Origin: Palleronia sp. THAF1
GTDB taxonomy: Bacteria > Pseudomonadota > Alphaproteobacteria > Rhodobacterales > Rhodobacteraceae
Length of the DNA stretch: 64,000 nucleotides
Assembly: GCF_009363795.1 (NCBI RefSeq)
Contig: NZ_CP045420.1
Span: forward strand, 2,213,001-2,277,000
Direction of reading: 5' to 3'
Part shown: piece after piece, positions 1 through 64,000 of the stretch
Position numbering within the stretch: the stretch's first letter is position 1
Layout: every line of letters starts with the position of its first letter
The notes under the pieces: model-generated
Databases searched by the model: none
What the model was told of the DNA's origin: nothing
What the model saw: only the letters and a program-made list of their open reading frames with translations
Position numbers and translations under genes: made by a program

Positions 1-1281
1 GCCGACGAGCAACATGATCACCGCGCCGACGACCAGCAGCCCGACCTGGCTTTGCGTCTGCTTCTTGAAGGTCGCGACCTCTTCGGCGCGCTTTTCTTCC
101 GCGGTCTTCTCCTTGGGCTTCTCGGCCTTCGGTTTGGCGGGCGACGGGTTCTCGCGCTTGGGTGGCGGCCATGTTACCTCTCCGCCGTGGGCGATGGTGG
201 AATCCCGGATGACCTGATCTTCCATGTTCTGATTGACCGTGCCGTCCTTCTCGGGCGTCAGGTCGGTCAGCATGTGGCGGATGTTCGTGGAATACAGCGT
301 CGAAGACTGCTTCGCCATACGGCTGGGGAAGTCGGTGTAGCCGATGATGATGACGCCGTTGTCGGTGACGATACGCTCGTCCTTCACCGTCATCTTGCAG
401 TTGCCACCCTTCTCGGCGGCAAGGTCGACGATGACCGATCCGGGCTTCATCGCCTCGACCATCTCCTTGGTCCACAACTCCGGCGCTTCGCGGTTCGGGA
501 TCAGGGCGGTGGTGATGACGATGTCGATCTCTGGCGCTTGCTCCAGGAACAGCGCAAGCTGCTTTTCGCGGAACTCGGGGCTGGATGGGGCGGCATAGCC
601 CCCTTCGCCCACGCCCTCGGTGTCCTCGAAGTCGAGGAACAGGAACTCTGCCCCCATCGATTCGATCTGCTCGGCGGTCTCGGGTCGCACGTCGAACGCG
701 CGCACGATGGCACCCAGCGACGTGGCGGTGCCCAGCGCGGCCAGACCGGCGACGCCAGCGCCGACAACGAGGATCTTCGCGGGCGGCACCTTTCCGGCGG
801 CGGTGACCTGCCCGGTCAAGAAGCGCCCGAAGATATTCGCCGCCTCGATCACCGCGCGATAGCCCGCGATGTTCGCCATGGACGACAGCGCGTCCATCTT
901 CTGCGCGCGGGAAATGCGCGGCACCATGTCCATCGCGATCAGCGTGGCGCCCTTGTCGGCGGCCTTCTTCATCAGCGCTTCGTTTTCGGCCGGGTAGAAG
1001 AACGAGATCAGCGTCTGCCCCTCGCGCATCATCTCGACCTCGGCCTCGGTCGGCGGGCGGACCTTGGCGATCACGTCGCAGGCGTCGAACACGGCCTTGG
1101 CGCTGTCCAACACCTCGACATCTGCACCGCGATACAGATCGTCCGAGATATCCGCGCGCGATCCGGCTCCGGCCTCGATCACGCAGCTATGGCCCAGCTT
1201 CTGGATGGCTTCCGCCGATTGCGGAGTCAGCGCAACCCGCGCCTCGGTTTCCTGGCTTTCCTTGACGACACCGAACTTCAC
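1..1281 (-). CDS. pntA: NAD(P) transhydrogenase subunit alpha, 3' end outside window
   Basis: Proton-translocating transhydrogenase alpha subunit; with PntB it transfers hydride between NADH and NADP+ at the inner membrane. The first 427 codons are visible. The N-terminal alanine-dehydrogenase-like fold is followed by the RAQKMDALSSMANIAGY signature (about residues 126-141) and a Rossmann loop GAGVAGL (174-180). Near the window edge there is a charged Lys/Glu-rich linker and then the first residues of a membrane segment (GLLVVGAVIMLLVG), so the fused alpha form with C-terminal helices is likely. I chose a GTG start at 1281 because AAGGGGAG lies just upstream and the residues after it (KFGVVKE) match the family start. 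The gene continues past base 1, where pntB would be expected, but that is not visible. Confidence 0.95.
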   Translation of the reverse strand, partial: MKFGVVKESQETEARVALTPQSAEAIQKLGHSCVIEAGAGSRADISDDLYRGADVEVLDSAKAVFDACDVIAKVRPPTEAEVEMMREGQTLISFFYPAENEALMKKAADKGATLIAMDMVPRISRAQKMDALSSMANIAGYRAVIEAANIFGRFLTGQVTAAGKVPPAKILVVGAGVAGLAALGTATSLGAIVRAFDVRPETAEQIESMGAEFLFLDFEDTEGVGEGGYAAPSSPEFREKQLALFLEQAPEIDIVITTALIPNREAPELWTKEMVEAMKPGSVIVDLAAEKGGNCKMTVKDERIVTDNGVIIIGYTDFPSRMAKQSSTLYSTNIRHMLTDLTPEKDGTVNQNMEDQVIRDSTIAHGGEVTWPPPKRENPSPAKPKAEKPKEKTAEEKRAEEVATFKKQTQSQVGLLVVGAVIMLLVG

Positions 1282-1376
1282 GGCCCACTCCCCTTGGTTT
1301 TGCTTGAAAGCGTCATGCCCGACGCAAGATTGTTACGCAAGTGCGCGCCCGCGGGATGCAATCGTATACCACACAA

Positions 1377-1814
1377 TCACACCCAACGGGGCACCGCCTG
1401 CATCCACGGATCGACCGCGGCACCGAAAGCGGCGCGCAGTCGGCCTTCTTCCGGCAGGATGAACCGTGCGCGAAGAATCACGACCAGAACAGCGGCACAT
1501 AGCAGGCCCAGTGGCGCGCCCGCCCAAAGGCTCGCCCCGCAGACGATCAGCACATCGCCCAAGTAGATCGGGTTGCGAGAGAACCGGAAAGGGCCGGTGG
1601 TGACCAGCGCGCTGGGCTGCGTGTGCGGCAACGGATTGGTGCGCGCTGCCAGCATCGTCAGTGTGGCCCAGAGCATCAGCCCCAAAGCCGCCGCGATCAG
1701 TGCAAGACCCAACATTGTCCAGCCCGGCACCGCGACGTGCCACAGCCGGGCCGACCCGAGTGCGGCCAGCGTCATGCCCAGTGCCCACCACGGCGGGAAA
1801 TCGATCCATCGCAT
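1377..1814 (-). CDS. isoprenylcysteine/phospholipid methyltransferase-like membrane protein
   Basis: A 145-aa protein with about four hydrophobic segments. Its C-terminal half carries the pattern GPFRFSRNPIYLGD, followed by a membrane stretch and a late LPEEGRLRAAFG segment. This is the layout of the ICMT/PEMT-type membrane methyltransferases (isoprenylcysteine carboxyl methyltransferase or phospholipid methyltransferase-like), in which SNPIY-x-G and the distal Glu help bind S-adenosylmethionine. The substrate cannot be told from sequence. The start at MRWIDFPPWW is preferred over the longer open frame because that frame extends over the divergent SDR gene. The gene is divergent from that SDR, with only 58 bp between the starts. 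Confidence 0.75.
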   Translation of the reverse strand: MRWIDFPPWWALGMTLAALGSARLWHVAVPGWTMLGLALIAAALGLMLWATLTMLAARTNPLPHTQPSALVTTGPFRFSRNPIYLGDVLIVCGASLWAGAPLGLLCAAVLVVILRARFILPEEGRLRAAFGAAVDPWMQAVPRWV

Positions 1815-1872
1815 ATCGCTTGCACGCCCCTTTCGCACCCGCCACGCTAGTGCGCAGACAGCGGAGGATACA

Positions 1873-2631
1873 ATGGCGAACCTTGCAGGAAAACACGCTC
1901 TGATCACCGGCGGCGGATCGGGCATCGGTCTGGCCATCGCGGTGGCGTTGAAAGACAACGGAGCCAGCGTCACCATCACGGGCCGCACCGAAGCGCGCCT
2001 GCGCGACGCTGCAGAAGCCCATGGCCTGCACCCGCAAGTCATGGATGTGACGGACGAGGCATCGGTCGCAGACGGCACGGCTGCAGCCGTCGACGCGCAT
2101 GGCCCCATCGCGATCTGCGTCGCCAACGCGGGAATTGCCGAGGGCCGCAGCCTGCACAAGACGGACCTCGCCTTCTGGCGGCAGATCACATCCACGAACC
2201 TTGACGGTGCGTTCCTGACGATCCGCGAGTCGCTGAAATCCATGCGCGATCTCGACTACGGGCGCGTCATCGCCGTCAGTTCGATTGCGGGCGTGCGGGG
2301 CTTGAAGGGCGCGCCCGCCTACACGGCCAGCAAGCACGGCGTCATCGGCCTGATCCGGGGCCTGTCCGAAGACTTCCTTGGCAAACCGCAGACCTTCAAC
2401 GCGATCTGCCCGGCTTATGTCGACACAGATATCGTCTCGCGCAACGTAACCTCCATCGCCGACCGCGCGGGGGTGTCGCAGGACGAAGCGCTGAAGATCA
2501 TGGTCAGCCAGAACCGCCACGGCCGCCTGATCGACGCCAATGAAGTCGCGCGCACCGCCCTATGGCTTTGCGATCCGGCCAGCGCGTCGGTGAACGGGCA
2601 ATGCATCGAAATTGCGGGCGGCATGGCCTGA
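1873..2631 (+). CDS. SDR family NAD(P)-dependent oxidoreductase
   Basis: A 252-aa classical short-chain dehydrogenase/reductase. The cofactor loop TGGGSGIG is at residues 12-19, the structural NAG motif sits near residue 85 (VANAGIAEG), and the catalytic Ser plus YTASK (Tyr and Lys) follow around residues 135-155. The C-terminal VNGQCIEIAGG is typical of FabG-like members. It is preceded by a GCGGAGGA ribosome-binding site. It reads in the same direction as kynureninase, 98 bp upstream of it, so the two may share a transcript, although the gap holds an intergenic motif with a C6G5 palindrome. The substrate is unknown; SDR folds alone do not identify it. Confidence 0.85.
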   Translation: MANLAGKHALITGGGSGIGLAIAVALKDNGASVTITGRTEARLRDAAEAHGLHPQVMDVTDEASVADGTAAAVDAHGPIAICVANAGIAEGRSLHKTDLAFWRQITSTNLDGAFLTIRESLKSMRDLDYGRVIAVSSIAGVRGLKGAPAYTASKHGVIGLIRGLSEDFLGKPQTFNAICPAYVDTDIVSRNVTSIADRAGVSQDEALKIMVSQNRHGRLIDANEVARTALWLCDPASASVNGQCIEIAGGMA

Positions 2632-2645
2632 CCGCGGCCGCTCTT

Positions 2646-2674
2646 CTTTGCTCTTCTAAAATACCCCCCGGGGG
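2646..2674 (+). repeat. copy a of dispersed CTTTG-AAATAC intergenic motif
   Basis: CTTTGCTCTTCTAAAATACC followed by a C6G5 palindrome, lying between the SDR gene and kynU. It resembles motif copies at about 5788, 24971, 48711 and 61201. The T-rich then A-rich halves could pair weakly. Function unknown. Confidence 0.45.
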
Positions 2675-2729
2675 ACCGCGTAGTGGCGGGGGAAGAACGC
2701 ATCCTCCGCCGTCTGACCAAAGGACCACG

Positions 2730-3917
2730 ATGACCGATTTCACCGCCACCCGCGCCCTGTTCGATCTGCCCGATGGTCTGACCTATCTGGACGGGAACTC
2801 TCTGGGTCCGATGGCCAAGGCCGTCCCCGACCGGGTGGGCCATGCAATCCGCTCCGAATGGGGGCAAGAGCTGATCCGCGCTTGGAACAGCGCGGGCTGG
2901 ATGGAGATGCCGGACCGTTTGGGCGACCGCATCGCCCCCCTGATCGGCGCCGCACCCGGAACCGTGTCCACTGGCGACACGCTGTCGATCAAGGTGCATC
3001 AGGCTCTGTCCGCCGCACTGAGCCTGACGGATCGCAAGGTGATCCTGTCCGACACCGGCAATTTCCCCACCGATCTGTATATCGCGCAGGGTATCGTGGA
3101 TGCGCTGGATCGCGGGCTGGAATTGCGCTGCGTCGCCCCAGAAGAGATTGAGGCGCATATGACCGACGAAATCGCCGTTTTGATGTTGACCGAGGTGGAC
3201 TACCGCACCGGGCGGCGCCACGACATGGCGCATCTGTCCCGTATCGCCCGTGAGCAAGGCATCGTGACGCTGTGGGACTTGGCCCATTCCGCCGGGGCCT
3301 TCCCGGTCGATAGCGCGGCGCACGCCGATTTCGCCGTGGGCTGCACCTACAAATACCTTAACTCCGGCCCGGGTGGCCCCGCCTTCATCGCCGTGCCGGA
3401 TGCGGTTGCAGATCGGATCGACCCTGCCTTGCCGGGATGGTTGGGCCACGCGGCACCGTTCGACTTCGACCGCGACTACCGCCCCGCACAAGCCGCGCGC
3501 CGGTTCCGCATCGGCACACCGCCCATCCTGCAAATGGCCGCGCTCGACGCCGCGCTGGACGCTTGGGATGGGGTGTCGATGCAGGATGTGCGCAGCCGGT
3601 CACTTGCCCTGTCGCAACGCTTGATCGCGGGGGTAGAGGCCGACTGCCCGTCCCTGACGCTTGCATCCCCACGAGAGGACGCGCACCGCGGCAGCCAGGT
3701 GTCGTTCCGCCACCCACAGGCCTACGCGATTTGCCAGGCGCTGATCGCTCACGATGTCATCGGCGACTTCCGCGCGCCCGATATCCTGCGCTTCGGCATC
3801 ACGCCGCTTTACATCGGCGAAGCGGAAATCGACGCCGCCATCGCCACGATGGCCCGCATCATGCAGGATCGTCTTTACGAAGACCCACGCTTCCAGACCC
3901 GCCAAGCCGTAACATAG
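2730..3917 (+). CDS. kynU: kynureninase
   Basis: Pyridoxal-phosphate enzyme of tryptophan catabolism that cleaves kynurenine to anthranilate and alanine (or 3-hydroxykynurenine to 3-hydroxyanthranilate). The protein is 395 aa, close to the usual 400-420. Family features visible are LDGNSLGP near the N-terminus, DLAHSAGA (PLP contact) and CTYKYLNSGPGGPAF with the Schiff-base lysine at residue 208. The C-terminal part has RFGITPLYIG. The start ATG has AAAGGA seven bases upstream. A kynA-type dioxygenase or kynB is not in this window, so whether this serves full tryptophan breakdown cannot be judged here. Confidence 0.95.
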   Translation: MTDFTATRALFDLPDGLTYLDGNSLGPMAKAVPDRVGHAIRSEWGQELIRAWNSAGWMEMPDRLGDRIAPLIGAAPGTVSTGDTLSIKVHQALSAALSLTDRKVILSDTGNFPTDLYIAQGIVDALDRGLELRCVAPEEIEAHMTDEIAVLMLTEVDYRTGRRHDMAHLSRIAREQGIVTLWDLAHSAGAFPVDSAAHADFAVGCTYKYLNSGPGGPAFIAVPDAVADRIDPALPGWLGHAAPFDFDRDYRPAQAARRFRIGTPPILQMAALDAALDAWDGVSMQDVRSRSLALSQRLIAGVEADCPSLTLASPREDAHRGSQVSFRHPQAYAICQALIAHDVIGDFRAPDILRFGITPLYIGEAEIDAAIATMARIMQDRLYEDPRFQTRQAVT

Positions 3918-3972
3918 GTCGGAACGGCGCGGGCCGGTTTGCCGTTGATCATAGAATTTGATGGAGCCGCCC

Positions 3973-4494
3973 GTGCCAGACCTTCGCCTATCGCTTATCG
4001 CCGGACTGATGCTCTGCGCCGCCCCAGCCACCGCGCAAGACGACACACCGCAGGACGATGTGCCCTTGGGCGGGGTTGGGCGATTGGCCTGTTCGCAAGT
4101 TACCGGGGCCGGGAACCTGCCCTATCTTAGCCAAGCTGCCGATTGGGCCCTGGGCTACATGGCCGGGCGGCTCGACGCGGGACAGGTTCTGCAGGACGAT
4201 GCGGCCCTGTCCCCCGCAGACCCCATCGACCTGGTGACGGGCATTGCAACACGCTGCACCGAAACGCCAGATGCCCCCGTGATCGACGCCGTACGAGATA
4301 TCGCGGCCAAGGTCTTCGGAGACGCAGCCGATGCCGGCCCTGTCGTGGCGGACGCCCCCCCGCCCGAACCGGACCTGCCAGAGCCCATCGCCCCCCGTGA
4401 AACACAAGCGCCACCAGCGCGGCCGGATGGGATAGAGCAAACCACGCCAGAGGATGACACTTCAACGGAACAGGACGAAACAGAAGACACCTGA
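3973..4494 (+). CDS. HdeA-like small periplasmic protein
   Basis: A 173-aa exported protein. It begins with a signal peptide (PDLRLSLIAGLMLCAAPATA), and the mature part has two cysteines flanking WALGYMAGRLDA and PIDLVTGIATRC. That spacing and the W-GY-G motif recall the HdeA/HdeB acid-stress chaperone fold, which has one disulfide; this is my inference and not a firm family call. The last 60 residues are Pro/Glu/Asp-rich and probably disordered. I prefer the GTG at 3973 because GGAG lies six bases upstream; an ATG at 3961 or TTG at 3958 would add a few residues with no better ribosome-binding site. It is convergent with the hydrolase at 4496. Confidence 0.6.
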   Translation: MPDLRLSLIAGLMLCAAPATAQDDTPQDDVPLGGVGRLACSQVTGAGNLPYLSQAADWALGYMAGRLDAGQVLQDDAALSPADPIDLVTGIATRCTETPDAPVIDAVRDIAAKVFGDAADAGPVVADAPPPEPDLPEPIAPRETQAPPARPDGIEQTTPEDDTSTEQDETEDT

Positions 4495-4495
4495 C

Positions 4496-5275
4496 TTACG
4501 CAATCGCGCGCGTCGGAACGGATCGCGCTCCCGCGGACCACATGCGAACCGCGTCGCCAAAGGCGGTGAACAGCTTGCGCGAGACCGGATCAATCCCCGA
4601 ATTGTATTCGGGATGCCATTGCACCGACAGCGTAAAGCCCGGCGCGTCCGCCACATAGGCCGCTTCCGGCGTGCCGTCCTGCGCGCGACCGTCGATCACG
4701 AAGCGCGGCCCCGCCTTCGTCACACCCTGCCCGTGCAGCGTGTTCGTCCGCACCGTCCGCTCGCCCATCAGCCGATGGAACGGGCCGCCGTCGCTGAAGG
4801 TCACGTCATGGCGCAGGGCGAACTTTTCCTCGATGGTGCCGTCGGGCGGCATGCGATGGTTCTCGATCCCCGGCAGATCGCGGATTTCGGGGTGCAGGGT
4901 CGACCCGAAGGCGACGGCCACTTCCTGATACCCACGGCAGATCGCCAGATAGGGCTGGCCCCGCTTGGTCAGCGCCCGGATCAACGGAAGCGCCACGCTG
5001 TCACGACCCCGGTCGAAATCACCGTGCGCTTCGGTCTCTTCGTGGCCGTATTCTTCAGGGTGGACATTGGGTCGCCCGCCGGGGAACAGGAAGCCGTCGC
5101 AGCTGTCCATCAGATCTTCGATCGACACCAACGCCGGGTCGGCGGGCACGATCAACGGCAGCGCGCCGGTGACATTCGCCACCGAGTCAGAAATCATCAA
5201 TCCGCCGCCATGGATGCGGTAGGTGTCGTTCAAAAGATGATGATTGCCGATGATGCCGACGACCGGGCGGGACAT
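4496..5275 (-). CDS. gamma-glutamyl-gamma-aminobutyrate hydrolase family protein (class I GATase)
   Basis: A 259-aa peptidase C26 / PuuD-type enzyme. The glutamine-amidotransferase nucleophile is Cys113 in AICRGYQE, and the His221/Glu223 pair sits in QWHPEY. FPGGRPNVHPEEY near residue 65 matches the oxyanion/substrate loop of this family. Members hydrolyse gamma-glutamyl amides such as gamma-Glu-GABA in putrescine use, but no other puu genes are beside it, so the actual substrate is open. The stop codon lies next to the end of the convergent HdeA-like gene. Confidence 0.88.
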   Translation of the reverse strand: MSRPVVGIIGNHHLLNDTYRIHGGGLMISDSVANVTGALPLIVPADPALVSIEDLMDSCDGFLFPGGRPNVHPEEYGHEETEAHGDFDRGRDSVALPLIRALTKRGQPYLAICRGYQEVAVAFGSTLHPEIRDLPGIENHRMPPDGTIEEKFALRHDVTFSDGGPFHRLMGERTVRTNTLHGQGVTKAGPRFVIDGRAQDGTPEAAYVADAPGFTLSVQWHPEYNSGIDPVSRKLFTAFGDAVRMWSAGARSVPTRAIA

Positions 5276-5350
5276 AAGACGCTCCTGAATGCAGTCGCGG
5301 CAATATAGTCACGCCGGGGCCGACCTTACAACCGGCCCCCGGCGTTGCGA

Positions 5351-5773
5351 TCAGGCGGCGCCGGTCAGCCCGGCTGCCTCCAGCCCCTTCATTCCGACCA
5401 TCGCATCGTTGTCAGATGTATCGCCGGTGATGCCCAGCGCACCGATCACCGCGTCGCCGTCCTTGATGAGGATACCGCCCGGCACCGGCACCACGGCACC
5501 GCCGAATAATCCATTCATCGCGGTCATGAAGTAATGCTGATCTTCGGCCCGCTGCATCTGCGCCGATCCGGGCATCCCAAGCATTACCGCACCATGTGCC
5601 TTTCCATGCGCGACAGCGAACCGGCCCGGAGCCGCCCCGTCCTGACGCTCGAACGCCAACACATGCCCGCCCGCGTCCAACACCACGGCCGACAGCGGCT
5701 TCAATCCCGCTTCGGCACCGGCGTCGAATGTGGCGCGGATCGCCGTGCGCGCTTGGTCCAAGGTGATTTTCAT
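5351..5773 (-). CDS. glcG: GlcG/HbpS family protein (DUF336)
   Basis: A 140-aa protein of the GlcG/HbpS (DUF336) family, with the typical LSAVVLDAGGHVLAFERQDGA start region, the VAHGKAHGAV helix and a late GALGITGDTSDNDAMV segment. In enterobacteria glcG lies in the glycolate locus; related proteins bind haem or are of unknown function. Here it directly follows malate synthase G in the same direction (34 bp apart), which supports a link with glyoxylate metabolism. The glcDEF oxidase genes are absent from the window. Confidence 0.85.
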   Translation of the reverse strand: MKITLDQARTAIRATFDAGAEAGLKPLSAVVLDAGGHVLAFERQDGAAPGRFAVAHGKAHGAVMLGMPGSAQMQRAEDQHYFMTAMNGLFGGAVVPVPGGILIKDGDAVIGALGITGDTSDNDAMVGMKGLEAAGLTGAA

Positions 5774-5787
5774 TGCGCGTTCCCCTG

Positions 5788-5814
5788 CTTCATCTTGTCA
5801 GAAATACTCACTCC
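5788..5814 (+). repeat. copy b of dispersed CTTTG-AAATAC intergenic motif (degenerate)
   Basis: CTTCATCTTGTCAGAAATACTCA lies between glcB and glcG and reads on the plus strand, opposite to both genes. It shares the AAATACTCA core with copies at 24971 and 61201. It overlaps the last bases of glcB. Confidence 0.35.
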
Positions 5815-8033
5815 GCCTTCGCCTTCTGACGATAGGCGTGAAGCAGCGGCTCGGTATAGCCCGACGGCTGTTCACGCCCCTTGAACACCAGATCACAGGC
5901 GGCTTTGAAGGCAGGGCCGTCGAAGCCCGGCGCCATCGGTGTGTAGGACGGATCATCCTTGTTCTGGCCGTCGACGACGCCCGCCATCTTCTTCATCGTC
6001 TCCATCACGCGGTCTTCGGAGATCACGCCGTGGTGCAGCCAATTCGCCAGCGCTTGCGATGAAATCCGGCAGGTCGCGCGGTCTTCCATCAGGCCAACAT
6101 CGTGGATGTCGGGCACCTTCGAACACCCGACGCCCTGATCCACCCAGCGCACCACATAGCCAAGGATGCCCTGCGCGTTGTTTTCGATCTCGGAAGTGAT
6201 GTCGTCCTCGGACCAGTTTTCGGTCGCGATAGGCAGGGTCAGCAACTGGTCCAGCGTCGCGCGCGGACCGCCTTGCGCCAACTCCTCCTGCACCTCTTTC
6301 ACGCTGACCTGATGGTAGTGCAGCGCGTGCAGCGTCGCGGCGGTGGGCGATGGCACCCAGGCACAGGTCGCGCCCGATTTCGGGTGGCCGATCTTCTGCT
6401 CCAGCATGTCAGCCATGCGGTCGGGCATCGCCCACATGCCCTTGCCGATCTGGGCACGCCCGCGCAGACCGCAGGCCAGACCGATATCGACGTTGCGATC
6501 CTCGTAGGCCTTGATCCAGTCGGCGTTCTTCATCTCGCCCTTGCGGACCATCGGTCCCGCTTCCATCGCGGTGTGGATCTCGTCTCCGGTACGATCAAGG
6601 AAGCCGGTGTTGATGAACGCCACGCGATTCTTCGCAGCGCGCAGGCATTCCTTCAGGTTCGCTGAGGTGCGCCGCTCTTCGTCCATGATGCCGATCTTCA
6701 CCGTGTTGGCAGGCAGGCCGAGCATCTTTTCCACGTGGCCGAAAATGCGGTCGGTGAACGCCACCTCTTCGGGGCCGTGCATCTTCGGCTTCACGACGTA
6801 GACCGATCCGGTGACAGAGTTGCCGCCCTCGCGGTTCAGGTCGTGCATGGCGCAAAGCGTGGTCATCGCAGCGTCCAGAAGGCCCTCGAACACCTCGTTC
6901 CCGTCGCGATCCAGGATCGCGGGGTTCGTCATCAGGTGACCGACGTTGCGCACCAGCATCAGCGCGCGGCCCTTGACCGTGACGTCACCACCGTCGGGCG
7001 CGGTGTAGGTGCGGTCCGCCGCCAGCTCGCGGGTGAAGGTCTTGCCGCCCTTCTCAACGCTCTCGGTAAGGTCGCCGCGCATGAGGCCCAGCCAATTGGT
7101 GTAGGCCAGCACCTTGTCTTCGGCATCCACGGCGGCGACCGAATCCTCGCAGTCCATGATCGCGGACATCGCGCTTTCAAGCTGTACGTCGGCCAGACCC
7201 GCTTGGTCCTGCTTGCCGATCTGGTGGTCGCGGTCGATTACAAGTTCGACGTGCAAGCCATTGTGCTTCAATAGAATATGCGTCGGTGCCTCTTTCGGCC
7301 CACGGTAGCCCGCAAAGGCGTCCTTGTCGGCCAACGGCAGAGTGTGTTCGACACCGGGCGTATTGCCCGTGGGGGTCATGCTGTCGCTCTTGCGCATTTC
7401 GTCGGTGTTGCGCCAGTCCTGATCATTCAGGATCAGCGCCTCCAGCCCCTCTTCGGCGACTTGGTAGCCAACGGCCATCTTGTGGCTGCCCGATACCAGC
7501 GGGAAATGCGCGTCCAATACATCCTTCGCGCGGTCGATCACGCGCTTGCCGCGCTCGGGGTCGTAGTCCTTACCGGACGGCAAATCGCCCAGCGCGTCGG
7601 TGCCGTAAAGCGCGTCGTACAGCGACCCCCACCGCGCGTTCGCGGCGTTGAGCGCGTAGCGTGCGTTCATGATCGGCACGACCAGCTGCGGGCCGGGTAT
7701 ATCCGCGATCTCGGGATCGGTTTGCGCGGTCTCAATCTGGAAATCCGCGCCTTCGGACACAAGATAGCCGATTTCGCGCAAGAAATCTGTGTAGGCGGCG
7801 CGGTCCTGCACCTTGCCGGGATTGTCGCGATGCCAAGCGTCGATCTTGCCCTGTATCTCTTCCCGCTTGTCCAGCAGAGCCCGGTTTTCCGGACCCATAT
7901 CGTGCATCAGATCCGACAGACCTTTCCAGAACGAATCCGCCGATACATCCAGCCCGTTCAGCGCCATGTTTTCAACGAAATCGGCCAGTACGTCGGCCAC
8001 CTGCAATCCGTGCTTCTCGACCCGGTCGGTCAT
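5808..8033 (-). CDS. glcB: malate synthase G
   Basis: A 741-aa single-chain malate synthase, condensing glyoxylate with acetyl-CoA to give malate; cytoplasmic. The length is close to the G isoform (about 720) and well above the A isoform (about 530). Visible family blocks are [22 protein letters not shown], the [14 protein letters not shown] region and [13 protein letters not shown]. Further on are [27 protein letters not shown] and a [20 protein letters not shown] block. The ATG overlaps the stop of the upstream DUF2256 gene by four bases (ATGA), so translation is probably coupled. Confidence 0.97.
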
Positions 8034-8188
8034 GTCCCGCCCCCCTTGTTGCGCTCCGACCGACAGCGGTCAGAGCAGTATTTCACGTCGTCCCAGACGT
8101 TTCGCCACTTCTTGCGCCACGTGAAGGGGCGACCGCAAGTGGCACAGATCTTTGTCGGTAAATCGCTTTTGCGCGTTCCGCGCGGCAT
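8030..8188 (-). CDS. DUF2256 domain-containing zinc-ribbon-like protein
   Basis: A 52-aa basic protein. It has the DUF2256 pattern: [15 protein letters not shown], then [12 protein letters not shown]. The two CxxC-type pairs (Cys15/Cys18 and Cys38/Cys42) suggest a small zinc ribbon. DUF2256 proteins have no proven function. The stop overlaps the glcB start (ATGA), and its ATG overlaps the TAA of the upstream membrane protein (TAATG), so three genes form a tightly coupled unit. I found it by translating the minus strand between its neighbours. Confidence 0.85.
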
Positions 8189-8385
8189 TACTCGGCGGAC
8201 TGTTCCGTCGCCGCGCCCTCGGCGCCGATGGGCGTGTCGTCACCCGGTTCGTTGCCGGTCATGGTGATGTAGACGATCAAGCCGATCAGCAGCACGACCG
8301 CCCAGACGATCATCCAGGCCATGCCCATCAAGGGCGTCTTGTGGCGGCGCTTCTGCTTTTCGACGTCAGTGTTCGGTGCAGACAT
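8188..8385 (-). CDS. small single-pass membrane protein, unknown function
   Basis: A 65-aa protein with a basic N-terminal stretch (EKQKRRHKTP), one strong membrane helix at about residues 20-42 (GMAWMIVWAVVLLIGLIVYI) and an acidic tail. The basic-in, acidic-out layout predicts an N-in topology. I do not recognise a family. The start ATG at 8385 has an AAGGACAC stretch just upstream. It shares its last base with the next gene (TAATG) and is divergent from pepN. Confidence 0.7.
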   Translation of the reverse strand: MSAPNTDVEKQKRRHKTPLMGMAWMIVWAVVLLIGLIVYITMTGNEPGDDTPIGAEGAATEQSAE

Positions 8386-8498
8386 CTTGTGTCCTTTCAT
8401 GTCTTGTCGATCGGCCCGCGGGGGGCAATGTGTTGGGGCATAACGTAAGACGGCGTGTCCGGTTCGCCAGCCGTCGCACGCAGGACGAAAGGTCGCCC

Positions 8499-11045
8499 AT
8501 GAAAGATGCCGCCCCCCGCACGATCCGCCTGAGCGAATACAGCCCGCCCGCATACCTTGTGGACGACGTGCAACTGACATTCCGGCTGATTCCGCTGGCG
8601 ACACGCGTACTGTCGCGCATCTCGTTCCGGCGCAATCCCGATGGCGACGGCGGCCCGCTGCGGCTGGACGGCGAAGGCTTGAAGTTGATTTCTGCGCGTA
8701 TCGACGGGGCCGAAGTGCAGCCGAAGCTGCTGACCGACGGGCTGGAGATCGACGCGCCGGATACCTTCGTATGGGAGGCGGAAGTCGAGATCGCGCCGCA
8801 GGAAAACACCGCCCTGTCAGGTCTTTATATGTCGAACGGTATGTATTGCACCCAGTGTGAGGCAGAGGGCTTCCGCCGCATCACCTATTACCCCGACCGT
8901 CCCGACGTGATGGCCCCCTTCACCGTGCGGATCGAGTCGGACCGGCCCGTTCTGCTGTCGAACGGCGACCCCGTGGAACAGGGCGATGGATACGCCGTCT
9001 GGCAGGACCCGTGGAAGAAGCCCGCCTACCTGTTTGCGCTCGTCGCAGGTGATCTGGTCGCCCATTCGGATCACTTCACCACCTCTGACTTTCGCGAAGT
9101 CACGCTGAATATCTGGGTCCGCCCCGGTGACGAAGATCGCTGCGCCTACGCGATGGACTCGCTCATCCGCTCGATGGCGTGGGATGAGGAACACTATGGC
9201 CGCGCCTACGATCTGGACGTGTTCAACATCGTCGCGGTGGACGATTTCAACATGGGCGCGATGGAGAACAAGGGCCTGAACATCTTCAACGCCCGCTATG
9301 TCCTCGCGTCGTCCGACACTGCGACGGACACAGATTATGCGCGGATCGAAGCGATCATCGCCCACGAGTATTTTCACAATTGGACGGGCAACCGGGTCAC
9401 CTGCCGCGACTGGTTCCAGCTGTGCCTGAAGGAAGGGCTGACCGTCTTCCGAGACCAGCAGTTTTCGGGCGATGAACGCAGCCACGCGGTCAAGCGGATC
9501 GAAGACGTGACCCTGCTCCGCGCCCGCCAATTCCGCGAGGATGCAGGCCCCTTGGCGCACCCCGTTCGTCCGCAATCCTATATAGAGATCAACAACTTCT
9601 ACACCGCCACCGTCTACGAAAAGGGCGCCGAGGTCGTCGGCATGCTGCGCACCCTCATCGGCCCGGACGCCTACCGCAAGGCGCTCGACCTTTATTTCGA
9701 GCGCCACGACGGGCAGGCCTGCACAATCGAAGATTGGCTGACCGTCTTTCACGACGCGACGGGTCGCGATCTGACGCAGTTCGCTTTGTGGTACGAGCAG
9801 GCTGGCACGCCGACGGTTACCGTAGATTCCCGCGTCGAAGATGGTGAGCTGTTGTTGGACCTGACCCAGAGCATCCCCGCCACGCCCGGCCAGCCCGACA
9901 AGGCGCCCCAGGTCATCCCGCTGACAGTCGGCGCCATCGCCCGCGACGGCACCGAGGCCCTGAAAACCACGCTGGTCGAACTGACCGAGGCACAACAGAC
10001 TGTCCGTCTGCCGATCACCGCAACCGACGTCGTGCCGTCGGTAAACCGTGGCTTTGCCGCGCCGATCAACCTTCAGCAAACGCTTTCGCAGGCCGATCGC
10101 GCCCTGCTGCTGGCCCATGACACGGACCCGTTCAACAAATGGGACGCGGGCCGTGTTCTGGCGCGTCAGGCGCTGATCGCGATGGTCCGCGACGGGACCG
10201 CGTCCGACGCGACCTACCTTGATGCGCTCGCCCCCGTGATCGAAGACGATACGCTTGACCCCGCCTTCCGCGCTCTGGTTCTTGCACTGCCATCGGACGA
10301 TGATCTGGCGCAGGCGCTCGCTGCCGAAGGGCACACACCAGACCCCATGGTCATCGACACCGCCCGCAGCGACATGGCCCGCGCGATGGCCGAGCGGTTG
10401 GAGCCGATTTTGGCGGCGCTCTATGACGATCTACGCGTAAAGGGCCCCTATTCCCCCGCCGCAGTGGACGCGGGCAAGCGCAGTCTGCGCAACGCGGCCC
10501 TGTCATTGCTGACAAAGATCGACGGCGGCGCTCGCGCACAGACGCAGTTCAATACGGCCGACAACATGACCGACAGCGTCGCCGCGCTCTCTGCCTTGCT
10601 GCGCAATGGGTTTGGCGAAGATGCCGCCAATACGTTCTACGACCGTTGGCAAAACGACCGTCTGGTGATGGACAAGTGGTTCAGCCTTCAGGTGATGACG
10701 GCCCCCGGCGAGACCGGTGTCGCGACCGCCGCGCGTCTGACCGAACACCCTGCCTTCGACTGGAAGAACCCCAACCGCTTCCGCTCTGTCTTTGGCGCGC
10801 TGGGTGGCAACCACGCCAGCTTCCACGCCGCGGACGGCTCTGGCTACGACCTGCTTGCCGACTGGCTGATCCGCCTTGATCCACTGAACCCGCAGACCAC
10901 GGCGCGGATGACAACGATGTTCGAGACGTGGCCCCGCTACGACGACGACCGTCAGCGCAAGGCGCAAGCCGCGCTGCGGCGCATCGCCGCGACCGAGGGC
11001 CTGAGCCGCGACACGGCAGAGATGTTGGCGCGGATGCTGGACTAG
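8499..11045 (+). CDS. pepN: aminopeptidase N (M1 family)
   Basis: An 848-aa zinc aminopeptidase of the gamma/alphaproteobacterial PepN type, removing N-terminal residues from peptides in the cytoplasm. The exopeptidase motif GAMEN starts at residue 253, the zinc site HEYFH at 289-293, and the third ligand Glu312 lies in LCLKEGLT, giving the classical HExxH-x18-E. The Tyr-bearing ATVYEKGAEVVGML follows. The long alpha-helical C-terminal domain is complete, and the length is close to E. coli PepN (870). The divergent 113-bp gap to the membrane-protein gene should hold both promoters. Confidence 0.97.
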   Translation: MKDAAPRTIRLSEYSPPAYLVDDVQLTFRLIPLATRVLSRISFRRNPDGDGGPLRLDGEGLKLISARIDGAEVQPKLLTDGLEIDAPDTFVWEAEVEIAPQENTALSGLYMSNGMYCTQCEAEGFRRITYYPDRPDVMAPFTVRIESDRPVLLSNGDPVEQGDGYAVWQDPWKKPAYLFALVAGDLVAHSDHFTTSDFREVTLNIWVRPGDEDRCAYAMDSLIRSMAWDEEHYGRAYDLDVFNIVAVDDFNMGAMENKGLNIFNARYVLASSDTATDTDYARIEAIIAHEYFHNWTGNRVTCRDWFQLCLKEGLTVFRDQQFSGDERSHAVKRIEDVTLLRARQFREDAGPLAHPVRPQSYIEINNFYTATVYEKGAEVVGMLRTLIGPDAYRKALDLYFERHDGQACTIEDWLTVFHDATGRDLTQFALWYEQAGTPTVTVDSRVEDGELLLDLTQSIPATPGQPDKAPQVIPLTVGAIARDGTEALKTTLVELTEAQQTVRLPITATDVVPSVNRGFAAPINLQQTLSQADRALLLAHDTDPFNKWDAGRVLARQALIAMVRDGTASDATYLDALAPVIEDDTLDPAFRALVLALPSDDDLAQALAAEGHTPDPMVIDTARSDMARAMAERLEPILAALYDDLRVKGPYSPAAVDAGKRSLRNAALSLLTKIDGGARAQTQFNTADNMTDSVAALSALLRNGFGEDAANTFYDRWQNDRLVMDKWFSLQVMTAPGETGVATAARLTEHPAFDWKNPNRFRSVFGALGGNHASFHAADGSGYDLLADWLIRLDPLNPQTTARMTTMFETWPRYDDDRQRKAQAALRRIAATEGLSRDTAEMLARMLD

Positions 11046-11113
11046 ATCAACGGAACCGAGCCTGTCGCGCGTCGTTTCGGACACGACGGTTTAACGATCG
11101 CAAGGAGTTACCA

Positions 11114-11668
11114 ATGACCGATATCGCCAACGCCAAGATCATCATTCTCGCCTCTGACGGGTTCGAGCAGGTGGAACTGACAACCCCCAAGAAGCAGCTG
11201 GAAAAGGCTGGAGCGACCGTCCATGTCGCAACGCCCAACGGTGAAGACATCACCGGCTGGTACTTCGACAAGTGGGGCGACAAGACGAAGGCCGACATGA
11301 AGATCGCGGATGTGACCCTGTCGGACTACGACGCGATGGTTCTGCCCGGCGGCCAGATCAATCCGGACGTATTGCGCACGAACGAAGACGCAGTGGGCAA
11401 GATTCGCGACTTCGCCGGTACCGGCAAGCCGCTAGCCGCCATTTGCCACGCCCCATGGCTGTTGATCGAAGCAGACCTTGTGCGTGGCAAGCGCCTGACG
11501 TCTTACCACTCGATCCGCACCGATTTGAAGAACGCCGGGGCCGAGGCTGTGGACGAGCAGGTCGCCCAGGACGGCAATCTGATCACCTCGCGCAATCCGG
11601 ACGATCTGGATGCGTTCTGCCGTGCCATCATCGACGCGGTGACGGCAAGCAGCAGCAAAGCGGCATAG
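11114..11668 (+). CDS. DJ-1/PfpI family protein (type 1 glutamine amidotransferase-like)
   Basis: A 184-aa protein of the DJ-1/PfpI superfamily. The nucleophile elbow is AAICHAPW with Cys111-His112, and the conserved acidic residue is Glu18 in DGFEQVEL. Close relatives include YhbO/PfpI-type proteins linked to stress protection, deglycase or chaperone activity; which one applies is unknown. AAGGAGTTACC precedes the ATG, giving a strong ribosome-binding site. It follows pepN by 68 bp in the same direction. Confidence 0.88.
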   Translation: MTDIANAKIIILASDGFEQVELTTPKKQLEKAGATVHVATPNGEDITGWYFDKWGDKTKADMKIADVTLSDYDAMVLPGGQINPDVLRTNEDAVGKIRDFAGTGKPLAAICHAPWLLIEADLVRGKRLTSYHSIRTDLKNAGAEAVDEQVAQDGNLITSRNPDDLDAFCRAIIDAVTASSSKAA

Positions 11669-11774
11669 CGCCCTCGGCGGCAGCGCGCCGAATGAACGCG
11701 CTGTCGCCCGAATTCTTGCCTTTCGGGTTTCCCAGCGGCAAAAGCGACGTAACAGCCAAGGCAAGGACAGGCGC

Positions 11775-12659
11775 ATGGGCATCAAGGAGCGGATTGACGA
11801 ACAGATCGTCGAACGTGCGCCGTGGTTCCGTCGCCCCGGTCCGCACATCCGTGTCATTCGCGGGTTCCTGCACCTGTTGCTTAGCTACGACCGAACCATC
11901 TCCCTCGCTCACGAAATGGAAGACTGGTCTGGCCCCGCGATCATGGATCGCATGGGCAACGACCTTGCGCAGGACGTGGAAGTTACGGGTCTGGAAAACA
12001 TCCCCCGGCACGGCGGCGCGATGATTGTCTGCAACCATCCGACCGGCATCGCAGACGGTATCATCCTGTGGCACCTGCTGGCGAAGCACCGCCCCGATCT
12101 GTTCTTCTACGCCAATTCCGACATGATCAAAGTCGTGCCCCAACTGGAGCCGCTGATCGCCCCTGTCGAATGGCGCGAGGACAAGCGCAGCCGCGAAAAG
12201 ACCCGCGCCACGATGACCTATACGCGCAAGGCGATGGAGGCTGGTCGCCTTGGCATCATCTTCCCCGCTGGACGCTTGGCCAAGCGACGTGGTCTGCGTC
12301 TGTTCGAACGACCGTGGATGTCATCGGCGGCCATGATCGCCCGCAAGTTCGACGTGCCGGTGATCCCATTAAACATACGCGCGCGCAACTCTGTACTGTT
12401 CTACCTGTTCGACAAGATTCATCCGTCCCTGCGCGACATCACTCTGTTTTACGAGACACTGAACAAGGCCCAACAACCATTCCGCGTCACGATTGGCGAG
12501 CCAATCTCGCCCAGCGCTCTGCCGAAAGACAACGACGCGGCCATCGGCCTTCTGCGCAAGGCGACGCTCGGTCTGGGCGGGCGCTACGCGCCAGAAGTGT
12601 CCTTGGTGGACATGACGCGACGCCCAAGCTGGGCGTCCCGCAGCATCGGTTCGTCTTGA
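11775..12659 (+). CDS. lysophospholipid acyltransferase-like protein (PlsC superfamily)
   Basis: A 294-aa acyltransferase-fold protein. Residues 86-95 read CNHPTGIADG, an NH-x5-D variant of the NHx4D catalytic motif. FPAGRLAKRRG in the middle is the counterpart of the FPEGTRS phosphate-binding motif, and VPVIPLNIRARNS is the third conserved block. Such proteins transfer acyl chains to lysophosphatidic acid, lyso-ornithine lipid or similar acceptors at the inner membrane; the acceptor here is not certain. It is transcribed with the pepN/PfpI genes and ends shortly before a long perfect inverted repeat. Confidence 0.8.
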   Translation: MGIKERIDEQIVERAPWFRRPGPHIRVIRGFLHLLLSYDRTISLAHEMEDWSGPAIMDRMGNDLAQDVEVTGLENIPRHGGAMIVCNHPTGIADGIILWHLLAKHRPDLFFYANSDMIKVVPQLEPLIAPVEWREDKRSREKTRATMTYTRKAMEAGRLGIIFPAGRLAKRRGLRLFERPWMSSAAMIARKFDVPVIPLNIRARNSVLFYLFDKIHPSLRDITLFYETLNKAQQPFRVTIGEPISPSALPKDNDAAIGLLRKATLGLGGRYAPEVSLVDMTRRPSWASRSIGSS

Positions 12660-12680
12660 AACGACACTCGTGTCAGCGTC

Positions 12681-12733
12681 GTTGCGACTTTTTTTCGTAG
12701 CTGGAAATCTCAACTCCGAAAAAAAGTCGCAAC
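12681..12733. terminator. 17-bp perfect inverted repeat, candidate bidirectional terminator
   Basis: Arms 12681-12697 (GTTGCGACTTTTTTTCG) and 12717-12733 are perfect reverse complements with a 19-base spacer. It lies between two convergent genes (acyltransferase and transglycosylase). The T7/A7 runs are inside the stem and not after it, so it is not a textbook intrinsic terminator. A palindromic protein-binding site is an alternative. Confidence 0.55.
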
Positions 12734-12756
12734 AAGCGCACAGTCGACTTCAGCCC

Positions 12757-13530
12757 CTATAAGGCTTCATCCTCTCCGGGATCTTCCGCAAGCGCCTCTG
12801 TTTCCAGCGAAGACGCTGCAGGAGCCTCACGCATCTCTTGGCTTGGTCGCGCGATCGGAGTGACCTGACGCCGGATCGGTCCCATGACCAAACCATCTGG
12901 CGCAGGACGCGCGCGAGGCCGGGGCGAGACGCTGATCTGGCAATACTCTTGGGCGCGCAGCCAGCGCCGCATCTCGCGCCGTTTCGCGTCGGAGCGCATC
13001 GGCCCCCAATCTGCCGAAACGCCTGACCACCTGGGCGAGCGCGCGTGGATCACACCATCACGCGGCACCGTGCGCGCCATGATCCGAATCGCACAGGACA
13101 GATTCGCCGGACCGTCCTTCAGCGCGTCCCCGGTGCGGGCAGCGCAGCCATAGCCACGCGCGGTTTGCGGCAGGATTTGCAGCAAGCCGTACCACAGCCC
13201 CCCACCGCCCACAGCGCGCGGCTTCCATGTGCTTTCGTACTTAGCAAGGGCCGACAGAAAGCCGACCCAGAAGGCCCGGCGATCCACGTCCGACCCGCGG
13301 GCGTAGCCCGGACACCATCGTCCGATATCGCGTGGCGTGTGCTGGACCAGCCCCCGCCCGTGCGACTTCAGCGCCTTGATAGAGGCACGGCTCCACCGGT
13401 CACTTTCGGGACGGAAATCCCAGCGTGTCACCGGGATCGGATCGACGACAGGCCTGGGTTGCGGGCGCACCGTCTGCGCGGCGGCGGGCAGCGCAAGCAA
13501 AGCGCATAGTGTCAAAGATAATAAACGCAT
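12757..13530 (-). CDS. secreted lytic-transglycosylase-like (SLT domain) protein
   Basis: A 257-aa exported protein with a signal peptide (RLLSLTLCALLALPAAA, cleavage near residue 19). The SLT-type catalytic region has Glu99 in SALAKYESTW, then VGGGGLWYGLLQILPQTARGYGC, the counterpart of the ES-x-GLMQ-x-P-x-TA pattern of soluble lytic transglycosylases. These cleave peptidoglycan glycan strands to anhydro-muropeptides. Cysteines at about 73 and after GYGC may pair. It has a Pro/Arg-rich tail. The downstream gene at 13577 (on the 5' side of transcription) is a clear paralog, so this is a tandem duplication. Confidence 0.8.
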   Translation of the reverse strand: MRLLSLTLCALLALPAAAQTVRPQPRPVVDPIPVTRWDFRPESDRWSRASIKALKSHGRGLVQHTPRDIGRWCPGYARGSDVDRRAFWVGFLSALAKYESTWKPRAVGGGGLWYGLLQILPQTARGYGCAARTGDALKDGPANLSCAIRIMARTVPRDGVIHARSPRWSGVSADWGPMRSDAKRREMRRWLRAQEYCQISVSPRPRARPAPDGLVMGPIRRQVTPIARPSQEMREAPAASSLETEALAEDPGEDEAL

Positions 13531-13576
13531 CCGCCGCAGTTAAGCCGACGGATGCGTCAAGGGCAACTATGTGCGA

Positions 13577-14155
13577 TCAGACGCCCTGCGCTTGGCAGTA
13601 GGGCTGGGCGCGGGTCCAGGCGGACATCTCGGCGCGCTTCGCGCCGGAATGGAACGGGCCCCAATCACGCATGCCACGGTTCACCGACCCGCGACGGCTG
13701 ACCTGCTTGGCGGCGATCCGCACGCCACAGGACAGGTTCGCAACCGGGTTCTTCAAGGCGCTGCCGCTGGTCGCGGCGCAACCGTAGGCGCGCGCGGTCG
13801 CCGGCGCGATCTGCACCAGACCAAACCACAGACCGCCGCCGCCGACGGCTTCGGGACGCCACGTGCTTTCATGCTTGGCCAATGCGCTGAACAAACCGGC
13901 CCAGAACGCGGCGCGATCCTCGGCGCTGCGATTCGGGTAGTCGGGGCACCATTCGGTGATATCGGCAGGGGTCATCGCAGGCAGCGCGGCACCGTGGCTT
14001 TGCAGGGCGTCCAGCGTGGCATCGGTCCAGACTTGGCTGTCAGGACGGAAATCCCACCGCATGACGGGGGGCGCTTCGGGTTGGGTCACGGCAGGGGTGG
14101 TGGTGACGCAGGCCGAAAGGCCCAGCAGGGACATAAGAAGGATGAGACGGCGCAT
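13577..14155 (-). CDS. SLT-domain lipoprotein, paralog of the adjacent transglycosylase
   Basis: A 192-aa lipoprotein: signal peptide with lipobox LLGLSAC (acylated Cys16). It shares the run RWDFRPxS, WCPxYxxxS, FWxGxxSALAKxESTW and VGGGGLWxGLxQIxPxTARxYGC with its neighbour, with the putative catalytic Glu at 96. It lacks the C-terminal extension of the neighbour. Membrane anchoring would hold this copy at the envelope while the other is free in the periplasm; that division of labour is inference. A 46-bp gap separates the two genes. Confidence 0.8.
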   Translation of the reverse strand: MRRLILLMSLLGLSACVTTTPAVTQPEAPPVMRWDFRPDSQVWTDATLDALQSHGAALPAMTPADITEWCPDYPNRSAEDRAAFWAGLFSALAKHESTWRPEAVGGGGLWFGLVQIAPATARAYGCAATSGSALKNPVANLSCGVRIAAKQVSRRGSVNRGMRDWGPFHSGAKRAEMSAWTRAQPYCQAQGV

Positions 14156-14316
14156 GGTGTCCTACGGATGTGGCATCGGTCCTTCGCACGACCGACGTCG
14201 CCCGATACCGCAGGCGGCGTTAGAATGGCGAGTCCCCGCCCCCATCTGTCGGCAACGTTGCGCTTATCCGCCCGCCGAAGTAGGGATCGCGCGTTCGCGA
14301 TCCTAGGAGTTTTGCC

Positions 14317-15834
14317 ATGCTCGACCTGACGTTTGAGTCCCCCGCCCCCAAGGTTATCCAGGGTGCAAAGGACGACTGGGAACTGGTCATCGGACTAGAG
14401 GTCCACGCCCAGGTCGCGAGTACCGCCAAGCTGTTCTCTGGCGCGTCCACCCAGTTCGGCGCAGAGCCCAATTCCAACGTCGCCTTCGTGGACGCGGGCA
14501 TGCCCGGCATGCTGCCCGTCATCAACGAAGGCTGCGTGGCGCTGGCCGTGAAGACGGGGCTTGGCCTGAACGCCGAAATCCACCTGAACAGTGCGTTCGA
14601 CCGAAAGAACTACTTCTACCCCGACCAGCCCTCGGGCTACCAGATCAGCCAACTTTACCACCCCATCGTGGGCGAAGGCGAAGTCATCGTCGACATGGCC
14701 CCCGGCATCGCCCGCCGCGTGCGGATCGAGCGCATTCACCTTGAGCAGGACGCAGGCAAGTCGATCCACGACATGGACCCACAGGCCAGCTTCGTGGACC
14801 TCAACCGCTCTGGCGTCGCGTTGATGGAAATCGTCAGCCGTCCCGACATTCGCGGGCCGGAAGAAGCCGCCGCCTATGTTTTGAAGCTGCGTCAGATCAT
14901 GCGCTACCTTGGCACCTGCAATGGCGACATGCAGAACGGCAACCTGCGTGCGGATGTGAACGTCTCGGTCTGTAAACCGGGCGACTACGAGCGATTCGTG
15001 GAGACCGGCGATTTCGGTGTGCTGGGCACGCGGTGCGAAATCAAGAACATGAACTCCACCCGCTTCATCCAGCAGGCCATCGAGGTCGAAGCCCGCCGCC
15101 AGATCGCCATCATCGAGGACGGCGGCGAAGTCGTGCAGGAAACCCGCCTGTTCGATCCCGACAAGGGCGAGACGCGCTCCATGCGATCGAAGGAAGAAGC
15201 GCACGACTACCGCTACTTCCCCGATCCCGACCTGCTGCCGCTGGAGATCGAGCAAGCATGGGTGGACGACATCAAGGCCACCCTGCCCGAATTGCCCGAC
15301 GCCAAGAAGGCGCGCTTCGTACTGGACTACGGCATGACCGAATACGACGCAGGCGTACTGACCGCCGACGTCGAGAATGCTGCGTTCTTCGAGGAAGTCG
15401 CGGCGACCTCTGGCGACGGCAAGACCAGCGCGAACTGGGTCATCAACGAACTCTTCGGGCGCCTGAAGAAAGACGGCGACCGCGATATCGCCGATAGCCC
15501 AATGTCCGCCGCGCAACTGGGTGGGATCGTGGCGCTGATCAAGGCGGGCGACATCTCTGGCAAAATCGCCAAGGACCTGTTCGAGATCGTCTACACCGAA
15601 GGCGGTGACCCGGCCGTGTTGGTCGAAGAGCGCGGCATGAAGCAGGTCACCGACACCGGAGCGATTGAAGCGGCAGTGGACGACGTTATCGCCGCTAACC
15701 CCGCGCAGGTCGAAAAGGCCAAGCAGAACCCCAAGCTTGCAGGCTGGTTCGTCGGTCAGGTGATGAAGGCCACCGGCGGCAAGGCCAACCCGGCGGCGGT
15801 CAATCAGATCGTGGCGACGAAGCTGGGGCTTTGA
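14317..15834 (+). CDS. gatB: aspartyl/glutamyl-tRNA amidotransferase subunit B
   Basis: A 505-aa GatB, part of the GatCAB complex that converts Glu-tRNA(Gln) and Asp-tRNA(Asn) to the amidated forms. Signature blocks are GLEVHAQV near residue 28, [41 protein letters not shown] and a DVNVSV block. The MKNMNS equivalent is IKNMNSTRF, and [17 protein letters not shown] follows. The C-terminal YqeY-like tail domain is complete ([22 protein letters not shown]). gatA and gatC are not adjacent in this window. Confidence 0.97.
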
Positions 15835-15849
15835 TGCTGGGGCCCGGCC

Positions 15850-15999
15850 CTAGAACTGGTCGGTCGCAACGCCGTCCGTCGGCTCAGCGATCTGATTGAC
15901 GGGCGTTTGCGAGTTGAAATCGCTGAAGTCACTGGTGCCGCCTGTGTTGCACGCTGCAAGGGTCAAAAGACCGGCGAAGAGAACTACGATCTTGGTCAT
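15850..15999 (-). CDS. small lipoprotein A (49 aa)
   Basis: A 49-aa predicted lipoprotein with start MTKIVVLFAGLL and lipobox LAAC (Cys17), followed by a short Thr/Asp/Ser-rich mature part of 33 residues. It is a paralog of the lipoprotein at 16114-16269, sharing the start MTK, the FAGLL core, LAAC, a NP/TP stretch and the ending PTDG-A. No known family is certain; the size recalls entericidin-type lipoproteins, but this is a weak analogy. It is convergent with gatB. Confidence 0.7.
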   Translation of the reverse strand: MTKIVVLFAGLLTLAACNTGGTSDFSDFNSQTPVNQIAEPTDGVATDQF

Positions 16000-16062
16000 G
16001 GACGAGTGTCTTTCTGCTTAAAAAAGGCGTGGCGGAACGACAGGTTTGAACCGCAGCCATAA

Positions 16063-16090
16063 AAAAGCGCACCGGAATCGATGCGCTTTT
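16063..16090 (-). terminator. intrinsic terminator of small lipoprotein B
   Basis: On the minus strand a 9-bp perfect stem (AAAAGCGCA / TGCGCTTTT) with a 10-base loop is followed by a run of six T. It sits 24 bases after the stop codon of the lipoprotein gene at 16114, so the two small lipoprotein genes are separate transcripts. Confidence 0.8.
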
Positions 16091-16113
16091 CGAAACTATA
16101 CCATGCGAACGTA

Positions 16114-16269
16114 TCAGGTACCGTCTTCGTTGGACGCAATACCATCGGTCGGAGACGCGACTTGGTCACCCATGGTCGGGTTGGTTGCCGGGTCGAACTG
16201 GCCGTTTCCGGTGGTCTGGCACGCGGCAAGCCCCAGAAGGCCGGCGAAAAGAATGGCGAATTTCGTCAT
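16114..16269 (-). CDS. small lipoprotein B (51 aa)
   Basis: A 51-aa predicted lipoprotein: MTKFAILFAGLLGLAAC gives a short signal peptide with the acylated Cys17, then a 34-residue polar tail. AAGGAGTTCACC precedes the ATG, a strong ribosome-binding site that fixes this start and not the longer open frame. It is a paralog of lipoprotein A 115 bp downstream and is followed by its own intrinsic terminator. Function unknown; likely envelope-located. Confidence 0.75.
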   Translation of the reverse strand: MTKFAILFAGLLGLAACQTTGNGQFDPATNPTMGDQVASPTDGIASNEDGT

Positions 16270-16416
16270 GGTGAACTCCTTGTTGCGTTGGTCGCGAACA
16301 CGCAACCGTTACCCATCAAACGACGCCACCGGCAAAACGGTTCCCATACTCTTGCGACGTCTTGCTTGAACCCGGCTGTTTGGCCTAGACGACCTGCAAA
16401 TCCCAAGGGGGAAAGC

Positions 16417-16875
16417 ATGTCCTACTACGAATACCGCGTGGTCCCTGCGCCGAAGTCATTGCCGAAGGTGAAGGGGCAAAAAAGCCCCGAGGGTCGCTTT
16501 TCCCATGCCATGGCCGAAGCACTGAACGCCGAAGGCCGCGACGGCTGGGAGTTCCAGCGCAGCGAGACCATCGACGCGCCCGTAAAGCGTGGTTTTCTGT
16601 CGAAAGCCCGGCCTGAAACGCTGAGTGTTCTGGTCTTCCGCCGCTGGGTTGTCATCGACGGCGCGCAGGCCGAGCATCCGTTCGAGCCCGCGATGGAGCC
16701 TGCCTACGCCCCGACGCCGGAAGAGACGTTCGAGATGCACCGCGTCCCTGACCCGGAACCCTACGACGACGTAGCCCCGGAGCAGACGCAACCGCGTGCG
16801 CCCAGCCTGTTCGCGCGCCGCGACGATACGTCCCGCAGTTCGGTCCCGCCCCTGCGCGCGCCTGACCGGGACTGA
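16417..16875 (+). CDS. DUF4177-like protein with disordered tail
   Basis: A 152-aa protein. Residues 1-75 follow the DUF4177 pattern: YYEYRVVPAP at the start, then a helix LNAEGRDGWEFQRSETI, and a closing strand LSVLVFRRW. The second half is rich in Pro, Glu and Arg and probably disordered. DUF4177 proteins are small and of unknown function. The ATG follows AAGGGGGAAAGC. It is convergent with bolA, six bases apart. Confidence 0.7.
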   Translation: MSYYEYRVVPAPKSLPKVKGQKSPEGRFSHAMAEALNAEGRDGWEFQRSETIDAPVKRGFLSKARPETLSVLVFRRWVVIDGAQAEHPFEPAMEPAYAPTPEETFEMHRVPDPEPYDDVAPEQTQPRAPSLFARRDDTSRSSVPPLRAPDRD

Positions 16876-16881
16876 CCGCTT

Positions 16882-17136
16882 CTAGCCTGCGTCGATCGCC
16901 AGCGCATGGATTCGGCTCACGAGGTCCGTGCCCAATGCAGCATGGATCGCCCGGTGCCGTGCGATGCGCGACATATCGGCCAACTCTTTCGCGCGGATCG
17001 TCACCGCGAAATGGCTTTGCCCGCCCTCTGGCGCTCCCGCATGCCCTGCATGCAAGGCAGATTGGTCCTCGACCTCCAGTTCGGCAGGCGCAAAACGCTC
17101 CCGCAGTTTCGACTCTATTTCATCAGCCACGCGCAT
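16882..17136 (-). CDS. bolA: BolA family protein
   Basis: An 84-aa BolA-family protein. The class pattern HFAVTIRAKELADMSRIARHRAIHAAL at residues 42-68 includes the helix-turn-helix-like segment, and EDQSALHAGHAGAPEGGQSHF before it has the conserved His-Gly positions. BolA proteins bind monothiol glutaredoxins with Fe-S clusters and help iron and redox control. It is divergent from the J-domain gene, an arrangement with cobS/cobT that I recall from related Rhodobacteraceae. Confidence 0.9.
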   Translation of the reverse strand: MRVADEIESKLRERFAPAELEVEDQSALHAGHAGAPEGGQSHFAVTIRAKELADMSRIARHRAIHAALGTDLVSRIHALAIDAG

Positions 17137-17212
17137 TTGACGATCTTCCTCTTTCCCATGGGTCTGGTGATGTCTAGAGTATGGCCTCCGAACAGGACAA
17201 GGAGCAGTTGCG

Positions 17213-17845
17213 ATGGCCAAGAGCGACCCCTTCGGTTTCGACATGCGAGTGTCTTCCGCAAAGAAAAACAATCCCCGCGGTAAGCGCGGCATGTCCGGCG
17301 CCTTCGAGACCTCGACCCGCGTGTGCGAGCATGAGGGCTGCGAGGAGAAGGGCGTCTACCGTGCGCCGCGCTCACCCGATCACCTCGATGAGTACAAGTG
17401 GTTCTGCAAGGATCACGTGCGCGAGTACAATCTGAAGTGGAACTTCTTCAACGGCCAGACCGAAGAGGAATTCGACGACCAGATCGCCAAGGACAAGGTC
17501 TGGGGCCGCGATACGAAGCCCTTCAAATCCGAGGAACAGCGCGCCTGGGCGCGTCTTGGCGTGGACGATCCGCATCAGGTTCTGGGAAGCAACGCCACCC
17601 AGAACCCCGGCAAATCCACCACGGGTGCCACCACCCGCCGCCTGCCACCGACAGAGCGCAAGGCGATCGAGATTCTGGAAGCCAAGGATCACTGGAACAA
17701 GACAGAAATCCGCAAGGCCTACAAATCGCTGATCAAGGTACTGCACCCCGACATGAACGGCGGCGACCGCAGTCAGGAAGACCAGCTGAACGAGGTCGTC
17801 TGGGCCTGGGACCAGATCAAGGACAGCCGTAATTTCATGAAGTGA
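17213..17845 (+). CDS. J-domain (DnaJ-like) protein
   Basis: A 210-aa protein with a C-terminal J domain: HWNKTEIRKAYKSLIKVLHPDMNGG, with the essential HPD at residues 178-180. Unlike DnaJ, the J domain is at the end. The first half has a Cys/His-containing segment (CEHEGCEEKGVYRAP ... WFCKDHVREYN) that looks like a small metal-binding module. J domains stimulate the ATPase of DnaK-type Hsp70s; the client is unknown. AAGGAGCAG precedes the ATG. Confidence 0.85.
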   Translation: MAKSDPFGFDMRVSSAKKNNPRGKRGMSGAFETSTRVCEHEGCEEKGVYRAPRSPDHLDEYKWFCKDHVREYNLKWNFFNGQTEEEFDDQIAKDKVWGRDTKPFKSEEQRAWARLGVDDPHQVLGSNATQNPGKSTTGATTRRLPPTERKAIEILEAKDHWNKTEIRKAYKSLIKVLHPDMNGGDRSQEDQLNEVVWAWDQIKDSRNFMK

Positions 17846-17982
17846 GGCGGCTGGCGGATACGGATCGTATCAGGCCTTGTGGTACTGTGTGGCTGTCGGT
17901 CTGCCGCATTTGCGGCATGATGCCATTGTGATTGATCCCGTCGGTGCGTGAACTGGCAGACATCCCACCGTTGAAGGCCGCC

Positions 17983-19419
17983 ATGCGTTTCTGGACCATC
18001 ATCGCCCTGATTCTCGTGTTGTCCGCTCTCGGCCTGACCTACGAGATCGCGGCGGGCCGGGTGCTGGCCCCCTATTTCGGCACCTCTTTACTGACTTGGA
18101 CCGCCGTCATCGCCGTCGTGCTGGCGGGGTTCTCGGTCGGCAGCGCATGGGGTGGCTTCATCGCAGAGCGCGAGCGCGCGACCGCCGCGTCGAACGTGCG
18201 TACCGCACTCGTCGCCACCGCCGTTTTGATGGCCCTGTCGCCCACCTTGCTTGCGGTAATCCATGGCTCTGGCGCGCGGGGCACAGGCGGAATGCTTGTC
18301 ACCGTGGTGCTGACCTTCTTCCCGGCGTCCGTCGCCGTCACACTGCCCTCCCCGTTCCTCGCCAAATTGGCGGTCGAGGCACGGCCGGGGCGTGAGGGAT
18401 CCTCGCTTGGGATCGTGCTATCGGCAGGCTCGGTCGGCGCGATCTTCGGGGCGATCCTTGCGGGGTTCGTGACTCTGCCCCTGATCGGATCGACCGCTAC
18501 CTTCGCCGGGTGTGGGACGGTGGCGTTGATATGCCTGCTTTTCATTCGGGGCAGCAAGGCAGGCGACCCGCCAGGCGGCATCATCGCGGGTGCAGTCGCC
18601 TTCATCGCCGTGACCGGTATTTGGGGCGGATCGACCTGTATGTACGAATCCGGACTGTCTTGCATCCATGTGACCGAAGAGCGGGGAGAAGTTCGGATGT
18701 ATTCGGACCGGACCCTGCAGGCCGCCGAACCGCTGGATGGCAACGGTGATCTGGCCTTAAGCTACACGCGCTGGCTTTGGGCACGGATGGACGCCGATCT
18801 CGGCCCCGCGCCATCGGTCCTGTTCATCGGCGGAGGCGGCTACACGCTGCCCACCAAGCTGTTGCAGTCGCGCCCCGCCGCGCAAGCTGTAGCGGTCGAG
18901 ATCGATCCGTTGATCACGCGTGTGGTGCAACGCAATTTGCCCAACGCCGCCGCAATGATCGAGCGCGCAGGATACAAATTAACCCGTGCCGGCCCGGATG
19001 TAGACGCACGCTTGGGCATCGTGCACGCGGACGGTCGGGTCTATCTGAACGAGACTGATCGCCGGTTCGATGCAGCGGTACTGGATGCGTTCTCTTCGGG
19101 TTCCGTGCCAGCGCATCTGGTCACCATCGAAACGGTCGAACGCCTGCGCGAGATCACTGACGGCCCGGTTTACGTGAACCTGATCGACCGACCAGACGGC
19201 CCTCTGGCGCGCGGCGTCTACGCCATTCTTGGCGCGACCTACCCTTTCGTGGTGGTAGAACAGGGCCCTGTGGGCGCAACGGGACGGGCGAACATCCTGC
19301 TTGCCGCATCGCACACCCCGTTGGAAACATTGGATACTGGCCTAGACGGCTACGCGCCCACGGCCATATCCCCCGCGCGCGCGTTCACCGATGACCGCGG
19401 CTGGGTCGGTCACCGCTAG
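17983..19419 (+). CDS. membrane-anchored spermidine synthase-like protein
   Basis: A 478-aa two-part protein. Residues 1-220 hold about six or seven membrane helices (from FWTIIALILVLSALGLTYE). The C-terminal half is a Rossmann methyltransferase/aminopropyltransferase-like domain with FIGGGGYTLP, VEIDPLITRVV, HADGRVYL and AVLDAFSSGSVPAHLVT. Such fused proteins are usually annotated as spermidine synthase-like, but the aminopropyltransferase Asp after the glycine loop is not obvious (GGGGYT in place of GGGDG), so polyamine synthesis should not be assumed. I prefer ATG 17983 over the TTG at 17932 because the hydrophobic helix starts right after it. The end overlaps msrB by four bases, tail to tail. 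Confidence 0.75.
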   Translation: MRFWTIIALILVLSALGLTYEIAAGRVLAPYFGTSLLTWTAVIAVVLAGFSVGSAWGGFIAERERATAASNVRTALVATAVLMALSPTLLAVIHGSGARGTGGMLVTVVLTFFPASVAVTLPSPFLAKLAVEARPGREGSSLGIVLSAGSVGAIFGAILAGFVTLPLIGSTATFAGCGTVALICLLFIRGSKAGDPPGGIIAGAVAFIAVTGIWGGSTCMYESGLSCIHVTEERGEVRMYSDRTLQAAEPLDGNGDLALSYTRWLWARMDADLGPAPSVLFIGGGGYTLPTKLLQSRPAAQAVAVEIDPLITRVVQRNLPNAAAMIERAGYKLTRAGPDVDARLGIVHADGRVYLNETDRRFDAAVLDAFSSGSVPAHLVTIETVERLREITDGPVYVNLIDRPDGPLARGVYAILGATYPFVVVEQGPVGATGRANILLAASHTPLETLDTGLDGYAPTAISPARAFTDDRGWVGHR

Positions 19420-19904
19420 CCGCTGATCGGGTTCCCACCACCCTGCGGGTAGAACACCAGCGACACGCCGTTAAGGCAATGGCGCTTGCCAGTCGGCTCG
19501 GGGCCATCATCGAAGATGTGGCCAAGGTGCGAACCGCAGCGATCACAATGCACCTCTGTCCGGGTCGTGAACAGGCTGCGGTCCGGCTTGGTTTGAACGG
19601 CCTCGGCAAACGGTGCCCAGAAAGACGGCCAGCCGGTGCCGGATTCAAACTTGGTGCGCGATGGGTACAACGCCTGATCGCAGCCCTTGCAATGATACTG
19701 ACCCGGCCGCTCGATGTCGTTCAAACGGGACGAGAACGCCCGTTCGGTGCCCATCTGACGCATGACCTTGTATTCAAGATCCGTCAGCATCTCGCGCCAT
19801 TCGGCTTCGGACATGGAGACTTCGTATGGGCCATCGGCAGCCAGCAAGGCAGCAGGTGCGGTGGCGGCGGCGCCAAGGGCGGTGATGAACGTGCGACGGT
19901 GCAT
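19416..19904 (-). CDS. msrB: peptide-methionine (R)-S-oxide reductase, Tat-exported
   Basis: A 162-aa methionine-R-sulfoxide reductase B. The zinc site is CKGC (72-75) and CDRC (120-123), the core reads SGTGWPSF, and the catalytic Cys143 lies in GKRHCLNGVSL. The N-terminus MHRRTFITALGAAATAPAALLAA is a twin-arginine-type leader, so the enzyme should act in the periplasm, repairing oxidised proteins. It is the third gene after an ECF sigma and its anti-sigma factor in the same direction, suggesting an oxidative-stress regulon member. It overlaps the convergent membrane protein gene by four bases. Confidence 0.93.
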   Translation of the reverse strand: MHRRTFITALGAAATAPAALLAADGPYEVSMSEAEWREMLTDLEYKVMRQMGTERAFSSRLNDIERPGQYHCKGCDQALYPSRTKFESGTGWPSFWAPFAEAVQTKPDRSLFTTRTEVHCDRCGSHLGHIFDDGPEPTGKRHCLNGVSLVFYPQGGGNPISG

Positions 19905-19940
19905 GGAGGACCTCCGGTGGAACGCGTTTCATCAGATATA

Positions 19941-19970
19941 GCACGGACGAGCGTCATCGCTCGTCCGCTG
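19941..19970 (-). terminator. hairpin between anti-sigma gene and msrB
   Basis: On the minus strand GGACGAGCG - ATGA - CGCTCGTCC forms a 9-bp perfect stem with a four-base loop. No T-run follows, so it may attenuate or protect RNA and need not end transcription fully before msrB. Confidence 0.45.
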
Positions 19971-19994
19971 GCGCAGATGTTATCTACGTATCAA

Positions 19995-20723
19995 TCAGGC
20001 GTCAGAGACCGGGGCCACCGCGATCACTTCACCAGTCGGAAGGCCGGTCGGCGATCCACCCGCAGGCTCGTTGCTGACGGCGAACGAACCGGACGGGATG
20101 CGCTGGCCCCAGAAAGGCGACACGTCGATCCGAACATCCTGACCATCGGGCAGCACGCCCACGGAATGGGGTGGCTGGTCCTCTGTCAGCAGCCAAACCT
20201 CCAGATCACGGCCTTCGGGCACCGTGCCCGCGTCCTTGCGGATCAGCAGTACATTGTCGGTCGCATCGTACCGCACGCTGACGAGCAAAGACCGATCTTC
20301 AGCGGCGACATCGGCGGCATATTGCTCGCCAGTCACGCCCTGCATGTCGATCTGCGGCAGGAAGACCGCCAGCAAAGCAACAACCGCAGCCAGGGCCAAT
20401 CCGCCTGACAGGAAGCCTCGGAACCAATTGCGCCGCGACGTCGAGCGACCGGCGGTGCGGGCCATCGTCGGCTCTGGTTCGATCCGCGACGCCAGCTTGC
20501 CGCGCAGGCCGGAGGGCGGCGCCACAGGCTCTATGTCCTCGGCCAGTGGCACAAGGTCTTCCGACCAGGAGGCCACCCGCGCCCGGAAGCCGCCGTCAAC
20601 CTCAAGCCGGTCCTCGACCGCCTGACGCTCTGCCGGGGATAGCAGGTGCAATACGTACTCGGCGGCAAGAACATCGTCGTTCTCGCGGTCCGTTCCGTTT
20701 GTCATGTCGGTGCCGTCGCTCAT
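19995..20723 (-). CDS. anti-sigma factor (RskA/anti-sigma-K type)
   Basis: A 242-aa membrane anti-sigma factor. The N-terminal cytoplasmic domain has AAEYVLHLLSPAERQAVE, the hallmark of the RskA/ChrR-like zinc-free anti-sigma fold. One membrane helix follows (FLSGGLALAAVVALLAVFL, about residues 103-121). The periplasmic C-terminal domain has LEVWLLTEDQPPHSVGVLPDG, typical of anti-sigma-K factors. The ATG at 20723 overlaps the sigma stop (ATGA); an in-frame GTG at 20735 is less likely. It should sequester the ECF sigma factor encoded just upstream and release it on an envelope or redox signal. Confidence 0.85.
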   Translation of the reverse strand: MSDGTDMTNGTDRENDDVLAAEYVLHLLSPAERQAVEDRLEVDGGFRARVASWSEDLVPLAEDIEPVAPPSGLRGKLASRIEPEPTMARTAGRSTSRRNWFRGFLSGGLALAAVVALLAVFLPQIDMQGVTGEQYAADVAAEDRSLLVSVRYDATDNVLLIRKDAGTVPEGRDLEVWLLTEDQPPHSVGVLPDGQDVRIDVSPFWGQRIPSGSFAVSNEPAGGSPTGLPTGEVIAVAPVSDA

Positions 20724-21265
20724 GCGCTCATGCACTCCCTTAATTTCAACAGGGACCGGCGTAGCCAGGTCCGCATCGTGTTCAGCGGCACATCGAACCG
20801 CGCGGCCAGATCCTGATAGGTCTGACCGTCCAAATAAGCTCCGCGAACCGCTTCTGCGCGATCCGTCTCCAACTCGCCCAGGCAGCGGGCAATCGCCTGC
20901 GCCTCGGAGGCCGCAATGACTTGCGCCTCCGGTCCCGGTTCAGAATCCGACAGACGCTCCAGCGCCTCGGTTCCCTCGCCCGCAGGTTTCCTCGACCGCA
21001 CACGGTCGATGGATGTGTTCCGAGCGATGGTAATCAGCCATGTCATCGGACTAAGGCCATTCGCCTGGTAGCGGTCTGCATTCTTCCAGACCTTCACGTA
21101 GGCATCCTGCAAAGTGTCTTCTGCTTCGGCCTTGTCCCTCAACACACGCAGGCAAACCCCGAAGAGTTTCGCACTGGTCGCATCATAAAGTGAAAGAAAG
21201 GCATCACGGTCGCCCTCGGCTATGCGGCCGATCATCGCTTCGATCTCGGTCAGGGTCGTCGCCAC
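20720..21265 (-). CDS. ECF RNA polymerase sigma factor (sigma-70 family)
   Basis: A 181-aa extracytoplasmic-function sigma factor. Region 2 covers about residues 15-80, with FLSLYDATSAKLFGVCLRVL, DTLQDAYVKVWKNADRY and PMTWLITIARNTSIDRVR. Region 4 has AYLDGQTYQDLAARFDVPLNTMRTWLRRSLLKLREC, the DNA-binding helix-turn-helix. I chose GTG 21265 because GGAGAA lies about nine bases upstream; an earlier start at 21295 would add residues unlike the family. It belongs to an operon with the anti-sigma factor and msrB, and by gene order it resembles SigK/RpoE-like stress sigma factors. It is divergent from cobS. Confidence 0.88.
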   Translation of the reverse strand: MATTLTEIEAMIGRIAEGDRDAFLSLYDATSAKLFGVCLRVLRDKAEAEDTLQDAYVKVWKNADRYQANGLSPMTWLITIARNTSIDRVRSRKPAGEGTEALERLSDSEPGPEAQVIAASEAQAIARCLGELETDRAEAVRGAYLDGQTYQDLAARFDVPLNTMRTWLRRSLLKLRECMSA

Positions 21266-21408
21266 GTGGCATTCTCCGGTAAATACTTGTCGCAATGTAC
21301 CCTAGCACCATCTGTCGCGGCGGAAATAGCTTGGCCTTGCGAGCAGGCCGCATATGTTGCACCACGCCCGCGATCCGAATGCCCGAACAGTCCTATTGGA
21401 GAACAGCC

Positions 21409-22395
21409 ATGGCCGATGGCAGCCTCGACATCACCGCAAAACCGACCGTCGAGGTTTCGGTGCGCGAAACCTTCGGCATCGACACCGATATGGTCGTGCA
21501 CGGTTTCCCCCAAGCCAGCGACCGCGTGCCAGAGCATGACAGCACATATCGCTTCGACCACGACACCACGCTGGCCGTTCTGGCGGGCTTCGAGCACAAC
21601 CGCCGTGTCATGATCCAAGGTTACCATGGAACGGGTAAGTCGACCCACATCGAACAGATCGCCAGCCGCCTGAACTGGCCCTGCGTGCGTGTGAACCTTG
21701 ATAGCCACATCTCCCGCATCGACCTGATCGGTAAGGACGCCATCAAGCTGCGCGACGGCGTGCAGGTTACCGAATTCCAGGAAGGCATCCTTCCTTGGGC
21801 CCTGCGGAATCCAACCGCGATCGTGTTCGACGAATACGACGCAGGCCGCGCCGACGTGATGTTCGTGATCCAGCGCGTGCTGGAAGTGGACGGCAAGCTG
21901 ACGCTTCTGGACCAGAACGAGGTCATCCACCCCCACCCGTTCTTCCGCCTGTTCGCCACGTCAAACACCGTGGGTCTGGGCGACACGACGGGCTTGTATC
22001 ACGGCACCCAGCAGATCAACCAAGGCCAGATGGACCGTTGGAGCCTCGTGGCGACGCTCAACTACATCGAGCATGACGCCGAAGCCGCCATCGTCGTGTC
22101 CAAGCTGCCGAAGTACGACACCGACAAGGGCCGCAAGACGGTCAGCCAGATGGTCACCGTCGCCGACCTGACCCGCACTGCCTTCGTAAACGGTGAACTG
22201 TCCACCGTAATGTCGCCCCGGACGGTCATAGCATGGGCGCAGAACGCCGAAATCTTCGGACACATCGGCTACGCCTTCCGCCTGACGTTCCTGAACAAAT
22301 GCGACGAGCTGGAGCGCGAGACGGTCGCCGAGTTCTACCAGCGCTGCTTCGACGAGGAACTGCCCGAAAGCGCGGCGAGCGTCAGTTTGGGGTGA
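21409..22395 (+). CDS. cobS: cobaltochelatase subunit CobS
   Basis: A 328-aa AAA+ ATPase. With CobT it powers CobN to insert cobalt into hydrogenobyrinic acid a,c-diamide in the aerobic cobalamin pathway. Walker A is GYHGTGKS (71-78), and Walker B is IVFDEYDAG. The following [19 protein letters not shown] and the [12 protein letters not shown] block are family-specific. TTGGAGAACAGCC precedes the ATG. cobN is not in the window, and cobT follows after a small coupled gene and an antiparallel lipoprotein gene. Confidence 0.96.
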
Positions 22396-22550
22396 GTGAC
22401 GGGCTGAAGATAGCGACGGTCCTTGCGGCTATCACCGCAGGGGCACTGCTAATCGGCTTTGGAAATGCGCGCCCTCTCGAAAACGACTTCGAACGAGAGA
22501 GCGCTTGCGATTTTCTACGTTTCGGCGAGCTTCTTTGCCTCGAACGCTAA
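22392..22550 (+). CDS. small single-pass membrane protein coupled to cobS
   Basis: A 52-aa open frame starting at GTG 22392 inside the last codons of cobS (GTGA overlap). It has one hydrophobic segment at about residues 6-22 ([19 protein letters not shown]), then a charged tail with two cysteines. There is no recognised family. The overlap and a membrane helix of good length argue for a real coupled gene, but with no homolog in view it could be chance. Confidence 0.5.
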
Positions 22551-22559
22551 AATTTCTTC

Positions 22560-22952
22560 TTACTGAATACGGTAATCCGTCCCGCCGCCCATGCCCTGAT
22601 TGCGGATGCGGCGGATACCGGCGGGGATGCGGTCCCAGGCGAAGCACTCGGCCTCTGCCGCCACGGGCGCGGCACACCATACGGGGGCGCGCCATTCCCA
22701 CGTTCCGCTGACCGGTAGCCCGGCGTCGGTGCCGCTGTAGGTGCCATCGGCGTTGATCCGCAGGCTTCCGCCCTGCCCCACAAGCTCTTGCCCCGCCACC
22801 AACGACAGGAACGCCGCTTCGTCCCGGATGCGGCCCAAGGACACGGCGGGGCCGGTGTCGACTTCCGGCGCGTCCGACACTTCTTCCTCTGTCACGGGGG
22901 CGCAGGCGGTAACGGCCAGCGCAGCGGCAGCGATCAGGGCGAGCATTTTCAT
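22560..22952 (-). CDS. hypothetical lipoprotein
   Basis: A 130-aa predicted lipoprotein: [16 protein letters not shown] gives a lipobox with Cys17. The mature part has [20 protein letters not shown] and a later [13 protein letters not shown], a strand-rich pattern like small META/lipocalin-type envelope proteins that report G-T-W turns; the family is not certain. It lies antiparallel between the cobS unit and cobT. Confidence 0.65.
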
Positions 22953-23061
22953 GGGATGTCTCCGGCCATTGGGGTCGGCTTGCAATACAGTGCCGACGCC
23001 GCGCACGCAAAGGGCCGTTTCACCGATTGCGCCTGCGCGCGCGGGGACTAGATTGCACCCC

Positions 23062-24942
23062 ATGGCCAAATCCGATGACAACCCCGCCGATCCGTTCAAG
23101 AAGGCGCTTGCAGAAGCGACCCGCACGCTGGCCGACGACCCGGATATGGGCGTCAGCTACACGGTCGATCCTCCGGGCATCTCGAACGACGGGCTGCGCT
23201 TGCCGCAAGTCAGCCGCCGCATGAGCCGCGACGAGGTGATGCTGGCGCGCGGCACCGCCGACAGCTTTGCCCTGCGCCGCCGGTTCCACGACCAGAAGAC
23301 ATCAGCCAAATACGCGCCACCGGGTGACATGGCGCGCGAGATCTTCAACGCCATGGAAGACGCCCGGTGCGAGGCGATGGGCGCACGCGCCATGCCAGGC
23401 ACCGCCGCCAACATTGACGTGAAGATCGAAGCCGAAGCCGCGCGCAAGGGCTATAAGTCGCTGGTCGCGAAGGAAGAAGCGCCCCTGTCGGTGGCCGCAG
23501 GCTACCTGATCCGCCAGATGGCCACGGGCCGCGCGCTACCTGAAGGCGCGGATACCGTTGCCCAGTTGTGGCGCGAGCACTTCGAAGGCCAAGCCGGCGG
23601 TACTCTGGAAGGCTTGGGCGAAGCTCTGTCTGACCAGGCGGCGTTCGCCCGCATGGCGCGGCAGGTGATCGACGATCTGGGCTACGGCGACCAGTTGGGC
23701 GACGACCCCGATGGCTCGGACGACGAAGACGGCGGCGACGACGCGGAAGCCGAAAGCCAGGAAGACGACCAGCCCGATAGCAGCGGCGGGGAGGAGGAAG
23801 ACAGCGACGATCACGAGGCCGCGCCCGACCAAAGCCAGGACAGCCAGACCGACGCTGCCGAGGCCGCCGTCCAGTCCGAAGACATGGCCGACCCGACCGA
23901 GGGCGAAGAGACCGACATGCCGGAAGGCGACGCCCCGTCCGAGCCGCCGCCCCCACCAGCGGTCTCTGATGCCGACGCAAACTATACCGTGTTCCGGCAG
24001 ACCTTCGACGAGATCATCCGCGCCGAAGACCTAGCCGAACCCGCCGAACTGGAACGCCTGCGCGCGTATCTGGACAAGCAGTTGGAGCCGTTGAAAGGTG
24101 CCGTCAGCCGCTTGGCCAACAAGCTGCAACGTCGCCTTCAAGCCAAGCAGAACCGCTCATGGGAGTTCGATCTGGAGGAAGGCACGTTGGACGCAGGCCG
24201 CCTTGCACGCGTTGTCGCCAGCCCCACGACGCCCCTGTCCTACAAGCAGGAAAAGGACACCGAATTTCGCGATACGGTGGTGACGATCCTGCTGGACAAC
24301 TCCGGTTCCATGCGGGGCCGCCCGATCAGCATCGCAGCGATCTGCGCAGATGTGCTGAGCCAAACGCTGGAACGTTGCGACGTGAAGACAGAGATCCTCG
24401 GCTTCACCACCCGCGCGTGGAAGGGCGGGCAATCGCGCGAAGACTGGCTGGCCGCTGGCCGCCCGGCCCAACCGGGCCGCCTGAACGATTTGCGCCACAT
24501 CATCTACAAATCCGCCGATGCGCCGTGGCGGCGGGCGCGTGCGAACCTTGGCCTGATGATGAAAGAGGGCCTGCTGAAAGAGAACATCGACGGCGAGGCG
24601 CTGGAATGGGCGTGGAAGCGGCTGGCTGGCCGCCCCGAGCAGCGCAAGATCCTGATGGTGATCTCCGACGGCGCGCCCGTGGACGACAGCACCCTTTCGG
24701 TGAACCCCGCGAACTATCTGGAAAAGCACCTGCGCGACGTGATCGCCATGGTCCAGAAAAAGCGCGGCGTGGAACTCTGTGCGATCGGGATCGGCCACGA
24801 CGTGACGCGCTACTACGACCACGCGGTCACGATCACCGATGCCGAACAACTTGCGGGCGCGATCACCGATCAGCTTGCGGCCTTGTTCGAAGTCGACAAG
24901 CGCAAGCGCGACCGCTGGATGGGCCGTCGTCGCGTCGCGTGA
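23062..24942 (+). CDS. cobT: cobaltochelatase subunit CobT
   Basis: A 626-aa partner of CobS in the aerobic cobalt chelatase. The N-terminal domain (1-210) matches CobT; a very acidic linker follows (about 213-300, long Asp/Glu/Gln runs). The C-terminal von Willebrand A domain has the MIDAS start [14 protein letters not shown] at about residue 410 and [12 protein letters not shown] later. The length is close to the family's usual 630. The antiparallel small lipoprotein between cobS and cobT separates the usual cobST pair by 667 bp, so a common transcript is doubtful. Confidence 0.96.
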
Positions 24943-24970
24943 CCGGATCGCCCCAATCGGGCGGTCCGAC

Positions 24971-25000
24971 ATGAGTATTTAAGAAAACAAAGAAAGGCGG
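24971..25000 (-). repeat. copy c of dispersed CTTTG-AAATAC intergenic motif
   Basis: Read on the minus strand: CTTTGTTTTCTTAAATACTCA. It lies between cobT and pepP, ending six bases before the aminopeptidase P start, and is one of the better matches to copy e at 61201. Confidence 0.5.
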
Positions 25001-25005
25001 GCGCG

Positions 25006-26808
25006 ATGTTCCAAAGCTTCGACACGCAAGGCGACCGCGAGGCTGGACCAGAACGGCTGATAGCGCTGCGTGGCGCCATGGCAGATGCCGGGCTCGACGC
25101 CTTTCTGATTCCCCGCGCCGATGCGCATCAGGGCGAATATGTGGCCCCTCGGGATGCGCGACTGCAATGGCTGACGGGGTTCACAGGCTCTGCCGGCTTT
25201 GCCGCGGTGACGGCGGACCATGCGGCGCTGTTCGTCGATGGCCGCTACACCGTGCAAGGGCGCGATCAGGTGGCCGAGGTCTTCGACGTTCTGCGCCACC
25301 CCACCACGAAGCTGGGCGATTGGCTGGCCGATCACCTGCCGCAGGGCGCTCAGGTCGGTTTCGATCCGTGGCTGCATACGCGCGCGGAGATCGACGCCTT
25401 GCGCGAACGTTTGGGGCCGGAGATCGGCGTGGTGCCGGTCACGCCGAACCCGCTGGATACGATTTGGTCCAACCAGCCTGCCCCACCGCAGGGCCTGGCG
25501 CGGGCCTTCCCAACAAACATCGCCGGGGCCACGCGGTCCGAGAAGATCGCGCTTGTCTGCGATACGCTGGAGGCGGATGGCCATGCGGTCGCGGTCTTGT
25601 CCTTGCCCGACTCCCTCTGCTGGCTTCTGAACATCCGGGGCAGCGATATCCCCCGCAATCCGGTCGTGCACGCCTTTGCGACCGTAGAGGCTGCCACGCA
25701 AGAGGTGCGCCTGTTCTGCGACTCCGCCAAACTGCGCGATCTGGATTTGGGCCTGCCGGTCTTCGCGCCCGATGCGATCGTGCAATCGCTGGCCTATCTT
25801 TCCGGCCCCGTCCGGCTGGACCGGGACAGCGCGCCCTACCTGTTCGGACAAGCGCTGGAAGACGCGGACGTGAACATCGCATGGGCCGCCGATCCATGCC
25901 TGCTGCCCAAGGCCCGCAAAACCGACGCCGAGATCGACGCCAGCCGCACCGCTCATCTGCGCGACGGGGCTGCGATGTGCGCGTTCCTACATTGGGTGCA
26001 TCAGGCGGAGCGGCGCGTATTGGCAGGCGAGCGCATCACAGAGATCGACGTTGTCGTCGCACTGGAAGACTTTCGCGGCGCCGACGATGCTTTGCGCGAT
26101 ATATCTTTCGAGACCATCGCGGGCAGCGGCCCCCACGGTGCCATCGTCCATTACCGGGTGACGCAGGAAACCGACCGTGCGCTTGCGCCGGGTGAACTGT
26201 TGCTGGTCGACTCGGGCGGCCAATATGACGACGGCACGACCGACATCACACGCACCATCGCCATCGGCACGCCCGGCGCGGCCGAGATCGCCGCCTTCAC
26301 CCGCGTTTTACAAGGCATGATCGCCGTCAGCCGCGCGCGTTGGCCGAAGGGTCTGGCCGGGCGCGATCTGGATGCGCTGGCCCGCGCGCCGCTGTGGATG
26401 GCCGGGCAGGATTACGATCACGGAACTGGCCACGGCGTCGGCGTGCATCTGTCGGTGCACGAAGGCCCCCAGCGCCTGTCCCGCAGCGGAGAGATCACGC
26501 TGGACCCCGGCATGATCCTGTCGAACGAACCGGGCTACTACCGCGCCGGGGCCTTCGGCATCCGCATCGAAAACCTGGTCGTCGTCACCCCTGCTCCCGA
26601 CCTGCCGGATCAGGACGATCGCGAGATGCTGTCGTTCGAGACTCTCACATGGGCCCCCATCGACCGCCGCCTGATCGACGTGGACGCCCTGTCCCCGGCA
26701 GAGCGCGCATGGATCGACACTTATCACGCAGGCGTCGCGCAACGCATGGCGGGCAGGCTTTCGCCCGATGTCGCCGCATGGCTGGGCGAGGTCACCCGCC
26801 CGTTGTAA
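25006..26808 (+). CDS. pepP: Xaa-Pro aminopeptidase (aminopeptidase P, M24B)
   Basis: A 600-aa three-domain aminopeptidase P (the long form; E. coli PepP is 441). Two N-terminal creatinase-like domains are followed by the pita-bread catalytic domain. It has the metal Asp in LLVDSGGQYDDGTTDITRT, the His region GTGHGVGVHLSVHEGP, and the two Glu in LSNEPGYY and IRIENLVVV. It removes residues preceding proline from cytoplasmic peptides. The start ATG is preceded by AAAGGCGGGCGCG. The name pepP is used for function; the long form differs in family branch. Confidence 0.92.
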   Translation: MFQSFDTQGDREAGPERLIALRGAMADAGLDAFLIPRADAHQGEYVAPRDARLQWLTGFTGSAGFAAVTADHAALFVDGRYTVQGRDQVAEVFDVLRHPTTKLGDWLADHLPQGAQVGFDPWLHTRAEIDALRERLGPEIGVVPVTPNPLDTIWSNQPAPPQGLARAFPTNIAGATRSEKIALVCDTLEADGHAVAVLSLPDSLCWLLNIRGSDIPRNPVVHAFATVEAATQEVRLFCDSAKLRDLDLGLPVFAPDAIVQSLAYLSGPVRLDRDSAPYLFGQALEDADVNIAWAADPCLLPKARKTDAEIDASRTAHLRDGAAMCAFLHWVHQAERRVLAGERITEIDVVVALEDFRGADDALRDISFETIAGSGPHGAIVHYRVTQETDRALAPGELLLVDSGGQYDDGTTDITRTIAIGTPGAAEIAAFTRVLQGMIAVSRARWPKGLAGRDLDALARAPLWMAGQDYDHGTGHGVGVHLSVHEGPQRLSRSGEITLDPGMILSNEPGYYRAGAFGIRIENLVVVTPAPDLPDQDDREMLSFETLTWAPIDRRLIDVDALSPAERAWIDTYHAGVAQRMAGRLSPDVAAWLGEVTRPL

Positions 26809-26875
26809 CGCCGGCCCCACTGGACGGCGCGTCATTTACTGTTAGGGTCGCGTCGAACGCCATAGGGGGACCAAG

Positions 26876-27217
26876 ATGGCCGGAAATATCAAGATCTCAG
26901 AAGCTCAAGGCACGTGGGTTGTCCGCGCGGGCGGCGCCGTTCTAGGCGAATCCGCCAACGCGCTGATGCTGGAAGAAGACGGCTACCCCTTCGTTATCTA
27001 CTTCCCCCGCACCGACATCGCGACGGCCTTCCTGGACGACAGCGACAAGACCACCACCTGCCCCCACAAGGGCCAGGCGAGCTACTATTCCATCGTTACG
27101 AAGTCGGTCACGCTGGATAACGCAGCGTTCAGCTACGAGTCCCCGAAGGATGATGTGGCGCAGATCGCCGGACACCTGGCCTTCATCCACGAAGGTGTGA
27201 CAGTCGAACGGGTCTGA
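26876..27217 (+). CDS. DUF427 domain-containing protein
   Basis: A 113-aa DUF427 protein. The pattern is complete: MLEEDGYPFVIYFPRTDI, then TTTCPHKGQASYYSI, AFSYESP and VAQIAGHLAFIHEGV. Members are small cytoplasmic beta proteins, and the conserved CPHKG-x-A-x-Y suggests a ligand or active site; no function is proven. GGGGGACCAAG precedes the ATG. It is convergent with the broken sulfotransferase gene. Confidence 0.88.
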   Translation: MAGNIKISEAQGTWVVRAGGAVLGESANALMLEEDGYPFVIYFPRTDIATAFLDDSDKTTTCPHKGQASYYSIVTKSVTLDNAAFSYESPKDDVAQIAGHLAFIHEGVTVERV

Positions 27218-27240
27218 TCCAAGTTAATCGGACTTGGATC
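27216..27240. terminator. 9-bp inverted repeat at convergent gene ends
   Basis: GATCCAAGT at 27216-27224 and ACTTGGATC at 27232-27240 pair with a seven-base loop, between the DUF427 stop and the end of the sulfotransferase fragment. No long T-run follows on either strand, so termination strength is uncertain. Confidence 0.4.
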
Positions 27241-27741
27241 GATTTATATGTTCGAAGCGCGCCGGATAGAGATCGTAGTCAGGACTTACGAACGAGGCGA
27301 TCTTGCTGGCATTGTCGCGCTCTAGAACGAAATGACAGAAACGACGATCACTGCCGAAGAAGTTCAGAACCTTACGCTTGTGATCGGCGTATTGTGCCCG
27401 CCAAAGGCTTTCTACCCCTTTGGCCGGTAAGCCGTGGAACGACATTTGTCTTTCCATAAATGTCCCGTTGCGGTGTTTCCGGCGAGAAGCGACCCAAGCA
27501 TCGACATTGCGGTCGTTTAGCAAGAAATACGCATCCGGATAAGCTTCTTTCCATAAGGGATATCGGTCGATGGGCTCGTGGAAAGAAGTATCGGTGGCGT
27601 ATGTAAAGTCTGAGAAAACCTGCCCTTGTGAGAAGAGATGTAAACATTGTTTCGGAGTGTTACATTTTTCGGCTTCTATCGCCAGCGCGCGCCCATCTGC
27701 GAACAAATAGTGGACCGATCGCAGGCCGTTAGGCTCTGGAC

Positions 27742-28302
27742 TCATAGCCAAAAGATGACGGCAGCGGCGAGGGCGATGGCTGAGAGGAAGACCGTGGGGC
27801 TTCTGTCGTAACGCGTGGCCACGCGTCTCCAGTCTTTCAGGCGACCGGACATGATCTCAATCCGGTTGCGCTTTCGGTAGCGGCGTTTGTCGTATTTGAC
27901 CGGGGTGTCGCGTGACTTCCGGCCAGGGATGCAGGGCTTTATCTTCTTGTTGATAAGGTCTTCGCGGAACCAGTCCGCGTCGTATCCTCGGTCCCCCAAG
28001 AGCCAGTCGGCGTCCGGAAGACTGCTCAATAGAGCTCTGGCTCCAGTGTAATCGCTGGCCTGTCCCGCCGTCATGAAGAACCGGATAGGCCGCCCACACG
28101 CGTCCGTCACGGCGTGCAGCTTGGTGTTCATGCCGCCCTTCGTGCGTCCGATCAGGCGTCCACGCCCCCCTTTTTCGACCATAGACTCGAGGCCGTGCGA
28201 TGCGCTTTCAGATACGTGGCGTCGATGGAGATCGTCTTGTTGTCGGGCGCCTCCGCCGCCAAGCCAGCCATGATCCGCGCGAACACGCCCATATCGCTCC
28301 AC
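27742..28302 (-). CDS. IS5-type transposase, C-terminal frame (orfB)
   Basis: The second half of a DDE transposase. KGGRGRLIGRTKGGMNTKLHAVTD and LLGDRGYDADWF (second catalytic Asp) are IS427-group signatures, and RNRIEIMSGRLKDWRRVATRYDR carries the Glu. Likely made only as a fusion with the upstream frame by -1 frameshifting near 28165-28175, so the stretch before KGG is out of the real product. The stop lies inside the left terminal repeat. Confidence 0.9.
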   Translation of the reverse strand: MERYGRVRADHGWLGGGGARQQDDLHRRHVSESASHGLESMVEKGGRGRLIGRTKGGMNTKLHAVTDACGRPIRFFMTAGQASDYTGARALLSSLPDADWLLGDRGYDADWFREDLINKKIKPCIPGRKSRDTPVKYDKRRYRKRNRIEIMSGRLKDWRRVATRYDRSPTVFLSAIALAAAVIFWL

Positions 28303-28499
28303 CGCTTCCAGCGGTTGTAGAGCGTCTTGTGGGGGCCATATTCACGCGGCGCATCTCGCCATCGCAAGCCATTGCGATTGATGAAGATAATGCCGCTCAG
28401 GACCCGTCGATCATCGACGCGGGGCACGCCATGGCTCTTGGGAAAGTAAGGCCGCAGCCGCTCCATCTGAGCCTCGCTCAGCCAGTATAGATCACTCAT
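28152..28499 (-). CDS. IS5-type transposase, N-terminal frame (orfA)
   Basis: The first half of the transposase: MSDLYWLSEAQMERLRPYFP, VDDRRVLSGIIFINRNGLRWRDAP, KTLYNRWKRW and TISIDATYLKAHRTASS (first catalytic Asp), ending about 20 residues into the overlap. The ATG is at 28499; an in-frame GTG lies just before it. At SLWSKKGG the sequence runs A5G6, a slippery stretch that would let ribosomes move one base back into orfB. Confidence 0.9.
   Translation of the reverse strand: MSDLYWLSEAQMERLRPYFPKSHGVPRVDDRRVLSGIIFINRNGLRWRDAPREYGPHKTLYNRWKRWSDMGVFARIMAGLAAEAPDNKTISIDATYLKAHRTASSLWSKKGGVDA
28165..28175 (-). promoter_or_regulatory. A5G6 slippery site for -1 frameshift in transposase
   Basis: On the minus strand AAAAAGGGGGG lies in the orfA/orfB overlap. 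The orfB frame is one base back from orfA, so a -1 slip here joins SLWSKKGG to RGRLIGRTKGG, exactly the sequence of intact IS5/IS427 transposases. Confidence 0.75.
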
Positions 28500-28689
28500 C
28501 ACGCCCCCTTTGGTTCAGGGGCAGTGAATCACGCGGGCCGCAGAGCCTCAAGCAGATCAATGGGTCCTGACCCTACGCCGGAACAAATGATGCAGCGATG
28601 TCGTCCCAGATTTGTTAAACCCGATACAGAAAATCTTCGGCTTTGAACGCATCACTCCAAAATCTCGGTTCTTAATCAGTTTGATCATA

Positions 28690-29745
28690 TTAGCGCAAAA
28701 CTTCCGAAAGAGATTGTATACCGTCGAACCTGTGGCTTTCTGGAATCACGGGCGTATCACTCGCGCCGTGGATCTGTGGCAGCATCGCCTTGTACAGCGC
28801 AGATCCACCCGCATGCTGGCCGCGCTGCGCACTGTATTCTAGACCCTCCGATCCCTTATGGAATTTGAAATGTAACAGGACTGCCAAGCGTTCAGACACG
28901 ATCATCTTCCTGTCCACCGAATGGGGCCCACGTGCGAAATTCGTGCCGCGTTGCCACTTCATCAGGGCCAACTTGTGCAACACGAACGGAGTACTGGAAA
29001 AGCTCGATTTGGTCACAGCGCGGACGAGGCGGTTCTGAAGACTCTGCAGCCCGCTTGGATTCAGGGGACGTTGCGTATGGGCGAACCTGGACAGTAGCCA
29101 TCGTTGCACAAACCCAAGGGGACGGCGCTGGAAGAACAAACGTTCGCGCACGCCTCCCATGATCGCCACAGATGGCGTGGGATAGCGCTTCAAGAAACGC
29201 CTTGGCTGCGCCACAATCCGGATCCCGGTCGGCGGCTCTCCTTGTCCATCGAAGTATGGAAACGCCTGTTCCAATGGCCCCTCTCCATCATACGCCTGCT
29301 GTGCAATGGGTTGGTCAGAATACATATCCACCATCGCCGCGATCAGAACTTCTTCACCGGCACGGTCCAATTCACTGGCCAAATCCGGGAGAGATTGGTG
29401 CATGTTCTTGTAATAAAGGTGTTCGTCCAGATCGGGCAAAGTAACCCATGCACCTGTGCAGAACGCATCCAGAACGCTCTGCCTCCACATCGCGACATCC
29501 TCTTTATAACTGGACCCTTCTAATGGCTGAAACAGCGCCACGTCTTCCTGATCGTGCAGAAACGCGCTGCTACCATCGGTCGAGCGGTCATCGATAACAT
29601 AAAAGCGGCTTACGCCGAGCCGCCTGTAGTGGTTCAAAAATTGCGGCAAGATGGTCAGTTCATTGTGGCAGATCGCCAAACAAGCAACACCGTCTTGAGC
29701 AGAGCCCGGTGTCAGCTGCCTCAGTTTACCAAGCGTTTCGCTCAT
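28690..29745 (-). CDS. glycosyltransferase family 2 protein
   Basis: A 351-aa family 2-type glycosyltransferase. The N-terminal GT-A core has AICHNELTILPQFLNHYRRLGVSRFYVIDDRSTDGS (nucleotide-sugar site) and the metal-binding DLDEH at about residue 107. This is the Glyco_tranf_2_4-like subgroup. The C-terminal 150 residues are less typical. The acceptor is unknown. The start overlaps the stop of the upstream ClC gene (ATGA). GC is low for the window (one 60-base line at 28861 counted at 47%), pointing to acquisition. It is followed by the sulfotransferase gene, suggesting a two-gene modification cassette. Confidence 0.82.
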   Translation of the reverse strand: MSETLGKLRQLTPGSAQDGVACLAICHNELTILPQFLNHYRRLGVSRFYVIDDRSTDGSSAFLHDQEDVALFQPLEGSSYKEDVAMWRQSVLDAFCTGAWVTLPDLDEHLYYKNMHQSLPDLASELDRAGEEVLIAAMVDMYSDQPIAQQAYDGEGPLEQAFPYFDGQGEPPTGIRIVAQPRRFLKRYPTPSVAIMGGVRERLFFQRRPLGFVQRWLLSRFAHTQRPLNPSGLQSLQNRLVRAVTKSSFSSTPFVLHKLALMKWQRGTNFARGPHSVDRKMIVSERLAVLLHFKFHKGSEGLEYSAQRGQHAGGSALYKAMLPQIHGASDTPVIPESHRFDGIQSLSEVLR

Positions 29746-31430
29746 GAATGCTCCTCTGCTGCCGTCGCCGCGAGCGCTGCGTTGTAGCGGCGCAGCGCAT
29801 CGACATGGTGCAGCGTGCCAAGGATCTGCGGGGCCTGTCCGCTGTCACCGATCCGCGCCACCGGCAGCCACATGCGTGCTGTTTCCTCGAACATGGGCAT
29901 CGCTACTTCCAGTGTCGCGTTGGGATCGATGAAGACACCTGCCTCCAGCGCTGCCCAGACATCGTCGGTCGGCACCGCATTGGCATGATCGGGCGGGCGC
30001 ATCACGTTCGCCACCCTGAACATGCACAGCAGATAGGCCTGCGGTCCCTTCGAAAGATGCACGTCGCGGCGTTCCAACTGCGTCAGAAAAAACGACTTGT
30101 CGATGAACCGCGACGCTAGAGCGGTAGAGGTCGAGACGGCCACCATGACCGCCAAGCCGGTCTGCCAGTCGCCCGTCAGTTCGAACACGATCAGCGTGGT
30201 CGACACCGGCGCGCCCAGAACCGCCGCCGCGACAGCGCCCATGCCAGCCAGCGCGTACAGCGTTTCGGCGCCGGATACTTCTGGTGCGATCTTTGTCGCG
30301 ACCAATCCGAAGGCGAGCCCCACCAACGCCCCAACCATCAGCGAAGGCGAGAAAATGCCGCCCCCCATCCGTCCGCCCATGGTGATCGCGACGGCGGCGA
30401 CCTTCACCACCGTCAGAAGCACGGCGGTGCCGAAGGCCATCTGACCGGTCAGCGCCAAGGACGTCGTCTCGTAGCCCACACCGATGATCTGCGGGAAGAA
30501 GATCGCGATACAGCCCAGAATCGCGCCCGCCACGCCGGGACGGACCCAGTCGGGCACGCCCAGCTTCGCGCGCATCGCTTCGGCCACATCATCGGTCCAG
30601 AAGACTGCGCGCATCAACACGACGGCCACCGCGCCGCAGACAAGCCCCAGAAGCAGGAAAGCGGGTAGCTCGACGTAGAACTCCAGCGCCGATTGCCGGT
30701 CCAGCGCGAACTCCGTCACGCCCCCGAATTGCAGACGGTTGATGACCGTACCTACGGCGCTGGCGATGACGATGGGGGCGAAGGCGTGGATGGCGAAGTG
30801 GCGTAGAACGACCTCCATCGCAAACAGCGCCCCGGCGATCGGCGCGTTGAATGACGCAGACACGGCTGCCGCGACCGCACATCCCAGCAGGTCGCGCGCC
30901 GTCACGCCCCGCGCCTTGATCAGATCGTTCACCCAGCTGGATATCAGCGCCGCCAGATGCACCACCGGCCCTTCTCGGCCCGACGATCCACCCGATCCCA
31001 GTGTGATTAGCGATGCCGCCGCGCTTGCCAGCCCGGCCTTGGTCTCGACCCGTCCATCGCGCAATGCGGCGCCCTCGATGACCTCGGCCACGGACCGTAC
31101 GCGGCCGCCGGGCGACAGTTTGAACAGGATCAGGCCCACGGTGAGGCCGCCGATGGTCGGGATGATGATGAACAGATACCATGGCAGATCGCGCGCCGCG
31201 CTGGCCAAACGGTTCACATCGTCAACGCCGTACAGCCACGCCTGCAAGATTTCGACGCCCATGCGGAAGAACAAGGCCGCGAAGCCAGAGGCCGTGCCGA
31301 TCAGAAGCGCCAGGAACCAGAACTGCAACTGCCCCGGCCCCTCGTCGCGCAGCAGCGCCCAGCCGCGACGCCCGCGGGCCAGCGCGGTGTCGATGAAAGT
31401 CCAGTCCTTCGTCGCCCTCGGCGCGGCCAT
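29742..31430 (-). CDS. clcA: ClC-family chloride channel/antiporter with CBS domains
   Basis: A 562-aa ClC protein with about ten membrane helices. The selectivity motif GSGGSSGREGPVVHL holds the gating Glu, and GVGYETT plus the later PAPVSTT-like GAPVSTTLIVFEL block are typical. The C-terminal 120 residues form a CBS-pair region (FRVANVMRPP ... ALEAGVF). It moves chloride, perhaps in exchange for protons; channel and antiporter cannot be told apart here. I chose MAAPRATKDW as the start because the longer frame enters the divergent NTF2-like gene. Confidence 0.88.
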   Translation of the reverse strand: MAAPRATKDWTFIDTALARGRRGWALLRDEGPGQLQFWFLALLIGTASGFAALFFRMGVEILQAWLYGVDDVNRLASAARDLPWYLFIIIPTIGGLTVGLILFKLSPGGRVRSVAEVIEGAALRDGRVETKAGLASAAASLITLGSGGSSGREGPVVHLAALISSWVNDLIKARGVTARDLLGCAVAAAVSASFNAPIAGALFAMEVVLRHFAIHAFAPIVIASAVGTVINRLQFGGVTEFALDRQSALEFYVELPAFLLLGLVCGAVAVVLMRAVFWTDDVAEAMRAKLGVPDWVRPGVAGAILGCIAIFFPQIIGVGYETTSLALTGQMAFGTAVLLTVVKVAAVAITMGGRMGGGIFSPSLMVGALVGLAFGLVATKIAPEVSGAETLYALAGMGAVAAAVLGAPVSTTLIVFELTGDWQTGLAVMVAVSTSTALASRFIDKSFFLTQLERRDVHLSKGPQAYLLCMFRVANVMRPPDHANAVPTDDVWAALEAGVFIDPNATLEVAMPMFEETARMWLPVARIGDSGQAPQILGTLHHVDALRRYNAALAATAAEEHS

Positions 31431-31524
31431 ATCAGTGTTCCCGTCCCCTGCTGCCGTTCTATGCCCCAGCCACGCAAAGGACAAACCGCTTGGCGAAGGG
31501 CGGCGGTGCTGCCACGCTCGTCCC

Positions 31525-31965
31525 ATGCTGAACCGCGCGCAAGATATGCCCACCGCCTTTCGTGACTCCTGGATGGCCCGCGACGCCGAAGCTTTGGCCG
31601 CGCTCTTCGCGCCGGACGCCGATTTCGTGAACGTCACCGGCCTGTGGTGGCGCAGCCGCGATGCGATCCGCAAAGCCCATCACTACGGGCTGACGACCTT
31701 CTTCGCGAATACCACTCTACGCGTCGGCCGGGTAGAGACACGCGATCTGGAAGAGACCGCGCTGGTCCACGCACGGCTAACCCTGACCGGACAGGTGGAT
31801 ACCGACGGCAGCGCGCTCGACACCCGCCGAACGATGATGCTGTTCGTCATGGCCCGTACGCCCGAAGGCTGGCACTGCGTTGCCGCCCAGAATACAGACA
31901 TCCAACCGGGCGCAGAGACTATGACCGCCAAGGGTGGCGCACTCACCCCCAGAGACTACCGCTAG
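31525..31965 (+). CDS. SgcJ/DUF4440-like (NTF2-fold) protein
   Basis: A 146-aa protein with the NTF2/SnoaL-like cone fold pattern of the SgcJ/EcaC family. It reads FRDSWMARDAEALAALFAPDADFVNVTGLWW, then REA-like helix RKAHHYGL, RVETRDLEETALVHARL and VMARTPEGWHCVAAQNTDI. Members are often labelled oxidoreductases without proof; a small-molecule binding or stress role is possible. It is divergent from clcA and convergent with recN. Confidence 0.78.
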   Translation: MLNRAQDMPTAFRDSWMARDAEALAALFAPDADFVNVTGLWWRSRDAIRKAHHYGLTTFFANTTLRVGRVETRDLEETALVHARLTLTGQVDTDGSALDTRRTMMLFVMARTPEGWHCVAAQNTDIQPGAETMTAKGGALTPRDYR

Positions 31966-32011
31966 ACCTTCATCGTTCTACAAATACCTGCCCCGGCCCG
32001 CTTTCTCGCGC

Positions 32012-33658
32012 CTAGTCCAACAAAGACCGTGCCGCCGCCCGCGCCTCGTCCGTCACACGGTCCCCCGAAAGCATCCGCGCGATCTCGTCCACGCGCTCGG
32101 TCTCGTCCAGCGGCGCCACATGGGACGTGGTCATCTCACCCTCGACCCGCTTTTCCACCCGCCAGTGATGCGCGCCCTTGGCCGCGACCTGCGGAGAGTG
32201 CGTTACCACCAGCACCTGCGCGCCCTCGGCCAGCGCCGACAAGCGCCGCCCGACTGCATCCGCCGTCGCCCCGCCCACGCCGCGGTCGATCTCGTCGAAG
32301 ATCAGCGTCAGACCAGAGGCATGGCCGGTCAGGCAGACCTTTAGCGCCAGCAGAAAGCGCGACAGCTCGCCCCCCGACGCGATACGCCCCAGCGGCCCCG
32401 CCGGCGCGCCTGGGTTCGTTGCCACTGTGAATTCGACCGCATCGCGCCCCTCCGGTCCCGGCGGTGCGTCGGCGATCCCGGTGGCGAAGACGGCGCGTTC
32501 CATCTTCAACGGCGCCAATTCGGCGGCCATGGCGGCATCCAATCGCCCTGCCGCCTCGGCCCGGCGATCATGCAGCGCATCGGCCGCCTGCCCGTAGACG
32601 GCATCGGCCTCGGCCAGCGATGCCTTCAGGTCCGCGATGTTGCCTGCGCCCGCATCCAACGCCGTCAGCCGGTCGCGCAGCGCATCGGCATGATCCCCCA
32701 GGTCATCGGGCTGAACTTCGTATTTCCGCGCCAATCCCCGGATCGCGAACAACCGCTCTTCGGTACGCTCCAATTCGAATGGATCGAAGTCCAGCACGTC
32801 CAGAGCGCGCGCGACACCCTGTTCGGCCTCTGCCAGTTCGTGCATCGCACGGGTCAAGGCCGCGATCGGCTCGTCCAGCGCGCCGTCGAGCCCATCCGCC
32901 GCGCCGTCCAGCCAACGCGCCGCATCGCCCATCAGCGCCTCTGCCCCTTCGACGCCCAACATCGTGTGCGCCTTGGCGACATCCGCGCGCACCCGTTCCG
33001 CCGCCTGCATCCGCCGCCGCGCGGTATCAAGCGTCGCTTCCTCGCCCGCTTGCGGGTCGAGCGTATCGAGTTCGGCTACGGCGTGACGCAGAAACTCTTC
33101 CTCATCCCGCGCCGCAGCAAGTGCCGCCTCGGCCTGCGCCAACTGCTTCGCCGCCGCCGCACGCGCCGACCACGCGGCTTTCGTTTCGGCCAGTGCCGCG
33201 TCGTTGCCAGCGAAATCGTCCAGCAATGCCCGGTGTCCCTTGGGGTCCAGCAGCCCGCGATCATCATGCTGACCGTGCAGTTCGACCAGCGTTTCAGAGA
33301 CCTGACGCAGCACTTCCCCACTGACGCGGCGGTCGTTGATCCATGCGGTCTTGCGCCCATCCTGAGTGTTCACACGACGCACGAGCAACTCACCTTCCGG
33401 CTCGAACCCGGCCTCTTGCAGCACGGCCCAGACCGGGTGATCGGCGGCTAGATCGAATTCGGCGGTCACTTCGCCACGCTCTGCGCCCTGCCGCACAAGC
33501 TCGGCCCGGCCACGCCAGCCCAGCACGAAGCCAAGGCAATCCAGCAAGATCGATTTGCCCGCACCGGTCTCACCGGTCAGCACGTTCAGACCGGGCTGGA
33601 AGGCAAGGTCCAACCGGTCGATCAGCAGCATGTCACGAATGTTCAGGCTGAGCAGCAT
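32012..33658 (-). CDS. recN: DNA repair protein RecN
   Basis: A 548-aa SMC-like ATPase of double-strand break repair. Walker A is GETGAGKS (29-36), close to the N-terminus after LNIRDMLLIDRLDL. The long central part is coiled-coil, rich in Ala, Leu and Glu. The C-terminal part has FDEIDRGVGGATADAVGRRL and VLVVTHSPQVAAKGAHHW, the Walker B and switch region. It follows bamD by 78 bp and ends the dcw-lpxC-bamD-recN run. The RecN-after-BamD order supports both calls. Confidence 0.95.
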   Translation of the reverse strand: MLLSLNIRDMLLIDRLDLAFQPGLNVLTGETGAGKSILLDCLGFVLGWRGRAELVRQGAERGEVTAEFDLAADHPVWAVLQEAGFEPEGELLVRRVNTQDGRKTAWINDRRVSGEVLRQVSETLVELHGQHDDRGLLDPKGHRALLDDFAGNDAALAETKAAWSARAAAAKQLAQAEAALAAARDEEEFLRHAVAELDTLDPQAGEEATLDTARRRMQAAERVRADVAKAHTMLGVEGAEALMGDAARWLDGAADGLDGALDEPIAALTRAMHELAEAEQGVARALDVLDFDPFELERTEERLFAIRGLARKYEVQPDDLGDHADALRDRLTALDAGAGNIADLKASLAEADAVYGQAADALHDRRAEAAGRLDAAMAAELAPLKMERAVFATGIADAPPGPEGRDAVEFTVATNPGAPAGPLGRIASGGELSRFLLALKVCLTGHASGLTLIFDEIDRGVGGATADAVGRRLSALAEGAQVLVVTHSPQVAAKGAHHWRVEKRVEGEMTTSHVAPLDETERVDEIARMLSGDRVTDEARAAARSLLD

Positions 33659-33736
33659 TCCGCGCCCCGTTTCGATGTCGGGCAGCTATCGCATGGTGCG
33701 CGACAAGGGGGAAGGGATTGGCTTGCGTCCAGCCCT

Positions 33737-34567
33737 CTACAACCACTCGCCTTTGACGACCTGGCGGTAAACGGTGCGTAGCCAGGATTCGCCCGACGCC
33801 TCTAGCGTCAGCCCCCGCCCGGTCAGCAAAGCATAAGCGTCCTGATACCATTCCGTGGACTGGTAGTTGTAGCCAAGGATCGCACCTGCGGTCTGCGCTT
33901 CGGCTTCCAGACCAAGCGACAGATACGCCTCGACCAGACGCAACAACGCCTCGGGCGTGTGGGTCGTCGTCTGAAAATCTTCGACCACGACACGGAAGCG
34001 GTTGATGGATGATGTGTAGTGCTTGCGCTTGAGGTAGTAGCGCCCGATCTCCATCTCCTTGCCCGCAAGGTGGTTGAAGGCCAGATCGAACTTCAACACG
34101 GCAGAGCGCGCATATTCGCTGTCGGGATATTCCTCGATCGTCGTGCGCAGCGCCTGAAGCGCTTGGAACGTCAGGCCCTGGTCACGGCCCACGTCGTCGA
34201 TTTGATCGTAGTAGCTGAGCGCCAGAAGATACTGCGCATAGGCCGCATCCTCACCGCTGGGATAAAATTGCAGATAACGCTGGGAGGCGCCCCGCGCGCT
34301 CTCGTAGTCGCCATCGCGGTGGTAGGCCAAGGCCTGCATCACCAGCGCGCGCTTGCCCCACTCGGAATAGGGATACAGGCGCTCAACCTCGGAAAAGAAC
34401 TCTGCGGCCTCTTCAGGATCGTCCGTTTCAAGCTCCAACTCGGCGCGCTTGTAAATGGCTTCGGCATCCAGCGATTCCAGCGGAACATCCCGCGACGCAC
34501 CGATACCAAGCCGACCACAGCCGACCAACGTCGTGCCCATCAATAAAACAAGGAGTACGCGACCCAT
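33737..34567 (-). CDS. bamD: outer membrane protein assembly lipoprotein BamD
   Basis: A 276-aa lipoprotein of the BAM complex, which inserts beta-barrel proteins into the outer membrane. The signal peptide GRVLLVLLMGTTLVGC gives an acylated Cys17. The rest is TPR-like helices: AIYKRAELELETDDPEEAAEFFSEVERLYPYSEWGKRALVMQALAYHRDGDYESARGASQRYLQFYPS, typical of BamD. Start candidates are at 34585, 34576 and 34567; I prefer 34567 because AGGA lies about eight bases upstream and the signal peptide then has a usual length. It lies between lpxC and recN. Confidence 0.93.
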   Translation of the reverse strand: MGRVLLVLLMGTTLVGCGRLGIGASRDVPLESLDAEAIYKRAELELETDDPEEAAEFFSEVERLYPYSEWGKRALVMQALAYHRDGDYESARGASQRYLQFYPSGEDAAYAQYLLALSYYDQIDDVGRDQGLTFQALQALRTTIEEYPDSEYARSAVLKFDLAFNHLAGKEMEIGRYYLKRKHYTSSINRFRVVVEDFQTTTHTPEALLRLVEAYLSLGLEAEAQTAGAILGYNYQSTEWYQDAYALLTGRGLTLEASGESWLRTVYRQVVKGEWL

Positions 34568-34657
34568 GCCAGTCATCCTACCCATCCCCAAACGACCCTC
34601 TGCGCGCTTCTGTTAGCACAGTTGTCCGGAAGGCAAAACGCCATCGGCAGGATTTCC

Positions 34658-35581
34658 TTATGCCGCCAACGAAGGGGCGTCCTCGGTCCGCAGTCCAGCA
34701 CCGGGCAGACGCGCCATCATCTGGGCATCAACCTCGACCACTTCGAATGCGGCGGGACGCGCGAAGAGCGCGCGCAACAGGGCGTTGGTCAGCGCGTGGC
34801 CGGACCGAACCCCGGTGTAGCGGCCAAGGATCGGCATTCCGGCCAGCGCCAGATCACCCAGCGCGTCCAGCATCTTGTGTCGCACGGCCTCATCAGCGTG
34901 GCGCAGACCACCCGGCGACAGAACTTCGGCCCCATCTACCACCACGGCATTGTGATAGGTACCGCCCAAGGCCAGCCCACGTTCGCGCATGGCATCCACG
35001 TCGGACGCACGGCAGAAGGTGCGGCTGTCGCACAGTTCATGCACGAAGGTGCCGTTGGCGAGGCTCAAACGCTTTTTCTGGTGGCCGATGGCGGCGTCGG
35101 CGAAATCGATGGAAAAGTCTATTTCCAGCCCGTCCGCCGGCTCCAATCGAGCGTAGGCAGGCCCGTTGCGGACCTCGACCACGTCACGTAGCCGCAACGC
35201 GCGGATCGGGCGGGTCTGGTCCTGCAGACCAGCTTCGAGGATCGCGGCAACGAAGGGCGCGGCGGATCCATCAAGGATCGGCACTTCCGGACCGTCGATC
35301 TCTATCAGCAGATTGTGGATGCCGCACCCGGCGACGGCGGCCATCACATGCTCGATGGTTGACACGCTGGCACCAGCGGCGTTGCGGATCAGCGTGCACA
35401 ATTCACCTTGCTCGACCGCGTGCCACATGGCTGGGATCATCGCATCGCGCGCATCCAGATCAGAGCGTTTAAACCACAGGCCATGATCGGCAGGCGCCGG
35501 GCACAGACGCATACTCGCGGGCTTTCCCGAATGCAGGCCGACGCCGTTGAAAACCACTGCCGTGCTCAATGTCTTTTGCAT
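34658..35581 (-). CDS. lpxC: UDP-3-O-acyl-N-acetylglucosamine deacetylase
   Basis: A 307-aa zinc enzyme that commits UDP-acyl-GlcNAc to lipid A synthesis in the cytoplasm. The start MQKTLSTAVVFNGVGLHSG is typical. Zinc ligands are His78 (STIEHVMAAVAG), His235 and Asp239 (HKMLDALGDLALAG), and His262 in SGHALTNALL is the general acid. Length and motifs are close to E. coli LpxC (305). It follows the ftsZ terminator in the same direction, so it may have its own promoter in the 225-bp gap. Confidence 0.97.
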   Translation of the reverse strand: MQKTLSTAVVFNGVGLHSGKPASMRLCPAPADHGLWFKRSDLDARDAMIPAMWHAVEQGELCTLIRNAAGASVSTIEHVMAAVAGCGIHNLLIEIDGPEVPILDGSAAPFVAAILEAGLQDQTRPIRALRLRDVVEVRNGPAYARLEPADGLEIDFSIDFADAAIGHQKKRLSLANGTFVHELCDSRTFCRASDVDAMRERGLALGGTYHNAVVVDGAEVLSPGGLRHADEAVRHKMLDALGDLALAGMPILGRYTGVRSGHALTNALLRALFARPAAFEVVEVDAQMMARLPGAGLRTEDAPSLAA

Positions 35582-35742
35582 GTTCGTCGCTCCTCGGATG
35601 GGTGCGTTTCTCCGCAATCATCAACTAGGCAGCCACGGCCCGCCACTCAAATCACCGATTGCAACGGTTGTGTAACACATGCCCAAACGGGTGCGCGGAA
35701 CCCCGCCCCCTGCCAGATAGCTTCTTATAAAGCACTGTAATA

Positions 35743-35773
35743 AAACGGAAAAGGACCGGCGCGAGGCCGGTCC
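35743..35773 (-). terminator. intrinsic terminator after ftsZ
   Basis: On the minus strand an 8-bp perfect stem (GGACCGGC / GCCGGTCC) with a five-base loop is followed by TTTTCCGTTTT. It marks the end of the dcw cluster. Because CCCTTTTGG lies on the other side, weak function on the plus strand is also possible. Confidence 0.88.
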
Positions 35774-35806
35774 CTTTTGGTTAACGGACTGTTAGTTTGT
35801 GACCGC

Positions 35807-37417
35807 TCAGTTGGCCTGACGACGCAGGAAAGCGGGGATTTCGATGCGATCCTGATCGCTGCCGTCCGCCTCTTCCGGCTCATAGCGCGGCGCGGGCGGC
35901 ACGGGGCGGCGTGCGGGGGCTGCGGACTGACGCGGCTCGGGCGCACCGTGCTGCGGCTGCTGCTCGTGACCGGTCATCCGGTTAATCAGCGAGTTGATCC
36001 CGAAGCGAGCGCGATCCTCTTCCGCAGCAGGCGCGCGGGATGGCGCTTGCGCGACCGGACGTGGAGCCTGTGCGACGGGGCGCGGCGCGGTCTCTGGTCC
36101 CTTCCCGGCGGCGCGCTGCAAGCGGGCCATTGTTTCGGCACTTGGCTGACCGGGCGTGGACGCAGCGGGTTGCGGCGCCGGAGCGGCCGGACGCGGTGCT
36201 GGCGCGGCTTCGCGCTGTTGGCGCGCACGCTCCCAATCACCGAAGAAGTCGTCTTCGCCCATACCGTCATCTTCAACTTCCGGCTGCTGCCGAGCGGTGG
36301 TCGCGACACGAGCAGCGGCGGGCTGCTGCGGCGCAGGCGCTTCTTCCTCGAACAGCGACATCTCGGGCTTGGGCGCGATCTCTTCGGCGACGGGACGGGC
36401 GACCGGCTCTGCCAAGCGACGGCGAGGCTTCGGCTCATCGCGCAGCTCGACAGAAGCGTCGATGCCGGTGGCAACCACGGAAACGCGCATCTTTCCGTTC
36501 ATATCCGGGTCCAGCGTGGAACCGACGATGATGTTGGCGTCCGGGTCAACCTTGTCGCGGATGACGTTGGCGGCTTCGTCCAGCTCGTACAGCGTCAGGT
36601 CTTCGCCGCCGGTCACGTTGATCAGAACGCCCTTGGCACCGTTCAGCGACACTTCGTCCAGAAGCGGGTTGGCGATGGCCTTTTCGGCGGCCTGCATGGC
36701 GCGATCTTCGCCCTCGGCTTCTCCGGTGCCCATCATGGCCTTGCCCATCTCGTCCATCACGGCGCGCACGTCCGCGAAGTCGAGGTTGATCAGGCCCGGA
36801 CGTACCATCAGGTCGGTCACGCCCTTCACACCTTGATACAGAACGTCATCGGCCATACCGAAGGCGTCGGTGCAGGTGGTCTTTTCATTCGCCAAGCGGA
36901 AGAGGTTCTGGTTCGGAATGATGATCAGCGTATCGACCATCTTCTGAAGCGTCTCGATGGCCTCTTCGGCCTGCTTCATCCGGCGATTGCCTTCGAACTG
37001 GAAGGGCTTGGTCACGACGCCGACGGTCAGAACGCCCAACTCACGCGCGGCCTGCGCAATGATCGGGGTCGCGCCGCTGCCGGTGCCGCCGCCCATACCG
37101 GCTGTGATGAAGCACATGTGGCTGCCCGCCAGGTGATCGACGATCTCTTCGATGCTTTCCTCGGCTGCGGCGGCCCCGACGGCAGCGCGTGCACCAGCAC
37201 CCAGACCTTCGGTGACCTTCACGCCCATCTGCACACGGTTGGCGGATGCGGACTGTGCCAGCGCCTGTGCGTCTGTATTCGCAACGACGAATTCGACCCC
37301 GGCAAGCTGCTTTTCGATCATGTTGTTGACGGCATTGCCGCCCGCTCCGCCCACGCCGAACACGGTGATCCGGGGCTTGAGCTCTTCGTTCGTGGTCATG
37401 GTCAAATTGAGGGTCAT
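35807..37417 (-). CDS. ftsZ: cell division protein FtsZ
   Basis: A 536-aa tubulin-like GTPase that forms the Z ring. The GTP loop is GMGGGTGSG (near residues 107-115), and NTDAQAL and the T7-like NLDFADV block follow. A long Pro/Ala/Gln-rich linker (about 330-510) precedes the conserved C-terminal peptide [14 protein letters not shown], which binds FtsA. The length (usually about 380-580 in alphaproteobacteria) is due to this linker. It follows ftsA by 173 bp and is followed by an intrinsic terminator. Confidence 0.98.
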
Positions 37418-37590
37418 CGCTGCGTCCGCCTGTGTTGTGCCCGCTTTTTGCCGCGGGCTTCCGCCTGATTTACTGGATTCTAACGAGCAGTGACTCTCGC
37501 GTCACCCAAAAAAGACCCGATTCGGCACAAAATGCTGCCCGATTCGCAAAGCTGTCAGCGGCATCCTGCCGAATCAGCTATATCCTGCGG

Positions 37591-38925
37591 CTACCAGTTA
37601 TCCTTGAACCACCGCACCGCGCGCTTGAGCGACCGGGCAGAGCCGTTTTCGACCGGCATTTCGAAGTCCCACCACTCGTCCTGCGGGTTCGCCGCGAACA
37701 GGCACAGACCGACCGCACCCGCAAAAGCGGCACCCGTTGCCTTTTCGGGCAGACCGGCGACCCGCAACGGGCGACCGATGCGCACTTGTTGGCCAAGGAT
37801 ACGCGGCGCGATGATGTCCAGCCCCGGTATCTGACTGCCGCCACCGGTCAGCACGATGTGCTGGCTGGGCAGGCTGTCAAAGCCCGCCACATCCAGCCGT
37901 GCGCGCACCTCTTCCAGGATTTCCTCGACGCGCGGACGCATGATGCCGATCAGTTCAGCCCGGCTGACAGAGCGTCGGTCGTAGTCCCAATCGCCCGTCT
38001 GATCGCCACCGATTTCGATCAGATCGCGGTCGTCCATCGACGTCGCAACCACACCGCCGTGCAAGGTCTTCAACCGTTCCGCCGTTGCCAGCGACACCTG
38101 CAATCCCTTGGAGATATCCGCCGTCACGTGATCGCCGCCCATGCCCACGGCATCGGCAAAGATCAGATGCTTGCGCCAGAACAACGACAGTCCGGTCGCC
38201 CCGCCGCCAAGGTCGATGCAAGCGGCACCCAGCTCCTGCTCATTCTCGATCAAGCTGGCGATGCCGGACACATAGGCGCCCGACGCGAGCCCCGCCAATT
38301 CCAGATCGCAGCGCTTCACGCAGTGGATCAGGTTGGCCACCACACGCTGGTCGATGGTCAGCATGTGCATATCGCAGGCCAGCACGTCACCGATCTGGCC
38401 CCGTGGGTCATTCATGCCCGACCGGTGATCCAGCGCGAAGTTCACGGGCTGCGCGTGCAGCACTTCGCGTCCTTCCCCGAAGTCCGGCACGTCGCAGGCC
38501 GCGAGCACGCGGGCCACGTCCTGCTCTGTCACCTGCTCACCGCCCAATTCGATGCTGCCTGCCAGCCCGTAGCTGCGCGGCTCGCCCCCCGAAACAGAAG
38601 CGATCACGTGATCCACGCGGACCTGCGCCATCTTCTGTGCGGCCTGCACGGCGGTGCGGATCGCCCGCTCGGTCTCGTGCATCGCCTCGACCTCGCCGAA
38701 GCGCACCCCGCGCGAGCGCGTGGTCGCCGCGCCGATGATGCGGAACGCGGATTGCCCGGCCATCGATCCGATGCCTTCCACCGGCGTCGGCGCATCGTCG
38801 AACCGCAGGATCAGGCATGCGATCTTGGATGATCCCACGTCCAGAATCGCCACCACGCCGCGTTGCATCGCGGTTTGCCGCATGGACCGCATGGCCCGCT
38901 GGGATTGATACAAGTCGAACATCAA
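37591..38925 (-). CDS. ftsA: cell division protein FtsA
   Basis: A 444-aa actin-like ATPase that ties the Z ring to the membrane. Family blocks are GVVAILDVGSSKIACLI at the start, GATTTRSRGVRFGEV, DHVIASVSGGEPRS, CIDLGGGATGLSLF and GGGSQIPGLDIIAPRILGQQVRIGRP. The last residues (SARSLKRAVRWFKDNW) form the amphipathic membrane anchor. The ATG overlaps the ftsQ stop by four bases (ATGA). Confidence 0.97.
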   Translation of the reverse strand: MMFDLYQSQRAMRSMRQTAMQRGVVAILDVGSSKIACLILRFDDAPTPVEGIGSMAGQSAFRIIGAATTRSRGVRFGEVEAMHETERAIRTAVQAAQKMAQVRVDHVIASVSGGEPRSYGLAGSIELGGEQVTEQDVARVLAACDVPDFGEGREVLHAQPVNFALDHRSGMNDPRGQIGDVLACDMHMLTIDQRVVANLIHCVKRCDLELAGLASGAYVSGIASLIENEQELGAACIDLGGGATGLSLFWRKHLIFADAVGMGGDHVTADISKGLQVSLATAERLKTLHGGVVATSMDDRDLIEIGGDQTGDWDYDRRSVSRAELIGIMRPRVEEILEEVRARLDVAGFDSLPSQHIVLTGGGSQIPGLDIIAPRILGQQVRIGRPLRVAGLPEKATGAAFAGAVGLCLFAANPQDEWWDFEMPVENGSARSLKRAVRWFKDNW

Positions 38926-39815
38926 TTATTCCCCAGTTCCGTGAATTTCACTTGTCGCAATGTCTGCGCCGCGTCGGGCCGCAAGCGCACCGTTGGACGA
39001 CGCGGGTCGCGCATGTCGACCTGCATCACGTCGCGGGCAAACAGATCCTGAGCCGCATCAACGGCCAAAACCTGCTCCAGCGCCGCCACCGGGTTCGCTT
39101 CCGGCAGCTTGATCTTCTGCCCGTCCGACAGCACCACGTCCCACCGCCTCTCACCGATCCGCACAAGCCCACGCAAACGCGTCACGATCGGGGCTGCCGT
39201 GCGCACCAACGCAGCCGCCTCTTTCGCGGCGGCATCCGCACCCAGACCCGTCAGAAGCGGCAGGTCAGAGCGCGCGCTGCGGGTCTCCACCGGCATGACC
39301 AGATGTCCGTCCCCGTCGATCAGGTCCAGCCCGCGTGCCGTCCGCCACACAAACGCCGGCTTGCGCTGCTCGATCTGCATCGCCAGCACGCCACCGGGCT
39401 TGATCCGCAGCGACACGGTCTTGATGGCGTCCAGCGCCTGCACCCGGTTCTGCATCTCGACAAGGTCCAGATCGAAGGAAGAGATCGGGAAATCCAGCGC
39501 CAGAACCTCGCGCACATCCTCGGTCACGGTGTCCGACGCGCCGTCGACGGCCAGCATCTTGACCATGAACTCCTCGCGCGTCTGCACCTGGCTTTTGATA
39601 TCTGCGACCCAGTTGGTAACCGCGTCGCGCCGGTCCTGATCGGCAAGGGACAGCGTCACGATCAACCCCACCGCGAACAGCGGCACGCCGAAGGTAAATC
39701 CGCGCCGGACACTTGGGGTCAGGGCCAGACGTTGCAATCGGTAGGCCAGCCGTGATGGCGCAGGATCGGGCTTATCGGACTTCTTTCGCGTAGCGCGGGC
39801 AATCATCTGTCGCAT
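38922..39815 (-). CDS. ftsQ: cell division protein FtsQ
   Basis: A 297-aa bitopic divisome protein. A short basic cytoplasmic tail is followed by one helix (TFGVPLFAVGLIVTLSLA, about residues 41-58). A POTRA domain (VKMLAVDGASDTVTEDVREVL, with the DGASDT turn) and the beta domain follow. It links the FtsBL-type subcomplex to the Z ring. The ATG at 39815 overlaps the ddl stop by 13 bases. Confidence 0.93.
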   Translation of the reverse strand: MRQMIARATRKKSDKPDPAPSRLAYRLQRLALTPSVRRGFTFGVPLFAVGLIVTLSLADQDRRDAVTNWVADIKSQVQTREEFMVKMLAVDGASDTVTEDVREVLALDFPISSFDLDLVEMQNRVQALDAIKTVSLRIKPGGVLAMQIEQRKPAFVWRTARGLDLIDGDGHLVMPVETRSARSDLPLLTGLGADAAAKEAAALVRTAAPIVTRLRGLVRIGERRWDVVLSDGQKIKLPEANPVAALEQVLAVDAAQDLFARDVMQVDMRDPRRPTVRLRPDAAQTLRQVKFTELGNN

Positions 39816-40717
39816 GAAGCATCCTCTACGATCCAACGGCAGAGCGCGCCGAAGGGCACCCCCGCATGGGCGGCCTGTTCGGGCGCAAGCGAGGTCGGCG
39901 TCATCCCCGGTTGCGTATTCGTCTCCAACAACACCAGCCCATCAAGGCCGCGCGCTTCATCCCAGCGATAATCCGTGCGGCTGATGCCCCGGCAGCCAAG
40001 GGCCACGTGGGCGCGCAGGGCATAGTCGAGGCAGGCGTCCGCGATGATCTGCGGCACTTCGGCGGGCACCACATGCCGCGACCCGCCCGGTTTGTACTTG
40101 GCGTCGTAGTCGTAGAAGCCGTCCGTCAGGATATCCGTCACGCCCATCGCCCGGTCGCCCATCACCAGCGTGGTCAGTTCACGCCCCGGCGCGAAGCGTT
40201 CGACCATTACCGTTTCGGGCATGTCATCGGACATTTGCGGCGGGCCGTTCGCGCCCTCGGGCACCAGATAGACGCCGACGCTGGAGCCTTCGTTGTAGGG
40301 CTTAACCACGTACGGCGGGTCCATCACATGGGCCGCGCGCACGGCATCCGCGCTGGCCAGAAGCGATGGCACCACCGGCAACCCCGCTTCGACATACGCG
40401 GCCTTCGACCGCTCCTTGTCCATCGCCACGGCAGAAGCCAGAACGCCCGAATGGGTGTAGGGAATGCGCATCCATTCCAGCAGGCCTTGAACGCAACCGT
40501 CCTCGCCCCACCGGCCATGCAATGCATTGAAAACGACGTCCGGGTTCAGATCGGCCAGCCGCGCGGGCAGGTCCGCACCAGCGTCCAGTTCCTCGACTCG
40601 GAATCCTTCGCCCCGAAGTGCTGCGGCGCATTCACGCCCCGACGACAGAGACACCTCGCGTTCGGCCGAGGGGCCACCCATCAAAACAACCACTTTGGGG
40701 TCTGCCCTGCTCGACAT
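39803..40717 (-). CDS. ddl: D-alanine--D-alanine ligase
   Basis: A 304-aa ATP-grasp ligase that makes D-Ala-D-Ala for the peptidoglycan stem. Blocks visible are VLMGGPSAEREVSLSSG, NALHGRWGEDGCVQGLLE, PYTHSGVLASAVAMDKERSK, VVKPYNEGSSVGVY and ISRTDYRW. The closing block is LETNTQPGMTPTSLAPEQAAHAG. The start is the ATG at 40717. It lies between murB and ftsQ, as in most dcw clusters. Confidence 0.96.
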   Translation of the reverse strand: MSSRADPKVVVLMGGPSAEREVSLSSGRECAAALRGEGFRVEELDAGADLPARLADLNPDVVFNALHGRWGEDGCVQGLLEWMRIPYTHSGVLASAVAMDKERSKAAYVEAGLPVVPSLLASADAVRAAHVMDPPYVVKPYNEGSSVGVYLVPEGANGPPQMSDDMPETVMVERFAPGRELTTLVMGDRAMGVTDILTDGFYDYDAKYKPGGSRHVVPAEVPQIIADACLDYALRAHVALGCRGISRTDYRWDEARGLDGLVLLETNTQPGMTPTSLAPEQAAHAGVPFGALCRWIVEDASCDR

Positions 40718-40796
40718 ACCCACCACTCAATTTGCCTGCGCAGCCCTTGTTGTACGGGCCGTCGTTTTGATTGACGCTACGCGACGTTTCCCGCCA

Positions 40797-41723
40797 TCAT
40801 GCGTCGGGCGCGCGGTTTCCCACACGCCGTATTTCCCATTCTAGCCGAATCCCGCTGTCTTGGAAGACTTTTTCTCGGACAAGCTCGCCAAGTGACTCTA
40901 AATCATCAGCGGTCGCGCCATCAGCATTCAGCAGGAAGTTCGGATGCTTCTCTGACATCTGCGCGCCGCCCAGCCGGTAGCCGCGCAATCCTGCGTCTTC
41001 GATCACCTTCCAGGCCTTCAATTCATGCGTATCGTCGGCCTTCCCGGTGGACGAATGCCCCGCCGGATTGCGGAACGTGCTGCCCGCGCTGCGCTCTTTC
41101 GTCGGCTGACTGGCATCGCGCGCGGCGATTTGCTGGGTCATCCGCGCTTCCAGTTCATCGGGCTCGCCCACCTCTGCAGCGAAAACCGCCTGGGTCAGAA
41201 CCCAACCGTCGGGCAATTCACTGGACCGATAGGCCAGGTTCAGGTCCGCTGCCGAGATCGTCACGACCTCTCCGCCGCGCGTCACCGCCTGCACTTCGAT
41301 CAGGTGATCGGCAACATAGGAGCCATAACACCCCGCATTCATGCGAACCGCGCCGCCGATAGCGCCAGGGATCGTGCGCAGGAACGTCAGATCGCGCCCT
41401 GCTTGAGCTGCCTTTCGTGCCACATGCGCATCCAGCGCCGCCGCGCCTGCCGTGACCCGGTCGCCTTGGATAGAGATCGCGTTGAAGCCGCGCCCGAGCC
41501 GGATCACCACGCCGTCGATCCCACCGTCACGTACGATCAGATTCGAGCCAACGCCCATGGGAAACACGGGCGTCGCGGGGTCAAGCGCCGCCAAAAACGC
41601 GCTCAGATCATCCATGTCGACGGGCTGAAACAGCACCTCCGCCGGACCACCCACCCGTAACCACGTCAAATCGGCCAAGGGACGATCGGGCGTCAGCACG
41701 CCGCGCACGGCAGGCAAGCTCAT
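40797..41723 (-). CDS. murB: UDP-N-acetylenolpyruvoylglucosamine reductase
   Basis: A 308-aa FAD enzyme reducing UDP-GlcNAc-enolpyruvate to UDP-MurNAc with [21 protein letters not shown] is the FAD-binding N-terminal block. Next are [42 protein letters not shown] and [12 protein letters not shown], with the catalytic Ser in SAGSTF. The Lys-containing [31 protein letters not shown] ends the active site. The ATG overlaps the DUF2484 stop (ATGA). Confidence 0.97.
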
Positions 41724-41968
41724 TGCCGCGCCCCCGTCAGCCGCCCGAACCAGCGCGCCAAGTAAACGAAAGGCCATCGCAGGATCGACACGCCTGCGGC
41801 GAAGAAGATCAGCCCCGTCCAGAAACCCGCCGACGCGACGATCCACACCAACAGCGGGACACCGATGCCGATCAATACATAGGCCGCCGTCCAATGATGA
41901 TCGCGCGACGGCAACATTGCCACGCCATTGGCCACCAGCACCCAGATGCACCCCAGAATGACCGCCAT
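41720..41968 (-). CDS. DUF2484 family protein, copy 2
   Basis: An 82-aa membrane protein with about two to three helices ([46 protein letters not shown]) and the ending [14 protein letters not shown]. It belongs to DUF2484, known mainly in Rhodobacteraceae dcw clusters between murC and murB. It is a paralog of the gene immediately upstream (same length, similar ends: R-P-Y-x-x-R-x-x-R). Its stop overlaps the murB start. A cell-wall or division role is inferred from place alone. Confidence 0.85.
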
Positions 41969-41972
41969 CGCC

Positions 41973-42221
41973 CTACTCGCCTGCTGCCCGGCGCATCGCC
42001 CAACGCGCCATATGGCGCAGCGGGTTGCGGAACATGGACACCAGCGCGACCGTGCAAAGGCCGACGGCGATCCAGCCGTGGACCGACCCGATCCACACCA
42101 ACAGCAGCGGTGCCGCGATCAACAGGGCCAGACCCGGCGCATATTGCGCGCGCATCGGCAGCATCGCCACCGCGGTCGCCGCCAGCGCCCAAAGGCAGGC
42201 ACAGATCAGCGGCCAGCTCAT
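41973..42221 (-). CDS. DUF2484 family protein, copy 1
   Basis: An 82-aa membrane protein: [38 protein letters not shown], and a last helix before [16 protein letters not shown]. It is the first of two adjacent DUF2484 genes; the ATG overlaps the murC stop (ATGA), and a four-base gap separates it from copy 2. Both copies share helix order and length, so a recent or old tandem duplication is likely. Confidence 0.85.
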
Positions 42222-43618
42222 CCCAGCCGCTCGGGCAGATTGTTGGCCCAGGCGCTGATCGTGCCCGCGCCGAGGCAAACGACCATATCCCCCGGCCCCG
42301 CCTGTTCACGCACCAGACGCACCAGATCGTCTTCGTCGTGCAGTGCGCGCGCGTGGCGGTGACCATGGCGGATCAACCCGGCAACCAGGTCGTCACGGCC
42401 AGCACCGGGGATCGGGTCTTCTCCGGCAGCGTAGACATCCGCAATGCCTACGACGTCCGCTTCGTTGAAGCAGGCGCAGAAATCGTCGAACAGGCTGTGC
42501 AAGCGCGAGAACCTGTGCGGCTGATGCACCGCGATCACGCGGCCTTCGCAGGCCTGCCGCGCGGCTTTCAGCACGGCGGAGATTTCCACCGGGTGGTGGC
42601 CATAGTCGTCGATGATCTTCACGCCACCAACTTCGCCGACAAGAGTGAAGCGCCGGTTAACGCCACCAAAAGCCGCAAGCGCCGTCCGGATCTCTTCGCG
42701 CGACATGCCCAGATGACGTGCTACAGCCACGGCCGACAGCGCGTTGGAGACGTTGTGATCTCCCGGCATTGGCAAAGTGCAATTTTCAATTTTCGTGCTT
42801 TCGGCCTGCAATTCGATGTCGAAATGGGCCACGCCTTGCACATATCGAAGATTCACCGCGCGCACGTCCGCCTGAGCGTTGAAGCCGAACGTGACTACGC
42901 GCCGGTCGGTGATCCGTCCTACCAGCGCCTGCACTTCCTGATGGTCCGTGCAGCACACGGCCAGACCGTAGAACGGGATGTTCGACACGAAGTCATGGAA
43001 ACCCTGACGCAGCGCATTGAAGTCGCCCCAATGTTCCATGTGCTCGGGGTCGATATTCGTCACGATGGCGATGGTCGCGGGCAGGCGGTTGAAAGAGCCG
43101 TCGCTCTCGTCCGCCTCGACCACCATCCATTCGCCCTTACCCATTCGCGCGTTAGAGCCGTATGCGTGGATGATCCCGCCGTTGATAACCGTCGGATCGA
43201 CACCGCCGCCATCCAGAAGGGCGGCAACCATCGTGGTCGTCGTCGTCTTGCCGTGCGTGCCCGCCACCGCGATATTCGACTTCAGGCGCATCAACTCGGC
43301 CAGCATCTCTGCCCGGCGCACCACCGGCAGACCCTGTAGCCGCGCCGCGTCCAGCTCGGGATTACCCGGCTTGATCGCGGAAGAGATCACGACGACCTCT
43401 GCATCCTGCAGGTTCTCGGCGCTTTGGCCGATGAAGATCTTCGCGCCAAGGCTCTCCAGCCGGTCTGTGATCTTCGACCCCTTCAGATCGGACCCCTGCA
43501 CCATATACCCATGGTTCAGAAGCACCTCTGCGATGCCGGACATGCCGATCCCGCCGATACCGACGAAATGGATAGCGCCCATCTGGGTGGGCAGTTTCGT
43601 GGGCCGTGCGGGCGTCAT
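42218..43618 (-). CDS. murC: UDP-N-acetylmuramate--L-alanine ligase
   Basis: A 466-aa Mur ligase that adds the first amino acid of the stem. [20 protein letters not shown] is the UDP-binding Rossmann start, and the P-loop is [34 protein letters not shown] and DYGHHPVEI (with the catalytic-fold His) follow. AAGAGGGA lies about ten bases before ATG 43618. The stop overlaps the first DUF2484 gene. Confidence 0.98.
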
Positions 43619-43644
43619 GGCGGTGTAATCCCTCTTTTCGTCCT

Positions 43645-44763
43645 TCACGGCGTCTCTCTTTCCAGCATCCGTTTGTCCAGTCTTCCGAAGTGTTCGACCA
43701 AGTCCGCAAGGTCCTGCGCCGCCTCGGGACGGCCCAAGGACAGCGCCTGTCGTGCCATGTGATTGGCCGCATCCGGCTGGGTCAGGATCGCCTCGATATT
43801 CGCCGCAAGAGCATCGGGCGTCAGCTTTGCCTCGGGGATCACCACGGCGGCTTCCGCCTCTGACAGACCGCGCGCGTTTGCCGTCTGGTGATCGGCCGTT
43901 GCCGCCGCATAGGGGATCAGGATCGAAGGCCGCCCGATGCAGGATATATCCGCGATAGAAGACGCCCCCGCCCGGCTGATAACCAGCTGTGCCTCGGCCA
44001 TGCGCGACGGCACATCATCGAAGAATGGCTGCACATCAGCGGACAGGCCGTGCTCTGCGTAAAACGTCGCGACACGCTCTTCATCCTCGCCTCGCGCCTG
44101 ATGCGCGATGCGCAGATTACGTTGCACATCTTCCGGCAATCGCGCGATAGCCTGAGGCACCACATCCGACAGGATACGTGCGCCTTGGCTGCCCCCGATA
44201 ACCAGCAGCGACATGGGGTAATCACCCGGCGGGATATAGGCGGCACCCGCGCGCGCCTTTACCGCGCCGCGCACCGGGTTACCGGAAAACAATCCCTCGA
44301 CGCCTTCGGGCAGATCGGTGGGCCATGTTCCGCAGGCCACAGCATTCACGCGCTTTGCAAACCGATGGTTCACGCGCCCCAACACGCCGTTCTGCTCATG
44401 GATCAGACGCGGCAGCTTCAGGACACCACCGGCCGCCAACGCCGGGATCGAAGGATAACCGCCGAAGCCGGCAACCACCGCCGGACGGTCACGCCGCATG
44501 GCCATGATCGCCTGCGCCACGCCACCCATAACGCGAAACGGCACACCCGCCTTCGCAATCAGACCGCCGCGCGCGAAAGTGGCGCTGCCGACCTCCTCGA
44601 TCTGTACTTCGTCCGGGAACCCGCCTGCGTACCGCGCACCGCGCGCATCGGTGGACAGTTTCACCCGCCATCCGCGCGACAGCAGTTCTTCGGCCAGCGA
44701 TTGGGCTGGGAACATGTGCCCGCCGGTTCCGCCGGCGGCGATCAGGCAAAGTGGAGGGTTCAT
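43645..44763 (-). CDS. murG: UDP-N-acetylglucosamine--undecaprenyl-PP-MurNAc-pentapeptide GlcNAc transferase
   Basis: A 372-aa GT28 glycosyltransferase making lipid II on the inner face of the inner membrane. The glycine-rich acceptor loop is [19 protein letters not shown]. Next are [39 protein letters not shown] (second G loop) and [25 protein letters not shown], the UDP-GlcNAc site. It is followed by murC with a 26-bp gap and preceded by ftsW (95 bp). Confidence 0.98.
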
Positions 44764-44858
44764 GCGGGGCCCCTAACGGCTTGCAGAATTCGCGCTTTTT
44801 TGCCGATTTCAGCCAAATGAAGCCACCCAAACTTTACCAATTCGCACAATTCCGCCGA

Positions 44859-46019
44859 TCAACGCCGCCCGAGAATATCACCGATCTCACCCTGTGGCCT
44901 GATCCGCGTGAACGCCAGCAGCATGCCGACGGAAATCCCCATGGCAATGATCGAAGAGCCACCGTAGCTGACAAACGGCAACGTCATGCCCTTCGCGGGC
45001 AGCAAGCGCACCGCCACGCCCATGTTGATCATCGCCTGCACGCCGAAGGTGCAGGCCAGACCCGTTCCGGCCAAGCGGATGAACGGATCGCGCTCTCGCA
45101 TCATCCGCGTCAGCGACCGCGCCACGATGGTCGCGTACAGCCCGATGACGAAGAGGACCAGCAAAAGACCGTATTCCTCTGCCGCGACGGCGATGATGAA
45201 ATCGGTATGCGCGTCAGGCAAGGACCATTTCACCTGCCCCTCGCCCACGCCGACGCCGAACAAGCCGCCTTCCTGGATCGCGTTCGCCGCATAACCAAGC
45301 TGCGTGCGCGGATCGAGATCCGGCGTCAGGAACCCGTCAATCCGCCGCGCAAAGTGTTCGGATGACGAATAGGCCAACGTTCCCGCCGCAACCACGCCGC
45401 CCGCCAGACCCGCCAGCAACACGAACGGCGCGCCGGCGACGAAGTACATCACGCCCCATGAGAACAGCACCAGCGATGCCTGACCGAAGTCAGGCTGCAG
45501 CGCGAGAAAACCCACGATGACCAAACATATCGCAAGGCTCATGGATCTGCCCGGTGGGCCATTCAATTCCTGGCTGGCGCCGATCATCCATGCCGCGACC
45601 ACGACGAAACCCGGCTTCAGGAACTCGGACGGCTGAATCGCGGCGAAGCCCAGTGAATACCAGCGCACCGCGCCCTTGCCGAAATCGGTGCCCGCGAAGG
45701 GCAACCCGACCAGCGCCACGAAGGACACCGCGAAGCCGACGACAGCCAATCGCCGCACCAGTTTCGGCGACATCATCGTCGTCATAACCATCGCCAAAAG
45801 GGCGGCGCCACCAAAAATCGCCTGCTTTGTCACGTAGTGGAACGGCTCGAATCCGTTCCGCGCGGCCAAGGGCGGGGACGCTGCAAGGCCCAGCAGAAGG
45901 CCAACGCCGAATAGAACGAAGACGCAGGACAACGACCATTTATCGATCGTGCGCCACCATTTGGGAAGGATCGGCTCACCCGATTGCACCGGAACGGTGC
46001 CGTAGACCATCTCGGTCAT
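44859..46019 (-). CDS. ftsW: lipid II polymerase FtsW
   Basis: A 386-aa SEDS glycosyltransferase of the septum with about ten membrane helices. Features are GSWALAAS-equivalent GLLLGLAASPPLAARN, KGAVRWYSLGFAAIQPSEFLKPGFVV (with the active-site Asp region later), TDFIIAVAAEEYGLL, and the ending LLPAKGMTLPFVSYGGSS. It works with FtsI. It is divergent from the flavoprotein gene, which separates it from murD, so it probably has a separate promoter in the 128-bp gap. Confidence 0.96.
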   Translation of the reverse strand: MTEMVYGTVPVQSGEPILPKWWRTIDKWSLSCVFVLFGVGLLLGLAASPPLAARNGFEPFHYVTKQAIFGGAALLAMVMTTMMSPKLVRRLAVVGFAVSFVALVGLPFAGTDFGKGAVRWYSLGFAAIQPSEFLKPGFVVVAAWMIGASQELNGPPGRSMSLAICLVIVGFLALQPDFGQASLVLFSWGVMYFVAGAPFVLLAGLAGGVVAAGTLAYSSSEHFARRIDGFLTPDLDPRTQLGYAANAIQEGGLFGVGVGEGQVKWSLPDAHTDFIIAVAAEEYGLLLVLFVIGLYATIVARSLTRMMRERDPFIRLAGTGLACTFGVQAMINMGVAVRLLPAKGMTLPFVSYGGSSIIAMGISVGMLLAFTRIRPQGEIGDILGRR

Positions 46020-46147
46020 GCCTGTCTGCCTCTCGCCTGCTCGCCCGTTTTCCGGATCTGTCGCACAGCCTATTGCGGCACCTTGCCCCGCGCTACCCCC
46101 ACTTGACCGCTCTTGCGCCGCTGCGACCTTCGCGCCACGTGTGCGGC

Positions 46148-47329
46148 ATGAATGTGAACACCCTGATCCTTGGCGCCGGTGCCGCAGGCCTGATGTGCGC
46201 CGCGCACGCGGGCGCCGACACCTTGGTCATCGACCATGCGAAAAGCCCCGGAGAGAAGATCCGCATTTCGGGCGGCGGACGGTGCAATTTCACGAATTTG
46301 GGCATTCAGCCGGAGCGTTTCCTGTCGGAAAACCCGCATTTCGCGAAATCCACTCTGTCGCGTTATACACAATGGGACTTTCTGGACCTGGTCGAGCGTC
46401 ACGGGATCGCATGGCATGAGAAGACGCTGGGCCAGCTGTTCTGCGACGGCAAGGCGACCCAAATCGTGGACATGCTGCTTGCAGAAATGGCCCCCGCCCA
46501 GCTTTGGTTGCGCACCGAGGTTGGCGAAGTGTCCCACGACGGCACCCGGTTCCGCGTGGTGCTGACGCGAGAGGGACGCAATACGACCGTGTCTGCGCAA
46601 ATCCTCGTCCTCGCCACCGGTGGTCTGTCGATCCCGAAGATGGGCGCGACGGGTCTTGCCTACCGTATCGCCAGCCAGTTCGGTCATGGATTGATCGACA
46701 CGCGCGCGGGCCTCGTTCCCTTCACATTCTCCGGCGCGCCTTTGGATCCGTTGAAAGCTTTGGCGGGCGTCGCCGCCCCCGCGCGTGTCATATGTGAGAC
46801 GGCAGCCTTCGACGAGGCCCTTCTGTTCACCCACCGCGGCCTGTCCGGCCCCGCCGTCTTGCAGATCAGTTCCTACTGGTCCGAGGGGCAGTCGATTACG
46901 TTGAACCTCGATCCCGAAGATAAACTGGCCGCTGCATTGAGGGTAGCACGCGAAGACGAACCCCGTCGTGATCCCGCAACGATCCTGTCACGCCACCTGC
47001 CCCAAAGGCTCGTCGCGCAAATGATGTCCGGCGGGAGTCAGACAAAGGTCCGACAATTGTCCGACAGCCAAATTGAAGAGATTTCAGACCGGTTCCGCCG
47101 CTGGAAGGTCACCCCTTCGGGCACCGAAGGCTACCGCACGGCAGAGGTCACGCTGGGTGGCATCGACACCGCTGGTCTATCGTCCAAGACGATGGAAAGC
47201 CGTCACCAACCGGGCCTTTTCGCAATCGGAGAAGCGGTGGACGTTACCGGCTGGCTGGGCGGGTACAATTTCCAGTGGGCATGGTCGTCAGGCTGGGCCG
47301 CAGGTCAAGAGATCAGCGCAAGGCATTGA
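46148..47329 (+). CDS. HI0933-like NAD(P)/FAD-dependent flavoprotein
   Basis: A 393-aa flavoprotein of the HI0933/BaiN type. The FAD loop [11 protein letters not shown] is at residues 7-17, then [14 protein letters not shown] and the typical C-terminal [51 protein letters not shown]. The family may hold reductases or hydratases, but no substrate is known here. It lies inside the dcw cluster on the opposite strand and ends 17 bases inside the 3' end of murD, so it may have moved in late or be an old guest in this genus. Confidence 0.88.
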
Positions 47330-48698
47330 CGAGGCGCGTGAAGTCCTCGCCGCGTTTTTCGAAGTTCGGATACTGATCGAAGGAAGCGGCAGCGGGGGCC
47401 AGTAGTACCACCTCTCCCGGCTCAGCCTCTGCCGCCGCCCGTGCCACCGCCACCTCCATCGTGTCGCAGACTTCGGAGGCGACGCCGGTCAGTTGCACCG
47501 CGAAATCGCGGGCCGAGTGGCCGATCAGGTAGGCTTTCACGACTGACACCAGATACGGCTCCAGCGCCGCAACGCCACCTTCTTTACCCAACCCACCGGC
47601 GATCCAGCGGATCTTATCGAACGCTTGTAGGGCTTTTCCGGCTGCATCCACGTTCGTCGCCTTGCTGTCGTTCACGAAGCGAACACCACCACGCTCTGCC
47701 ACCAATTGCGAGCGATGGGGCAGTCCGGCAAAAGAGTGCATCGCGGCTTCGATGCCCTTGGGCGACAGCCCCAGAGCGCGACACGCCGCATAGGCGCAGC
47801 ATGCGTTCTGGTGGTTGTGACTACCTGGCAACCCCTTGATGTCGCGCAAATCTATCGAACCCACCTGCCGTGCCTTGCGCCATTCGGCCAAGAACCCCTT
47901 GCGCGCCACGACCGTCCAGCCCGGACCCGGCAGCTTACGCTCGACGCTGATACGGATCAGCCGATCGTCGCCCAAACCCTCAGCCATCTGGTTGGCCAGG
48001 AACCGCCCCTCATCCTCATCCACGCCGATGACAGCACGATCCGGCCCCCCTTCGGAAAACAGCCGCCGTTTGGCCGCGAAGTAGCCGCCCATGCCACCGT
48101 GCCGATCCAGATGATCGGGGGAAAGGTTCGTGAAAACAGCCACATCCGGCGTCAGCGCGCGTGCCAGTTCCGTCTGGTAGGACGACAACTCCAGCACCAC
48201 TACATCCCCATCGCCAGGCGGATCGAGGTCCAAAACACCCCGCCCGATATTGCCGGCAAGCTGCACCGAGCGCCCGCCCTCGGACAGGATATGCGCGATC
48301 AGCGCCGAAGTAGTGGATTTCCCGTTCGACCCCGTCACCGCGATGACCTTCGGCAGGCCGTCAGCCCCGTCCCCGACCGAGCGGAAGAACAGCCCGATAT
48401 CGTTGTCCACCGGAATGCCCGCTGCCATAGCCCCCGCGATCACCGGGTGTGGCTTGGGATAAAGATGCGGTATGCCGGGCGACACGACCAGTTCGGCTAC
48501 GCCCTCAAAGGCCCCGCCACGCGTCAGATCGCGTAGCTCGAAACCCTCGGACTCGGCGCGGGCGCGGCCCTCGTCCCCGTCGTCCCAGCAGATCGGCACG
48601 CCACCCCCCGCCCGGATCGCGCGCGCCGCAGACAGGCCAGAGCGTCCCAGCCCCAGCACCGCGACTTCGCGATCTTCGACGCCGACCACCGGGATCAT
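47313..48698 (-). CDS. murD: UDP-N-acetylmuramoylalanine--D-glutamate ligase
   Basis: A 461-aa Mur ligase that adds D-Glu to UDP-MurNAc-Ala. [15 protein letters not shown] is the N-terminal nucleotide fold, the P-loop is [14 protein letters not shown], and [25 protein letters not shown] and [25 protein letters not shown] follow. The stop overlaps the end of the antiparallel flavoprotein gene by 17 bases. Transcription from mraY continues into murD through a 52-bp gap that holds motif copy d. Confidence 0.97.
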
Positions 48699-48710
48699 GC
48701 CCCTGCCTCT

Positions 48711-48735
48711 CTTTGCTTTTTCAAATACCCGTCGA
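48711..48735 (+). repeat. copy d of dispersed CTTTG-AAATAC intergenic motif
   Basis: CTTTGCTTTTTCAAATACCC lies between mraY and murD on the plus strand. It is nearly the same as copies at 2646 and 61201 and the only one inside the dcw cluster. Confidence 0.5.
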
Positions 48736-48750
48736 CAACGACCACTGGCA

Positions 48751-49833
48751 CTATCGCAGCTTCAGCGTGGCCAGCCCGATCAGCGCCAGAATAAGCGAGA
48801 TGATCCAGAACCGGATGACGATCTGAGGCTCGGCCCAGCCGCGTTTTTCGAAGTGGTGGTGAATCGGCGCCATCAGAAACACGCGTTTACCGGTGCGTTT
48901 GAAGTAAAACACCTGAATGATGACCGACATCGCTTCGACCACGAAAAGTCCGCCCACAATGGCCAGCACCAATTCGTGCTTGATCGCGACCGCGATGGCG
49001 CCCAGCGCACCACCCAAGGCAAGCGACCCCGTGTCCCCCATGAAGACTGCGGCCGGAGGTGCGTTGTACCACAAGAAGCCCAATCCGCCGCCGATCAGAG
49101 CCGAGGTGAAGATGAGGATTTCGCCGGTGCCGGGAACGTAATGCACGTCCAGATACTCGGTGAAGTCGGTCCGCCCGACCGTGTAGGCAATGATGCCCAG
49201 CGTTGCGCCGGCGATCATCACCGGCATGATCGCCAAGCCGTCCAGCCCGTCCGTCAGGTTCACCGCGTTGGCCGCTCCTACGATCACGATCATCGCGAAG
49301 GGTACGAACAGGAACCCGAGGTTCAGCAAAACATCCTTGAAGATTGGGAACGCCAGCTGGTTCGTCAATTCCGGCGGGTGGAACCACGCCGCCCAGACGC
49401 CCGCGATCAGCGCGATGGTGAACCCGATCGCCAATCGCACCTTGCCCGACAGGCCCGCATGCGTGTTTTTCGTCACCTTGGCGTAATCGTCCATGAAGCC
49501 GATGGCTCCGAAACCGCCCGTCACGAACAGCAGCATCCAGACGTAGGGATTGTCGAGCCGCCCCCATAACAGTGTCGAAAAAAGCAACGCGCCCAGGATC
49601 AACACACCTCCCATCGTGGGCGTTCCGGCCTTGGCCAGATGGCCTTCAGGGCCGTCAGCGCGGATCGGTTGGCCGTGGCTCTGGCGGCGCCGCAGAAGGT
49701 TGATCAGCGGGCGTCCGAAGACAAAACCGAAGATCAAAGCGGTGAAGAACGCGGCTCCGGCGCGGAATGTGATATATTGAAAGAGGTTGAAGAACCCCCC
49801 GTCGTCCGAGAACGCGGTCAGCCAGTAAAGCAT
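48751..49833 (-). CDS. mraY: phospho-N-acetylmuramoyl-pentapeptide transferase
   Basis: A 360-aa, ten-helix enzyme that makes lipid I. Active-site Asp pairs are in [11 protein letters not shown] and [31 protein letters not shown] and the closing [24 protein letters not shown] (the HHH motif) complete the family signature. It follows murF by three bases. The length is the same as E. coli MraY (360). Confidence 0.98.
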
Positions 49834-49836
49834 CTT

Positions 49837-51255
49837 TCAGGATTCCTTCGTGCCAGTTCGGCGGTGGCGGTCGCGATGGCCCAATTCGCGGATCGCGTCA
49901 ACGACCCGTGAGGTGCGGGCCGACTTCGATCCCTTGACCAGCACGATATCGCCCGCACGCAGGATCTGACCGATCTTGTCGGCGGCTTCCTCTGCCGTTG
50001 CAAAGTGATCGCCGCGTTTTCCTGCGGGTAGAGCATCATGCAGGGCCTGCATGGCTGGACCAGCGGTGATGATCGTATCGATGGCCTGCACCGAAGGATG
50101 GCGTGCAAGACCTTTGTGCAAGCTGGGCCCGTCTGGCCCCAATTCCAACATATCGCCCAGCACAGCGACTCGTCGGCCATTCGTTTGTGGTTCTACGGCG
50201 GCTAAGCGGTCGAGTGCCGCCCCGACCGACGCCGGGTTGGCGTTGAAGGCGTCGTCGATCAGATCGATCCAATGGTCCAACGCCGGATCGACCTCGATCC
50301 GCTCGCGCGTGCCCCGACCGGAAGGGGGAGCCCAAGCCGCAAGCGCTTGTGCTGCGCGGTCCGGGTCCGCGCCCAAAGGTTCGGCGGCGCAGATCACCGA
50401 AGCGGCGTTCATCGCAAGATGCCGACCGGCCGCGCCAATCTTGAAGGTAATATCGTGTTTCTGGTGGTTGGCAGAGACGATAGTGGTCTCATTCACCAGT
50501 TGAACACGCGAAATGTGAAAGTCGGCGACAGTCTCGCCGAATGTGATCACGTTCTGGCCGCCCGCGTCGCGCAGGATGTCGGATGTCGGCAGATCGGCGT
50601 TCACGATTGCGGTGCCGTCCGGCTCCAGCCCTTCGAAGATCGACGCTTTTTCGCGGGCGATGCCCTCAATGTCCTCGAATGCCTCAAGATGCGCGGGGGC
50701 GACCGTCGTGACGATAGCGGCATGGGGGCGGGCGAGCCTAGATAGCGGGGCGATCTCGCCGGGGTTGCTCATCCCGATTTCGATGATGGCAAGTTCGGTG
50801 TCAGGGGGCATCCGCGCAAGCGTCAGCGGCACGCCCCAATGATTATTGTAGCTGGCTTCGGCGGCGTGAACCCGCAGTTGACCGGAAAACGCCGTTCGCG
50901 CCATTTCCTTCGTGGTCGTCTTGCCGACCGAGCCTGTGATCGCCAGCACCCGCCCAACCAGCCGGTTGCGGGCATATCGGCCGAGAGCCTCCAGCCCTGC
51001 CTGAACGTCATCCACGACCAGCAGCGGCGCGGTGTGATCACACCCTTCCGGAATGCGCGACACCAACGCGGCAGCGGCACCATTTTCCAGCGCTTGCGCC
51101 ACGAAATCGTGACCGTCGCGCGCTGCGCTGAGGGCGATGAACAGATCGCCCGGCTGCAAGGTGCGTGTGTCGATGGACACGCCCGTCGCCACCCAAGGTT
51201 GCGTTGTCAGACCCCAAGTGGCTTCGACCGCGTCGGCGGATGTCCACAAGCTCAT
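49837..51255 (-). CDS. murF: UDP-MurNAc-tripeptide--D-alanyl-D-alanine ligase
   Basis: A 472-aa Mur ligase that adds D-Ala-D-Ala. The P-loop is AITGSVGKTTTKEMART, a common MurF form. EIGMSNPGEIAPLSRLARPHAAIVTTVAPAHLEAFEDIEGIAREK and the DDAFNANPASVGAALDRL block with its invariant NANP follow. It ends three bases before mraY and starts inside the murE stop (ATGA). Confidence 0.97.
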   Translation of the reverse strand: MSLWTSADAVEATWGLTTQPWVATGVSIDTRTLQPGDLFIALSAARDGHDFVAQALENGAAAALVSRIPEGCDHTAPLLVVDDVQAGLEALGRYARNRLVGRVLAITGSVGKTTTKEMARTAFSGQLRVHAAEASYNNHWGVPLTLARMPPDTELAIIEIGMSNPGEIAPLSRLARPHAAIVTTVAPAHLEAFEDIEGIAREKASIFEGLEPDGTAIVNADLPTSDILRDAGGQNVITFGETVADFHISRVQLVNETTIVSANHQKHDITFKIGAAGRHLAMNAASVICAAEPLGADPDRAAQALAAWAPPSGRGTRERIEVDPALDHWIDLIDDAFNANPASVGAALDRLAAVEPQTNGRRVAVLGDMLELGPDGPSLHKGLARHPSVQAIDTIITAGPAMQALHDALPAGKRGDHFATAEEAADKIGQILRAGDIVLVKGSKSARTSRVVDAIRELGHRDRHRRTGTKES

Positions 51256-52727
51256 ACGACGCGCCCATCCAAAGCGGCGACGGCCAAGCTGGCCTGTTCA
51301 GCATCGTCGAAGGGGTAGACGGTGTCGCCGATGGTTTGCCCGGTCTCGTGGCCCTTACCCGCAATCAGTAATGCATCCCCCGGCTCTAGCGCATCGACAC
51401 CGCGCAGGATCGCTTCGGCGCGATCAGCAACTTCGATGGCCTGATCATCGGATTTGAGGATTTCGCGCCTTATTGCCGCCGGTTCTTCGCTCCGAGGGTT
51501 ATCGTCTGTCACATATCGCACATCCGCGTGGTCGCGGGCGGCGGTCCCCATCAGCGGGCGCTTGCCTTTGTCGCGGTCTCCACCGGCACCGTAGACAACG
51601 ATAAGGCGGCCCATCACATGCGGACGCAGCGCTTGCAAAGCCGTTTCCAGCGCGGCTGGGGTGTGGGCGTAGTCCACGAAGACCGCCGCGCCGTTGTTCC
51701 GGGTGGCGGCCAGTTGCATCCGGCCCCGCACGGTGTCGAGCATTGGCAGGACGTCGAAAACATCGCGGGGATCCGCCCCAGCGCCGATGGCAAGGCCTGC
51801 AGCAAGCAGCACATTGTCGGCCTGAAAGCCACCGATCAGGCCAAGACGGACCTGACGCGCGGCACCGTTCCAGGTGAACCGCAGCTCTTGCCCCGTCGCG
51901 TCGAACCGCTGGCCAGTGATCCGCAGGGCTGCATCCGCCGCTCGCCCTACGGTCAGAACATCCTGCCCCCGGCGCTCGGCCACGGCGCGCATAGCCGCGC
52001 CCTTGGGATCATCGCTGTTGATGACGGCCACGCCATCTTCGGGTAGGACGCGGTCGAACAAACCGGCTTTGGCTTCGAAATACTCTTCGAAGTCAGCGTG
52101 ATAGTCCAAGTGATCTTGCGTGAAGTTCGAGAACCCCGCCGCCGCAAGCGTCACGCCGTCCAGCCGAAACTGGTCCAATCCGTGCGAGGACGCTTCCATC
52201 GCGACATGGGTGATTCCCGCCTGTGATGCCTCGGCCAGCACACGGTGCAGGGTGATCGGTTCGGGCGTCGTGTGGTGCAGCGGGGTAGTCCACGCACCCT
52301 CGACCCCCGTCGTGCCCAGATTCACCGCGTCCAAGCCCATGGCCATCCAGATCTGGCGTGTGAAGCTGGCAACGCTTGTCTTGCCGTTGGTGCCCGTCAC
52401 TGCAACGACCGTGCCGGGGGTCGCACCGAACCAAAGTGCTGACGCATAGGCCAACGCCTGTCGTGGCTCTTCCGCGACGACCAGCGCGACGTCGCCCAAA
52501 TCGCCCAGCATCCGCGCACCGTCGCGATCCGTCAGGACCGCGACCGCGCCCATGCGCACAGCGTATTGCACGAATTCTGCGCCATGGACCCGCGATCCGG
52601 GCAGTGCTGCGAACAGGTGTCCCGCCTTTGTCTCTCGGCTGTCCACCGACAGGCCGGTGATGCGCACCTCGCGGCCGTTTTGCGCGGCTAGGCCAAGATC
52701 GGCCAGCGTTCGGACGTGATCGCTCAT
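51252..52727 (-). CDS. murE: UDP-MurNAc-Ala-Glu--meso-diaminopimelate ligase
   Basis: A 491-aa Mur ligase. The P-loop is VTGTNGKTSVASFTRQ. MEASSHGLDQFRLDG, NFTQDHLDYHADFEEYF and the stem-specific VTDDNPRSEEPAAI follow. DNPR is the signature for meso-DAP (lysine types differ), fitting a Gram-negative wall. It is preceded by ftsI with an 11-bp gap and overlaps murF. Confidence 0.98.
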   Translation of the reverse strand: MSDHVRTLADLGLAAQNGREVRITGLSVDSRETKAGHLFAALPGSRVHGAEFVQYAVRMGAVAVLTDRDGARMLGDLGDVALVVAEEPRQALAYASALWFGATPGTVVAVTGTNGKTSVASFTRQIWMAMGLDAVNLGTTGVEGAWTTPLHHTTPEPITLHRVLAEASQAGITHVAMEASSHGLDQFRLDGVTLAAAGFSNFTQDHLDYHADFEEYFEAKAGLFDRVLPEDGVAVINSDDPKGAAMRAVAERRGQDVLTVGRAADAALRITGQRFDATGQELRFTWNGAARQVRLGLIGGFQADNVLLAAGLAIGAGADPRDVFDVLPMLDTVRGRMQLAATRNNGAAVFVDYAHTPAALETALQALRPHVMGRLIVVYGAGGDRDKGKRPLMGTAARDHADVRYVTDDNPRSEEPAAIRREILKSDDQAIEVADRAEAILRGVDALEPGDALLIAGKGHETGQTIGDTVYPFDDAEQASLAVAALDGRVV

Positions 52728-52738
52728 GCTCTGCCCCT

Positions 52739-54529
52739 TTATTGCGAGGCCAGTGTTACCTTGGATGGGTCGAAAGGTTCAATAATCGGTCGCACACCCA
52801 AGAGCGGTGCCGTGCGACGGATCACTTCGGCAGCCACCGGAACGGCCGTCCAACCCGCCGTGCGGCGCGGCTCAGAGCCAGAGTTGTCGGACGCTTCGTC
52901 AAGCGACACGACCAGCACGTATTGCGGGTCCGACGCGGGGAAAACGCTGGCGAAGGTGTTGATATTCTTGTCTTGATGGTAGCCCGCGCCACTGGTCAGC
53001 GGCTTGTTGGCCGTGCCCGTCTTGCCGCCCACCTCGTACCCCGGAACGCGACCAAGGCTTGCGGTCCCGCGCACGACCACTTCGCGCAGCATCTGGGTCG
53101 AGGCTCGGCTGACATCCTCGCGCACCAGGCGTGGGCCGGGCGCGGCATAGTCACGCTTGAGCAACGTCGGCGTAACCTTTGTTCCGCCGTTCAGAAGCGA
53201 GGCATAGGCCGTCGCCAGGTGCAGCGGCGACGCTGCGAAACCATGCCCGTAAGAGGCTGTGATCGTAACGATTTCAGACCAGTTGGACGGCACCAGCGGT
53301 TGCGCGCCGGGGGCTTCGATCAATTCGATCGGGGACGGATCGAACACGCCGAAGGAGTCCAGGAACTCGCGCTGCCGCTTCGGCCCGATCTGCAGCGCCA
53401 TTTTTGCGGTGCCGACGTTCGAGCTTTTGACGATGACATCGGTGACGGACAGCAATGGCCCGTAGTTTTTGTTCTGGAACTCGCGAATCCGGTGCCGACC
53501 CCATGTCATCGGCGCGTCCGCGTCGACCATCGTGTTGGCGCTGACCAAGCCAAGCTCCATCGCCTGTGCGGCGGTGAATATCTTGAAAGTCGATCCCAGT
53601 TCATACACGCCCTGCACCGCGCGGTTGAACAAGGGGCTGTCGCCCGCGTCGCCTTCGGTCAGCGGACGGGGGCGGTCGTTCGGGTCGAAGTCGGGCAGCG
53701 ACACCATCGAGACGACCTCTCCGGTGTGGATGTCCATCATCACCCCGGCCGCACCCTTGGCGTTCATCAGGCTCATACCGCCCATCAGCACTTCGCGCAT
53801 GGTGGACTGAACGGCCACGTCCAGCGCAAGCTCCAGCGGCTGGCCCTTGCGGGCGGGGTCACGCAGGGTGTCATCCAAGGCCTTCTCGATACCTGCAACG
53901 CCGATCACCTCGGCGCTGGAAACACCCTCGCGGCCGAAGGTGGCCCCGCCCAGAACATGGGCGGCCAGGCGGCCCTTGGGATACAGACGCATCTCACGCG
54001 GGCCGAACAGCAGGCCGGGATCGCCGATGTCGTGGACAGCCTGACGCTGCTCTGGGCTGACCTTCTTCTTGATCCACAGGAATTTGCGATCACCCGTAAA
54101 ATCTTCGATCAGTTCCGCTTCATCGAGATCCGGGAAGATCGCGGCAAGCTTCTTCGCGGCCCCCTCCTTGTCGATCATGTGGGGCGGCTGCGCATAGAGC
54201 GCGAAGGTCGACAGATTCGTGGCCAGCACGCGACCGTGGCGGTCGACGATATCGGCGCGTTGCGCAACGATCGAGTTTCCGGCGGTATAGGCGCGCGGCT
54301 CCATCGGCTCGCTGGTGGCCATCAGGCCCATGCGGGCGCCGATCACCAGAAAGGCGCAGACGAAGAAACCGGCTAGAATGACCAGGCGCCCCTCGGCGCG
54401 GCGACGGGTGGTCGCTTCGATCTCGGCGTTGCGTTGGCGCAGGTTCTCGCGCTCGATCCGGTCGGGGTTCTCGCCCTTGCCGCGCGCATCGAGGATACGG
54501 GCCAGCGGGCGCAGGGGAATGCGGGTCAT
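52739..54529 (-). CDS. ftsI: penicillin-binding protein 3 / septal transpeptidase FtsI
   Basis: A 596-aa class B PBP. A basic N-terminus (LRQRNAEIEATTRRRAEG) is followed by one helix (LVILAGFFVCAFLVIGARMGLM), then the pedestal domain. The active-site triad is SxxK at Ser313-Lys316 (GSTFKIF), SSN in VKSSNVGTAKM, and KTGT in YEVGGKTGTANKP. It crosslinks the septal wall with FtsW. It starts inside the ftsL stop (ATGA). Confidence 0.97.
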   Translation of the reverse strand: MTRIPLRPLARILDARGKGENPDRIERENLRQRNAEIEATTRRRAEGRLVILAGFFVCAFLVIGARMGLMATSEPMEPRAYTAGNSIVAQRADIVDRHGRVLATNLSTFALYAQPPHMIDKEGAAKKLAAIFPDLDEAELIEDFTGDRKFLWIKKKVSPEQRQAVHDIGDPGLLFGPREMRLYPKGRLAAHVLGGATFGREGVSSAEVIGVAGIEKALDDTLRDPARKGQPLELALDVAVQSTMREVLMGGMSLMNAKGAAGVMMDIHTGEVVSMVSLPDFDPNDRPRPLTEGDAGDSPLFNRAVQGVYELGSTFKIFTAAQAMELGLVSANTMVDADAPMTWGRHRIREFQNKNYGPLLSVTDVIVKSSNVGTAKMALQIGPKRQREFLDSFGVFDPSPIELIEAPGAQPLVPSNWSEIVTITASYGHGFAASPLHLATAYASLLNGGTKVTPTLLKRDYAAPGPRLVREDVSRASTQMLREVVVRGTASLGRVPGYEVGGKTGTANKPLTSGAGYHQDKNINTFASVFPASDPQYVLVVSLDEASDNSGSEPRRTAGWTAVPVAAEVIRRTAPLLGVRPIIEPFDPSKVTLASQ

Positions 54530-54870
54530 GGCTGTGTCTCGGCTTTCAGGTTGATTGCGCCGTCCAGCCCGAAGGATGGCTCTGGCTGCGGGTAGCCGAT
54601 CTGTTCAACCCCCGCGAAATGGTGCGGCAACAAGGGGATGAGGCCCAAGGTGCCGTAGTTGAGGTCGGCAAGATCGCGCAGGCGGCTGGGGCGGTTCAGG
54701 TAGGCCCATTCCGCCCGCAGGATCGCCAGCGTCTCACGCTGGGTTCCGATTTCATCCTGCAGCGCGCGCACTTCGGACAGCGCGCCCTGTGTCTCGTAGT
54801 TCTCGGAATAGGCCCAGAAGGCGAGCGCCATGATCGCGATTGCGGGAAGGATATAGAGAAGCGTTCTCAT
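54526..54870 (-). CDS. ftsL: cell division protein FtsL
   Basis: A 114-aa bitopic protein: a short N-terminus, one helix ([21 protein letters not shown]), and a coiled-coil ([40 protein letters not shown]) as in FtsL. It pairs with an FtsB-type protein and FtsQ. Both ends overlap neighbours by four bases (rsmH start region and ftsI), so it is probably translated by coupling. Confidence 0.9.
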
Positions 54871-55850
54871 AGCTCGTCTTTCAGTGTCAGAGCGGGCAAG
54901 CCCAACGTCGTGCGATCCACCGGCCCGGCGGGCGCGTCGGTGCGCCGGGCAATACGCAGCCGCGCGGATCGCGCACGGGGATTGGCGTCGACTTCCGTAT
55001 GATCCGCCGCGATTCCGCGCGAAAGCTCTGTGAAGCGCGGGTCGGGTTGTTCGGTGACGGGTGCGTGCCTGCTGCCACCCCCCACTTTGCCACCGCGCTG
55101 TTGCAAGAAGCGTTTGACGACGCGGTCTTCCATCGAATGAAACGTCACGACGGCCAACCAGCCGCCCGGCTTCAACGCACGCTCGGCGGCTTCCAGCCCG
55201 GCGACAAGCTGGCCGAATTCGTCGTTCACCGCGATGCGCAGGGCTTGGAATGTGCGGGTCGCGGGATGGCTTTGGCCCGGCTTGGGGCGCGGCAAGAGGC
55301 CCTCGACGATGCGCGCAAGCTGTCCGGTCGTCACGATTCTTCCATGAGCACGTTCGGCCACCAGCTTCTTGGCGATCCGGCGTGAGGCACGCTCTTCGCC
55401 GTATTGATAAAGGACATCGGCCAACTTTCCTTCTGGCAGATCGGCCACAAGGTCAGCCGCCGTGGGGCCGTCGGTGCCCATGCGCATGTCCAGCGGACCG
55501 TCGCGCATGAACGAAAAGCCGCGTTCCGCCTGATCGAGCTGCATGGAAGAAACGCCAAGGTCCAGCACAACGCCATCCACAGGATCGCCTGCAAGGGTGT
55601 CAAGTTCGCCGAAGACGCCTTCGACAAGACGCAACTGGTCGCCGTAGACCCCGGACCATTCCGCGGCCATGGGGAAGACGCTGGGATCGCGGTCAATGCC
55701 GATGACCGTATCAGCCCCGGCGGCCAGCAAACCCATGGAATAGCCCCCTGCCCCGAACGTCCCATCGACCCACGTGCCGGTGATCGGCGCGCAGGCTTGC
55801 AGGATCGGCGTCAACAGGACGGGGATGTGCGGGGGGCCGGGAGCGCTCAT
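54867..55850 (-). CDS. rsmH: 16S rRNA (cytosine(1402)-N4)-methyltransferase
   Basis: A 327-aa SAM-dependent methyltransferase (MraW). [16 protein letters not shown] and [16 protein letters not shown] form the SAM site. [28 protein letters not shown] follows, and [39 protein letters not shown] are further blocks. It modifies C1402 of 16S rRNA in the decoding centre. It overlaps mraZ and ftsL by four bases each. Confidence 0.98.
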
Positions 55851-56368
55851 ATTTCGATCAGTTTCGGACGCGTGCCCGCAAGGTTTTCAAGCGGATCGCG
55901 CGAGGGGTCGTAGTTCAGCTCTGGCGCGGCGGCGGGTCGGGCTTGGGTTTCGGCGTAATCCGCCGGATTCCACATGCGGAACTTGTCGCCCCGGCCTGCG
56001 AACAGCACCGTATCATTAGCCGCTATCCCCAGCTTTTCGCGCCCGCGCGGGGGTAGGACGATGCGGCCGGTCTCATCCAGATACATGGCCTGCGTCTGCT
56101 CGAAGACAGCTTTTTCAAGGTCCAGGCGGCGCGGATCGCCCGCGTCCCAGCCCAAAATCTGGATCTGCACGGCCTTGAACTGCTCGGCGGTCATGCCGGT
56201 CATGTATTTGGTCCGTTCGTCACCGAACATCAGCACGAAACCGGCCGGAGAGCCTGGCTCTCGACCGGGATGGCCTGCATCTATGACTTTTCGGAAGTCA
56301 GACGGGATCGATAGACGGCCTTTGCCATCCATCTTGTTCTCTTGGGTGCCGATGAAGATGTCGAACAC
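55847..56368 (-). CDS. mraZ: transcriptional regulator MraZ
   Basis: A 173-aa MraZ, an AbrB-like DNA-binding protein that in E. coli represses the dcw cluster. Two similar halves are visible: [23 protein letters not shown] and [20 protein letters not shown]. The start is GTG 56368, preceded by AAGGGGA nine bases upstream. It overlaps rsmH. The leader ahead of it carries a small-RNA terminator and candidate MraZ repeats in the promoter. Confidence 0.95.
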
Positions 56369-56417
56369 CGCAAAGTCCCCTTGACCTGTCCCGCCCGTTT
56401 CGATTCTGATTCGCCTT

Positions 56418-56460
56418 AACGAAAACGGCGATCCGAACTGCTGCCACTGTTCGGATCGCC
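56418..56460 (-). terminator. intrinsic terminator in mraZ leader (3' end of UpsM-like RNA)
   Basis: On the minus strand GGCGATCCGAAC and GTTCGGATCGCC form a perfect 12-bp stem with a 10-base loop, then GTTTTCGTT. It lies 58 bases before the mraZ start, so most transcripts from the leader promoter could stop here and not enter the dcw cluster. Confidence 0.9.
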
Positions 56461-56661
56461 GCCTTCAACCCCGTTTGGGGAATGTCCGATGGCGCACGTC
56501 ACCTGGGGGGATGTCTGCTCGCCCGCGCACCGGATCTGGTCGTAACGAAGAAGCGCTACATGATTTGCCTGTAGGAAACTCTCGCCTCGCTCACTTTTCT
56601 TGTTGGTCTTGATGTCAGGACTTGCGGGCTTTTCGCCTCTTTCGTCCACCGCCTCTTCGAT
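56418..56661 (-). ncRNA. upsM: UpsM-like leader small RNA of the dcw cluster
   Basis: In Rhodobacter sphaeroides the mraZ leader gives an abundant sRNA, UpsM (about 206 nt), made by premature termination before dcw and known from relatives. Here the same position holds a strong terminator (56427-56460 stem) and a candidate promoter (56668-56696), which would give an RNA of about 240 nt. The sequence itself was not aligned with known UpsM; the call rests on place, size and terminator. A frame through this region runs into the terminator and is not coding. Confidence 0.65.
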
Positions 56662-56667
56662 GACAAA

Positions 56668-56696
56668 GGTATTCCATGGGAAATCGTGGGCGGCAA
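56668..56696 (-). promoter_or_regulatory. candidate dcw/UpsM promoter with MraZ-type TGGGN repeats in the spacer
   Basis: Minus-strand -35 TTGCCG (56696-56691) and -10 AATACC (56673-56668) are 17 bases apart. In the spacer, the plus strand reads TGGGA-AATCG-TGGGC (56677-56691): two TGGGN units with a five-base gap, the binding pattern known for E. coli MraZ. A third unit in phase was not found. The -10 is a weak match. Confidence 0.45.
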
Positions 56697-57120
56697 GAAA
56701 AAATCCGGCCAACATGGGCCGACCTCGGCATCGGGTATGGCATCAATCACACAGTTTCGTGAGAATTTGTCCGCTTTGGAACTGCATATTGTGCTATCAT
56801 GAAGATTCGTAAGCACATCTGGTGCTAAAAAAGTTTGGCGCAAATTTGTCAGAATAGTGGCAGATCGGGCCAGGCGCGGCCGTCGCATCTTATCGACCCA
56901 CCTGAATCCCGCTCGCGACCACCCCTTTCCCACCCGGAATCCATGATGTCCCATCAGACATCCGGAGAATTGGAAGCCGACGCCGATTCCCGCGCCTTGC
57001 GTTTGCTGCATAGCAGCATTGAGGTATCGGAGGATTGTGCAGCTGCAGCACGTGCCCCAAGTTAGCGTCAACGGCGACAAAAGATCGATCGCCAACCAGT
57101 CAAACTAATGAGGCACCGAC
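56697..57120. other. intergenic region, no gene seen
   Basis: Divergent region between the dcw leader and the DUF1127 gene. It holds an AT-rich block at 56755-56860 with a short inverted repeat (AGCAC 56812-56816 / GTGCT 56822-56826) and GCTG/CAGC palindromes near 57010 and 57050. No open frame looks coding. The promoter of the DUF1127 gene should lie here; no clear -35/-10 pair was found by eye. Confidence 0.5.
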
Positions 57121-57333
57121 ATGGCATCCTTGAACACCACATACGCCGCCCCCCGCGCTGGCAACCGTTTCGCCCAGACCCGCGCCGGCCTGCGTCAGCG
57201 TTTCGAGGCGTGGAAAGTTTACCGCCGCACGCTGAACGAACTCAGCCAGCTGAGCGACCGCGAGCTGAACGACCTCGGCCTGCACCGCTCTGCCATCCGC
57301 GGCATCGCGCTGGAATCGGCATACGGGCACTAA
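57121..57333 (+). CDS. DUF1127 domain-containing protein (CcaF1-like)
   Basis: A 70-aa basic protein with the DUF1127 (YjiS-like) core: FEAWKVYRRTLNELSQLSDRELNDLGLHRSAIRGIAL. It is directly followed by four CcsR-like twin hairpins, as in R. sphaeroides, where RSP_6037 (CcaF1) is cotranscribed with CcsR1-4. DUF1127 proteins of that species bind RNA and affect RNA turnover. The N-terminal 20 residues are variable. A GAGGCACCGAC stretch precedes the ATG. Confidence 0.9.
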   Translation: MASLNTTYAAPRAGNRFAQTRAGLRQRFEAWKVYRRTLNELSQLSDRELNDLGLHRSAIRGIALESAYGH

Positions 57334-57344
57334 TTCGAATTCGG

Positions 57345-57425
57345 GTCGCGCGCTCGTCTCCTCCCCGAGCGCCGCGTGACCTGATCGGGCGGCGACACCG
57401 ACCTCCTCCCCGGTGTCGCCGCTCC
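57345..57425 (+). ncRNA. CcsR-like sRNA 1 (two CUCCUCCC-loop hairpins)
   Basis: Hairpin 1 is 57350-57372 (7-bp stem GCGCTCG/CGAGCGC, loop TCTCCTCCC). Hairpin 2 is 57389-57422 (12-bp stem GCGGCGACACCG / CGGTGTCGCCGC, loop ACCTCCTCCC). The loops carry the anti-Shine-Dalgarno-like CUCCUCCC of the CcsR (cuckoo RNA) family. It begins about 15 bases after the DUF1127 stop; exact RNA ends depend on processing. Confidence 0.85.
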
Positions 57426-57431
57426 CAAGAC

Positions 57432-57514
57432 AACAGAGGTTGCGACCGTCCACCTCCTCCCGGACGGAAGCTTCATCGGCGGCGAGTTCACCTCCTCCCG
57501 GGCTCGCCGCTTTG
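57432..57514 (+). ncRNA. CcsR-like sRNA 2
   Basis: Hairpin 3 is 57446-57467 (CCGTCC/GGACGG, loop ACCTCCTCCC). Hairpin 4 is 57479-57510 (8-bp GCGGCGAG/CTCGCCGC plus three wobble or GC pairs, the same loop). It starts with AACAGAGGTTGCGA, shared with sRNA 3, showing these are true repeat copies about 88 bases apart. Confidence 0.85.
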
Positions 57515-57519
57515 AAACA

Positions 57520-57600
57520 CCAGAGGTTGCGAACGCCCACCTCCTCCCGGGCGAACGCTTCATCGGCGGCGGGTCCACCTCCTCCCGGGCCCGCCGTCCC
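57520..57600 (+). ncRNA. CcsR-like sRNA 3
   Basis: Hairpin 5 is 57534-57553 (CGCCC/GGGCG, loop ACCTCCTCCC). Hairpin 6 is 57567-57596 (10-bp stem CGGCGGGTCC / GGGCCCGCCG with one G-U, the same loop). The AGAGGTTGCGA lead is kept from sRNA 2. Confidence 0.85.
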
Positions 57601-57605
57601 GAAAT

Positions 57606-57694
57606 TCAGACTGCAACCGCCCACCTCCTCTCGGGCGCGCGCATCACTGGCGGCGAAGCGCACCTCCTCCCGCGCTTCGCCGCTTTTTCGTTTT
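57606..57694 (+). ncRNA. CcsR-like sRNA 4 with terminal terminator hairpin
   Basis: Hairpin 7 is 57618-57637 (CGCCC/GGGCG; loop ACCTCCTCTC, one base off the motif). Hairpin 8 is 57650-57683 (12-bp stem GCGGCGAAGCGC / GCGCTTCGCCGC, loop ACCTCCTCCC) followed by TTTTTCGTTTT. The last hairpin therefore doubles as intrinsic terminator of the DUF1127-RNA transcript. It ends 14 bases before the convergent uvrD stop. Confidence 0.87.
57650..57694 (+). terminator. intrinsic terminator of the DUF1127-CcsR transcript
   Basis: A 12-bp perfect GC-rich stem with a ten-base loop, then TTTTTCGTTTT. It ends the RNA array and separates it from the convergent uvrD gene. Confidence 0.9.
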
Positions 57695-57707
57695 CAGACA
57701 GTGTTTT

Positions 57708-60275
57708 CTAGAACGGTGTGTCGCCTGCGCTGTCGGCGTCGACCAAGAAGCGCGCGACAACCTTCTTGTCGCCAGCCTTGTCGAAGCCGACGTCCAGCTT
57801 GTCGCCCTCGATCCCGTTGACGGTGCCGTAGCCGAACTTGGTGTGGAACACCCGATCGCCGGTGGAGAACGCCGACACTGCCTCGGCGTCGATCACCATG
57901 TTGCGGCTTTCTTTCGGCTGGCTCATCCCACGGTGCTGGCTGCGCGACTGCATCCGCTTCCAGCCGGGCGAGTTATAGACATCCGCTTTCGCCACGCGCT
58001 CGTGCAGTTCCGATTCCGCCTGCGCCATGATCTGCGGCGATGCGCTGGCCGCCATACCCGCCGCGCCGTAACCGCCACCATACAGGCCCGGAGGCGTCAG
58101 AACGTCCACGTGATCGGCGGGCAATTCATCAATAAAGCGCGACGGCAGCGCCGATTGCCATTGGCCATACACACGACGGTTGGCAGCGAAGGAAATCGTG
58201 CAAACCTCTTCGGCGCGGGTGATACCGACGTAGGCAAGACGACGCTCTTCTTCCAAACCCTTCTTGCCCGACTCGTCCATGGACCGCTGCGACGGAAACA
58301 AGCCGTCTTCCCATCCCGGCAGGAACACGGCGGGAAACTCCAGACCCTTGGCAGCGTGAAGCGTCATGATCGACACCTTCTCGCCCTCCTGCTCGGACCC
58401 GTTGTCCATGATCAGCGACACGTGTTCAAGGAACCCTTGCAGGTTCTCGAACCCCTCCAGCGCCTTGACCAGTTCCTTCAGGTTCTCCAGCCGACCCGGC
58501 GCTTCGGGCGTCTTGTCGTTCTGCCAGAAGGTCGTGTAGCCCGACTCGTCTAGGATGATTTCCGCCGTCTCGATATGGCTGCGCCCCTGATCCCGCACCA
58601 TGTCGGCCCAGCGCGCCAGCCCGTCGACCAATTCCCGTAATGCCGCGCCGCCCTTGCCGCCCAAGCCTTTATCTTGCAGCAGAATGCGCGCGCCATCCAC
58701 AAGGCCCACGCCATTGGCGCGCGCCGTCGTCTGGATCTTCTGTTGCGCAATATTGCCAAGGCCGCGCTTGGGCGTGTTCACGATCCGCTCGAACGCCAAA
58801 TCATCGTCGGGCGATACAGCGAGGCGGAAGTAGGCCATGGCATCACGGATCTCCATCCGCTCGTAAAAGCGGGGGCCGCCGATGACGCGATACGGCAGGC
58901 CGATGGTCAGGAACCGATCCTCGAACGCGCGCATCTGGTGCGACGCGCGGACAAGAATTGCAATTTCATCCAGACCATAGGACTTCGGCAGAGGCAAATT
59001 ATCCCGGCCTGCTTCGCTCAGTGTTTCAGCGCGCGCCAAGTTGACCTGATGAATATCTCCCATCACACCCGCAGAAACCTTGCCGCCTTTAGCTATTCTC
59101 TCAGCTTCTTGAGCAGGTGTCTGAGACCGTGGATTATTCCGGCGTCGAGCGACCGAGGAAGTTCCGCTATTAAGTGCCTCGACCTCTTCACCGACCCAGC
59201 GCGCTTCCTCGTCGCCATCCCAATGGCCGATCAGGCGCACCTTCTCGCCGGTTTCCTCAGCGGTCCATAGCGTCTTGCCCAGCCGCCCCTCGTTCGCGTC
59301 GATCACGCTGGATGCGGCGGCCAGGATATGGGGCGTCGAGCGGTAATTCTGTTCCAGCCGAACGACCTTGGCGCCCGGGAAGTCCTTCTCGAACCGCAGG
59401 ATGTTGCCCACTTCGGCCCCGCGCCAACCGTAGATCGATTGGTCATCGTCGCCCACGCAACAGATGTTCTTGTGGTCTTGCGCCAGCAGCCGAAGCCACA
59501 GGTACTGGGCGACGTTCGTATCCTGATACTCGTCCACCAGAATGAAACGGAACCAGCGTTGGTACTGGGCCAGCACGTCCGGGTGGTCCTGGAAGATGGT
59601 GACGACGTGCAACAGAAGATCGCCGAAATCGACGGCGTTCAGCTCCAACAGGCGACGTTGATAAAAGTCATACAGCTCGGTGCCGCGATGATTGTAGGCC
59701 GAGGCATCGGCGGCGGGCACCTTCGCAGGCGTCAGCGCACGGTTCTTCCAACCGTCGATCAGACCGGCCAACTGCCGCGCGGGCCAGCGCTTTTCATCGA
59801 TGTTCTCGGCCACGATCAACTGCTTCAGCAGGCGTAACTGGTCATCGGTGTCCAGAATCGTGAAGTTCGACTTCAGCCCCGCCAGCTCTGCATGCCGCCG
59901 CAACAGCTTGACGCAGATCGCGTGGAACGTGCCCAGCCACGGCATCCCCTCGATCGTCTGGCCCATCAGCCCACCGACGCGGTTCTTCATCTCGCGCGCG
60001 GCCTTGTTGGTGAAGGTCACGGCCAGAATCTCGTTCGGGCGCGCGCGGCCCGTCATCATCAGGTGCGCAATGCGCGCTGTCAGGGCCTTGGTCTTGCCGG
60101 TGCCCGCACCCGCCAGCATCAGGACCGGCCCATCCAGCGCCTCGACCGCCGCGCGCTGCGCGGGGTTCAGGCCCTCCAGATAGGGCGCGGCATGGACGGC
60201 GGACGCCCGCTGCGACAGAGGAACGGCGGCGTCGAACGCATCGGATTCGTCTTCAGGATACATGGGGTTCAGCAT
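57708..60275 (-). CDS. uvrD: ATP-dependent DNA helicase UvrD/PcrA type
   Basis: An 855-aa SF1A helicase. Walker A is GAGTGKTK (56-63); KNRVGGLMG, DEYQDTN (Walker B), GDDDQSIYGWRGAEVGNI and LEQNYRSTPHIL follow. Further on are TLHAAKGLEFPAVFLPGWEDGLFPS and the C-terminal Tudor-like DRVFHTKFGYGTVNGIEGDKLDVGFDKAG. It unwinds DNA in nucleotide excision and mismatch repair. I use MLNPMYPEDE as the start; a longer frame adds a basic stretch unlike the family. Residues about 370-430 hold an unusual insert with lower GC (see findings). Confidence 0.95.
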   Translation of the reverse strand: MLNPMYPEDESDAFDAAVPLSQRASAVHAAPYLEGLNPAQRAAVEALDGPVLMLAGAGTGKTKALTARIAHLMMTGRARPNEILAVTFTNKAAREMKNRVGGLMGQTIEGMPWLGTFHAICVKLLRRHAELAGLKSNFTILDTDDQLRLLKQLIVAENIDEKRWPARQLAGLIDGWKNRALTPAKVPAADASAYNHRGTELYDFYQRRLLELNAVDFGDLLLHVVTIFQDHPDVLAQYQRWFRFILVDEYQDTNVAQYLWLRLLAQDHKNICCVGDDDQSIYGWRGAEVGNILRFEKDFPGAKVVRLEQNYRSTPHILAAASSVIDANEGRLGKTLWTAEETGEKVRLIGHWDGDEEARWVGEEVEALNSGTSSVARRRNNPRSQTPAQEAERIAKGGKVSAGVMGDIHQVNLARAETLSEAGRDNLPLPKSYGLDEIAILVRASHQMRAFEDRFLTIGLPYRVIGGPRFYERMEIRDAMAYFRLAVSPDDDLAFERIVNTPKRGLGNIAQQKIQTTARANGVGLVDGARILLQDKGLGGKGGAALRELVDGLARWADMVRDQGRSHIETAEIILDESGYTTFWQNDKTPEAPGRLENLKELVKALEGFENLQGFLEHVSLIMDNGSEQEGEKVSIMTLHAAKGLEFPAVFLPGWEDGLFPSQRSMDESGKKGLEEERRLAYVGITRAEEVCTISFAANRRVYGQWQSALPSRFIDELPADHVDVLTPPGLYGGGYGAAGMAASASPQIMAQAESELHERVAKADVYNSPGWKRMQSRSQHRGMSQPKESRNMVIDAEAVSAFSTGDRVFHTKFGYGTVNGIEGDKLDVGFDKAGDKKVVARFLVDADSAGDTPF

Positions 60276-60465
60276 AGGCCGCTCTGTCCAAAAGGGAAAG
60301 GGCGCGTTCCGCCTTCGTTCCCACACGCAAAGATCAGCTATCCATTTGGTTCCTCGGCGCTTTCTCGCCACGGCATTTCACTTCCTGGAACGGAACCCGG
60401 CGCGACAGGCTTGGCTGTCCAGAACCGGCGCCGTGTGTGGCTGCCGGACAGCTTAGGAGTGACCA

Positions 60466-61134
60466 ATGTCCAAGACCGTAATTCTCGCAACCGCCTCTGC
60501 CCTTGCTTTGTCAGGCGCCGCCTTCGCGCAGACGGCCACCAGCGCGACGGCAACGACCGACCTGAACCTGCGCGCAGGCCCCGGCCCCAATTACGAGATC
60601 GCAAGCGTGATTCCCGCCGACGGCGCCGTCACCATCGACCGCTGCCTGACCGACGGTGCATGGTGCGAAGTCAGCTACGATGGCACGACCGGCTGGGCTT
60701 ACTCGCAGTATCTGACGGCCACCGTCAATGACGAGCCGACCGTGGTTTACCAGAACTACGAGCCGCTTGAAGTCACCACGGTCGAGCGGAACACCTTGGG
60801 CGGCAGCGTCCTCGGCGCGACTGTCGGTGCCGTCGCCGGTGCGCTGGTTGCGGGTCCGGTGGGCGCTGCGGCCGGAACCGCAGCCGCCGTCGGCGGTGCT
60901 GCCGGTGGCATCATCGGTGCCGACGCTGGCCTGCCGGAAACCACTGTGACCTACATCCAGCAGAACCCGGTCGAGCCGGTCTACCTGGAAGGTGAAGTGG
61001 TCGTCGGCGCCGGCGTCCCGCAGGATGTGGCCCTTTACGATGTTCCGGAAGAGCCTGTGCAATACGCCTACATCAATGGCCGCCCGGTCGCGATCGACCC
61101 CGAAACGCGCCAGATCGTCTACATCGTTCGGTAA
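60466..61134 (+). CDS. SH3-domain envelope protein with glycine zipper (DUF1236-like)
   Basis: A 222-aa exported protein. The signal peptide is KTVILATASALALSGAAFA (cut near 21). A bacterial SH3 domain follows (TDLNLRAGPGPNYEIASVIPADGAVTIDRC ... GWAYSQYL, about 30-78). A glycine-zipper-like hydrophobic repeat (GGSVLGATVGAVAGALVAGPVGAAAGTAAAVGG, about 104-138) is next. The DUF1236-like ending is YAYINGRPVAIDPETRQIVYIVR. It is probably anchored in or near the outer membrane or wall; function unknown. It is followed by its own terminator. TTAGGAGTGACC precedes the ATG. Confidence 0.82.
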   Translation: MSKTVILATASALALSGAAFAQTATSATATTDLNLRAGPGPNYEIASVIPADGAVTIDRCLTDGAWCEVSYDGTTGWAYSQYLTATVNDEPTVVYQNYEPLEVTTVERNTLGGSVLGATVGAVAGALVAGPVGAAAGTAAAVGGAAGGIIGADAGLPETTVTYIQQNPVEPVYLEGEVVVGAGVPQDVALYDVPEEPVQYAYINGRPVAIDPETRQIVYIVR

Positions 61135-61158
61135 CCATCAGGACCTGAACGACTGGAA

Positions 61159-61186
61159 CGGGCGGCCTTCGGGTCGCCCGATTTTT
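61159..61186 (+). terminator. UUCG-loop intrinsic terminator after the SH3 protein gene
   Basis: A 9-bp stem with one G-U pair (CGGGCGGCC / GGTCGCCCG) closed by a TTCG tetraloop and followed by ATTTTT, 24 bases after the stop codon at 61134. Confidence 0.92.
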
Positions 61187-61190
61187 ACAT

Positions 61191-61227
61191 GCGCCATGTT
61201 CTTTGTTTTCACAAATACTCATGGCGC
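61191..61227 (+). repeat. copy e of dispersed CTTTG-AAATAC motif flanked by an inverted repeat
   Basis: CTTTGTTTTCACAAATACTC starts at 61201. It sits between GCGCCATG (61191-61198) and CATGGCGC (61220-61227), so the whole block can fold. It lies between the SH3-protein terminator and the hydroxy-acid oxidase gene. Confidence 0.5.
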
Positions 61228-61266
61228 ACTGCTGGCACACCCGCGCGTCATCGGCATAGTGCGCCC

Positions 61267-62394
61267 ATGGATCTCGATGACCGCTACCCCGCCCTCTCAG
61301 ACCTTGCCCACGCCGCCAAGCGCCGCGTGCCGCGCTTCGTGTGGGAGTATCTGGACAGCGCCACCGGGGACGAGGCGTCCAAGCATGCGAACCCGCAGGC
61401 ATTGGATCAGGTAACATTGGTCCCACGCGTTCTGTCCGTACAAACAGCTAACCTCACCACGCGCCTCATCGGACGGGACTGGTCACTCCCCTTTGGCATC
61501 GCGCCCGTCGGAATGTCCGGACTGATATGGCCGGGTGCAGAGGTGGCGCTCGCGCAGGCCGCAACCAAAGCGAACATTCCCTACTCCCTGTCAACGGTGG
61601 CCGCCGCAACGCCGGAAATCGTCGGTCCGCATACCGATGGGCGCGGGTGGTTCCAGCTTTATCCGCCGCGCGATCCCGCCATACGGCGCGACATGCTCGC
61701 CCGCGCAAAAGACAGTGGCTTCAATACGTTGATTCTAACGGCAGACGTCGGCACGCCCAGCCGCCGAGAACGTCAGCGCCGCGCGCGCTTGACCAATCCA
61801 ATGCGCCTGACGCCCAACATCGTCGCGGAGGCCGCGCTCGCACCTGCGTGGTCACTGGCAACTTTGCGTGCGGGTGTCCCCCGCCTACGAACCTTCGACA
61901 AATATGCCGATGACGACGCGCCGGGGGGCACGACGGGCCATATCGGATATCGCCTGCGCACTGCGCCCGACCTCGACTACCTCAAGGCCCTGCGCGACGA
62001 GTGGGACGGCGCGCTGATCGTCAAAGGCATTCTGCACACCGAAGACGCCCGCACAGTCGCGCCCCTTGCGGATGCGATCTGGGTGTCGAACCACGGAGGA
62101 CGTCAGTTCGAGGCGGCGCCCGCCGCTGCAACGCAGCTTCCCGCGATCCGTGCCGCCTGCCCCGACACGCCTTTGATCGCCGACGGCGGCGTGCGTTCCG
62201 GCACAGATATCCTGCGGCTGATCGCGCTTGGAGCCGATTTCGTCATGCTGGGCCGCGCGTTCCACCATGGCCTCGCCGCCCTTGGCCCGAAGGGCATCGA
62301 CCACGCCATTCACATCCTGCGCAAAGGCTTGATCGCCGATATGGGCCAGCTTGCCATCGCCACGCCGTTGCAGGTGCGCAATCGATTGAAGTAG
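61267..62394 (+). CDS. FMN-dependent alpha-hydroxy acid oxidase/dehydrogenase
   Basis: A 375-aa FMN enzyme of the L-lactate dehydrogenase / glycolate oxidase family. Family parts are RVPRFVWEYLDSATGDEAS, PFGIAPVGMSGLIWPGAE, LSTVAAATPEI, FQLYPPRD, ADVGTPSRRERQRR, KGILHTEDA and WVSNHGGRQFEAAPA with the catalytic His and Arg. IADGGVRSGTDILRLIALGADFVMLGR closes the phosphate site. Substrate (lactate, mandelate or glycolate-like) is not clear; the L-lactate type LldD is the best guess. It lies 65 bp before pyc in the same direction. Confidence 0.88.
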   Translation: MDLDDRYPALSDLAHAAKRRVPRFVWEYLDSATGDEASKHANPQALDQVTLVPRVLSVQTANLTTRLIGRDWSLPFGIAPVGMSGLIWPGAEVALAQAATKANIPYSLSTVAAATPEIVGPHTDGRGWFQLYPPRDPAIRRDMLARAKDSGFNTLILTADVGTPSRRERQRRARLTNPMRLTPNIVAEAALAPAWSLATLRAGVPRLRTFDKYADDDAPGGTTGHIGYRLRTAPDLDYLKALRDEWDGALIVKGILHTEDARTVAPLADAIWVSNHGGRQFEAAPAAATQLPAIRAACPDTPLIADGGVRSGTDILRLIALGADFVMLGRAFHHGLAALGPKGIDHAIHILRKGLIADMGQLAIATPLQVRNRLK

Positions 62395-62458
62395 GTGCAT
62401 TGCCTATACGATGTTAGCGCCCTACCGTCATGCTGCACCTGCACAACAAGGCGGCCCC

Positions 62459-64000
62459 ATGACCGAATTCAAGAAAATCCTCATCGCCAATCGCGGCGAA
62501 ATCGCCATCCGCGTCATGCGCGCGGCCAACGAGCTGGGCAAGCGCACCGTCGCTGTCTACGCGGCCGAGGACAAGCTGTCGCTGCACCGCTTCAAGGCGG
62601 ACGAGGCGTATCAGATCGGCGAAGGCCTGGGCCCGGTCGCCGCCTATCTGTCGATCGAGGAAATCATCCGCGTCGCCCGCGCCTGCGGCGCCGACGCAAT
62701 CCATCCGGGCTATGGCCTGCTGTCCGAAAACCCCGATTTCGTGGACGCCTGCACCGACGCCGGGATCACCTTCATCGGTCCCAAGGCCGAAACTATGCGC
62801 CAGTTGGGCGACAAGGCCAGCGCGCGCCGCGTGGCGATCGAGGCCGGCGTGCCGGTCGTGCCCGCCTCCGAAGTCCTGACCGACGACATGGATGCCGCTC
62901 GCGCCGCCGCAGAAGAGGTCGGCTACCCGATCATGCTCAAGGCGTCATGGGGCGGCGGCGGGCGCGGGATGCGTCCGATCATGGGGCCGGACGAGCTGGA
63001 GGAAAAGGTCCTAGAGGGCCGCCGCGAGGCCGAGGCCGCCTTCGGCAATGGCGAGGGCTATCTGGAGAAGATGATCCTGCGCGCCCGTCACGTGGAGGTG
63101 CAGATCCTGGGCGACAGTCACGGCGCGATCTACCACCTGTGGGAACGCGACTGTTCCGTCCAGCGCCGCAACCAGAAAGTCGTCGAGCGCGCGCCCGCGC
63201 CGTATCTGTCCGGCGCCCAGCGAGAAAAGATCTGCAACCTTGGCAAGAAGATCGCCGAGCATGTGGGCTACGAGTGCGCCGGCACCATCGAATTCCTGAT
63301 GGATATGGACACGGGAGAGTTCTTCTTCATCGAGGTGAACCCCCGCGTTCAAGTCGAACACACCGTGACCGAAGAGGTCACCGGCATCGACATCGTCCGC
63401 GCCCAGATCCTGATCGCCGAGGGCAAGTCGCTGATCGAGGCGACCGGCACCGCCAGCCAGTACGACGTGAAACTCGACGGCCACGCTATTCAATGCCGGA
63501 TCACCTCTGAGGACCCGACCAACAACTTCATCCCCGACTACGGCCGCATCACCGCCTACCGTGGGGCCACCGGCATGGGTATCCGTCTGGACGGCGGCAC
63601 CGCCTATTCGGGCGCGGTCATCACCCGTTACTACGATTCGCTGCTGGAAAAGGTCACCGCTTGGGCGCCCACGCCCGAGGCCGCGATCAAGCGGATGGAC
63701 CGGGCCCTGCGCGAGTTCCGAATCCGGGGCGTCAGCACGAACATCGACTTCGTGATCAACCTGCTGCGCCACCCGATCTTCCTGTCGAACGAATACCACA
63801 CCAAGTTCATCGACCAGACGCCGGAGCTGTTCCACTTCAAGGCACGCCGCGACAGGGCGACCAAGATCCTGAACTACGTCGCCGACATCACGGTCAACGG
63901 CCACCCCGAGACCGAGAACCGCGCGATGCCGCCTGCAGAGGCGCGTCTGCCCATACCGCCGAAGAACCGTACCGATGGCCCGGCGTCCGGGACCCGGCAG
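62459..64000 (+). CDS. pyc: pyruvate carboxylase, 3' end outside window
   Basis: The first 514 codons of a biotin-dependent carboxylase. The biotin-carboxylase domain is complete: KKILIANRGEIAIRVMRAANE, ATP-grasp KASWGGGGRGM (about 161-171), EVQILGDSHGAIYHLWERDCSVQRRNQKVVE, and FIEVNPRVQVEHTVTEEVTGIDIV. The stretch after it (RGVSTNIDFVINLL ... ITVNGHPETENRAMPP) is the linker of single-chain pyruvate carboxylase, not of acetyl-CoA carboxylase AccC, whose chain would have ended. The carboxyltransferase and biotin-carrier parts lie past base 64000. It replenishes oxaloacetate from pyruvate. Confidence 0.94.
   Translation, partial: MTEFKKILIANRGEIAIRVMRAANELGKRTVAVYAAEDKLSLHRFKADEAYQIGEGLGPVAAYLSIEEIIRVARACGADAIHPGYGLLSENPDFVDACTDAGITFIGPKAETMRQLGDKASARRVAIEAGVPVVPASEVLTDDMDAARAAAEEVGYPIMLKASWGGGGRGMRPIMGPDELEEKVLEGRREAEAAFGNGEGYLEKMILRARHVEVQILGDSHGAIYHLWERDCSVQRRNQKVVERAPAPYLSGAQREKICNLGKKIAEHVGYECAGTIEFLMDMDTGEFFFIEVNPRVQVEHTVTEEVTGIDIVRAQILIAEGKSLIEATGTASQYDVKLDGHAIQCRITSEDPTNNFIPDYGRITAYRGATGMGIRLDGGTAYSGAVITRYYDSLLEKVTAWAPTPEAAIKRMDRALREFRIRGVSTNIDFVINLLRHPIFLSNEYHTKFIDQTPELFHFKARRDRATKILNYVADITVNGHPETENRAMPPAEARLPIPPKNRTDGPASGTRQ

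Follow-up and report, generated by a model that had tools for sequence, protein, structure and literature searches.

A CcsR-like cuckoo RNA array behind a DUF1127 gene in Palleronia sp. THAF1, with a candidate LysR-type site in its promoter

The window, by which we mean the whole 64-kb stretch of Palleronia sp. THAF1 DNA analysed here, carries on its plus strand (57341-57684) eight hairpins with anti-Shine-Dalgarno (aSD) loops, located between a DUF1127 ORF and a convergent uvrD gene. Judged by its sequence, this array is a CcsR-like cuckoo RNA array with the CIN1 layout, another case of a known kind. We consider it very probable that it belongs to an ordinary CcsR-like cuckoo locus, where a ccaF1-like mRNA transcribed under stress would have its 3' UTR cut into about four small RNAs (sRNAs) able to pair with Shine-Dalgarno (SD) sequences. 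This reading is based on the anatomy of the array, the covariation of its stems, its conservation and synteny, a promoter element, and its similarity to CcsR1, and it adds the array, with good support, to the known cases of a widespread RNA system.

Anatomy, folding and covariation of the array

As in the cuckoo/CcsR layout, a short DUF1127 gene, identified by its PF06568 match, lies directly upstream of the array, with hairpin 1 starting 8 nt past the last base of the stop codon. The genes and hairpins of the locus are the following:

55847-56368, minus strand: mraZ, upstream of the DUF1127 gene
57121-57333, plus strand: ccaF1-like DUF1127 ORF of 70 aa (Pfam PF06568, E 4.6e-16, 58.7 bits, cut-off 23.3)
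57341-57384, plus strand: hairpin 1, loop TCTCCTCCC, inner stem (57350-57372) inside a longer outer stem, -25.3 kcal/mol, z -4.1
57387-57424, plus strand: hairpin 2, 14-bp stem, loop ACCTCCTCCC, z -6.0
57446-57467, plus strand: hairpin 3, 6-bp stem, loop ACCTCCTCCC, z -2.2
57478-57511, plus strand: hairpin 4, 12-bp stem, loop ACCTCCTCCC, z -3.6
57534-57553, plus strand: hairpin 5, 5-bp stem, loop ACCTCCTCCC, z -1.9
57565-57598, plus strand: hairpin 6, 12-bp stem, loop ACCTCCTCCC, z -4.2
57618-57637, plus strand: hairpin 7, 5-bp stem, variant loop ACCTCCTCTC, z -1.8
57649-57684, plus strand: hairpin 8, 13-bp stem, loop ACCTCCTCCC, z -5.9, probable intrinsic terminator stem
57684-57694, plus strand: T-rich tract TTTTTCGTTTT, directly after hairpin 8
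57708-60371: uvrD, convergent, downstream of the array

All eight stem-loops announced in the preliminary description of this DNA were recovered by our hairpin scan, long hairpins (even numbers) alternating with short ones (odd numbers). The spacing of about 85-89 nt given there holds for the even loops, placed at 57402, 57491, 57578 and 57663 (89, 87 and 85 nt apart), and for the later odd ones (87 and 85 nt), but not for hairpins 1 to 3, which are separated by 96 nt. The loop, described as fixed, is exactly ACCTCCTCCC in six of the eight hairpins and shows the announced one-base change in hairpin 7, whereas hairpin 1 departs from that description both by its loop and by its longer outer stem, which the minimum-energy fold keeps while rearranging the inner one. 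Strong differences between the stems, also claimed there, hold only in part: the same lower stem (GGCGGCG..CGCCGC) returns in the long even hairpins, both inside an array and from one array to another, and variation is greater in the upper stems and in the short odd hairpins.

Chance is a poor account of the motif count and fold of this region. The sequence CCTCCTCCC occurs seven times in the window, six of them inside the array, against 0.60 expected, and none of 100 shuffles reached seven. When both strands of the entire window were scanned for hairpins with a CTCCTC core and a score of at least 8, a single additional candidate was found (35578-35607). The folding energy of the whole array region is -178.6 kcal/mol (z -6.4), with z scores from -1.8 to -6.0 for single hairpins, the weakest being the short odd hairpins 3, 5 and 7, for which 3, 10 and 8 of 200 shuffles, respectively, folded equally well.

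The stems of the array hairpins also covary, as befits the base-paired stems of cuckoo-type RNAs. In a sample of 30 hairpins from three arrays (that of the window, L002 and L004), the covariation score was 0.711, compared with a mean of 0.246 in shuffled alignments (none of 500 reached the observed value) and with 0.11-0.26 when slid, so that the covariance support whose absence the preliminary description would have held against itself is present. Likewise, 83.3% of the cells were paired versus 56.0% after shuffling (again reached by none of 500) and 33-51% when slid. By contrast, the number of pairs with changes on both sides (13 of 13) was not above chance, with a shuffled mean of 11.6 and 81 of 500 shuffles matching it; altogether, four of the five measures lay beyond all 500 shuffles and one did not. 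Similar pairing was seen in a wider set of 89 distinct hairpins out of 135, selected by the exact loop ACCTCCTCCC with no stem required, from 10 congeneric loci and from those named loci with at least two scanned hairpins (among the best 80 of 523): 86% of pairs 3-11 were paired in register versus 33-41% when slid. There is hence almost no likelihood that the array is a chance or coding feature, namely a repeat within a real ORF such as the 187-codon ORF on the minus strand (57100-57663) or those on the plus strand. Open frames do exist across the array, but long ones are common in GC-rich DNA, the stems covary, the motif count exceeds that of every shuffle, and the layout recurs in relatives.

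The role of terminator proposed for hairpin 8 agrees with the T-rich tract right behind it, which makes it a probable terminator stem. A terminator scan of 56300-57800, allowing loops of 3-8 nt, did not list this hairpin. Among named relatives, at least seven T in 16 nt were found at the end of 43 of 60 last hairpins versus 6 of 404 others. The hairpins might then act only in cis, stabilising and terminating the 3' end of the DUF1127 mRNA, which would account for the strength of the stems and for the terminator-like hairpin that closes the array. We find this very unlikely since stability does not need a fixed loop, yet at least two hairpins with the CTCCTC core occur in 62 loci (among the best 80 of 523), and since CcsR1-4 of Rhodobacter sphaeroides are described as acting on a target, the flhR mRNA (PMC8307010).

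Family membership, distribution and proposed function

Four stretches, on the same strand as the hairpins, match the CcsR1 covariance model (RF02791) with 45.4, 37.2, 32.1 and 28.8 bits (best E 9.9e-10; gathering score 65.3), and two match the ar14 model (RF02344) with 49.7 and 46.3 bits (gathering score 58.8). As no match reaches the gathering score, the array is kept out of both RF02791 and RF02344, and an Rfam search of the whole 64-kb window at gathering score gave no hits. The CcsR/cuckoo reading of the preliminary description was right in kind, given the matches to both models and a layout common to 12 loci above the CcsR1 cut-off, and the covariance-model search that it recommended did retrieve CcsR1, albeit below the gathering score. 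That threshold admits only a small part of the family it is meant to describe: at E of at most 0.001 the CcsR1 model matched 324 of 394 genomes of the family and exceeded the gathering score in 17 of 394, both counts being lower bounds as stricter filters lose weak matches. Only one of 14 control genomes, Thermus composti, gave a match, below the cut-off. In the best 12 loci above the cut-off (L121-L132), a DUF1127-like motif, an array and the promoter box described below (at most three mismatches) were found together in all 12.

DUF1127 was detected (E of at most 0.001) in 26 of 40 relatives, and at least two aSD hairpins (core CTCCTC, score of at least 7.5) lie behind the gene in 17 of the 30 loci fetched; counting L027, where another DUF1127 copy adjoins the L012 array, raises this to 18. 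The CcsR1 model matched (E of at most 0.001) in all 13 congeners and in 23 of the 40 relatives overall. Ten of these congeners have at least two aSD hairpins beside a DUF1127 gene (2 to 13 each) and in three we found fewer than two; contig starts truncate two of the arrays (L014 and L015), and uncut arrays of two or more contain 4 to 13 hairpins. The arrays of two congeners (L009, 1894-2442, and L010, 1797-2288 on the minus strand) are built largely from almost identical units that follow each other every 104 nt or so, suggesting a recent tandem duplication.

At a broader scale, of 292 genomes sampled within the order (those shown belonging to the same family), 278 contain two copies of CTCCTCCC separated by 20-50 nt, the backward control giving none in the genome of the window and up to six in some others. 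Among the best 80 of 523 confirmed DUF1127 loci, scanned for hairpins with the CTCCTC core that the scan itself requires, 62 have at least two hairpins within 1.2 kb, two have one and 16 have none. Synteny is also frequent: 51 of these 80 loci have an upstream mraZ gene on the other strand, 55 have a convergent uvrD downstream, and 43 have both. Hairpin number near the gene varies from 2 to 18 across the 62 loci with at least two. By analogy with the anatomy of CsrB, such arrays could be sponges, their alike loops titrating an RNA-binding protein (DUF1127 or another) and the number of hairpins setting the capacity. The loop fixed on variable stems, this range of copy number, and the RNA binding reported for the co-encoded DUF1127 protein in R. 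sphaeroides (PMC10253847, PMC12501420) would all fit such a sponge, which we nevertheless deem very unlikely, given that the loop is an aSD sequence and that the same loops in NfeR1 are reported to silence ntrB in Sinorhizobium meliloti, an effect abolished by mutation of the three loops (PMC10746234).

If the locus is, as we favour, an ordinary CcsR-like one, a stress promoter ahead of the DUF1127 gene would produce a single transcript with the ccaF1-like ORF and the array, ending at hairpin 8. Cleavage of its 3' UTR within the unpaired spacers would release about four sRNAs of some 85 nt with two hairpins each, the loops of which (ACCUCCUCCC or a close variant) would pair with GGAGG-type SD sites and block translation of the targets, while the DUF1127 protein would bind RNA and tune maturation. 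For transcription, cleavage by RNase E, target pairing and the role of the protein, this model borrows from the literature on R. sphaeroides, where the CcaF1 protein is reported to affect maturation (PMC10253847, PMC8625941, PMC8307010), and on S. meliloti. A genome-wide search for perfect 8-nt sites before ATG (GGAGGAGG-N3-12-ATG) retrieved six instances versus one for the backward pattern, a count too small to name targets or to establish a specific regulon.

Several other elements deserve mention. The same genome has a second DUF1127 gene (C1:2899339-2899539, L151) with 34% identity, which has no CTCCTC-core hairpin within 1.5 kb. Outside the array, the genome contains ten more CCTCCTCCC places, with an 8-bp stem in L160, a 5-bp stem in L154 and no or negligible stems in the others. 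The L160 hairpin (148-173, minus strand; genome C1 around 2991945-2991953, minus strand) is a lone aSD hairpin, CCAGGCGG-ACCTCCTCCC-CCGCCCGG, located about 10 nt past the apparent stop codon of what is presumably an ammonium transporter gene and ahead of a terminator-like hairpin; it may be a 3' UTR cuckoo RNA with just one hairpin. Upstream of the DUF1127 gene, the long mraZ leader contains on the minus strand (56422-56463) a strong intrinsic-terminator-like hairpin, as judged by folding, followed by TTTTCG, a situation that suits the R. sphaeroides sRNA UpsM, whose terminator is reported 84 nt before mraZ (PMC5089854). A further terminator-like site (56705-56724, minus strand) lies between the array promoter and this leader.

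The promoter element and an LsrB-like regulator

The promoter of the DUF1127 gene seems to carry a conserved candidate site for a LysR-type regulator of the VtlR/LsrB kind, close to a putative core promoter recognised by sequence and by the alignment of relatives; the preliminary description does not mention this element:

57007-57021, plus strand: box TGCATAGCAGCATTG, resembling the VtlR/LsrB (LysR-type) binding motif (2 mismatches in 15 positions to the motif of PMC12595884)
57035-57063, plus strand: RpoH-like core promoter, TTGTGC (57035-57040), 14 nt, CCCCAAGTT (57055-57063)

In relatives, the region upstream of DUF1127 reads TGCATAGCAGCATTG-N12-13-TTGTGCA-N2-YGCAGCA..CCTATNTT or CCCCATGTT. 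A scan of 56300-57800 for sigma-70 promoters detected none. The two mismatches of the window box are counted against the reverse complement of the printed VtlR motif, CAATGCAGCCATGCA (PMC12595884). This motif at up to three mismatches is found at two places in the window, with 2.8 expected, and is weak alone; the case for the box is therefore made by its place and conservation and not by the motif match alone. A genome scan with TGCATRGCWGCATTG, a pattern written so as to include the window copy, found the exact sequence here and one place with one mismatch, its backward control giving one.

The box is present with at most two mismatches in 39 of 64 non-redundant upstream regions (out of 68 before repeat removal, from related and so not independent genomes), always on the plus strand, compared with 0.23% of 1280 resampled controls; in the other 25 it has at least three mismatches. 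Its distance to TTGTGC is 12-13 nt in all 61 aligned promoters, the remaining seven of the 68 regions being three repeats or regions near an edge and four loci (L003, L041, L045 and L113) where the proximal element is absent; the invariance of TTGTGC and GCAG in this alignment is built in, as both served to find its rows. In several Aliiroseovarius loci the distal box is poor. We tabulated the bases of the distal box for 57 of the 61 rows, after dropping four with six mismatches and placing each row by its best match to a motif holding GCAT. A palindrome of the type recognised by PhaR (consensus CTGC-N3-GCAG) was considered for this box and rejected, as its left half varies (C at -1 in 45 of 57 copies) whereas GCAT and the following C and G are fixed in 57 of 57. 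Compared with the reported LsrB consensus, GCAT-N3-TG-N3-T (PMC8844928), GCAT and G are present in 57 of 57 copies, the last T in 56 and the first T of TG in 11; the window has A at this position (position 8), its sole departure from the consensus. The box reported for NfeR1, TGCA-N6-GCAT (PMC10746234), fits the promoter-proximal element (TGCANNYGCAGCAT) in many relatives, the window reading TGCAGCTGCAGCAC.

We found 11 LysR genes in the genome and compared two of their proteins with PDB. For one of them (C1:1160652-1161572) the closest entry was 9HH1 (E 1e-73, 251 bits; next 117), and for the second it was 3hhg, LsrB (9hh1) coming third. LsrB-like relatives (E of at most 1e-60) occur in 58 of 61 genomes of the family, including this one, and in 56 of 56 of good quality, with one per genome. 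The 25 best NCBIfam models for each of 10 LysR proteins out of the 11 included none named LsrB or VtlR. The gene trxB, which we take to be a neighbour of LsrB genes, lies here at C1:858349-859254, about 46 kb from the nearest LysR_substrate match, so that this synteny was not seen. 9HH1 is the structure of LsrB from Agrobacterium tumefaciens, a protein called unique to Rhizobiales in the 2025 work concerned (PMC11975290).

Directly behind the LsrB-like gene lies a match to SorX (RF02784), with 49.9 bits versus a gathering score of 46.6:

L163 4511-4590 (SorX) and 4650-5573 (LsrB-like gene), minus strand; genome C1 around 1160510-1161572

The same arrangement was found in 9 of the best 12 loci, own included. 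AbcR1 is reported to adjoin vtlR in A. tumefaciens and Brucella abortus (PMC8844928), and SorX may be its positional counterpart. This LysR neighbour disagrees with a review that gives RSP_0847, an OmpR-type factor, as the host gene of SorX in R. sphaeroides (PMC9438474).

We put forward, with evenly balanced confidence, that a putative LsrB/VtlR orthologue could target the DUF1127-CcsR locus through the distal box at 57007-57021 and a second site over the RpoH-like core, and that LsrB, SorX/AbcR1, DUF1127 and the cuckoo RNAs would make up one old alphaproteobacterial module. LsrB would then not be confined to Rhizobiales, contrary to the statement in PMC11975290. Among the open-access matches listed, we found no link between LsrB/VtlR and CcsR or ccaF1, which does not establish its absence from print; PMC12501420 names RSP_6037 and has LsrB in its reference list only, and a roseobacter proteome study (PMC6308992) is said to name LsrB once. 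The connection between the array and LsrB is possibly unreported. If it is true, the redox/metabolic input of LsrB and the stress input of RpoH would be joined at one promoter. This candidate regulator for loci of the CcsR/ccaF1 type would tie the literature on LsrB/VtlR-AbcR-DUF1127 in Rhizobiales to that on RpoH-CcsR-SorX in Rhodobacter.

Comparison with known systems

The defining study of the cuckoo RNA family and the CIN1 locus is reportedly that of Reinkensmeier and Giegerich (2015). Cuckoo RNAs share with the window adjacent hairpins, CCUCCUCCC loops (six of the eight exact here, those of hairpins 1 and 7 being variants), variable stems and an adjoining short DUF1127 gene, whereas the window has eight hairpins in a single array; we compare it with the family as described in PMC10253847 and, as earlier work, in PMC3927594. 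The latter describes loops that stay fixed while the stems vary, and a kinship with RS0680a, and the former an association of DUF1127 with CcsR that is often found in alphaproteobacteria.

NfeR1/ar14 of S. meliloti (RF02344) likewise has aSD loops and a promoter that LsrB is reported to activate and that carries a similar box (PMC10746234), but it has three hairpins, an RpoD-type promoter and a gene of its own instead of a DUF1127 3' UTR. In the VtlR/LsrB regulon described in Rhizobiales, a LysR-type regulator activates sRNA (AbcR) and DUF1127 genes via a GCAT-N3-TG-N3-T box (PMC8844928, PMC12595884, PMC7486931); its Rhodobacterales counterpart, a candidate site known from sequence, differs in the rarity of T at position 8.

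Finally, the window differs from the CcsR1-4/ccaF1 (RSP_6037) locus of R. sphaeroides (RF02791) in its sub-gathering scores of 28.8-45.4 bits, and the likeness is drawn through the model and the literature. RNase E processing, stress induction and Hfq binding belong to the picture of CcsR1-4 in R. sphaeroides. In both loci a DUF1127 ORF precedes four double aSD hairpins and a terminator (a probable one in the window). Ahead of the R. sphaeroides gene lies an RpoHI/RpoHII promoter, of which the RpoH-like TTGTGC-N14-CCCCAAGTT of the window may be a counterpart.
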